NCBI GenBank assembly: GCA_017441705.1
Contig: JAFRWU010000060.1
Coordinates: 1-34,589 of the forward strand
Direction of reading: 5' to 3'
Origin: Clostridia bacterium
Lineage (GTDB): Bacteria; Bacillota; Clostridia; Oscillospirales; QAMX01
DNA: 34,589 bases
Below the pieces are notes generated by a model. It had not been told where the DNA came from and made no database searches. It worked only from the letters and a program-made list of their open reading frames with translations. The position numbers and the translations under genes are program-made. Positions 1 to 34,589 of the stretch are shown piece after piece; position 1 is the stretch's first letter, and every line of letters begins with the position of its first letter.

Positions 1-31
1 CCCAACGGCCCCCGCTTCCTTTTTTCTTCTT

Positions 32-1057
32 TCAGCCGCGCTGCTTTTCCGCGAAGACGACCTTCTTCCCGTCCGGGTTCTCGATCCCCGTGTAGGTCAG
101 GTTGGTCACGTTGTTGTGCCGGATCTCCAGCGCCACCTTCGCGTGGGAATCCACGTTCCGGACGTGGATCCGGTCGGTCTCCCCTTCCGCCGCCGCCCGG
201 ATCTTGTAGTAGTGATCGTCGCCGATCACCACGGTCGCCCGCGCCTGCGCCTTGCCGGGGAGCATCTCGTCGGTGATGTCATAGATATTGACGTCGTGAA
301 GCTTCGCGCCGTCGTGATTGAGGAGACGGACGGTCTGATGTCCGCCGGAAATATAGGTGGAGACCCGCATGATATCCACGTGATGGATATCCGGATCCTT
401 TCCTTCCACCTTCATGGCCGCGTCGCTTTCGGGGAGCGCCGTCAGGGCGACGCTGTCGTCCCCGGTCCAGCCGGTGATATCGCCGATATCGAAATAGGAG
501 CAGCCGACCCGGAGGTCGATCCCGTCCTGGTTGGGCATGGTGTTCGCGGCGAAGAAGTGCAGGTCGGACACCTTCCCGTTTCGGCAGTAGTAGAACGTCG
601 CGCCCCAGTACCTCTGGTTGGTGATCGTCAGGTGTTCGACCGTGATCCCTTCGACGTTCCGGAAAAGAAGCGGACAGTTACGGAGCACGGACGGTCTCCC
701 GTCCCGGTGCGCGGTCTTTTCGGTCAGATCGTTGGGGTTCCCGCCGTCCAGAGTCGCCTTTCCGATGCCGATCACATGGATGTCGTGCAGTTCGTCTCCG
801 GCGGTCATGTGTTCGTCGAAAACCCCCTCGGACACGATCATGTTGGAGTAAACGCCGTCCATCAGGACGAGCGTGCAGTTGTAAAGAAGCAGGGTAAAGC
901 CGGAGGGCAGCACGATCGGCGCGTCAAGATAATACTTTCCGTCCTCGCTCTCCGGGTTTTTCGCGGGAATCATGAGTTTTCCCGTGCCGCTTGCCGCCGC
1001 CTGCCGCACAAGCTCGTTGAGGCGTGGCGAATCGCTTTTCCGGCCGGATGGATTCAT
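32..1057 (-). CDS. GH28-like right-handed beta-helix protein
   Basis: A 341-residue protein resembling polygalacturonase-type (GH28) enzymes, which hydrolyse galacturonan or rhamnogalacturonan links. It has the repeated short beta-strand pattern of a parallel beta-helix, with NQDGID at residues 176-181 and GDD at 199-201, matching the NTD and DD acidic motifs of GH28. The usual GHG motif is not clear; a GGH at about 238-240 may take its place. No signal peptide is visible, so a cytoplasmic enzyme is likely. The ATG at 1057 was chosen because AAAGGAG lies 8 bases before it and it overlaps the stop of the HAD gene in ATGA; the longer open frame upstream is low-complexity Arg/Gly shadow. It is the fourth gene of the aspS unit. 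The family call is good; the exact substrate is unknown. Confidence 0.72.
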   Translation of the reverse strand: MNPSGRKSDSPRLNELVRQAAASGTGKLMIPAKNPESEDGKYYLDAPIVLPSGFTLLLYNCTLVLMDGVYSNMIVSEGVFDEHMTAGDELHDIHVIGIGKATLDGGNPNDLTEKTAHRDGRPSVLRNCPLLFRNVEGITVEHLTITNQRYWGATFYYCRNGKVSDLHFFAANTMPNQDGIDLRVGCSYFDIGDITGWTGDDSVALTALPESDAAMKVEGKDPDIHHVDIMRVSTYISGGHQTVRLLNHDGAKLHDVNIYDITDEMLPGKAQARATVVIGDDHYYKIRAAAEGETDRIHVRNVDSHAKVALEIRHNNVTNLTYTGIENPDGKKVVFAEKQRG

Positions 1058-1848
1058 AGACTCAGCTCCTTTGCCATCTCCCCTACCGAGGGGTAGACGA
1101 AATCTGCGTGAAACTCGTTCTGATTCTCGTAGTCTTCCCGGCTCGTCTCGCCGGTCAGGACCAGGGCGGACGCGATCCCCGCCCTTTCTCCCACCGCGAT
1201 ATCGGTATAGAGCCGGTCGCCCACCATGATCGTTTTCTCCCGTTCCCCGCCGGTCAGGGCGAGGACCGCGTCGATGATCGTCCGGTTGGGCTTTCCGACG
1301 ATCAGGTCGGGGCTCTTCCCCGTGGACGCCTCCAGAAGCCGGATCATCGCGCCTGTGTCGGGAACGTCCCTGCCGCCCTCCACCGGACACACCAGATCCG
1401 GATGCGTACAGATCCAGGGGATCCCGCTCTTGATAAACTCATGCGCCAGGAGAAGCCTGCGGTAGGTCAGGTCCTGATCGAACCCCAGGACCACCGCCTC
1501 GGGATCCTCCTCCGTCAGGAGGAAGCCCTCCCGCGCAAAAAGCGCGCGAAGCGGAGCGGTGCCCATGACGTAAAGGCGGCGGTATCCCTTTTCCCGCAGG
1601 ACGATCGCCGTGGCGTCGCCGGAGGAAAAAACGTCGTCTTCCCCCGCCCGGATCCCCAGCCGGTTCAGCTTTTCGGCGTAAGCCTTTTTGTCCCGGGAGG
1701 AATTGTTCGTGAGGAAAAGATAACGCGCACCGCGATCCCGGATCGCCTTCAGAAAGCCCGGCGTTTCGGGAAAGAGATGATTGCCGAGGTAGATGGTGCC
1801 GTCCATATCCAGGAGGAAAAGAGTGAAATCCCGGAGCGTTTTCATCAT
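1054..1848 (-). CDS. HAD-IIA sugar-phosphate phosphatase (NagD/AraL type)
   Basis: A 264-residue HAD-superfamily phosphatase with a C2 cap. Motif I is DMDGT (residues 14-18, with D14 as nucleophile and D16 as acid/base), motif II is TNNSS (47-51), and GKPN and GDRLYTDI follow at about 185 and 212 as motifs III and IV. This order is that of NagD, AraL and 4-nitrophenyl phosphatase, which remove phosphate from small sugar or glycol phosphates. It overlaps the preceding araM-like gene by 4 bases (ATGA), so the two are translationally coupled. In Bacillus subtilis araL and araM are likewise neighbours in the arabinose operon. A role as a housecleaning phosphatase, or in dephosphorylating glycerol-1-phosphate-type products, is inferred. 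No good ribosome site precedes it, which fits coupling. Confidence 0.85.
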   Translation of the reverse strand: MMKTLRDFTLFLLDMDGTIYLGNHLFPETPGFLKAIRDRGARYLFLTNNSSRDKKAYAEKLNRLGIRAGEDDVFSSGDATAIVLREKGYRRLYVMGTAPLRALFAREGFLLTEEDPEAVVLGFDQDLTYRRLLLAHEFIKSGIPWICTHPDLVCPVEGGRDVPDTGAMIRLLEASTGKSPDLIVGKPNRTIIDAVLALTGGEREKTIMVGDRLYTDIAVGERAGIASALVLTGETSREDYENQNEFHADFVYPSVGEMAKELSL

Positions 1849-3125
1849 TCGGTCACCGAAAAAGGTGCGACGCGGGTGCGCAGGAGCCGCATCAGGGTCA
1901 GCCTGCGCCGCATATAGAAGGCGTATTTGACGCCGGCTTCCGCCATGTCTTCCGGTACGCCGGCTTCTTCCGCCGTCGCGTCTCCTCCCGCTTTCCGGAG
2001 AAGGGAACGGATCTCCTCTCCCGTCGGGATCTCTTCCCGGACGATACGGGCGATCCCGTCCCAGTTCCGGGCGATCGTTTCGTTTTTCACACCCTCCGCG
2101 GGGTCGGGAAGGCTTTCCCGCATGATGCTTTCGTAAAGGGGATCGAACGCCCTTTCGAGAGCCTCCTTCGCGGGAGTATGCGCGAGGAAGACCGGCGGGG
2201 TTTCCACAGCCCGGTGATACACGTCCGATACCAGGGCGGCGGCGACGCCGACCTTCGTCCCGTGATAAAGCGGAGCGAGACCGCGCGCGGCGTAAAGGAT
2301 CTCCCAGAGATGAGAGATGTGATGCTCCGCGCCCGAGGCCGGACGGGAGGAGCCCGCGAGATAGATCATCAGCCCCGAAAGGGTCAGGGCTTCCATCAGA
2401 GCAAGCGCGTATCCCTCGTCACGGGCGGGATCGGCTCCTTCCCGGATCGGCTTCACGGCCTTTTCCACCGCGCCGCGCATCAGCCGTGCGATGGACGGGC
2501 AATAGCTCTCTCCCGTCAGGAGCGACGCGATCTTCCAGTCGGCCAGGGCCGTGTATTTCCCGATCAGATCGCCGAGTCCGGCCGCCTTCAGTTCGGCGGG
2601 AGACGCGGCCAGGATATCCACGTCCGCCAAAAGGACCTCCGGCGCCTTGGCGTCGAGGGTCGTTTTGTAACCCTTCACCGTCAGGGGCGCCTGACCCGAC
2701 AGGAATCCGTCCATACTCGGCGCGGTGGCGAAGATCGCAAAGGGCAGGGAAAGCCGGAACGCGGCGTAGCGGCATACGTCGTTCAGGGAGCCGGTGCCTG
2801 CGGAAAGGATCAGATCGGTCCCCTCCGCCTCTCTCATAACCTCTTCCGAGATCTCCATCTCGGCTTCCCGCAGGTTCTCATAAGTCAGTTCCTTCACCCG
2901 GTATCCGGCGCCGGTGAGCGCCTCCCGGAGCCCGGGCGAGGCTTTTTCCGTGTTCCGGTCCCACACGAGAAGCAGATCCTTCCCTCCGAGTTCTTCCCGG
3001 AGGATCGCGCCGGTATCCGCCGTCAGTCCTTTTTCAAAGGAGACGAACGGCGCCCTGAGCGCGTGCTTTTTTCCGCAGGGGCAGTTTTCAAGGCTTTTGA
3101 TCAAAGCCGGAATGTCCAGGGACAT
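1845..3125 (-). CDS. araM: sn-glycerol-1-phosphate dehydrogenase (AraM/EgsA family)
   Basis: A 426-residue NAD(P)-linked iron-type dehydrogenase that reduces dihydroxyacetone phosphate to sn-glycerol-1-phosphate. The nucleotide loop contains SAGTGSLND (about 108-116), and the metal ligands of the family are visible: D186 in GLGDLIGKY, H268/H269 in GAEHHISH, and H288 in YHGTK. Length fits AraM. In Bacillus the product feeds heptaprenylglyceryl phosphate synthesis; no PcrB-type prenyltransferase is seen here, so the use of G1P is open. The start at 3125 has GGAAGG upstream. It begins 37 bases after the aspS stop with no terminator between, and overlaps the HAD gene by 4 bases. A CPC pair at residues 15-17 is unusual and its role is unknown. 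A GldA-type glycerol dehydrogenase is a less likely alternative. Confidence 0.85.
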   Translation of the reverse strand: MSLDIPALIKSLENCPCGKKHALRAPFVSFEKGLTADTGAILREELGGKDLLLVWDRNTEKASPGLREALTGAGYRVKELTYENLREAEMEISEEVMREAEGTDLILSAGTGSLNDVCRYAAFRLSLPFAIFATAPSMDGFLSGQAPLTVKGYKTTLDAKAPEVLLADVDILAASPAELKAAGLGDLIGKYTALADWKIASLLTGESYCPSIARLMRGAVEKAVKPIREGADPARDEGYALALMEALTLSGLMIYLAGSSRPASGAEHHISHLWEILYAARGLAPLYHGTKVGVAAALVSDVYHRAVETPPVFLAHTPAKEALERAFDPLYESIMRESLPDPAEGVKNETIARNWDGIARIVREEIPTGEEIRSLLRKAGGDATAEEAGVPEDMAEAGVKYAFYMRRRLTLMRLLRTRVAPFSVTE

Positions 3126-3162
3126 TGCGTTTCCTTCCTTTCTTCGGCCGGGATCCGCCTCT

Positions 3163-4506
3163 TTACGGGTTCAGGCGGTTGGGGCCGCGGAAGATGAACA
3201 TCGATTCCTTGATGCCGAGTCCGAACAGCAGCATGGTCAGCCGGTCGAGTCCCAGGCCGAAGCCGCCGTGCGGCGGGCAGCCGTAGCGGAAGAAGTCGAG
3301 ATAGAACTTCACGTCCTCGCCGAGGCCCTTTTCATCCGCCTGCGCCTTGAGCGGTTCGTAACGGTGTTCTCTCTGGGCGCCCGTGGTGATCTCCACACCG
3401 CGCCAGATCAGATCGTAGCCCATGGGGATGCCGTTTTCGTCGCGCATATGATAGAAGGCGCGCTTTTCCGGGCCGAAATCGGTGACGAACAGGAACTCGT
3501 GTCCGTATTTTTCCATGACCCACCGATAGGAAAGCTGCTCCGCCTCGGTGGTCAGGTCGTTCTTCTCGCTTTCAGGCAGGATATAGCCGTAATTCTTCTC
3601 CAGCTCGTCGTAAAGATCGTGAAGCTTCACCACCGGGAAGGGCAGCGTCGGAACGACGACCTTTTTGCCGAAAAGCGCCTCGATCTCCTCCCCGTATTTT
3701 TCGGCGACCTTTCCCAGTGCATAGGTCAGCAATTCCTCCTCCATCTTCATGACGTCCTTCACCGATTCGATGTAGGAGAATTCCAGATCGAACCCGGTGA
3801 ATTCGGTGGTGTGGCGGGAGGTGTAGGATTTTTCGGCGCGGAACACCGGCCCGACCTCGAAGATGCGTTCAAATCCGGCGGCCATGGCCATCTGCTTGTA
3901 GAACTGCGGGCTTTGCGCGAGATACGCATTCCGGTCGAAATACTTCACCTCGAACACGTCTGCGCCGCTTTCGCTGGCCGCGCCGATGAGCTTGGGGGAA
4001 TGGATTTCCAGAAAGTCTCTCGCCAGCAGGAATTCACGCAGCGCGGCTGCCAGAGCCGTCTGCGCCTTGAACACCAGCTGATTTTCGTCGGTGCGCAGAT
4101 CGATCCAGCGGTAATCGATCCTCTGGTCGATGTTGGAGCGTTCCAGAGCGGCTTTCTTCTTGGTTGCGGGGATCTCCTTGCGCACGATGGGAAGCGCTTC
4201 CGCCAGGGAATCGATCCGGATGCTCTCTCCCTCCGCGGGGATCATCTCAAAGCCGTTGAGCTTGACGAATTCGTTCGGGAACACCGTTCCCTCACAGGTG
4301 ATCACCGAATCGGGCGTGATCGCGTCGAGCGTTTCCAGAAGGGCGGGGAATTTCTCCTTTTCCACCGTGATCTGAAGCCTTCCCGAAAGGTCCTTCAAAA
4401 CGATGAAGGCCATGCTTTTCCCGTTGCGGATGTTGTCCACGAAACCCCGCACCAGGATCGGCTCGCCGGTCTTTTTGACCGCTTCTCTGAGGATCGTTCT
4501 TTCCAT
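3163..4506 (-). CDS. aspS: Aspartyl-tRNA synthetase, archaeal type (probably non-discriminating)
   Basis: A 447-residue class II aminoacyl-tRNA synthetase that activates aspartate and loads it on tRNA-Asp, and probably on tRNA-Asn as well. It has an N-terminal OB fold (VRGFVDNIRNGK), QSPQFYKQ, motif 2 (FRAEKSYTSRHTTEF) and motif 3 (GFGLGLDRLTMLLF). It lacks the GAD insertion of the roughly 590-residue bacterial AspRS, so it is the archaeal/eukaryal-type form often annotated aspartate-tRNA(Asn) ligase in Clostridia. Such forms usually work with the GatCAB amidotransferase, which is not in this window. Start: the ATG at 4506 is 8 bases after AGGAG, while the in-frame ATG at 4512 is only 2 bases away. 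The open frame further upstream is the T-box leader read as protein. Expression is predicted to depend on uncharged tRNA. Confidence 0.92.
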   Translation of the reverse strand: MERTILREAVKKTGEPILVRGFVDNIRNGKSMAFIVLKDLSGRLQITVEKEKFPALLETLDAITPDSVITCEGTVFPNEFVKLNGFEMIPAEGESIRIDSLAEALPIVRKEIPATKKKAALERSNIDQRIDYRWIDLRTDENQLVFKAQTALAAALREFLLARDFLEIHSPKLIGAASESGADVFEVKYFDRNAYLAQSPQFYKQMAMAAGFERIFEVGPVFRAEKSYTSRHTTEFTGFDLEFSYIESVKDVMKMEEELLTYALGKVAEKYGEEIEALFGKKVVVPTLPFPVVKLHDLYDELEKNYGYILPESEKNDLTTEAEQLSYRWVMEKYGHEFLFVTDFGPEKRAFYHMRDENGIPMGYDLIWRGVEITTGAQREHRYEPLKAQADEKGLGEDVKFYLDFFRYGCPPHGGFGLGLDRLTMLLFGLGIKESMFIFRGPNRLNP

Positions 4507-4512
4507 TTTCAT

Positions 4513-4690
4513 AACTCCTTTCGGCCTTCCGGGCCCGTTTCCAAAAAAGAAAGCTTCCGCCCCGTTTTGGGGCGAAAGCTCTGCTTCCGCGGTACCACCC
4601 AAATTCAGCTTCCTTCCGAAGCCCTCTGAAGGTCGGTATAGAACTGTCTTTGCGCTCCGCCGGCCTGTCACCCACGGCGTCATCACGCAG
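4513..4690 (-). promoter_or_regulatory. T-box riboswitch leader of aspS, very short Stem I
   Basis: The conserved T-box GGGTGGTACCGCG lies at 4600-4588. The antiterminator forms from TTTGGG pairing with CCCAAA and GCGGAAGC pairing with GCTTTCGC, leaving the expected 7-base bulge TGGTACC that binds the tRNA acceptor end. A Stem III-like hairpin (TTCA..GCTTC / GAAGC..TGAA) lies at about 4630-4604. The only hairpin before it is TGCGT-GAT-GA-CGCCG (4689-4675) with CGGCG-GA-GCGCA (4662-4651). This is a 5-bp stem, a 3-base bulge, tandem G.A/A.G pairs and a 5-bp stem, which is the kink-turn pattern. Its 12-base terminal loop contains GAC (4669-4667) followed by A, the likely Asp specifier. Neither Stem II nor the IIA/B pseudoknot is seen. 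The T-box itself is near certain; the compact Stem I fold is my inference. Confidence 0.9.
4541..4580 (-). terminator. T-box leader intrinsic terminator
   Basis: On the minus strand AGCTTTCGCCCC (4580-4569) pairs with GGGGCGGAAGCT (4563-4552), with one G-T wobble, followed by TTCTTTTTT. The left arm is also the 3' arm of the antiterminator, so the two folds exclude each other. It should stop transcription before aspS when tRNA is charged. Confidence 0.93.
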
Positions 4691-4694
4691 CCTC

Positions 4695-4723
4695 ATTATA
4701 ACCGAAAGGGACTTCGTTGTCAA
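4695..4723 (-). promoter_or_regulatory. Consensus sigma-A promoter of the aspS unit
   Basis: On the minus strand TTGACA (4723-4718), a 17-base spacer and TATAAT (4700-4695): a perfect match to the vegetative consensus. Transcription should start near 4688, right at the foot of the kink-turn hairpin, which fixes how short the T-box leader is. Confidence 0.92.
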
Positions 4724-4739
4724 GGGAAAATCCCGGGCG

Positions 4740-6563
4740 TTACGATTTTCCCCCGTAAAGCTTTTCATAGGTCACGCCGTTTTTCTTCGCCTCGCCGCGC
4801 CAGAGAGACGACCTGGCGGGAGAGACGGGCGACGAGACCTCGAGGACCGTCCCGCCGCATATCGCGCACGCCAGGACGTTGTCCCCCTCGAACGTGAGCG
4901 ACGTCGCCTCCGGCTCAGTCCCGTCCAGGCTGACGAAAAGCGCCGCGTACGCGTTTGAAAGCGACGTCAGATTGATTTCCTTCTCCGGTCCTTCGTAAAA
5001 AACGACGTCGAGATAACGCCTTTCCTCCGCGCCGGTGAACCGGCGGTGAAGGTCCGGTTTCCCGTCGAGGATCGCCTTTTCCTCCCGGCTTTCGCGCTTT
5101 TCCAGTCTGCACGGCGCCCCGTCGAATTCCGCGCCGATGAGCCGGACCCCGATCCTCCGTCCTCCGTCCGCGAGGGACGCCGCGTCGTCCTCGATCATCC
5201 AGTCGCCTTCCAGCGCTCCGCCCGCCTCCAGGCGGATCCGGAGATCGTAAGCGTTGATCCTGCCGTTTTTTATCATGTCCAGATTGATGTGCGTATCTCC
5301 AGAGTCGCTCCGGAGCGACGCCAGGATCAGGGCGTGTCCGCCGTCCTGGGCGATCGTGAACATGCCGGATGAAAAATCGTAAAGATTGTGAAGCGCCGCG
5401 AGATTCAGGAAACGGGGCCTCTCCCCGCCCCAGAAGGCCAGGAATCCTCTCCTCTGATTCCAGGCGGAGACGGCCGCGAAGGAGCCGAGCGCGAAATCCT
5501 TCTCTTTATGGAAGACCGCGACGGCGGCCGGGGACGTGCGGAGATCCGCCTCGGTGCGGAAGACGACGTTGACGTCCTTTTCTTCCGGCTCGCAAAACGC
5601 CTTGCGGTATTTGTCGGGACAGCAAAGATCCACGTACGCCCAGCCGAGGCTGTAGGAAAAGGGCGGAAGGGACTTATCCCCGTTGAAATCGGTCAGGGAT
5701 ATCCCGTGCCCGGTCGCCTGTTCCAGGAAGGAAAGCGTGCCCGGAGCCGTGAGCCAGGTGTAGCTTCGCGCGTTGGGGCCGCACCACTGGCGGGTCGGCG
5801 CGTGAAAATGATCGGCAATCGTCCGCCAGGCGTCGTCCAGCATCTCTCCGGCCATCGCGTGCACTTCCCCGTCCCGGATATGCGTATGGATCCGCGTAAG
5901 ATCCTCGATCGCCACCGACGTATAGGTGGCGCTGTTGTATTCCGCGAACGCGCCGTGATTGCCGCGGGTATACCGGACGAACCCCCTGAAGCGCTCCTTT
6001 CCGTAGGAGAAAAGCCACGGCCATCCGAGAAGCTGCCCCGCGTGCAGCGTGACGTAAGAGCCCATGATCGAGATATTGGTATAAGCCGCGTGCATGTTGC
6101 GCCGGAAGATCGAAAGACAGGCGTGCCGCAGCGCGTCCTCCAGTTCGGCGCGGAGATCCTTCGAGATCCGGTCTCCGTGGAACGCCAGGACCTGCAGGAT
6201 CTCCTTTCCGCAGAAATCCGCCCAGTTCCAGTCCGGCGGGCTCATTTTCTCCAGCGGCTCCTCCATATACCAGCTCCAGATCCCGTAGGTCGCGTTCGCC
6301 GGGTTTTTGTCCTGTTGAGCGGATACGTTCCAAAGGATCTCCTCCGCACGGGAAAGATCCTCTTCCCTCCCGGAAGCGAGGAGCGCCGCGGCGTATCCGA
6401 AGGCGTCGCGGGTGGAGTGTACGGTCTGACGCGCAAGATTGGTGTGATAATTGGCCTTGTCCAGATACCCCGCCGGCGCCTTCCATTCCTCGTCATAGAC
6501 GGCGTTCGCCTTTGCCAGCGCCCTTTCGAAGGGCTTCCTGTCTGTTTCCCGCAGTGTGAACAT
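4740..6563 (-). CDS. Predicted (alpha/alpha)6-toroid carbohydrate-active enzyme, family unassigned
   Basis: A 607-residue protein. Residues 1 to about 330 are helical, with aromatic and acidic motifs of a glycan-binding toroid: WSWYMEEP, DWNWADFCGKE, NISIMGSY and FAEYNSATYTSVA, and Trp/Tyr-rich stretches after. The C-terminal half is beta-rich, as in heparinase II/III-type or alginate-lyase-type enzymes. FAEYNS recalls E-x-N-S motifs in uncharacterised members of that fold. I cannot assign a numbered GH or PL family. No signal peptide is visible, so it probably acts on imported oligosaccharides. The start at 6563 follows GGAGGAAGGAAA. It has its own promoter and ends 17 bases before the aspS -35 box. 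Neighbouring GH28-like and GH106-like genes suggest a pectin- or rhamnose-containing substrate (inference). Confidence 0.6.
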   Translation of the reverse strand: MFTLRETDRKPFERALAKANAVYDEEWKAPAGYLDKANYHTNLARQTVHSTRDAFGYAAALLASGREEDLSRAEEILWNVSAQQDKNPANATYGIWSWYMEEPLEKMSPPDWNWADFCGKEILQVLAFHGDRISKDLRAELEDALRHACLSIFRRNMHAAYTNISIMGSYVTLHAGQLLGWPWLFSYGKERFRGFVRYTRGNHGAFAEYNSATYTSVAIEDLTRIHTHIRDGEVHAMAGEMLDDAWRTIADHFHAPTRQWCGPNARSYTWLTAPGTLSFLEQATGHGISLTDFNGDKSLPPFSYSLGWAYVDLCCPDKYRKAFCEPEEKDVNVVFRTEADLRTSPAAVAVFHKEKDFALGSFAAVSAWNQRRGFLAFWGGERPRFLNLAALHNLYDFSSGMFTIAQDGGHALILASLRSDSGDTHINLDMIKNGRINAYDLRIRLEAGGALEGDWMIEDDAASLADGGRRIGVRLIGAEFDGAPCRLEKRESREEKAILDGKPDLHRRFTGAEERRYLDVVFYEGPEKEINLTSLSNAYAALFVSLDGTEPEATSLTFEGDNVLACAICGGTVLEVSSPVSPARSSLWRGEAKKNGVTYEKLYGGKS

Positions 6564-6600
6564 TTTCCTTCCTCCCCGAAGCTTTCTTCGCCGATGCTTT

Positions 6601-6646
6601 CCGGCATTTTATCATATTCCCCGCTTTTCTGTCAATCAGATGCCGG
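6601..6646 (-). promoter_or_regulatory. Promoter of the (alpha/alpha)6 enzyme gene, framed by an inverted repeat
   Basis: Minus-strand TTGACA (6635-6630), an 18-base spacer and TAAAAT (6611-6606). CCGGCAT (6601-6607) and ATGCCGG (6640-6646) form a perfect 7-bp inverted repeat that encloses both promoter boxes and could be two operator half sites or a chance match. Confidence 0.7.
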
Positions 6647-6726
6647 AGGAAAAACGGTTCTCTCCTTTTTTTCTGTTTTCGACCGGAAGAGCGCGGCAGA
6701 TTCAACCGTATTTCCGAAAAAAAGCC

Positions 6727-6755
6727 TTGCAATTTCGATCGGCGTATGCTATACT
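6727..6755 (+). promoter_or_regulatory. Promoter of the rimP-nusA-infB operon
   Basis: TTGCAA (6727-6732), a 17-base spacer and TATACT (6750-6755) with an extended -10 TG one base before it. Start of transcription is expected near 6762. It shares the 304-base gap 6564-6867 with the divergent promoter at 6601-6646; I see no gene in that gap. Confidence 0.85.
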
Positions 6756-6761
6756 CTTCAC

Positions 6762-6834
6762 GATAAAGGATGATTTCATCCTTTGGGACGTAAGGTAAGG
6801 AGCTTGAGTGGGTTTTCGCCCGCTCTTTCTTTTT
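6762..6834 (+). promoter_or_regulatory. rimP operon leader with 5' hairpin and attenuator
   Basis: Two hairpins lie between the start point and rimP. The first, AAAGGATG-ATTT-CATCCTTT (6765-6784), sits at the extreme 5' end. The second, GAGTGGG-TTTTCG-CCCGCTC (6806-6825) with one T-G pair, is followed by TTTCTTTTT (6826-6834) and is a complete intrinsic terminator 33 bases before the rimP start. A terminator in this place implies regulated readthrough. NusA itself is the obvious candidate regulator, because leader termination helped by NusA is reported for the homologous Bacillus subtilis operon. Confidence 0.85.
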
Positions 6835-6867
6835 GACGATTGACGGACGTATGAAAGGAAACAATCT

Positions 6868-7344
6868 ATGGCAATGAACCGGCAGGCTGTGGCCGCTCTG
6901 GTCCGTCCCTGGGCCGAATCGGCCTGCAGAACGGCGGGCTGTACGCTCTGGGACGTGGAATATCTCCGGGAAGGCGGAGAGAATTATCTGCGCGTCACGA
7001 TCGACAAGCCCGAAGGCGTCGGGATCAGCGACTGCGAAGCGGTGTCGCGTCTGATGAACGATATCCTGGATACCGAAGATCCCATCGACGAAAGCTATTC
7101 CTTCCAGGTTTCCTCTCCCGGTGTGGAGCGTGAGCTGAAAAAGCCCGAGCATTTTGAAGCGTATCTCGGCGAAAAGATCCGCCTGCGCCTTTACAGGGCC
7201 GTCGACGGCTCCAAGGAGCATATCGGCGTTCTCCGGAAGGCGGATGAAAACGAGATCGTCCTCTCATCCGACGACGGAACACCCGTCTCCTTCCCCCGCG
7301 AAAACGTGGCGAAAGCCAAAGCTTACTTTGATTTTGATTTTTGA
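6868..7344 (+). CDS. rimP: Ribosome maturation factor RimP
   Basis: A 158-residue RimP (YlxS), which helps build the 30S subunit. It has the two-domain layout: an N-terminal alpha/beta domain with TLWDVEYLREGG and LRVTIDKPEGV, then the C-terminal SH3-like part after VSSPGVERELKKPEHF. Length is typical. The ATG at 6868 is preceded by AAAGGAAA; a second ATG two codons on is possible. It is first in the operon, 25 bases before nusA. The C-terminus reads FDFDF, encoded by tandem GATTTT units that run on past the stop. One run has five Ts instead of four, and that extra base creates the stop. Confidence 0.95.
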   Translation: MAMNRQAVAALVRPWAESACRTAGCTLWDVEYLREGGENYLRVTIDKPEGVGISDCEAVSRLMNDILDTEDPIDESYSFQVSSPGVERELKKPEHFEAYLGEKIRLRLYRAVDGSKEHIGVLRKADENEIVLSSDDGTPVSFPRENVAKAKAYFDFDF

Positions 7345-7369
7345 TTTTGATTTCGGAGGTCTGTGATCT

Positions 7370-8422
7370 ATGGCTCAAAGCGCATCCAACGTCGAGCTTT
7401 TCGAGGCTCTGGACGCTCTTGAAAAAGAGAAGAATATTCCCAAGGACTATATGCTGGAAAAGATCCGCACTGCGCTCCTCACCGCCGTCAAGCGCGAAAA
7501 CGCCGTGGTGGACATCGACGAGGTGAAAAAGACCTTCCGGATGTACTACGCCATGAACGTGGTGGAGGAAGTGGAAAACCCGGCGCTTGAGCTGACGCTG
7601 GAGCAGGCGAAGCTTTACAACAAAAAAGCCGCCGTGGGCGACGTCGTGCAGGTGGAGGTCGCCACCAAGGACTTCAACCGCATCACCGCCGCCACCGGAA
7701 AGCAGGTCATCATTCAGGCCATCCGCGAATCGGAGCACGGCACCATATACAACGAGCTTTCCAGCAAGGCCCACGAAGTCCTGACCGCCGTCGTCTCCCG
7801 CATCGACCGGAGGACCGGCGACGCCTTCCTGGAGGTCGGCGGAAGAGAAGACGCCAGCGAAGCGATCCTGCGCGCCGACGAACAGATCAAGGGCGAAGTC
7901 CTCACCGAGGGCGAACGCATCAAGGTCTACCTGGTGGAGGTCCGCAAAGGCCTCCGCGCCGTGCAGATGATCACCTCCCGCACCCATCCCGGCCTTGTGA
8001 AAAGGCTCTTCGAGCTGGAGGTCCCCGAGATCCACGACGGCACCGTCGAAATCAAGAACATCGCCCGCGAGGCCGGTTCGCGCACCAAGATCTCGGTCTG
8101 GTCCCCTAACCCGGACATCGATCCGGTGGGCGCCTGCGTCGGGCCGAAGGGAACGCGGGTGGAGACCATCGTTTCCTATCTCGGCGGCGAAAAGATCGAT
8201 ATCGTCCGCTATTCCGAAAACCCGGCCGAATACGTGAAGGCCGCCCTCTCCCCTTCCGACGTGGTCTCGGTCACGCACCTTGCGCCCGAAAAGATCTGCC
8301 GCGTCGTGGTCCCGGACGATCAGCTCTCCCTTGCCATCGGCAAGCAGGGTCAGAACGCCCGGCTCGCCGCCAAGCTTACCGGCATGAAGATCGATATCAA
8401 GGCCGAAAGCAGCGCTTATTGA
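7370..8422 (+). CDS. nusA: Transcription termination/antitermination factor NusA
   Basis: A 350-residue NusA that binds RNA polymerase near the exit channel and affects pausing, termination and antitermination. It has an N-terminal polymerase-binding domain (residues 1 to about 125), an S1 domain around GRED and AVQMITSRT, and two KH domains with VGACVGPKGTRVETI and LAIGKQGQNARLAA. It lacks the C-terminal acidic repeats of proteobacterial NusA, as usual in Bacillota. The start at 7370 follows CGGAGG by 10 bases. It is very probably cotranscribed with rimP and may regulate the operon through the leader terminator. Confidence 0.97.
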   Translation: MAQSASNVELFEALDALEKEKNIPKDYMLEKIRTALLTAVKRENAVVDIDEVKKTFRMYYAMNVVEEVENPALELTLEQAKLYNKKAAVGDVVQVEVATKDFNRITAATGKQVIIQAIRESEHGTIYNELSSKAHEVLTAVVSRIDRRTGDAFLEVGGREDASEAILRADEQIKGEVLTEGERIKVYLVEVRKGLRAVQMITSRTHPGLVKRLFELEVPEIHDGTVEIKNIAREAGSRTKISVWSPNPDIDPVGACVGPKGTRVETIVSYLGGEKIDIVRYSENPAEYVKAALSPSDVVSVTHLAPEKICRVVVPDDQLSLAIGKQGQNARLAAKLTGMKIDIKAESSAY

Positions 8423-8455
8423 TTGCTCTCTTCGATCCGAAAGGAGGTGGACGCC

Positions 8456-8746
8456 GTGCCGCCGAAACCGAAAAAAGTCCCCATGCGCATGTGCGTCGCC
8501 TGCCGGGAAATGAAGCCGAAACGCGACCTTCTGCGCGTGGTCGTCCCCGCCGCTTCCGGGTCGAACGAGGCGGAATACGATCCGCGCGGCAAGACGTCCG
8601 GCCGCGGCGCCTATATCTGCCGGTCGGAAGAATGCCTGAAAAAGGCGGCGAAGACCCGCGCGCTGGAACGCGCGCTGGATTGCGTCCTTCCCGAAAGAAC
8701 GCTTCTCGCGCTCACAAAGGAGGCGGCAGAACGTGCCTCAGAATGA
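8456..8746 (+). CDS. rnpM: RnpM (YlxR) RNA-binding protein
   Basis: A 96-residue YlxR-family protein, recently named RnpM for its effect on RNase P. It shows the family signature MCVACREMKPKRDLLRVV and the GRGAYICRSEECLKKA segment. The two CxxC/CxxxxC-like clusters are visible. The open frame can be read from 8423, but the GTG at 8456 is preferred because AAAGGAGG lies 8 bases upstream and the resulting length matches the family. It overlaps the next gene by 14 bases. Confidence 0.92.
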   Translation: MPPKPKKVPMRMCVACREMKPKRDLLRVVVPAASGSNEAEYDPRGKTSGRGAYICRSEECLKKAAKTRALERALDCVLPERTLLALTKEAAERASE

Positions 8747-9062
8747 TTACATGACCCTTCTCGGACTCGCCATGCGTGCCGGAAAGATCTCCTACGGCGA
8801 GGAGTCGGTGCGCGAGGCCTTTTTCACAAGACACGTGGCGCTGGTGCTTCTGGCTTCCGACGCCGGGAAACGCACCGCCGAGAGCTTTCGCAGGCTCGCG
8901 GAAAAAAACGGGGTCAGGATCATGACCCTTCCCGAAAACAAACAAGATCTCGGTCACGCCATCGGCACAGGGCTTTGCGCCGTGGCGGCCGTCACCAACA
9001 AGGGCTTTGCGGAGTCTTTCGCCGCCAAAGCCGAAAAACACATCGGAGGTGTCCGCATTTGA
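8733..9062 (+). CDS. rplGA: L7Ae/L30e-family RNA-binding protein (YlxQ)
   Basis: A 109-residue protein of the ribosomal L7Ae family, whose members bind kink-turn [18 protein letters not shown] near the N-terminus and [15 protein letters not shown] fit YlxQ. It starts at a GTG (8733) that follows AAAGGAGG by 9 bases and overlaps the end of rnpM. Its stop overlaps the TTG start of infB. Its exact partner RNA in bacteria is not settled. This window also contains a likely kink-turn in the aspS leader, but no link is shown. Confidence 0.9.
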
Positions 9063-11542
9063 GTTTAGTGAAGTACCGTTTGGCTGAAGTCGCAAAGGAT
9101 TTCGGCGTCCCGAGCAAGGAGATTTCCGCTCTTCTGACCGCTTATGCCGAAACGCCCAAGAGCAATCAGAAGGTCCTGGAGGATCACGAGCTGAACGTCG
9201 TGTTCGACGCCATGACTCTGAAAAACCAGTCCGCTGATTTCGAAAGTGCCATGAATGCCGCTCTGCGCCCCGTGGATCCCGCCGTGGAAGCGGAAAAGGC
9301 AAAGAAGGCCGCCGAAGAACAGGCGAAAAAAGAAGCGGAAGAAAAAGCGAAGGCTGAAGAAGCGGCCCGCCGCGAAGCCGAAAAGGCCGCGTCCGAAAAG
9401 CCCGCTTCCCCCGTTCCTCCGGCAGGCGAAGAAACTCCCGCCGCAAAACAGGAGAAGCCGACGTCTCCGAAGCCGGCCGAAGCGCAGAAGCCGCAAGCTC
9501 CGATTCAGCCCCGTCCTGCTCAGCAGAAGCCCCGGGAGCCGCAGAAGCCCCGTGCCGAGCGCAAGACGATCGTTGTGGATACCCGTTCCTCCGGCGGGAA
9601 AACCGATCTTTCCAAATACGACGAACGTCTGGACGTCCTGGCGGCCGATCACGTGACGAAGCCGGGCGCATCCAAAGAAAAAATCAAGAATCAGCAGACC
9701 AGGCGCAACGCGCCGATGTCGCAGAAGCGCCGCGCCGAGGACGCCGAGAAGTTCCGCAAGCTCAGAGAGCAGCAGGAAGCCGCCAAGCGTCAGCCGCTGA
9801 AGGTGTCCATCCCCGACGAGATCTCCGTGGGCGAGTTGGCGTCCCGTCTGAAAAAGACCGGCGCCGAAGTGGTCAAAGCCCTGATGAAGCAGGGCCTGAT
9901 GGTTTCGCTTTCGCAGACCGTCGATTACGATACCGCCGCCCTGATCGCCATGGAATTCGGCGCCAAGGTCGAAAAGGAAGTGCATCTCACCATCGAGGAG
10001 CGCCTGATCGACGTGCACGAGGATAAGCCCGAGGAGCTTCTCCCCCGCGATCCCGTCGTCGTCGTCATGGGTCACGTGGACCACGGCAAGACCTCGCTTC
10101 TCGACTATATCCGCAAAACCTCGGTCGCGGCCGGCGAGGCCGGCGGCATCACCCAGGCCATCGGCGCCTACCGCGTGGACGTGAACGGCCGGAAGATCAC
10201 CTTCCTGGATACCCCGGGTCACGCCGCCTTCACCTCGATGCGCGCCCGCGGCGCCATGTTCACCGATATCGCGATCCTCGTGGTAGCCGCCGACGACGGC
10301 ATCATGCCGCAGACCATCGAATCCATCAACCACGCCAAAGCCGCCAAGATCCCCATCGTGGTCGCCATCAACAAGATCGACAAAGCGCACGCCAATCCCG
10401 AGCGTATCATCCAGCAGCTGACCGAGCACGGTCTTCTCTGGGACGAGTGGGGCGGCGACACCACCATCTGCAAGATCTCCGCGCTGACCGGCGAAGGCAT
10501 CCCCGAGCTTCTCGAAATGCTCGTTCTTCAGGCCGATATGCAGGAGCTGAAGGCCAATCCGAACCGTCTTGCCTCCGGAAGCGTCATCGAAGCCCGGCTC
10601 GACAAGGGCCGCGGCCCCATCGCCACCCTTCTGGTGCAGAACGGCACCATTCGCTCCGGCGATATCGTCATCGCCGGCACCGCCGTCGGCAAGATCCGTT
10701 CCATGACCGACGACCGCGGCGCGCGTATCGCCGAAGCGGGTCCCTCGGTCCCGGTGGAGATCGCAGGTCTTTCCTCGGTCCCCAACGCCGGCGACGCCTT
10801 CAACGTCGTCGAAGACGAACGCATGGCCCGCGAGCTTGTGGAAGAAAGGTTGGAAAAGGAACGTCAGCAGGCGGTCCATCCGCAGAGCAAGATGTCTCTG
10901 GACGATCTCTTCAACCAGATCCACGAGGGCGAGCTGAAGGAGCTGAACATCATCATCAAGGCCGACGTGGTCGGTTCGGTCGAAGCGGTCAGATCCTCCC
11001 TGGAAAAGCTTTCCAACGACGAGGTCCGCGTCCGGGTCATCCACGGCGCCGTCGGCGCGGTCAGCGAATCCGACGTCATGCTCGCCGGCGCATCCAACGC
11101 CATCATCGTGGGCTTCAACGTCCGTCCCACCGCCGACGCCAAACGCTCCGCCGAACTGGAAAAGGTCGATATCCGCCTCTATCGCGTCATCTACGACTGC
11201 ATCGAGGAGATCGAAGCCGCCATGAAGGGCATGCTGGCCCCGAAGTTCCGCGAAGTGGAGCTGGGGACCGCGGAGGTCCGCCAGATCTTCCACGCGTCCG
11301 CCGTCGGCACCATCGCCGGCTGCATGGTGCGTTCCGGCGTGATCCGCCGCGGTACGAAGATCCGCGTGGTGCGCGACGGCATCGTGATCCACGAGGGCGA
11401 CCTCATGGGCCTGAAGCGCTTCAAGGACGACGCGCGCGAGGTGGCGCAGGGTTACGAGTGCGGCATCACCCTGGAGAAGTTCAACGATATCAAGGAAGGC
11501 GATATCCTCGAAAACTTCTTCATGGAAGCCTATCAGGATTGA
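9059..11542 (+). CDS. infB: Translation initiation factor IF-2
   Basis: An 827-residue IF-2, the GTPase that places fMet-tRNA on the 30S subunit. It has an N-terminal IF2_N domain ([17 protein letters not shown]), a long Lys/Ala/Glu/Pro-rich linker to about residue 250, a second IF2_N-type domain ([17 protein letters not shown]), the G domain with GHVDHGKTS (about 337), DTPGH (about 384) and NKID (about 438), then domains II-IV. The start is taken as TTG at 9059, 9 bases after GGAGG and overlapping the previous stop as TTGA; the frame is open further upstream but inside the L7Ae gene. A GTG at 9068 is a weaker alternative. A strong terminator follows the stop. Confidence 0.96.
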
Positions 11543-11548
11543 TGAAGC

Positions 11549-11583
11549 GACGGATGCGGCTTCGCGCCGCATCCGTCTTTTTT
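11549..11583 (+). terminator. Intra-operon intrinsic terminator between infB and rbfA
   Basis: GACGGATGCGGC (11549-11560) and GCCGCATCCGTC (11566-11577) form a perfect 12-bp stem with loop TTCGC, followed by TTTTTT (11578-11583). It starts 6 bases after the infB stop, and the rbfA ribosome site begins right after the T run. Confidence 0.95.
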
Positions 11584-11598
11584 GAAAGGAGTCCCCCC

Positions 11599-11961
11599 AT
11601 GTCCAAGGTCCGCATCGATCGCATCAACGAGGAAATCGCCAAGGCGATCGCCGAGATACTGCCCACGGTCAAGGATCCGCGCATCGCGTCGGCCGGGATG
11701 ATCTCGGTGACGCACGTGGACACCACGGGCGATTTGTCTCTTTCAAAGATCTATCTGAGCGTCTTCCCCACCGACGGACAAGTCCCCGACCGCAGGGAGA
11801 TCGCCGCGGGGCTGAAAAGCTCCGCGGGGTTCATCCGCCGGGAGCTTGCCATGAGAGTCCGTCTGCGTCTTTCCCCCGAGCTGCACTTTATCCTGGATGA
11901 TTCCATCGCCCGCGGGGCGAAGATCCTCGATCTGATCGAAAAAGCCAACGCAGAATCCTGA
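11599..11961 (+). CDS. rbfA: Ribosome-binding factor A
   Basis: A 120-residue RbfA, a KH-fold 16S rRNA processing and 30S maturation factor. VRIDRINEEIAKAIAEIL, VKDPRI and the C-terminal LRLSPELHFILDDSI segment are typical. The ATG at 11599 follows AAAGGAG by 8 bases. The longer frame upstream is the shadow of infB. The Bacillus ylxP gene, which often precedes rbfA, is missing here. Confidence 0.96.
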   Translation: MSKVRIDRINEEIAKAIAEILPTVKDPRIASAGMISVTHVDTTGDLSLSKIYLSVFPTDGQVPDRREIAAGLKSSAGFIRRELAMRVRLRLSPELHFILDDSIARGAKILDLIEKANAES

Positions 11962-11996
11962 AAGCCATTCCGGGTTACCGGGAAAGGAAATCAACG

Positions 11997-12968
11997 ATGC
12001 CCGAATCTGTCTTTCCCCCGCATACCGACGCCGCGCGCACCGCCGCGGAATTTCTCGCGGCGCACGACGGTTTCCTCTTTCTGACTCACGCCCGCCCCGA
12101 CGGTGATACCGTCGGGTCCGCCTTTGCCCTCTGCTCGGCTCTGCGCACGGCGGGCAAGCGCGCGTGGCTCTTCCCCGATCCTGCCGGCGGAGGCAAATTC
12201 CGCCGCTATTACGCCCGCTTCTCTCCGTCTTCTCTTCCGGAAGACGTCACGGTCGTGGCGGTGGACGTGGCGGACCCGAAGCTTCTGCCGCCGGAAGCGG
12301 CTGCCTACGGCGAAAAGACCGCCCTGGTCGTCGACCATCACCGGAACAACCGGTTCGCCGGGGGGATCCGCGCGGTGGACGCCACCGCCGCCGCGACAGC
12401 CGAGATCGTCCGGGACGTCATCGGCCTTCTCGGACTGTCCCTGACGGACGAAAGCGCCGAGGGGATCTATCTCGGCGTGATGACCGACACCGGCTGCTTC
12501 AGGTTTTCCAACGTCACCTCCCGCACGCACCGGGCCGCCGCCGACGCCATCGACGCGGGCGCCGACTCCAGCGGGCTTGCCAGGGAGTTTTTCATCAAAT
12601 CCTCTCCCGCGCGCATGGCGCTGGAGGCCTATCTTGTCTCCCGTTTTCTCCCCCGCGCCGGCGGGAAGCTGATCCTCGCGCCTCTGCCCGCCGAAAAGGA
12701 AGCGGAATATGCGGCAAGCGAAGACGACACCGCGGGACTCGCTTCCCTGACGGTGGCGCCCGAGGGATGCGAGATCGGGATCCTGCTCCGCGAAGTGCCG
12801 GAGGGGATCAAGGTTTCTGTCCGCACCGACATTTTCGCGGACGCCGCAGAGATCGCCGCGGCGTTCGGCGGCGGCGGACACGTCCGTGCCGCGGGCTGCA
12901 CCCTTTCCGGCGTTACGATGAACGAAGCGATAAAACTGATGGAAACCGAGGCGTTGAAACACTTATGA
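11997..12968 (+). CDS. nrnA: DHH/DHHA1 phosphoesterase (NrnA-like oligoribonuclease/pAp phosphatase)
   Basis: A 323-residue bifunctional nanoRNase and 3'-phosphoadenosine phosphatase of the DHH family. Motifs visible are THARPDGDTVGS (motif I), VDV (motif II), VVDHHRNN (DHH, motif III) and the C-terminal DHHA1 signature FGGGGHVRAAG. Mn ligands are the His and Asp residues of these motifs. The position between rbfA and truB is the usual one in Clostridia. The start follows AAAGGAAA by 6 bases. Its stop overlaps the truB start as ATGA. Confidence 0.92.
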   Translation: MPESVFPPHTDAARTAAEFLAAHDGFLFLTHARPDGDTVGSAFALCSALRTAGKRAWLFPDPAGGGKFRRYYARFSPSSLPEDVTVVAVDVADPKLLPPEAAAYGEKTALVVDHHRNNRFAGGIRAVDATAAATAEIVRDVIGLLGLSLTDESAEGIYLGVMTDTGCFRFSNVTSRTHRAAADAIDAGADSSGLAREFFIKSSPARMALEAYLVSRFLPRAGGKLILAPLPAEKEAEYAASEDDTAGLASLTVAPEGCEIGILLREVPEGIKVSVRTDIFADAAEIAAAFGGGGHVRAAGCTLSGVTMNEAIKLMETEALKHL

Positions 12969-13867
12969 TCCCCTCTTCCGGCCTGATCCCGGTCAACAAG
13001 TGCGCCGGCCTCTCCTCTCACGACGTGGTGAACCGTATCCGGAAGCTTCTCGGTCTGCGCAAGGTCGGTCACACCGGGACCCTCGACGAAATGGCCACCG
13101 GCGTCCTTCCGATTCTCTTCGGCCGGGCGACCCGCGCTGCCGATTACGCCCAGAGCGCGGACAAATCCTACCGCGCCGGCATCCGTTTCGGCATGACCTC
13201 CGACACGCAGGACGTCTGGGGAAACGTGCTTTCGCGCTCCTGTGCGCGCGTGGCGGAAAGCGATCTTCGGGACGCGCTCGCCTCTTTCCTCGGCGAGCGG
13301 ACGCAGATCCCGCCCCTGTATTCCGCCATCAGGAAAAACGGCGTCCGTCTGTACGATCTGGCGCGCGCCGGCGTGGAAGCCGAGCGCGAGCCGCGCCGGA
13401 TCACGGTTTTCCGCGCCGAGCTCCTCTCCTTCCGGGAGGACGTTCAGGAAGCGGAAATCGATTTTTCGGTTTCCAAGGGGACCTATATCCGCACGCTCTG
13501 TCACGATCTCGGCGTGTTTCTCGGTCCCGGCGCCGTGATGACCTCTCTCTGCCGGACCGAAAGCGGTCCGTTCAAGCTTTCCGAATGCTTTACTCTGGAA
13601 GAACTGGAAGCAAAAAAAGAGCAGGGGCTGCTTGCCGGCTGCATCCGCCCGGTGGAGACTTTATTTGAAGATTTCCCGCGTATGATCCTTTCTCCCGGCG
13701 AGGAGACGGACTTGCGCTTCGGCCGGCGTTTTCCCTCCTCTCTCCAACCGGGGCGCGCGGCTGCCTTTTCGGGATCCGGCGAGTTTATCGGGATCTGCGA
13801 GATCCTGGAAGGCGAATGCCGGCTGATCAAGGGCTTTTACGAAACCGAAAGGAGGATCGCGCCGTGA
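12965..13867 (+). CDS. truB: tRNA pseudouridine-55 synthase
   Basis: A 300-residue TruB that makes pseudouridine 55 in the T loop of tRNAs. The catalytic motif is GHTGTLDEMATGVLP, where the Asp is the nucleophile; YSAIRKNGVRLYDLAR and SKGTYIRTL are other family motifs. The usual DPLA after GTL is DEMA here, a mild variation. Start at 12965 overlaps the nrnA stop by 4 bases; the frame is open far upstream but only as a shadow of nrnA. The C-terminal part resembles a degenerate PUA-type domain. Confidence 0.95.
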   Translation: MIPSSGLIPVNKCAGLSSHDVVNRIRKLLGLRKVGHTGTLDEMATGVLPILFGRATRAADYAQSADKSYRAGIRFGMTSDTQDVWGNVLSRSCARVAESDLRDALASFLGERTQIPPLYSAIRKNGVRLYDLARAGVEAEREPRRITVFRAELLSFREDVQEAEIDFSVSKGTYIRTLCHDLGVFLGPGAVMTSLCRTESGPFKLSECFTLEELEAKKEQGLLAGCIRPVETLFEDFPRMILSPGEETDLRFGRRFPSSLQPGRAAAFSGSGEFIGICEILEGECRLIKGFYETERRIAP

Positions 13868-14769
13868 GTACTCTTCTGACCATCGGCTTTTTCGACGGCG
13901 TCCATCGGGGACATGCGGCGCTTCTCCGGTATGCCGACGCCCGCGCCGCAGAAAGAGGGCTTTCTCCTGCCGTTTTGGCCTTCGACGGTCTTCGTGCCGT
14001 CAAGGAAGCCGGCGAGCTGAATCTTCCCGAAGACCGGGACCTTCTGATCCGGCGCGTTTCGCCGGACGCCGGCGTGTATTCCCTGCGGCTTGACGACGGT
14101 CTGTGCGCGCTTTCGGCGGAACGCTTTTTCCGGGAATACCTTCTCGCCCGCTTCGACGCCCGCCATTTCGTGGTCGGCGAAAACTTCACCTTCGGCTCCG
14201 ACCGGCGCGGCGCAGAATATCTTTCCTCTCTCGCGGCAAAGGAGGGCCTGTCCGCCGACGTTCTTCCCCTTTCGGGCGACAAGGACGGCGTGTTCTCCTC
14301 CTCACGGGTCCGGTCCCTGCTTCTGGAGGGCCGCATCCCCGAAGCGAACGCCCTTCTCGGGCACGCGCATATGATCCGCGGGACTGTGGAAGGCGGAAGA
14401 CAGATCGGAAGGACCCTCGGGTTCCCCACCGTCAATCTTCCCTATCCCGCGCGGCTCGTCGCGATGCCTCTCGGCGTCTACGCGGCATACGTCACCCTGC
14501 CGGACGGTCGGCGCTTCCGCGCCGTGCTGAATCTCGGCCGGCGTCCGACCTTCGGCCCCGGCGGCGTGGTGCTGGAGGCGCACCTCCTGGGTTTCGGGGG
14601 CGATCTCTACGGAAAGACCGTGGAGATCGGCTTTGAAAAGCTATTACGGCGGGAAAGGCGCTTTTCTTCCCCTGAAGAGCTCCGGGAAGCCGTGGAGCAT
14701 GATAAAGCGACCGCTGAGATCTATCTTTCGAAACAGGACGAGGAAAGGATGAACCGCCGTGATCTTTGA
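13864..14769 (+). CDS. ribF: Bifunctional riboflavin kinase/FAD synthetase
   Basis: A 301-residue RibF that converts riboflavin to FMN and FMN to FAD. The N-terminal nucleotidyltransferase domain has GFFDGVHRGHAALL and VGENFTFGSDRRG; the C-terminal kinase domain has GRTLGFPTVNL and GVYAAYV. The GTG start at 13864 is 8 bases after AAAGGAGG and overlaps the truB stop as GTGA. The in-frame ATG at 13816 lies in truB and has no better ribosome site. No FMN riboswitch is seen. It overlaps the next gene by 11 bases. Confidence 0.95.
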   Translation: MSTLLTIGFFDGVHRGHAALLRYADARAAERGLSPAVLAFDGLRAVKEAGELNLPEDRDLLIRRVSPDAGVYSLRLDDGLCALSAERFFREYLLARFDARHFVVGENFTFGSDRRGAEYLSSLAAKEGLSADVLPLSGDKDGVFSSSRVRSLLLEGRIPEANALLGHAHMIRGTVEGGRQIGRTLGFPTVNLPYPARLVAMPLGVYAAYVTLPDGRRFRAVLNLGRRPTFGPGGVVLEAHLLGFGGDLYGKTVEIGFEKLLRRERRFSSPEELREAVEHDKATAEIYLSKQDEERMNRRDL

Positions 14770-15724
14770 GAAACAGATTCTTGCCCGTTACCGCGCCTCC
14801 GCTTTTGCCCGGTACGACGATACCGGCGTCGCGCGCTACTTCGGTCCGGAGGATTTTCCCGGACTTCATGCCGAGCCGGTCAATTTTTCCAACAAGGCCG
14901 GAGACAGGCTCGCCGGTTGGTTCTATTCGTACGGCGACCCAAAAAAGGACCGTCTCGTGGTGTTCGATCACGGTATGGGCGGCGGGCACCGGTCGTATAT
15001 GAAGGAGATCGTCATGATCGCTCAGGCAGGATACCGTGTCTTCGCCTACGACCACACCGGATGCATGGCCTCGGGCGGGGCTTCCACCCGCGGGATGTCG
15101 GGATCGCTTGCCGACCTGGACGAGGCTCTGGCCTATCTCGGCGAGACGCACAGGATCCGCGACCGCGAGATCGCAGTGATCGGCCACAGCTGGGGCGCCT
15201 TCGCCGCCCTGAATATCTCCCGGTATCATCCCTTCCTGTCTTCCGTGACGGCGCTTTCCGGCTTCTTGTCAGTCCCGCTTCTGGTGGAAAGCCAGTTCAA
15301 GGGACTTCTGAAGCCTTACCGGGGCGCCGTGATGGATCTGGAGCGCGACGCCAATCCGGGCTACGCCGATTCCGACGCGATCTCCTCTCTCTCCGGGAGC
15401 GGCGCGAATATCCTTCTCATCTACTCCGAAAACGATCCGCTGATCAAAAAGGAGCTTCACTACGATCCCCTCGTCCGCGCTTTTCAGGGACGGGAGAATT
15501 TTTCCTTCCGTCTGGAAAAGGGCAAGCTCCACAACCCCAATTACACCCGGGAAGCGGTGGGGGTTCTCGCCGAATTCTCCTCCGCCCTTGCCAAGGCGAG
15601 AAAGGGCGGCCGGTTAAAAACCGCGGAGCAGCGCGAGGCCTTCCGCTCCTCCTGGGACTGGGAGAAAATGACCGCGCAGGATACCGCCGTCTGGGACGCG
15701 ATCCTCGCCCATCTTGAGAAGTAA
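14759..15724 (+). CDS. Alpha/beta hydrolase, serine type
   Basis: A 321-residue alpha/beta-hydrolase fold protein. The nucleophile elbow is GHSWG; the oxyanion-side motif is DHGMGGG near residue 68; IYSENDP carries a probable acid residue, and the histidine is likely in the KLHNPN segment. This layout is that of the lysophospholipase/acyl-esterase group, but the substrate is unknown. There is no signal peptide. It begins at a GTG inside the end of ribF and is the last gene of the long operon. The next 164 bases (15725-15888) hold a hairpin but no gene. Confidence 0.75.
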   Translation: MIFEKQILARYRASAFARYDDTGVARYFGPEDFPGLHAEPVNFSNKAGDRLAGWFYSYGDPKKDRLVVFDHGMGGGHRSYMKEIVMIAQAGYRVFAYDHTGCMASGGASTRGMSGSLADLDEALAYLGETHRIRDREIAVIGHSWGAFAALNISRYHPFLSSVTALSGFLSVPLLVESQFKGLLKPYRGAVMDLERDANPGYADSDAISSLSGSGANILLIYSENDPLIKKELHYDPLVRAFQGRENFSFRLEKGKLHNPNYTREAVGVLAEFSSALAKARKGGRLKTAEQREAFRSSWDWEKMTAQDTAVWDAILAHLEK

Positions 15725-15739
15725 GGTATATGCGAATAA

Positions 15740-15769
15740 CCGCCCTCCGCAGAGTTCCGCGGTGGGCGG
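15740..15769 (+). repeat. Imperfect hairpin after the long operon
   Basis: CCGCCC (15740-15745) pairs with GGGCGG (15764-15769), and CCGC with GCGG inside, leaving an 8-base loop. No T run follows, so it is a doubtful terminator; it may protect the 3' end of the operon message. Confidence 0.5.
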
Positions 15770-15888
15770 CGCTTCATAAGAAAGCGAGGATGCGCTGCCT
15801 TTTGTTTCTGAAGACAGATAAGCGGCTGCTCCGGCCGTCGGCAGGATAACGATTCAATCAGATCGCGTTTTGGTGAGAGGTGATAAAG

Positions 15889-16410
15889 ATGATCGAAACC
15901 AGGCGCTTATTGCTGAGAGAATATACCATGGATGATTTTGAGGCGCTTTATGAGATCCTTTCGGATCCTGAGACCATGCGGCATTACCCGGCGCCTTTTG
16001 ATAAGGCCAGGACAAAGGGTTGGATCACGTGGAATCTCGCAAACTATGAGAAGTTCGGGTTCGGACTTTGGGCCGTCGTTTTGAAGGAAACAGGGGCGTT
16101 TATCGGAGACTGCGGGATCACCCTCCAGGATATTGACGGGGAAACGCTCCCGGAGATCGGGTATCACGTCCACAAAAAGCATTGGAGACGGGGGTATGCC
16201 AAAGAAGCGGCAGCGGCCGTCAGAGACTGGGGTTTCCAGAACACGCGGTATGACGCGCTTTATTCCTGTATGAAGCATACGAACGTCGCGTCCTGTTCCA
16301 CGGCTTGCGCCATAGGCATGAAGAAAGTGAAAGAATACACTGATCCGAAGAATGCCCTTTCTTTTGCTTATGCGATCACACGCTCAGAATGGGAAGCGTT
16401 GAAAAAGTAA
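15889..16410 (+). CDS. GNAT-family N-acetyltransferase (RimJ/RimL-like)
   Basis: A 173-residue acetyltransferase. The N-terminus IETRRLLLREYTMDD is the family's first strand, and the acetyl-CoA binding segment is KKHWRRGYAKEAAAAVRDW (a Q/RxxGxG/A-like loop). The target (protein amine, amino acid or antibiotic) cannot be told. ATG 15889 is preferred over the in-frame GTG at 15880 because GAGAGGTGA lies 5 bases upstream. It stands alone between two other units and looks lower in GC than its neighbours, so recent transfer is possible. Confidence 0.82.
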   Translation: MIETRRLLLREYTMDDFEALYEILSDPETMRHYPAPFDKARTKGWITWNLANYEKFGFGLWAVVLKETGAFIGDCGITLQDIDGETLPEIGYHVHKKHWRRGYAKEAAAAVRDWGFQNTRYDALYSCMKHTNVASCSTACAIGMKKVKEYTDPKNALSFAYAITRSEWEALKK

Positions 16411-16415
16411 ATACC

Positions 16416-16432
16416 GGCTTGCCCGGCAAGCC
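16416..16432 (+). repeat. Short perfect hairpin after the GNAT gene
   Basis: GGCTTGC (16416-16422) and GCAAGCC (16426-16432) with a 3-base loop, 5 bases after the GNAT stop, without a T run. Confidence 0.5.
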
Positions 16433-16490
16433 TTACGTAGTCCGCAGATATATCGGGTATCAGAATCTTTCCCCAAAGCAAAGAGATGAC

Positions 16491-16527
16491 ACAGGCGTGA
16501 CCGCCATGGTCACGCCTGTTTCCTATT
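16491..16527 (+). terminator. Probable terminator of the GNAT gene
   Basis: ACAGGCGTGACC (16491-16502) and GGTCACGCCTGT (16508-16519) form a perfect 12-bp stem with loop GCCAT; TTTCCTATT starts with the last stem base. The T run is modest, so termination strength is uncertain. Confidence 0.6.
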
Positions 16528-16550
16528 CGTCAAAGCCGGGGTTCGCCCTC

Positions 16551-16571
16551 AAAAACGCTCCTTTCGAAGCG
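16551..16571 (-). terminator. Intrinsic terminator of the GH106-like gene
   Basis: On the minus strand CGCTTC-GAAA-GGAGCG (16571-16556) with one T-G pair, then TTTTT (16555-16551). It lies 28 bases after the stop of the convergent gene. Confidence 0.75.
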
Positions 16572-16598
16572 CCGCTCAGGGCATCGCCCTTAATTGAC

Positions 16599-19500
16599 TC
16601 ACAGCTCTTCCACCGTGGGATCGGTGAGGACGCCGAATTTTTTGAGGTTGTACTGATAGGACCAGGCGTCGCCCTCGGAGCGGAAAGCGTCGGGTCCGAT
16701 CCAGCTGCGTTTCGGATCCGAAAGATGGAGCGGCCCGAAGGAGTTGACCCGGTTGCCCCACGCCTTGAGTCCGATCACGTGTTTCCCGGCGGGGACGCCT
16801 CCGACGGTCAGCGTATACGGCGCGTAGACGATATTGCCCTTATCCTCCCCGTCGATCTCCACCGAGAGGAGTCCCGCCCGGTACTGCGGGACGTGGAACG
16901 AAAGGTCGCCGCCCTCCGTCTCGGCGTCGAAGAGATAGGTGACGCTGGAGCCGTAGAAGGGGAATCCCTCTGCCGCGAGATCGCCGAAGGCGATCTTTTC
17001 CGGTCTTGCCGTCAGGGAGGCGTTCTTCCCGCGAAGCTCCACGCCGAAATCGCCCAGCAGGAAAGCGTTTTCGATGTTGGCGCGGCGATTGAAGGGGATA
17101 TCCACCGTGAGGACGTTTTCACCCTTCCGGATCGGAGGCAGATCCAGCGTGAGGATCGATCTGTCCGTATAGAACCCGGTCACGACGTTCGGCACTTTTT
17201 CCCCGTTCAGCGCGATGGCCGAGGTATCGCCGTCCTCGATGGCAAGGCGTACGCCGGCAAATTCCCGGTCGCTTTCAAAGGTGAAGCGAAGATGCGCCGT
17301 GTGCAGGAACGGCTCCTCCGGGATGACCCAGGGCTGGGCCACGGCGTCCATGCGGGACGGCCAGCCGAGGACTTTGCGCATCTTGTTGTCGGCGCGCAGG
17401 AGCTCCTCCGCGGGATGAAAATCCTCTTCGTCCAGGGCGTATTCCGCCGTATCCAGGACGAAGACGTTCTCCTCGTCCAGCTTGTAGTCGAGAAGCGCCG
17501 GGACCGGGAGCTTTTTGCCCCCTTCGGCCGCCTTCTTCTCCGCCGGGACCGGTTCTCCGCCCTCCTCCAGGAAGTAGAGGCGGGAATCGTGATCGAAGAG
17601 GGTCTCGCGGATCGTGGTGATCCCGTTCCCGGTCTCCGCGGGGCAGGGGCCGATCTCACCGGTCAGGGTGTCGTAAAGGGTGACTTTGAATTCTCCGGCG
17701 AGGCGGATGGTCACGTCGCGTCCCGCGGGGATGTCGGGGTTTTCGGGCTTGCGGCCGTTCGCAATAAAGAGCCAGTACCCCCGGTTGTCCTTTCTCATAC
17801 GGGTCAGAAGGTTTTCGGTCATCGCGCCGTTGGCCGCGCGGATCCCGACCATGCGCTCGCTTTCCAGAGCCTCCAGGAGCGCCATTTTGTCGAAGGAAAC
17901 GCACTCGCTTCTCTCCGCAAGCTTCTTCGCCCGGTCGTTCGGGACCGCGTCCACCAGATGCGGGATCCTTCCGGCAAAGATCAGCCGCCCGCCCGCGTCA
18001 CGGAAGGCCTCCAGGCGGTCGAGAGTCGTGGAGCGGATGGTTTCCATGTCGGGGACGACGACGGTTTCGTACTGCATCCGCCCCACCGGGAGCGGAGCCG
18101 CGCCTTTTTCGCACAGTCCGGGCAGATTGGATTCTGCGATGTAGTCAAAATCCAGCGTGCCGAAAAGGAGCCATTCGATGAAGTTCTGGAAATTCTCGTC
18201 CATCCTGTCGCGGGCAAGGCGGGTTTGTTCTCCCGGGCCCCAGTGGAGCCAGTAGCTTTCGATGGGATGGATCACGCCGATCTTCACGAGAGGTTCGCCG
18301 CGGGTCATGGCCGCGGCCACACGGGCGAAATGATCCTCCACGTAAGCGTATTTTTCATGCCAGGGCACCTGATAGTTGATCGAAGCGGGGTAATCGCGTT
18401 TGGCCTCCCCCTTCATGGAGACCCAGGAAAGGTGCGGCACCCGCATGGTGACGCCCAGAGCCGCCTGCCAGTCGCCCTGCGTCTTGTGTCCGCGGAAATC
18501 GAAATCCCAGTTCGTGACGCCGTAAAGCTCCGAAAGCACGCCGGGCATGCCGTACTGGTTGACGGCGGAGGCAGTCTGCTTCACGGTGGTGTATTCATAC
18601 CTGTCGCAGAGCATATCCACGCCGGCCAGCCCGAAGGAACGATAGGAGCGCATGGCTTCGCCCAGCGCAGCGGTCTGACTTTCCAGCGTCGGCTCCTCCA
18701 TCATGTGGCCGGTGAGCATCAGATTGTGATCCCGGCACCATTTGCCGCAGTTGTCGGCAAACGCCGAGGCAAAGCGTTCGGCGATATGGTCGTGATAGCG
18801 GTAGCGCGTCACGGACGGCGCGCTTCCCGGAAGGTCCCAGATGATCTCCGGCAGCTTTTCCAGAAGCCCGTCGCCGTAGGCGGCGCGGTAGGTCTCGGGC
18901 AGATCGTCGGTCCAGGGAAGAGTGACGTCGGTTTTGTCGTGCGCAAAATTCAGGGTCGTTTTGTGGGAGAACTGCGGCTCGTCGGTGAAAATGGCGGGAA
19001 CGGCTCCTCCGAAATCGTCGCCTACGGTCTTGAGATAGGCCTCGTAGGTAATATCGATAAAGCGGTCCATGGCCTTTTTGTCGAGAGTGTTGACGTAGGT
19101 CTGGTTGTTGTACCAGGGATTGGGATTCGGCGTCTCCATATAGGCGTACCAGACGTCGCCCTCCGCCTCTTCCCCGTCGGCAAGAAGCTTATAGGAGGAG
19201 AGATAGCCGGCCTCGTCCAGTCTGACGGCGTAACGCGCGACGAGCTTCCCGTTCCCGGTGCGCACCGCTTTGGCGGAGGAGGAGAGCGTGTCGAAGGAGG
19301 CGCCGTCCTCTTCGTAGGAACGCGGTGTGAAAAGGAGATACCGGGCCCGGTATTCCGGATCCCTGGTCACGTAACCGCCCGCCGCTCCGGAGGGCCAGCG
19401 GTCCTCGTCGTAAAGCCAGCCGAGCATTTTTTCGGATTTGAACTTTTCCACGCAGGATTTGATCAGATCCATGTATTCGTCGCTGAGATAGGTGGTGGCC

Positions 19501-19688
19501 ATGCCGGTGCGCACGTGCATGTGCGCGCCGCCGAAGCCCATTTTCTTCAGGACCTCGATCTGGCGGAGAAGCTCGTCCTTTTCCAGCCCGCAGTTCCACG
19601 CCCAGAAGGGAGCGCCGCGGAAATCGGAGGTTGGATTCCTGAAAAGCTCCGGGGAAAGCTTTTCGGTCTTTTTGGCGTCGTAGATCAT
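16599..19688 (-). CDS. GH106-like glycoside hydrolase (putative alpha-L-rhamnosidase)
   Basis: A 1029-residue protein of the large GH106-type family. The N-terminal TIM-barrel-like region has FRGAPFWAWNCGLEK, GGAHMHVRTGM and WLYDEDRWPSGAAGG, and further on IFTDEPQFS and LTGHMMEEPTLESQ with acidic residues that could be catalytic. The central and C-terminal parts contain jelly-roll carbohydrate-binding-type domains (for example AIALNGEKVP, as in galactose-binding folds). No signal peptide, so action on imported rhamnosides is likely. The start at 19688 is 8 bases after AAAAAGGAG. It is a single-gene unit with its own promoter, possible operator and terminator. Family assignment is by motif resemblance; an unclassified sister family is possible. 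Confidence 0.72.
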   Translation of the reverse strand: MIYDAKKTEKLSPELFRNPTSDFRGAPFWAWNCGLEKDELLRQIEVLKKMGFGGAHMHVRTGMATTYLSDEYMDLIKSCVEKFKSEKMLGWLYDEDRWPSGAAGGYVTRDPEYRARYLLFTPRSYEEDGASFDTLSSSAKAVRTGNGKLVARYAVRLDEAGYLSSYKLLADGEEAEGDVWYAYMETPNPNPWYNNQTYVNTLDKKAMDRFIDITYEAYLKTVGDDFGGAVPAIFTDEPQFSHKTTLNFAHDKTDVTLPWTDDLPETYRAAYGDGLLEKLPEIIWDLPGSAPSVTRYRYHDHIAERFASAFADNCGKWCRDHNLMLTGHMMEEPTLESQTAALGEAMRSYRSFGLAGVDMLCDRYEYTTVKQTASAVNQYGMPGVLSELYGVTNWDFDFRGHKTQGDWQAALGVTMRVPHLSWVSMKGEAKRDYPASINYQVPWHEKYAYVEDHFARVAAAMTRGEPLVKIGVIHPIESYWLHWGPGEQTRLARDRMDENFQNFIEWLLFGTLDFDYIAESNLPGLCEKGAAPLPVGRMQYETVVVPDMETIRSTTLDRLEAFRDAGGRLIFAGRIPHLVDAVPNDRAKKLAERSECVSFDKMALLEALESERMVGIRAANGAMTENLLTRMRKDNRGYWLFIANGRKPENPDIPAGRDVTIRLAGEFKVTLYDTLTGEIGPCPAETGNGITTIRETLFDHDSRLYFLEEGGEPVPAEKKAAEGGKKLPVPALLDYKLDEENVFVLDTAEYALDEEDFHPAEELLRADNKMRKVLGWPSRMDAVAQPWVIPEEPFLHTAHLRFTFESDREFAGVRLAIEDGDTSAIALNGEKVPNVVTGFYTDRSILTLDLPPIRKGENVLTVDIPFNRRANIENAFLLGDFGVELRGKNASLTARPEKIAFGDLAAEGFPFYGSSVTYLFDAETEGGDLSFHVPQYRAGLLSVEIDGEDKGNIVYAPYTLTVGGVPAGKHVIGLKAWGNRVNSFGPLHLSDPKRSWIGPDAFRSEGDAWSYQYNLKKFGVLTDPTVEEL

Positions 19689-19730
19689 ATCGTTTTCTCC
19701 TTTTTCGGGAAAATAGAGGGGTCCGCGGAC

Positions 19731-19763
19731 GGGCCGGCTCCGCTTTGCCGGAGCAGAGGGCCC
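19731..19763 (-). promoter_or_regulatory. 5' leader hairpin of the GH106-like mRNA
   Basis: Minus strand GGGCC (19763-19759) pairs with GGCCC (19735-19731), and GCTCCG with CGGAGC inside, loop GCAAAG. It sits within a few bases of the predicted start point (about 19766), so it may shield the 5' end of the message. Confidence 0.6.
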
Positions 19764-19772
19764 GCTGTTTTT

Positions 19773-19801
19773 ATTCTATCACAGAAATCCCCTCCGCGCA
19801 A
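19773..19801 (-). promoter_or_regulatory. Promoter of the GH106-like gene
   Basis: Minus strand TTGCGC (19801-19796), a 17-base spacer and TAGAAT (19778-19773). It is one of two divergent promoters in the gene-free stretch 19689-20000. Confidence 0.7.
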
Positions 19802-19820
19802 GAAATCCCGGCGGGATTTC
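19784..19820. promoter_or_regulatory. Candidate operator: GAAATCCC repeats
   Basis: GAAATCCC occurs at 19784-19791 and 19802-19809, and its complement GGGATTTC at 19813-19820. The last two form a perfect inverted repeat with a 3-base centre, just upstream of the -35 box, and the first copy lies in the promoter spacer. This looks like a regulator site; no regulator gene is next to it. Confidence 0.5.
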
Positions 19821-19888
19821 CTGCGGCAAAGCGTTGTTTCTATCGCGCGAAAGAAGGGAAAATGACGCGTCAAGCCCGCCCGCCATTC

Positions 19889-19917
19889 TTGACAAGCGTA
19901 TCGGTTGATGATATAAT
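19889..19917 (+). promoter_or_regulatory. Consensus promoter of the IscU-like/GGGtGRT pair
   Basis: TTGACA (19889-19894), a 17-base spacer and TATAAT (19912-19917): a perfect vegetative consensus, predicting strong constitutive expression. About 77 bases of leader follow before the TTG start. Confidence 0.9.
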
Positions 19918-20000
19918 ACAAAAGCTAAAACGCTGTTATGCGCCGCGTTTTCCGGATTATGGATGCATGGCGGCAATCGTTATGAAAGGGGTTCTTCAAA

Positions 20001-20693
20001 TTGAACTACACCAGTGAAGTTGAAAACATGTGTTGCGTCGCAAAAGGCGCAAACCATGGTCCCGCTCCGATCCCCGAAGAGGGCAAGTGGGTCAAAGCAA
20101 CCGAGATCAAAGACATTTCCGGCCTGACGCACGGCGTCGGCTGGTGCGCCCCGCAGCAGGGAGCCTGCAAGCTCACGCTGAACGTGAAAAACGGCGTCAT
20201 CGAAGAGGCTCTTGTGGAAACCCTGGGATGCAGCGGTATGACCCATTCCGCCGCCATGGCTTCCGAGATCCTGCCCGGCAAGACCATCCTGGAAGCGCTG
20301 AACACCGACCTCGTCTGCGACGCCATCAACGTCGCCATGCGCGAGCTTTTCCTGCAGATCGTTTACGGCCGCACCCAGACCGCTTTCTCTGAGGACGGCC
20401 TTCCCGTGGGCGCCAGCCTCGAAGACCTCGGCAAGGGCCTGCGCAGCCAGGTCGGCACCAACTTCGGCACGCGCGCCAAGGGCGCCCGCTATCTGGAGAT
20501 CGCCGAAGGCTACGTCACCCGCGTCGCTCTGGATGCGGACAATCAGACCATCGGTTACGAATTCGTCCACATGGGCAAAATGATGGAAGCCATCAAAAAG
20601 GGCGTTGACGCCAACGAGGCTCTGAAGGCCGCCACCGGAACCTACGGCCGCTTCAAGGAAGCCGCGAAGTATATCGACCCCAGAAAAGAATAA
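20001..20693 (+). CDS. IscU/NifU-like iron-sulfur scaffold-type protein
   Basis: A 230-residue protein whose middle resembles the IscU/NifU scaffold fold: APQQGACKLTLNV, then LGCSGMTHSAAMASEIL, matches the order APxCGDxxKLxIKV then YGCGSAIASSS of IscU. Cysteines are C11, C12, C49, C56, C77 and C106. C77 aligns with the second IscU ligand, while the first is shifted (C49/C56 instead of CGD) and the HCS third ligand is not found. So Fe-S or metal binding is plausible but with a different ligand set. The TTG start at 20001 follows AAAGGGG by 9 bases. It is 16 bases before the GGGtGRT gene, its usual partner in anaerobes. Function unknown beyond this. Confidence 0.75.
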   Translation: MNYTSEVENMCCVAKGANHGPAPIPEEGKWVKATEIKDISGLTHGVGWCAPQQGACKLTLNVKNGVIEEALVETLGCSGMTHSAAMASEILPGKTILEALNTDLVCDAINVAMRELFLQIVYGRTQTAFSEDGLPVGASLEDLGKGLRSQVGTNFGTRAKGARYLEIAEGYVTRVALDADNQTIGYEFVHMGKMMEAIKKGVDANEALKAATGTYGRFKEAAKYIDPRKE

Positions 20694-20709
20694 GGAGGAG
20701 GACGAAAAC

Positions 20710-21711
20710 ATGGCACTTTTTGAGAATTACGAAAGAAGAATCGATAAGGTCAACGCCGTCCTCGCCGAATATGGGATCGGCTCCGTGGAAGAATGCGCCG
20801 AGATCTGCAAGTCGGTCGGTATCGACCCCTACACCATCGTGAAGGAAACCCAGCCCATCGCCTTTGAGGACGCCTGCTGGGCTTACACCGTCGGCGCGGC
20901 CATCGCCATCAAAAAGAACGTGAAAACCGCCGCCGAAGCCGCCGAAGCACTCGGCATCGGCCTTCAGGCCTTCTGCATCCCCGGCTCGGTCGCCGACAAC
21001 CGCAAGGTCGGTCTGGGCCACGGCAATCTGGGCGCGATGCTTCTGTCCGAAGATACCGCATGCTTCGCCTTCCTGGCGGGCCACGAGTCCTTCGCGGCCG
21101 CCGAGGGCGCCATCAAGATCGCCAACAACGCCAACAAGGTCCGCAAGAATCCCCTGCGGGTCATTCTGAACGGTCTCGGCAAGGACGCCGCCATGATCAT
21201 CTCCCGCATCAACGGCTTCACCTATGTGCAGACCGAATACGATTATTTCACCGGCGAGCTGAAGATCGTCAAGGAATACAAGTACTCCGACGGCGACCGC
21301 GCGCAGGTTCGCTGCTACGGTGCGGACGACGTGCGTGAAGGCGTTGCCATCATGCATAAAGAGGGCGTGGACATCTCCATCACCGGCAACTCCACCAACC
21401 CCACCCGCTTCCAGCATCCCGTGGCCGGCACCTACAAGAAGGAATGCACCGAGCTCGGAAAGAAATACTTCTCGGTCGCTTCCGGCGGCGGCACCGGCCG
21501 TACCCTGCATCCCGACAACATGGCCGCCGGCCCCGCTTCCTACGGCATGACCGACACCATGGGCCGCATGCATTCCGACGCCCAGTTCGCGGGTTCCTCC
21601 TCGGTCCCGGCGCACGTCGAAATGATGGGCTTCATCGGCATGGGCAACAACCCGATGGTCGGCGCCACCGTCGCCACCGCCGTCGCGGTCGACAAGGCCA
21701 TCAACGCGTAA
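20710..21711 (+). CDS. GGGtGRT family protein
   Basis: A 333-residue member of the GGGtGRT family, named for the glycine-rich signature seen here at residues 259-265 (GGGTGRT), followed by LHPDNMAAGPASYGMTDTMG. Other conserved-looking parts are GSVADNRKVGLGHGNLGAM (about 92-110) and ITGNSTNPTRFQHP. There are seven cysteines (C29, C33, C56, C89, C118, C202, C246). No membrane segment or signal peptide. The start has AGGAGGAGG upstream. The family has no established function that I know; the fixed pairing with an IscU-like protein hints at metal or Fe-S chemistry. Confidence 0.88.
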   Translation: MALFENYERRIDKVNAVLAEYGIGSVEECAEICKSVGIDPYTIVKETQPIAFEDACWAYTVGAAIAIKKNVKTAAEAAEALGIGLQAFCIPGSVADNRKVGLGHGNLGAMLLSEDTACFAFLAGHESFAAAEGAIKIANNANKVRKNPLRVILNGLGKDAAMIISRINGFTYVQTEYDYFTGELKIVKEYKYSDGDRAQVRCYGADDVREGVAIMHKEGVDISITGNSTNPTRFQHPVAGTYKKECTELGKKYFSVASGGGTGRTLHPDNMAAGPASYGMTDTMGRMHSDAQFAGSSSVPAHVEMMGFIGMGNNPMVGATVATAVAVDKAINA

Positions 21712-21740
21712 TCCTTTTCAGCGCTCTCAAAAACGATTTG

Positions 21741-21771
21741 CTCCCCGGCCCTTTCCGGCCGGGGAGCTTTT
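21741..21771 (+). terminator. Intrinsic terminator of the GGGtGRT operon
   Basis: CTCCCCGGCC (21741-21750) pairs with GGCCGGGGAG (21757-21766), loop CTTTCC, then CTTTT. It lies 30 bases after the stop. Confidence 0.9.
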
Positions 21772-21822
21772 CATTCGGATCCTTCAGCGTTCGCAGAGGG
21801 AAACGATGCGCGGAAGGAAAAT

Positions 21823-21857
21823 CCCCGCGGCTTTGAAAGCCGCGGGGGTCTTTCTTT
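21823..21857. terminator. Bidirectional terminator-like hairpin between convergent genes
   Basis: CCCCGCGGCTT (21823-21833) and AAGCCGCGGGG (21837-21847) with loop TGA. On the plus strand GTCTTTCTTT follows; on the minus strand ATTTTCC follows. It probably ends the zinc-ribbon transcript and backs up the operon terminator. Confidence 0.75.
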
Positions 21858-21876
21858 CAGATTCCCGGAAAGCCGA

Positions 21877-22155
21877 TCAGGCTTCTCCTCTCATCTTCGC
21901 GAAGCATTCGCTGCAGTACACCGGGCGGTCGGTCTTGGGTTCGAAGGGAACCTTCGCTTCCTTGCCGCAGGCGGCGCAGGTGGCGGTGAAATACTCGCGG
22001 GGACCGCGGGCCGCGTTCTTGCGGGCGGCTCTGCAGTTCTTGCATCTCTGGGGCTCGTTCTGGAAGCCGCGCTCAGCGTAGAATTCCTGTTCGCCGGCGG
22101 TGAAAACGAATTCGGCTCCGCATTCTTTGCATACGAGTGTCTTGTCCTGGTACAT
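21877..22155 (-). CDS. Small zinc-ribbon protein
   Basis: A 92-residue protein with four CxxC pairs: C9/C12 (CKEC), C38/C41 (CKNC), C60/C63 (CAAC) and C81/C84 (CSEC), enough for two zinc sites. It belongs to the small zinc-ribbon proteins common in Clostridia, for which no function is established. It starts at 22155, 8 bases after GAGAGG. Immediately before that ribosome site lies a tRNA 3'-end-like sequence. A terminator hairpin follows the stop. It may be cotranscribed with the sigma-factor gene upstream, as no clear promoter is seen between them. Confidence 0.8.
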   Translation of the reverse strand: MYQDKTLVCKECGAEFVFTAGEQEFYAERGFQNEPQRCKNCRAARKNAARGPREYFTATCAACGKEAKVPFEPKTDRPVYCSECFAKMRGEA

Positions 22156-22171
22156 TTGGTAAACCTCTCTT

Positions 22172-22199
22172 TGGTGCCCCGAACGGGTTCGAACCCGTT
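22172..22199 (-). other. tRNA 3'-end-like sequence (T-arm, discriminator, CCA)
   Basis: Minus strand ACGGG-TTCGAAC-CCGT has the T-stem and the invariant TTCGA loop, followed by TCGGGGC, A and CCA, exactly the spacing of a tRNA from position 49 to 76. The 18 bases 22182-22199 are also a perfect palindrome. Counting back 76 bases reaches GCCCTTG (from 22247), which pairs only in part with TCGGGGC. There is no proper D-arm, anticodon arm or U8, so this is not a working tRNA gene. It could be a relic, an attachment site, or a chance operator palindrome. Confidence 0.45.
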
Positions 22200-22249
22200 G
22201 ATAGATGCGTCGTTTGCTTCTTCTTCCGCGGGTCTTCTGCCAAGGGCAT

Positions 22250-22283
22250 TAAAATATATTGCATAACGGGTTTTGCCCGGTTA
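22250..22283 (-). terminator. Weak terminator-like hairpin after the sigma-H-like gene
   Basis: Minus strand TAAC-C-GGG, loop CAAAA, CCC-GTTA (22283-22264) with one bulged base, followed by an A/T-rich tail that includes TATATTTT. It lies just after the stop at 22290; partial readthrough into the zinc-ribbon gene is likely. Confidence 0.45.
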
Positions 22284-22289
22284 CGCCGA

Positions 22290-22898
22290 TCACGGCGCCG
22301 GCCGGATCTTTTCGGATTTGGTCCGGATCCGGTACATGGCGTTCTGGACGGCCTTTTTTCCGCTTTTCAGGCGGACGGCCATTTCATCGAAGCTGTACCC
22401 CTCCAGATAAGAGGTCAGCACGCGGTCTTCAAACGGGGAAAGCGTCTTGCGGATCTCCGCCACCAGCCGCTCCATTTCATCCCGGTAGATCACGATCTCG
22501 TCGATCGGGAGCTCGGTGGGATCCGAAAGCGTTTCCGACGATTCGTCCAGCGGGAGCAGATCTTCTTCCGGTACGTTTTTCTTCCGGCTGTTTCTTTCCA
22601 CCGCCTGGCAAAGCTTTCTGTATACGCAGGTCTTTGCGTACGCGCCGAAATAGGGAGAACGCGCGGAATCGTAAGTCCGGATCGCTTTGATCAGACCCAG
22701 GGTCCCCTCCTGAAGGAAATCCTCCGCTTCCCATCCGGCAAGATACAGCGGCCGCGCCAGCGATCTGACCAGAGGAAGATATCTTCTGACCAGCTCGGTC
22801 TCCGCCTCCGCCGCGTCCGGATCGGAGGATTGCGCCTTTCGGATCAGCGTCAGGACCTCGTCCGGAAAGCCGGGCTCTTCTCTCTCGTCCAATGCCAT
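22290..22898 (-). CDS. Sigma-70-family factor, sigma-H-like
   Basis: A 202-residue sigma factor with region 2 (LAGWEAEDFLQEGTLGLIKA) and region 4 (LSPFEDRVLTSYLEGYSFDE, then a helix-turn-helix) and a short spacer between, as in SigH (Spo0H), the early-sporulation and transition-phase factor. SRKKNVPEEDLLPLDE resembles SigH after region 2. The frame extends to an ATG at 22949, but the -10 box of its promoter ends at 22958, so that ATG would be almost at the 5' end of the message. The ATG at 22898 has AAAGGG 5 bases upstream and is preferred. It diverges from spoIIGA-sigE. Assignment as SigH is by resemblance. Confidence 0.75.
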   Translation of the reverse strand: MALDEREEPGFPDEVLTLIRKAQSSDPDAAEAETELVRRYLPLVRSLARPLYLAGWEAEDFLQEGTLGLIKAIRTYDSARSPYFGAYAKTCVYRKLCQAVERNSRKKNVPEEDLLPLDESSETLSDPTELPIDEIVIYRDEMERLVAEIRKTLSPFEDRVLTSYLEGYSFDEMAVRLKSGKKAVQNAMYRIRTKSEKIRPAP

Positions 22899-22957
22899 TT
22901 TCGCCCTTTCGACTTCCGGGAAGGAAGAATACGCATACGCACACTGCATCGTGGTTT

Positions 22958-22986
22958 ATTATGACACAAACATATTCCCTTGTCAA
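22958..22986 (-). promoter_or_regulatory. Promoter of the sigma-H-like gene
   Basis: Minus strand TTGACA (22986-22981), a 17-base spacer and CATAAT (22963-22958). The start point near 22951 leaves a leader of about 53 bases before the chosen ATG. Confidence 0.8.
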
Positions 22987-23013
22987 GAATTATTTTGTAC
23001 ATTTTATTAAATC

Positions 23014-23111
23014 GTCGAAAGTATCGAAACGACCCGTTTGGTTTTGTGCAGTTTTTTTATTTCTTTCCCATACGCTTTTCGACCGCCGCCGCAGCGGAGT
23101 CATGCTACACT
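23014..23111 (+). promoter_or_regulatory. spoIIG promoter with Spo0A-box-like sites
   Basis: An extended -10, TGCTACACT (TACACT at 23106-23111), stands 22 bases after TTCGAC (23078-23083), which overlaps the reversed 0A-box core GTCGAAAA (23083-23076). A second core, GTCGAAA, is at 23014-23020, about 100 bases before the start point. The long 22-base spacing and two 0A regions are the hallmark of the Bacillus subtilis spoIIG promoter, which uses sigma-A with phosphorylated Spo0A. The 0A matches are 7-8 bases each, so this is a prediction. Confidence 0.65.
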
Positions 23112-23135
23112 GTTCCCGCGGAAGGGGGATCGGAA

Positions 23136-23984
23136 ATGACCTATACGCTGTACGCCGACGAGGTCCTGCTTTTGAACACCGTCATCCATTATTTCCTGAT
23201 GCTCTCCTCTCTTCTGCTCGCCAGAGCGGAGGTACGCAGGTTCCGGATCCTTCTTTCCGCTCTTTTGGCGTCGGTCTATTCTCTCTTTGCCCTTCTCCCC
23301 TCTCTCGGCGCCTTCTACATACTGCCGGTGCGGATCCTCTTTCTCCTGCTCTTCTCCGCCGTCGCCGCGGGGATCCGGCGGAAGACGCTCCGCGTGGCGG
23401 CGCTGTTTCTCTTCCTGACGCTGCTCTTCGGCGGCGCGGTCCTGGCCTTCGCCTCGCTGAGCGAAGGACGCAGTCCGCTCTACCTCGCCCGCGGGACGTA
23501 CGTTCCGGTATCGCTGCGGGCCGCCGCCGTGCTTTCTTCCCTTCTATGGTATCTGGTGGCGCGGCTGTTCCGGGGAGTCGTGCCCACAAAAGCGGGGGCG
23601 ACGCGGGACGCGGTCGTGACGCTGCGGGGAAAAAGCGCGCGGCTGAAGCTTCTGATCGACACCGGCTCCGCCTTGCGGGATCCGCACAGCAACCGTCTGA
23701 CGCCGATCGTGGACCTTGCGGCGCTTTCCCCGGTCTTCTCCCCGGAGGAAGAGCGGATTCTGAGAGAAGAGCCGCCCGACCGCGCGATGCTGGCTCTGCG
23801 GCAGGCGGGGATCTCTTTCCGGCTCTTCCCGGTGCGCACGGCGGCGGGCGAAGAGATGCTGCTCGGCTTTTCGGCCGATCGGGTGACCCTTGACGGCCGG
23901 GAGAAAAAGGGAGCGGCGGTAGCGCTGGCGCGAAAAGGATTTCTGCCCGCCGAAGGGTTCGACGGGATCATCGGATGCGAATAG
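23136..23984 (+). CDS. spoIIGA: Sporulation sigma-E processing peptidase
   Basis: A 282-residue SpoIIGA, the membrane aspartic protease that removes the pro-sequence of sigma-E in the mother cell after a signal from the forespore. About five hydrophobic segments fill residues 8-150, followed by a soluble domain with [12 protein letters not shown]175 of DTGS is the probable catalytic Asp. The frame is open from 22980, but the ATG at 23136 follows GGGGG and gives the family N-terminus ([12 protein letters not shown]). It lies 16 bases before sigE, its substrate gene. Confidence 0.93.
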
Positions 23985-24000
23985 CGGGAGGTCTTTCGTC

Positions 24001-24738
24001 ATGAGAATGCATCGATACGGTTCGGGACGTCTTTGGAAGCTGTACGGCAGGCTCAGAAGATTCTGGCGTTTTCTGAAGACCGGGATCCCGGAGGGCGTCT
24101 ACTACGTGGGAAGCGGACGGAGTCTTCCCGCTCCCCTTTCCCGGGAGGAGGAAACGGTCCTTCTTTGCCGGGGCGACGAGGAGGCGCGCCGTCTCCTCAT
24201 CGAGCACAATCTGCGGCTTGTGGTTTACATCGCGCGCAAGTATGAAAACGCCCCCGCCTCCGGCGAGGATCTGATCTCCATCGGCACCATCGGCCTGATC
24301 AAAGCCATCGAAACCTTTCGTCCCGAAAAGCAGATCAAGCTTGCGACTTACGCTTCCCGCTGCATCCAGAACGAGATCCTGATGTATCTGCGAAAGATCT
24401 CTCCCATGAAAAGCGAGGTCTCCATCGACGAACCGCTCAATACCGACTGGGACGGCAACGAGCTTTTGCTCTCCGACGTCCTCGGCACCGAAGAGGACAC
24501 GGCGGTCAAGCCGGTGGAGGACAAAGCCGAACGCGAGCTTCTTTACGAAGCGGTGGAAAAGCTTCCTCTGCGGGAAAAGAAGATCATCGCCATGCGTTTC
24601 GGTCTTTACGGGCAGAAGGAACTGACCCAGAAGGAGGTCGCCGACCGGATGGGGATCTCCCAGTCATACATCTCGCGTCTGGAAAAAAAGATCGTGACAA
24701 AGCTCCGGAAGGAGCTTTCCCACGTTTTGAATCCATAG
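24001..24738 (+). CDS. sigE: RNA polymerase sporulation sigma factor sigma-E (pro-form)
   Basis: A 245-residue pro-sigma-E that drives early mother-cell genes. The N-terminal 30 or so residues are basic and amphipathic (a membrane-binding pro-sequence), followed by GVYYVGSG, where cleavage is expected. Region 2 has [18 protein letters not shown] and [18 protein letters not shown]; region 4 has [14 protein letters not shown] and the helix-turn-helix [14 protein letters not shown]. The ATG at 24001 follows GGGAGG by 9 bases. In many Clostridia and Bacilli sigG follows; here a strong terminator and a convergent GH2 gene follow instead. Confidence 0.95.
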
Positions 24739-24763
24739 AGCCGCTTTCCGGCAGAAAGCCGAA

Positions 24764-24803
24764 CCCGGGAGGAACGCGGAGCGCGTTCCTCCCGGGCTTT
24801 TTT
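24764..24803. terminator. Strong terminator after sigE
   Basis: A perfect 15-bp stem, CCCGGGAGGAACGCG (24764-24778) with CGCGTTCCTCCCGGG (24782-24796) and loop GAG, then CTTTTTTC. It separates sigE from the convergent GH2 gene, whose stop is at 24817; it could also act on the minus strand, but no T run is seen there. Confidence 0.93.
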
Positions 24804-24816
24804 CTTCTTTGCGTCT

Positions 24817-27126
24817 TTACGTCGTTTCCAGGGTAAGCGACGCGGACAATCCGTCCCGCGTGAAGGCCGTAAGCGTGACCTTTCCCGGGCGGAGCCCCGC
24901 GCGGAGGTAGACGATCGCCCGTCCGCGGAAGGTCTCCCGGTTCTTTTCCGCATAAGGCGTCAGATCGTCAGGTCTGCCGTTTTCGATCCCGAGGATCGAA
25001 GCGTCTCCGGCGATCTGGAAGAAGACGCGCCGGTCGTCCCCCGCCGCAAGCGTTCCGGCTTCATCCAGAAGTGCGGCCTCTATCTGCGCCGCCGCTTCCC
25101 CGTCGGCGGGGATCGCCGGTTTATCCGGGCGGAGCGCGATGCGCGAAGCCTTTCCGGGGGTCGCAAGCCGGTCCTCCGCCCCGGGCACGCGCGCGAGAAG
25201 CGCGCCCGGACGGTACGAAAATTCATAGACGATCCTTCCTCCGTCGGCGTCGGTCAGCGTCCTTTTCCCGAGACTTTCGCCGTTCAGGAAGAGCTCCGCC
25301 TCCGGAGCGTTGGTATAGAGAGCGGCCTTGACCGGCTCCCCCTCGGTCCCGGTATAGAGGAAGCGGTCGGTCCACGGTCCGGCCCATTTCCCGTCGCCGG
25401 AGGAAACCGCGATCTTCACAAAGGGAGCCTTCGTCCAGAGCGCCTTGCGCTGGAAATACAGCGGCTTTTCATATCCGGCGAGATCCAGAAGGCCCGCCTG
25501 GGAAATGCGCCAGGGCCATCCGCGGCATTCGCCGAGGAAGTCGACCCCGGTCCACAGGAACTGACCCGCGACGTAAGGAGTGTCGCGCACGACGTACCAT
25601 GCCTCCGGCGCGTGCCCGTTTTCGCTTCCGAGGATGATCCGGTCCGGATAGTCCGCATGGTCCCTTTCGTAAAAGCGTTCCCGGTAATTGTATCCCACCG
25701 CGTCCAGCGCCTCGGCAAAACCGGTGCGGTTGGAAAGCTCCGGGAAGGAAAGCGCCGAGAGGACCGGCCGCGTCTCGTCCAGACCGTGTACGATCTCCCG
25801 CAGCTCCTTCGCCACCGCAGCGAGACGGCCCGCGTCGGGCTTTCTCGGATCATACCGCCGTTCCTCGGCGGGTTTGCCGTTGTCGTTGTTGCCGAGCACC
25901 TCGTCGAAGAGCGGCGTGACGTAGGGATCGTTGGGATAATCGATCTCGTTTCCGATCGACCAGAGGATCACCGACGGATGATTCCTGTCGCGCTTCACCA
26001 TGCTCTCCAGATCAAACCGGTGCCATTCGGGGAAGTCTTCGGCGTAGCCGAAGCGCTTCGGCGGATAGACGTTGTGTCCCTGCCACCATTTGTTCTTCGC
26101 GCCTTCCCACTCGTCGAAGGCTTCGTCCATCACCAGGAAGCCCATCCTGTCGGCGAGCTCGAGCAGCGCAGGGTCGGGCGGGTTGTGCGCGGTACGCAGC
26201 GCGTTGGCGCCCGCCTCCTTCAGCTTTTTGAGCCTTCTTTCCCATACGGCAGCCGGTACGGCGGCTCCCAGCGCGCCGGCGTCGTGATGCAGACAGACCC
26301 CGCGGAGCTTGGTTTCCGTTCCGTTCAGGAGGAAGCCTCTGTCAGGGTCGAATACGGCCGTCCGGATGCCGACCGGGATCCCGGCCGCGTCGTATTCCTT
26401 CCCGTCCCTGATTGCGGCAGCCCTCAGAGTGTAAAGCGCAGGAGATTCCGGCGACCAGAGCTTCGCGCGGTCCAGCCGCAGAATCGCCGTCCCGCTTTCT
26501 CCCTCGCTCCCGGTCTCGCCCGCCGCCGTGCCGTCCGGGTCGAGGAGAACGAATCGCGCGCCGTCCGCGCCGATCGTCTCGTAACGGATCTCCAGAGTCG
26601 CTTCGCCGTCTTTTTCCGCGTCCTTCGTCAAAATGAAGATCCCGTCCTGCCGGAAGGCGATCCTGTCGGTGATCTCCAGCGTCACGTCCCGGTAGATCCC
26701 GCTTCCGGTAAACCAGCGGGAATCCGCGGTCTCCTCATGCTCCACCGAGACGGCGATCACGTTCTCACCCGGGCGGACGAAACCGGTAACGTCAAAGGTG
26801 AAGGTGGTATAGCCATACGCCCGGAAGCCCAGGTAGTTGCTGTTGATCCAGACGCGGGCGTGCTTGTAGACGCCGCCGAAGGTGATCCGGACCCTTTTCC
26901 CCGACGCCTCCTCCGGAAGATCGAAGTGTTTCCTGTACCAGGCGCTGCCTCCCGGCAGATAACCGGTTCCGCTGGAGTTCGCCTTGTCAAACGGCTCTTC
27001 CACCGACCAGTCGTGAGGCAGTGTCACTTCCCGCCAGCCCCGGTCGTCATATCCCATGAAATCCGCCCCGTCTGCCCTTCCCCTGTGAAAGAGCCATCCG
27101 CGGTTGAGACTCGTAATCTTTCTCAT
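24817..27126 (-). CDS. GH2 family glycoside hydrolase (beta-galactosidase/beta-glucuronidase type)
   Basis: A 769-residue GH2 enzyme. An N-terminal sugar-binding domain (LPHDWSVEEPFD, GSAWYRKHF) is followed by the immunoglobulin-like domain and a TIM barrel with LRTAHNPPD, the acid/base Glu in WSIGNEIDYP (about residue 394) and a likely nucleophile Glu in LGSENGHAPE (about 501). C-terminal beta domains follow. This arrangement fits beta-galactosidases of the non-LacZ branch; galactoside or uronide substrates are possible. No signal peptide. The start at 27126 is 6 bases after CGGAGG; a longer reading from a TTG at 27180 lacks this. It is last in the Nudix/beta-helix/GH2 unit. Confidence 0.9.
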   Translation of the reverse strand: MRKITSLNRGWLFHRGRADGADFMGYDDRGWREVTLPHDWSVEEPFDKANSSGTGYLPGGSAWYRKHFDLPEEASGKRVRITFGGVYKHARVWINSNYLGFRAYGYTTFTFDVTGFVRPGENVIAVSVEHEETADSRWFTGSGIYRDVTLEITDRIAFRQDGIFILTKDAEKDGEATLEIRYETIGADGARFVLLDPDGTAAGETGSEGESGTAILRLDRAKLWSPESPALYTLRAAAIRDGKEYDAAGIPVGIRTAVFDPDRGFLLNGTETKLRGVCLHHDAGALGAAVPAAVWERRLKKLKEAGANALRTAHNPPDPALLELADRMGFLVMDEAFDEWEGAKNKWWQGHNVYPPKRFGYAEDFPEWHRFDLESMVKRDRNHPSVILWSIGNEIDYPNDPYVTPLFDEVLGNNDNGKPAEERRYDPRKPDAGRLAAVAKELREIVHGLDETRPVLSALSFPELSNRTGFAEALDAVGYNYRERFYERDHADYPDRIILGSENGHAPEAWYVVRDTPYVAGQFLWTGVDFLGECRGWPWRISQAGLLDLAGYEKPLYFQRKALWTKAPFVKIAVSSGDGKWAGPWTDRFLYTGTEGEPVKAALYTNAPEAELFLNGESLGKRTLTDADGGRIVYEFSYRPGALLARVPGAEDRLATPGKASRIALRPDKPAIPADGEAAAQIEAALLDEAGTLAAGDDRRVFFQIAGDASILGIENGRPDDLTPYAEKNRETFRGRAIVYLRAGLRPGKVTLTAFTRDGLSASLTLETT

Positions 27127-27185
27127 TGTCGTCCTCCGATCTCTTTTCTCGTTCTGCCGCAGGGATCCCTCTCTTCGCAAGAGGA

Positions 27186-27231
27186 AAGCGCCGGGGAAAA
27201 AAGAGCGTCCGCTCCCCCTTCCCCGGCGCTT
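27186..27231 (-). terminator. Nested hairpins before the GH2 gene
   Basis: Outer minus-strand stem AAGCGCCGGGGAA (27231-27219) with TTCCCCGGCGCTT (27198-27186), 13 bp. Inside its loop GAGC-GGAC-GCTC (27214-27203) is followed at once by TTTTTT. Only the inner hairpin has a terminator shape, and forming the outer stem uses part of its T run. Probably tunes or processes the message between the beta-helix gene and GH2. Confidence 0.6.
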
Positions 27232-27242
27232 GTCTCAACTTG

Positions 27243-30107
27243 TCAGAGCTTCACGCGATAGAATTTGTCGCGGCAGGCGGCGTAAAGAACGTCTCCGACC
27301 ACCGCAAGCGCCGCGGGACGCACCGGCAGATCGATCCTTCTCTCCACGTTTCCTTCCAGATCGGTCACGTAGACCTGTCCGTCGGCGATATAGAGCTTGT
27401 CGGTCACGGCAAGACCCTGCTCGCCCCGCTCGGCTGCGAGCGTCGGCTCCTTGAGGAGACCGGAGGCGGTGACCTTGAATCTGTACGTTCTGCGGTAATA
27501 TTCGTCCAGGCAGTAGAAATCCTTGCCCGGGATCGCCATGGCGAGGCTGTTGGCGCGGATCAGATCCCAGGTGTCCGGGATCAGGGTGACGCCGTCCGGT
27601 GCGATAAACGCTTCCTCGTTCGCCTTGACCGTGATCTCGAGGAAGTCATTGGTGTTCCTCCAGCGGTTCACCGGATACCAGAGACGTTCCGGCTTCCGGC
27701 CGCGCATCTTCACGGTTTTCAGTTCTTCCATGGTCTCGTAGGGATGCTCCGGATCCACGACGCAGACCCTGATATCGTTGCCGAGCATGCCGTACCACAT
27801 GCCGTAGTCCACCCGGCGGGAATCCTCCGGCACCATGTATCTTTCCGGTTTGCCGTCGATCATCATGCCGCGCTGCGGGAAGTATTCGATCACGATCAGG
27901 AGGCGGTCTTCGGTATCCACCGCCAGCGACAGCGGCTTGAAGGGCATATCCAGGATCAGCTGCAGCTTCTCCTCCGCCGCGTTCCAACGGTAGATCCGCT
28001 TCCGGTTGTCGTCGGCGAAGTAGACGCTGCCCTTCGAGTCGGCCACGATGCCGTCGGCGAATTCAAAGCCGGTGCCGATCTCGCGCACCGCGGGCTCTCT
28101 CTTTCTCGTGAAGGGCTTTCTGCCTTCCACGACCAGCTTGCCGATCTCCCACGGACGCACTTCCACGCCTGTGGTGTTGTCATACAGGGAATTGTCGATG
28201 GTCAGCTTCACCTGCGTGAAGTTGTGGTAGCCCCAGAAGACGATGTTCTTCGAATCCCAGACCAGGGTCGCGTACTTCCACGGGGTGGTATGCCAGATCA
28301 CACGGAAGGCGTAGAAGTTCATGAACTCCATGTTCTCGCATTCGACGATCTCCAGCGGCTGACACTTGGGAGATTCGAGGGTCTCCTCCTCGAGCTGGAG
28401 GGCGTAGACCTTCCAGTTTTTGACCCGGCGGAATTTCACTTCGCTTCTCACGTGGTGCTCCACCGAAATCTCGAACATCTCGCCCGGGACGTCGGTTTCG
28501 TCCACCAGGATGCCGGCGGAGGCGTAGGGAGACGCGCTCCACACGTCGTAGAACACGCCGCCGCCCCCTTTGACCCAGAGCGAAGGATACATGCTGTCCC
28601 ACTTGCGGCTCTCGTCCAGGTCGGCGGTATGGGAGGCGTTATACGCGCCTTCGCGTTCGCCGTTCGGCCCGATGGAGCCGTGACCGCCGACGAATTTCAC
28701 GTCGATCAGGGCGGAATCCGCGCCGGACTGCCACTTCACGCCCACGGCGCGGTTGTTCTTGCCGCCGGCGTTGATGCCGATGCCGGAGAGGACGTTTTCG
28801 CCGCCGAGGGGAGTTTCCACCATCGGCACGGGCTTCCCGAGGAAGGAGAAGGTCGGCGTATTGTCCAGGACCTGCAGCTGGGTCATGATGGGATGCAGAC
28901 CGATCAGTTTGTTTTTGGCGTTCAGTTTCAGGGTCCCGGTGAGGATGTACCGGCCCATGGGCAGGTAAACGACCTCGTTCTCATCCAGCGCCTTCTGCAG
29001 GAGCGCCGTCACGTCAGTCTTGCCGTCGCCGCGGATGCCGAGAAGCGCCGCGTTCGCCCAGGTATCCACCGCGGGGATCGCCGGAAGGCGGGTGGCTTTT
29101 CTGAGACCGGCGCGGGACATGGGCTTCGTCTTGTGCTCGGTGACCGTTTCCGGCTCCGCGCTTTCGTTTTTCATCAGGCTGCCGTGGAAGAAGGTGACGA
29201 TCTTGTAGCTCGCCTCGTCCGCGCGGACCTCTTCGCTTCCCTTTTTGGAGCGGGCGGTCCTCGCCACGCGATCCATCACGCAGTTGCGGAGCGTGAAATG
29301 CGCATAGCAGGAGCCCTCCTCGTCCATCAGGACCGCCGCGTCGGCGATATCCCGGAAGAGCGATTCCTCGCCGTACATCTTTTCGGTGAATCCGTCCCAC
29401 GTCTCGACGGCTACAGGCATCCGCTCGAAGGAGCAGTTGACGAAGGTCAGACCGGCCTCGCGCGTCATGATGCCGGATTTCTTCTGGTCCTCAAAGAGGC
29501 AATCCAGCATGGTAAACTGCCATGCGGGCGAAGATTTCGTGGTGTAGATGCCGTACTGACCGCCGCGGAAGGCTACGTGATCCATGGCGTTGCCGGTATC
29601 GAAGATGCCAGCCTTCGCGTCGTTGATCGCGATATCCACAAAGGAGATAAAGGAGTGCTGCGCGTAATGAGCGCGCATGGCAACCGCCTTTTTGTTTCCC
29701 TTGCCCATGTCGATATCCAGATTCATGAAGGCCGAATAGAAGGTCCCGGCGTTGGCGTCGAAGATCGGCCAGCCAGGCTCCGGTTTGCGTCCCACAAACC
29801 AGAAAAGATAGGCTGCTTCGCCCTTGTCTCCCTTCGCGGGCGTTTTCAGAGCGGGGGCGCTGTCGATCAGCCGGAAGAGCGGCCGCGTCTTGCCCCAGCC
29901 GATCAGACGGATCCCGGTGGGGATGTAGATCGTCCGGGAGAGCGTGTAGACACCCGGCGCCACGAAAACGACGCCTTCGCCCAGTCTTTCCGCCACCAGA
30001 TCGATGGCCGACTGCAGCGCGATCGAATCGTCTCCGCCGGTGGGCGCCAGATAAACGGCCCGCGGATCATGGATCCGGCTTTGGTACACCGATTGCTTCT
30101 GATACAT
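27243..30107 (-). CDS. Pectate-lyase-3/GH55-like double beta-helix protein with C-terminal propeller
   Basis: A 954-residue protein in three parts. Residues about 16-330 are a first right-handed beta-helix that begins with the pectate-lyase-3 pattern (DDSIALQSAIDLV, then VVFVAPGVYTLSRTI). Residues about 345-640 are a second helix with the same opening (GIRGDGKTDVTALLQKAL, then VVYLPMGRYIL). Residues about 665-950 look like an NHL/SMP-30-type beta-propeller (FADGIVADSKGSVYFADD, LAVTDKLYIADGQVYVTD). Two helices side by side recall GH55 glucanases and phage tailspike-like proteins. No signal peptide. The start at 30107 follows AAAGGAG by 8 bases. It begins 13 bases after the Nudix stop. Catalytic residues cannot be named. 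Confidence 0.65.
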   Translation of the reverse strand: MYQKQSVYQSRIHDPRAVYLAPTGGDDSIALQSAIDLVAERLGEGVVFVAPGVYTLSRTIYIPTGIRLIGWGKTRPLFRLIDSAPALKTPAKGDKGEAAYLFWFVGRKPEPGWPIFDANAGTFYSAFMNLDIDMGKGNKKAVAMRAHYAQHSFISFVDIAINDAKAGIFDTGNAMDHVAFRGGQYGIYTTKSSPAWQFTMLDCLFEDQKKSGIMTREAGLTFVNCSFERMPVAVETWDGFTEKMYGEESLFRDIADAAVLMDEEGSCYAHFTLRNCVMDRVARTARSKKGSEEVRADEASYKIVTFFHGSLMKNESAEPETVTEHKTKPMSRAGLRKATRLPAIPAVDTWANAALLGIRGDGKTDVTALLQKALDENEVVYLPMGRYILTGTLKLNAKNKLIGLHPIMTQLQVLDNTPTFSFLGKPVPMVETPLGGENVLSGIGINAGGKNNRAVGVKWQSGADSALIDVKFVGGHGSIGPNGEREGAYNASHTADLDESRKWDSMYPSLWVKGGGGVFYDVWSASPYASAGILVDETDVPGEMFEISVEHHVRSEVKFRRVKNWKVYALQLEEETLESPKCQPLEIVECENMEFMNFYAFRVIWHTTPWKYATLVWDSKNIVFWGYHNFTQVKLTIDNSLYDNTTGVEVRPWEIGKLVVEGRKPFTRKREPAVREIGTGFEFADGIVADSKGSVYFADDNRKRIYRWNAAEEKLQLILDMPFKPLSLAVDTEDRLLIVIEYFPQRGMMIDGKPERYMVPEDSRRVDYGMWYGMLGNDIRVCVVDPEHPYETMEELKTVKMRGRKPERLWYPVNRWRNTNDFLEITVKANEEAFIAPDGVTLIPDTWDLIRANSLAMAIPGKDFYCLDEYYRRTYRFKVTASGLLKEPTLAAERGEQGLAVTDKLYIADGQVYVTDLEGNVERRIDLPVRPAALAVVGDVLYAACRDKFYRVKL

Positions 30108-30120
30108 AACCTTTTCTCCT

Positions 30121-30846
30121 TTATTTCAATTTATTTTGCGCAATTTCTGTCCCCGTGCGGTTCGCTCTGGCTGCAAGATAGCTTTCCGCCCGGGAAAGGA
30201 TCTCCCGGTCGCGGGGAAAGGTCACCCGCGGCAGGGCTTCGCGGTAAGGGTAAAAGGCCGCGGCGGATACCTCCTCCGGCTGCGGCACCGGTTCGCCGTC
30301 CCCGGCTTTCGCCAGGAAATACCGGACCGACTTATGGATCACGCCTTCCACCAGATAAGAGGTGTCGCACCGGAACCCCGGATAAAGCACCACCACAAGG
30401 CCGGTTTCCTCCCGGATTTCACGCAGAGCGTTTTCCGCGGGCGTCTCCCCCGCTTCCCGGTGACCCTTGGGAAAACCCGAATGGCCTTTTTGTTCCTTGA
30501 TCAAAAGATATTCTCTTTCTCCGTTCCTTCCCATGCGGAACACCACCGCTCCGTTGGAGGTCTCGTAAAGAGAAGTCACGCGCGCGATCTGTTTTTCCCC
30601 GGCGCCGGCCAGCCTTTCGGCAAGCGTCGCCTGATCGGCCTTTTCCTCTGCATCGCCGAGAAGAGCGGAAACTCCGCCGTCCCGGTATTCCGCATATCCC
30701 ACGAGCCGTTTCCCGCCGGAGCCGTCCATCAGGACGGCGCTGACCGTCATGCCGCCGGAAAGGACGATTTCTCCTTTCCCTCCGTTTTCACTGTATGGGA
30801 GCTCTTCTCCGAGAAGCGCCCGCAGTCTCCTCGCTTTTTCCCGCAT
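30121..30846 (-). CDS. Nudix hydrolase with N-terminal extension
   Basis: A 241-residue protein with a complete Nudix box at residues 128-150 (GHREAGETPAENALREIREE then TGL), which hydrolyses nucleoside diphosphates linked to another group. The surrounding SGFPKGHREAGET resembles diadenosine tetraphosphate-type enzymes. The first 90 or so residues are an extra domain I cannot assign. The start at 30846 has a weak ribosome site (GAGGACGGAG). It is the first gene of the unit that continues with the beta-helix and GH2 genes, an unexpected companion; a sugar-nucleotide substrate is possible but not shown. Confidence 0.82.
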   Translation of the reverse strand: MREKARRLRALLGEELPYSENGGKGEIVLSGGMTVSAVLMDGSGGKRLVGYAEYRDGGVSALLGDAEEKADQATLAERLAGAGEKQIARVTSLYETSNGAVVFRMGRNGEREYLLIKEQKGHSGFPKGHREAGETPAENALREIREETGLVVVLYPGFRCDTSYLVEGVIHKSVRYFLAKAGDGEPVPQPEEVSAAAFYPYREALPRVTFPRDREILSRAESYLAARANRTGTEIAQNKLK

Positions 30847-30872
30847 ACTCCGTCCTCGTCCGCTTTTTTTCT

Positions 30873-30901
30873 ATTATAAGCAATCGCCGGGATTCCGTCA
30901 A
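30873..30901 (-). promoter_or_regulatory. Promoter of the Nudix/beta-helix/GH2 unit
   Basis: Minus strand TTGACG (30901-30896), a 17-base spacer and TATAAT (30878-30873), one base off the vegetative consensus. Confidence 0.88.
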
Positions 30902-30935
30902 GAGCCAGTTTGAAAAAGAACGCTTTTCCCGCCGT

Positions 30936-30979
30936 CCGGCAAAGAGCGCCGTTTCCCGTATTTGCCGGGAAACGGCGCT
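30936..30979 (-). terminator. Long hairpin downstream of the YdjG-like gene, with an alternative fold
   Basis: AGCGCCGTTTCCCG (30945-30958) pairs with CGGGAAACGGCGCT (30966-30979), 14 bp, loop of 7. CCGGCAAA (30936-30943) and TTTGCCGG (30961-30968) could pair instead, and the two folds overlap. Placed after the stop at 31029, it probably ends the envelope operon, but the T run after it is poor. Confidence 0.55.
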
Positions 30980-31028
30980 TCTTATGAGATCTGGATCTTC
31001 TTTCACACGCTGTGAAGGCATTTTGCAG

Positions 31029-32309
31029 TCAATCGTCGTCGCGTCTGGTCTTTGAGAGGGTTTTCCGGAGAAACACGTCCTTCGCTTTTTCGAGGCTCAG
31101 ATCTCCTTCCCCGGTATAGTCCCAGGCGGCGGTCTGCAGCCTGACGTTCCGGATCGCCTTTTTGGCGCCGATCAGAGGGATCTCGCCCGCAAAAAAGGCG
31201 ATCAGCAGCACGAAGGGAAGCGTGAAAAGACTGATCACGTTCAGGAAGAGAAAAGACAGAAGGAAGAGCGGGATCGCAAAGATCCCCGCATAGGTCAGTC
31301 TCTTCGTCCAGTACGCCTTATTGTCCATGGGAAGCTCGCCGATGAATTTCCCGGTCTGGCCGTTCATGGCGAAGACGTACTTTTTCCCCTCCCATTCGGT
31401 GCGGAGAAGCCATACCGGGAAAAGCGCGTACCGCGGCTTGATCTCCAGATACCGGCAATCCTCCCGGCTTTCGCGGAGGGAGTTATATCCCTTCGCCGTA
31501 TCGCGGAATACGCGCTTCGCCGTATTTCCCATGCGTTCATGCGCGCGATTCATGCAGAGCTCGGGGTCGACGTCGTATTTGTCGGCCAGGTAGCCCGAAA
31601 GATACTCCGCCCGGAAAGGCACCGCCTCTTCCATGCGGAAAGGCTCCAGGGAATCCATCATGGCGTCCGGCATGCGGATCGACGCGTCCACCGGAACGTC
31701 GCGGAAGGAGAGCGTACCGGCGCGCTCCACGCGGAAATAGCTGGTTTCGGTATAGTTGTATTTCCTGTCGGACCAGCGGCTGACCTTTGTGGCGGCATAG
31801 GCGACGTCGGCGTGATACGCCGCGTCGTAGATCCAGAAGGGCACGTAAAGGCTCTGCATCTCCTCCAGGTGGCTTTCGTCCGAAAAGAGCTTCGGTACCA
31901 GAGGCTTGTCGGAAATAAACCGTTTCATGACCTCGACGGCCGCTCTTTTGGTGACCCGGAAGGGAATGATCAGATCCGGTTCCCATTTCCCCTGCAGTCT
32001 GCGGTTCAGAAGGACCGGGTTGTCGCAATACGGGCACCGGGTAGCCGCAGTGTTCGGTCCGGCGATGATCTCGCCTCCGCAGGCCGAACAGACATAGTAT
32101 CCCGCACCTCCGCTTTCCTCTCCCGGAGCGGAAGCGTTTCGTTCCTCCGCTTCCCCTTCCTCACCGCGGCTTTGCCGCTCTTCCATGGCAAGGATCGCCG
32201 TCCGGTCGAAAACCGCGTCGCAGAAGGGGCATTTCATCTGCCCGGCGGAGGCTTCGAATTCGACGCCTCCGCCGCAGAAGGGACACTTGTACGTAAGGAG
32301 TTCCGGCAT
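31029..32309 (-). CDS. YdjG-like zinc-ribbon membrane protein, with YdjH-type tail
   Basis: A 426-residue protein. The N-terminus has two zinc ribbons: C9/C12 with C27/C30, and C74/C77 with C92/C95 (CPFC, CPFC, CSAC, CPYC). The middle has YVPFWIYDA, YLSGYLADKYDV and YVFAMNGQTGKF, shared with its paralogue at 33250-34335. Two hydrophobic segments follow at about 340-360 and 363-382, then a basic tail (383-426). Residues 369-423 align without gaps to residues 197-251 of the YdjH-like neighbour. In Bacillus subtilis YdjG and YdjH hold the SPFH protein YdjI at the membrane beside PspA. The start at 32309 is 5 bases after GGAGG. It is last in the operon. Confidence 0.78.
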   Translation of the reverse strand: MPELLTYKCPFCGGGVEFEASAGQMKCPFCDAVFDRTAILAMEERQSRGEEGEAEERNASAPGEESGGAGYYVCSACGGEIIAGPNTAATRCPYCDNPVLLNRRLQGKWEPDLIIPFRVTKRAAVEVMKRFISDKPLVPKLFSDESHLEEMQSLYVPFWIYDAAYHADVAYAATKVSRWSDRKYNYTETSYFRVERAGTLSFRDVPVDASIRMPDAMMDSLEPFRMEEAVPFRAEYLSGYLADKYDVDPELCMNRAHERMGNTAKRVFRDTAKGYNSLRESREDCRYLEIKPRYALFPVWLLRTEWEGKKYVFAMNGQTGKFIGELPMDNKAYWTKRLTYAGIFAIPLFLLSFLFLNVISLFTLPFVLLIAFFAGEIPLIGAKKAIRNVRLQTAAWDYTGEGDLSLEKAKDVFLRKTLSKTRRDDD

Positions 32310-32350
32310 ATCCGCCTCCGTCTTCTTTTCCCGGTCTGTTTTTCTTTCCG

Positions 32351-33235
32351 TCAGATCTTGCGGCTTCCTCCGCCGTGCACCGATCCGGAGGAGCTGACGT
32401 GGGTGGTGCTTCCTCCGCGGGAGACTCCGCCGCCTCCGCTTCTGCCGCTTCCGCCGCCGGAAGACGAATCCGAGCTGCTTGCGCGGGGTACGCGGGTCAC
32501 GTTCTGATAAAGGAATACGTCGTTTGCGCGGGAAAGCTCAAAGCTTTCAGGCCTCGTATAGTCCGAAGCGTTGGTTTTCAGCGCTACGTTCTGTACGGCC
32601 TTCTTGTGCTTCGCAAGCGGTACGCCGCCCAAAAGGAACCCGAGAAGCAGCGACACCACCAGCCAGAAGAAGCTGAAGCGGGCGGGCTTCCTGACCGGCA
32701 CGGGCGGATTAACAATGGGGTCGATCTGTCCGGGGTCCGGTACGTAGGTGTCATACGGTTCCCCGTTTTCGGCCTGCTCGATATAATCGGCCGCCATATC
32801 GAGATATACGCCGAAGCCGCCGGCGTAGTCCTCATTCAGGAAGTACGGAGTAACCGCATCCAGGATCCCGTCTATGCCGTAATCGGTAAAGATATCGATC
32901 GCGCGCCCTTTGGTGGAGATCGTCAGCTCGCGTTCCTCCGCCGGCCACAGGAAAACGATCCCGTCGTCCCGGTATCCGGATTCGTCGTAGTAATCGTCTG
33001 CAAACGCCTGGGGATCCTCTCCTCCCGTCGTATCCACCGTGAGGATAACCACGTCGAGGCCAGAGGAAGCGCTGATGGAATCGGCCTTCGCCCGGAGGGC
33101 CGCGACCTCTTCTTCGGTCATCAGCATCGCGCCGTCCAGGACGCGGTTCGGCGCGGCGAAAGCGCCGGCCGCCAGAAGGGAAAGGAGAAGAAGCGCCAGA
33201 AAGCACGAAAGCACTCTCTTTTTCACGATATACAT
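32351..33235 (-). CDS. YdjH-like TPM-domain membrane protein
   Basis: A 294-residue membrane protein. Residues 1-28 are a signal peptide or anchor (basic KKR, then a Leu/Ala core ending AGAFA). Residues about 30-160 are a TPM domain (YgcG/Psb32 family: VLDGAMLMTEEEVAALRAKA, DDGIVFLWPAEERELTIST), expected outside the membrane. A Pro-rich linker leads to a membrane segment (about 186-206), then a cytosolic KKAVQNVALKTNASDYT stretch to FLYQNVTRVPR, and a Ser/Gly-rich tail with repeated GGG. The start at 33235 follows GGGGAGGGG. It lies 14 bases after one YdjG-like gene and 41 bases before the other, so all three are very probably one transcript. Confidence 0.82.
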   Translation of the reverse strand: MYIVKKRVLSCFLALLLLSLLAAGAFAAPNRVLDGAMLMTEEEVAALRAKADSISASSGLDVVILTVDTTGGEDPQAFADDYYDESGYRDDGIVFLWPAEERELTISTKGRAIDIFTDYGIDGILDAVTPYFLNEDYAGGFGVYLDMAADYIEQAENGEPYDTYVPDPGQIDPIVNPPVPVRKPARFSFFWLVVSLLLGFLLGGVPLAKHKKAVQNVALKTNASDYTRPESFELSRANDVFLYQNVTRVPRASSSDSSSGGGSGRSGGGGVSRGGSTTHVSSSGSVHGGGSRKI

Positions 33236-33249
33236 CCCGTCCCCTCCCC

Positions 33250-34335
33250 TCAAAGGATCGCACGGAGGATCCATGAGCCGAAGAAAATCACCGCGGCAAT
33301 GATCCCTCCGTAAAGAAGCCTGAGTTTCCAGTACTTTGCGTTGTCCAGCGGCATATTCCCTACGAATTTGCCCGTCTGGCCGTTCATGGCGAAGACGTAT
33401 TTCTGTCCCTGCCATGTGGTGTTCAGGATCCAGACCGGCAGAAGCGCGTATTTCGCCCTGCTGCGAACGAGCCGGACCTGGCTTCCCTCGTCGGTAACGG
33501 TCATATAGCCCTTGACCGTCTGGCGGAACGCCTGGGCCGTGGTGGCGCGGATGCGTCCGTTGGCCCTTTCGATGCTTTCATCGGCCGATACGTCGTATTT
33601 GTCGGCCAGGTATCCCGAAAGATAGGCCGTTTTGAAATCCACCGCCTGAGAAAAATCGTAAGGCTCGATGGAGTCCATCAGATCGTCGGGCATTTTGGCG
33701 GCGCCGTCCACCGGAACGTGATCGAAGCCGAGCACGCCGCCGCGCTCCACGTGGAAATACTGCGTTTCGGTATAATTGTAGCGGCTGTCCGACCAGGTGC
33801 GGACGCGGGTGCCCTGATAGGCGAAATCTCCCTCCGCGTCGGCGTCGAAGAGCCAGAAGGGTACGTATACGCCTTTGATCTCGTCCAGATGGTTTTCGTC
33901 GGTAAAGAGCTTCGGGAGAAGCTTTTTGCCGCTCATATGTTTTTTCAGCGCTTCCTTCGCAGCCTCCTTCCCGATGCGGAAGGGGATCACCAGATCAGGC
34001 TTCAGATCGCCCTGAAAACGTCCTTTCAGAACGATGGGGTTTTCACAGTACGGGCATCTGGTGGCGCCGGTGGTCTCCTCGGCGATGATCTCGCCGCCGC
34101 AGGCAGTGCAGGTATAAAGGCCGATGCCGTCTGTTTCGCCTTCGCTCCAGTCTCCGCCGGCTTTTTCTTCCCACTGCATATCGTCAGGGCTGTAGCCCTG
34201 CTTTTCCTCCAGCTTCTGAATGGTCTCCATGTCGAAGACCGAATCGCAGAAGGGACACTTCATCTGCTGAGTGGCGCTTTCAAATTCAATATTGCCTCCG
34301 CAGAAGGGGCATTTGTAGGAAAGCAAATCTGCCAT
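33250..34335 (-). CDS. YdjG-like zinc-ribbon membrane protein, short form
   Basis: A 361-residue paralogue of the protein at 31029-32309. Zinc ribbons: C9/C12 with C27/C30 and C76/C79 with C94/C97. Shared motifs are YVPFWLFDAD, RYNYTETQYFHVERGG, YLSGYLADKYDV and YVFAMNGQTGKF. It ends in a single hydrophobic segment (about 339-360) with no tail after it, unlike its paralogue. Such proteins are often labelled TFIIB-type zinc ribbon or phage replication protein, but the context points to envelope-stress work. The ATG at 34335 follows AAGGGAG by 6 bases; the frame is open to 34383 without a better site. Confidence 0.78.
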   Translation of the reverse strand: MADLLSYKCPFCGGNIEFESATQQMKCPFCDSVFDMETIQKLEEKQGYSPDDMQWEEKAGGDWSEGETDGIGLYTCTACGGEIIAEETTGATRCPYCENPIVLKGRFQGDLKPDLVIPFRIGKEAAKEALKKHMSGKKLLPKLFTDENHLDEIKGVYVPFWLFDADAEGDFAYQGTRVRTWSDSRYNYTETQYFHVERGGVLGFDHVPVDGAAKMPDDLMDSIEPYDFSQAVDFKTAYLSGYLADKYDVSADESIERANGRIRATTAQAFRQTVKGYMTVTDEGSQVRLVRSRAKYALLPVWILNTTWQGQKYVFAMNGQTGKFVGNMPLDNAKYWKLRLLYGGIIAAVIFFGSWILRAIL

Positions 34336-34390
34336 GTCTTCTCCCTTCGGTTCCCGCCGGACAAGCGGCCGGTTTTGATTCAAAAGCCCC

Positions 34391-34423
34391 TGCCGCCGTG
34401 CGTCTTTGCGGCGCGCGGCGGCA
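34391..34423 (-). repeat. Hairpin between the SPFH gene and the YdjG-like gene
   Basis: TGCCGCCG (34391-34398) pairs with CGGCGGCA (34416-34423), with a few inner pairs. On the minus strand GGGGCTTTTG follows, so it may cause partial termination or protect the 3' end of the SPFH message in the 108-base gap 34336-34443. Confidence 0.5.
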
Positions 34424-34443
34424 AAGGCCGTGATGTCTATCGC

Positions 34444-34589
34444 TTATCTGACGTCTCTTTCGTCGAAGATATCGCCGCATTCCGGGCAGAACTTCGGCGG
34501 GTTCCGCGGATCTTCCGGTTCCCATCCGCACTTGTCGCAGCGGTAAAGCGGCGCTCCCGCAGGCTTCTTCGCTCCGCAGTTCGGGCAGA
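34444..34589 (-). CDS. C-terminus of an SPFH-domain protein with zinc ribbon (YdjI-like), cut by the window edge
   Basis: The last 47 codons and the stop of a gene that starts beyond the right edge. The visible end contains three CxxC pairs, CPNCGAKKPAGAPLYRCDKC followed by GWEPEDP and CPECGDIFDERDVR, which is the closing zinc ribbon of the SPFH/virion-core-like proteins such as Bacillus subtilis YdjI. Those proteins form membrane-bound assemblies and lie beside YdjG and YdjH. The tail plus the gene order support the call; the SPFH domain itself is not in view. Confidence 0.7.
   Translation of the reverse strand, partial: CPNCGAKKPAGAPLYRCDKCGWEPEDPRNPPKFCPECGDIFDERDVR

Follow-up and report, generated by a model that had tools for sequence, protein, structure and literature searches.

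The leader of aspS in a gut Clostridia bacterium (contig JAFRWU010000060.1, whose whole analysed stretch of 34,589 nucleotides is here called the window) is likely to be a T-box riboswitch that terminates transcription and is predicted from sequence to sense tRNA-Asp with a decoding domain reduced to a minimum. A consensus promoter is followed by a short kink-turned hairpin with the specifier GAC in its loop, by an unfolded linker and Stem III, and by an antiterminator that overlaps an intrinsic terminator. This minimal form is conserved in related genomes, where its stem covaries.

Architecture of the aspS leader

The initial annotation had read from the sequence a perfect-consensus promoter, one hairpin with a kink-turn pattern and GAC in its loop, and then a linker, a Stem III and a full antiterminator/terminator switch, with neither Stem II, the IIA/B pseudoknot nor a distal Stem I. 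All of these elements were found where it had placed them on the minus strand, and the arms described as missing were indeed absent. The features of the locus are:

4695..4723, minus strand: sigma-70-type promoter TTGACA-17-TATAAT, transcription start expected near 4688; equivalents in the congeneric genomes G002, G001 and G003
4651..4689, minus strand: mini Stem I, with C-stem UGCGU/GCGCA, kink-turn GAU-GA/GA and upper stem CGCCG/CGGCG
4665..4671, minus strand: apical loop segment GUGACAG, containing the specifier GAC (4669-4667) plus A4666
4624..4650, minus strand: 27-nt linker with no fold, where Stem II and IIA/B would otherwise lie
4607..4623, minus strand: Stem III, GGCUUC/GAAGCU
4568..4601, minus strand: antiterminator with the T-box bulge UGGUACC (4597-4591)
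4543..4582, minus strand: intrinsic terminator of 14 pairs plus a T-run, which shares sequence with the 3' half of the antiterminator
3163..4506, minus strand: aspS, archaeal/eukaryote-type aspartyl-tRNA synthetase

The promoter at 4723-4695 matches the consensus at 12 of 12 bases, while promoter-like sites in shuffles of 4400-5000 amounted to 0.1. Within about 7 nt of it on the minus strand starts the hairpin 4689-4651, which reads UGCGU-GAU-GA-CGCCG-UGGGUGACAGGC-CGGCG-GA-GCGCA. The upstream open reading frame ends with a stop at 4740, about 16 bp ahead of the -35 box, so that a longer Stem I would hardly fit into the non-coding space. The linker segment formed no structure when folded alone in any of the five sequences tested, and the 14-pair terminator stem at 4582-4550 is followed by CTTTTTT. 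From the -10 box to GGTGG the leader measures 95 nt, whereas six further T-boxes of this genome span 214-247 nt from a promoter-like -10 box to the T-box. These long T-boxes (L001-L006) lie before genes that were assigned by eye from translations as sodium/solute symporter-like, valS, trpB, sugar epimerase-like, thrS and pheS, and the specifier-purine-stem-GAG layout of the aspS leader is the same as in the canonical T-boxes of this genome. Another perfect match to the T-box motif in the genome, L109, is coding sequence and was ruled out.

RF00230 was the best Rfam family for the leader; its score of 30.5 bits (E 3.5e-5) is far below the gathering cut-off of 93, which is a detection threshold for full-length forms and not a defining trait; at that threshold the window gave no Rfam match. 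Similar leaders may be unannotated elsewhere, because the standard cut-off misses them. The T-box, Stem III and antiterminator were aligned both by RF00230 and by a covariance model, R1, built from four leaders of the genus. The RF00230 alignment begins at 4768, so that its Stem I half falls upstream of and over the promoter with a large deletion, and a normal Stem I is therefore not found by the model.

Folding of 4535-4690 gave a minimum-free-energy z-score of -4.0 against shuffles. Dinucleotide shuffling of the window leader produced an equally strong GA/GA kink-turn hairpin with GAC in its loop in 3 of 5,000 cases, and the same test gave 2 for G001 and 0 for G184, a genome of another family; such a hairpin with a UGACA loop never arose in the shuffles. 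For the window sequence folded on its own, ViennaRNA, which is unable to model kink-turns, favoured a shifted pairing of the upper stem together with a rival 5' hairpin (GCGU/ACGC), and this shifted stem is incompatible with G001. A helix between linker and T-box that would mask the bulge (ACCGACC with GGGUGGU) is present in the window genome and partly in G002, and was dropped because it is missing in G001 and G003.

Homologous leaders and competing explanations

The element was found in four of the five genomes of the genus, namely the window genome (G000), G001 (L028), G002 (L009) and G003 (L022), and a match of this kind was absent from the fifth, G004, which is about 77% complete. The three other leaders start at their own promoters, with TTGACA-17-TATAAT/TATATT directly before a single hairpin, and the upstream arm sought in them was not present. 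The window and G002 resemble each other from TTGACA onwards, with no clear similarity upstream. R1 scored 118-141 bits in the four genus leaders, and nothing else in 394 genomes of the order exceeded 46 bits; the weaker matches (26 loci read) were antiterminators of long T-boxes or chance, with the exception of one in G184.

The element in G184 is an independent mini T-box (G184:C32:27377-27487, minus strand; L155 1501-1611, minus strand) with the sequence UUGUCU-GUU-GA-G-GUGG-CUGACAA-CCGC-G-GA-GGACAA. The stop codon of mgsA lies within a few nucleotides upstream, and the order that follows is mini hairpin, T-box, 18-bp terminator, hisS and aspS, with GAC again as the specifier. Among 30 loci from relatives of G184, a T-box was detected before hisS only in G050, where it is a long one with GAC, and within the family the mini form was seen in G184 only; the short form therefore arose twice or moved. 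The loop CUGACAA of G184 is laid out like a tRNA anticodon loop, with U before and A after GAC, as if the riboswitch mimicked an anticodon arm.

Covariation was evaluated on the four genus leaders plus G184 aligned to the model, and both partners vary in 10 of the 27 pairs against a shuffle mean of 4.0; the mini Stem I accounts for two of these in its C-stem and two in its upper stem. Pairing cells made up 95.5% in these five sequences and about 50% when the partner was slid by one base. The upper stem occurs as GCCG/CGGC, GCCA/UGGC and GUGG/CCGC with GAC-A and the kink-turn constant, and the genus loop GUGACA is unchanged around it. The lower C-stem is weak in G001 and G003 (2 pairs plus a mismatch). 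Because the genus sequences are close relatives, the covariation stems from few independent events, and with an alignment fitted to the structure its support is moderate, not overwhelming.

Pattern scans for a kink-turn hairpin at most 60 nt from a T-box, with the retrieved loci then inspected for the hairpin, covered about 1,150 distinct Bacillota genomes and confirmed the form only in the genus and the G184 lineage. The rarity is approximate, because phylum-level matches lacking a locus were left out and the pattern demands ACCGC and GGAG. Hairpin-like matches in L163, L165, L197, L217 and L255 sit inside long leaders and were rejected, 30 pattern matches in viral contigs included none in a credible T-box context, and the 79 loci of AspS relatives outside the genus gave no convincing T-box up to 420 nt upstream.

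This rare and patchy occurrence, confirmed for one genus plus a single genome from a different family, together with the G184 relatives in which hisS has no detected T-box or, in G050, a long one, would fit a decaying T-box that has lost its upper Stem I and Stem II and acts as a constitutive attenuator or as a weak, non-specific sensor of tRNA 3' ends. Such decay is nevertheless considered unlikely, as GUGACA, the kink-turn, Stem III, the bulge and the terminator are kept across species while the stem covaries, and two lineages share the same layout with a fitting specifier. Another possibility is that the hairpin is not the whole sensor, and that the tRNA is held only with the help of a kink-turn binder, for example one like L7Ae/YbxF, or of a further GACA that lies in the linker (4644-4648, minus strand). 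All four genus leaders keep this linker GACA unchanged, the weak C-stem of two of them agrees with such a need, and kink-turn proteins have been suggested as T-box helpers (PMC7583486); the absence of this GACA from G184 argues the other way, and the proposal is judged very improbable. That the true Stem I is longer and comes from a promoter within the preceding gene, as the beginning of the RF00230 alignment might suggest, can hardly be credited with a perfect promoter intervening, no clear similarity upstream of TTGACA in G002 and the G184 element starting right behind the mgsA stop.

Predicted pairing with tRNA-Asp and a proposed mechanism

In G000, G001, G002 and G003 the tRNA-Asp has the anticodon GUC, the anticodon loop CUGUCAC and the end G73CCA, and the specifier GAC suits the downstream aspS. 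The window loop GUGACAG is the full 7-nt reverse complement of its own tRNA-Asp anticodon loop. GUGACA in G001 and G003 is complementary over 6 nt, and UGACA in G184 over 5 nt provided that its tRNA-Asp loop, which was not found in the 60%-complete genome, is alike. Nearest-neighbour duplex energies for the loops alone, ignoring loop geometry and tRNA modifications, were -9.0, -6.7 and -5.4 kcal/mol for 7, 6 and 5 nt, and -2.2 kcal/mol for GAC alone. The base before the specifier is U in all mini loops and in none of five canonical T-boxes (A in valS, thrS and trpB and C in pheS of this genome, G in hisS of G050), and such a U would allow a further pair with tRNA position 37. Extended loop-loop pairing may replace the missing contacts, which we infer rather than conclude because the canonical sample is small. 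The geometry so proposed, with 7-nt loops paired over their full length, is that of the kissing loops of ColE1 RNA I/RNA II; those loops serve antisense control of plasmid replication, and the likeness is one of geometry alone. At the other end of the tRNA, the bulge UGGC of G001, G003 and G184 fits G73 exactly, and UGGU of the window and G002 needs a G-U pair.

A mechanism is proposed in which the anticodon loop of uncharged tRNA-Asp would pair with the apical GUGACA of the single kink-turned hairpin, while its free 3' end, GCCA, would pair with the UGGU/UGGC bulge. The docked 3' end would stabilise the antiterminator, enabling RNA polymerase to read into aspS. With charged tRNA-Asp the 3' end would be unable to dock and the strong terminator would form. 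Three to four loop pairs beyond the specifier would compensate for the lack of Stem II and of contact with the elbow. Transcription attenuation is the most likely mode of action of the leader.

T-box classes and the aspS locus

At least four T-box classes were distinguished in a 2023 paper, in which class I has a long Stem I and Stem II, the glycine class II a long Stem I without Stem II, class III a short Stem I that requires Stem II, and class IV an intermediate form (PMC10482949). The bulge UGGNACC in an antiterminator, Stem III upstream, a fitting specifier and a mutually exclusive terminator are all present in the aspS leader, and its sequence features support placing it in the broadly defined T-box family but in none of classes I-IV. 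With class I, including hisS-type GAC leaders (L282 in G050), it shares the bulge, Stem III, the antiterminator/terminator and the specifier-purine-stem-GAG layout, but it lacks some 120-150 nt belonging to Stem I, Stem II and IIA/B, among them the long Stem I with its distal double T-loop. Class II (glyQS) likewise has no Stem II, a flexible linker and control of transcription termination, but is glycine-specific and grips the tRNA elbow by the double T-loop of a long Stem I, whereas the specifier here is GAC on a mini Stem I. Class III, known from ileS of Nocardia and Mycobacterium (PMC10482949), is alike in its short kink-turned Stem I, its specifier in the apical loop and the lack of an elbow-binding distal motif; it differs in requiring Stem II, in acting mostly on translation initiation and in a loop of 5-6 nt, against a terminator, no Stem II and a loop of 7-12 nt here. 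Class IV combines an intermediate Stem I and a side-bulge specifier with Stem II, unlike the apical specifier without Stem II found in this leader.

The earlier judgement that a leader lacking both arms would be unusual is borne out, for classes I-IV all keep a long Stem I, Stem II or both, and the aspS leader is therefore a fifth layout; the literature searched held no description of a T-box without both a long Stem I and Stem II. In the prevailing view, transcriptional T-boxes capture their tRNA quickly only with a long Stem I that grips the elbow, and short T-boxes depend on Stem II. Published work in which a long Stem I is described as generally necessary for transcriptional T-boxes (PMC7583486) counts against a tRNA-sensing reading here. 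A further suggestion, made tentatively and with doubt prevailing, is that the layout is a fifth architecture in which one hairpin captures the tRNA by pairing with nearly the whole anticodon loop, rather than by 3 pairs backed by Stem II and by contact with the elbow, and that this suffices for transcription control; the contiguous pairs would number 6-7 in the genus and, given an identical tRNA-Asp loop, 5 in G184. If so, an 88-nt sensing leader with neither arm would be the smallest natural tRNA-sensing module. The required contacts would be directly testable in it, and structural studies and RNA engineering would gain a compact part.

The aspS gene probably starts with the ATG at 4506 and encodes a short AspRS of the archaeal/eukaryote type, whose best PDB relatives are the archaeal AspRS 3nel and 1b8a. 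The protein scores 413 bits against NCBIfam NF003483 (cut-off 353), and it may be non-discriminating because that model is called aspartate--tRNA(Asn) ligase; despite this name, the leader codon is GAC (Asp), not AAC. Directly downstream at 1845-3125 (minus strand) lies an Fe-ADH_2 family gene for an iron-containing alcohol dehydrogenase / sn-glycerol-1-phosphate dehydrogenase-like protein, which may belong to the T-box-controlled transcript of aspS. Elsewhere in the window, 27243-30107 (minus strand) encodes a pectate-lyase-like (rhamnogalacturonase/epimerase) protein.
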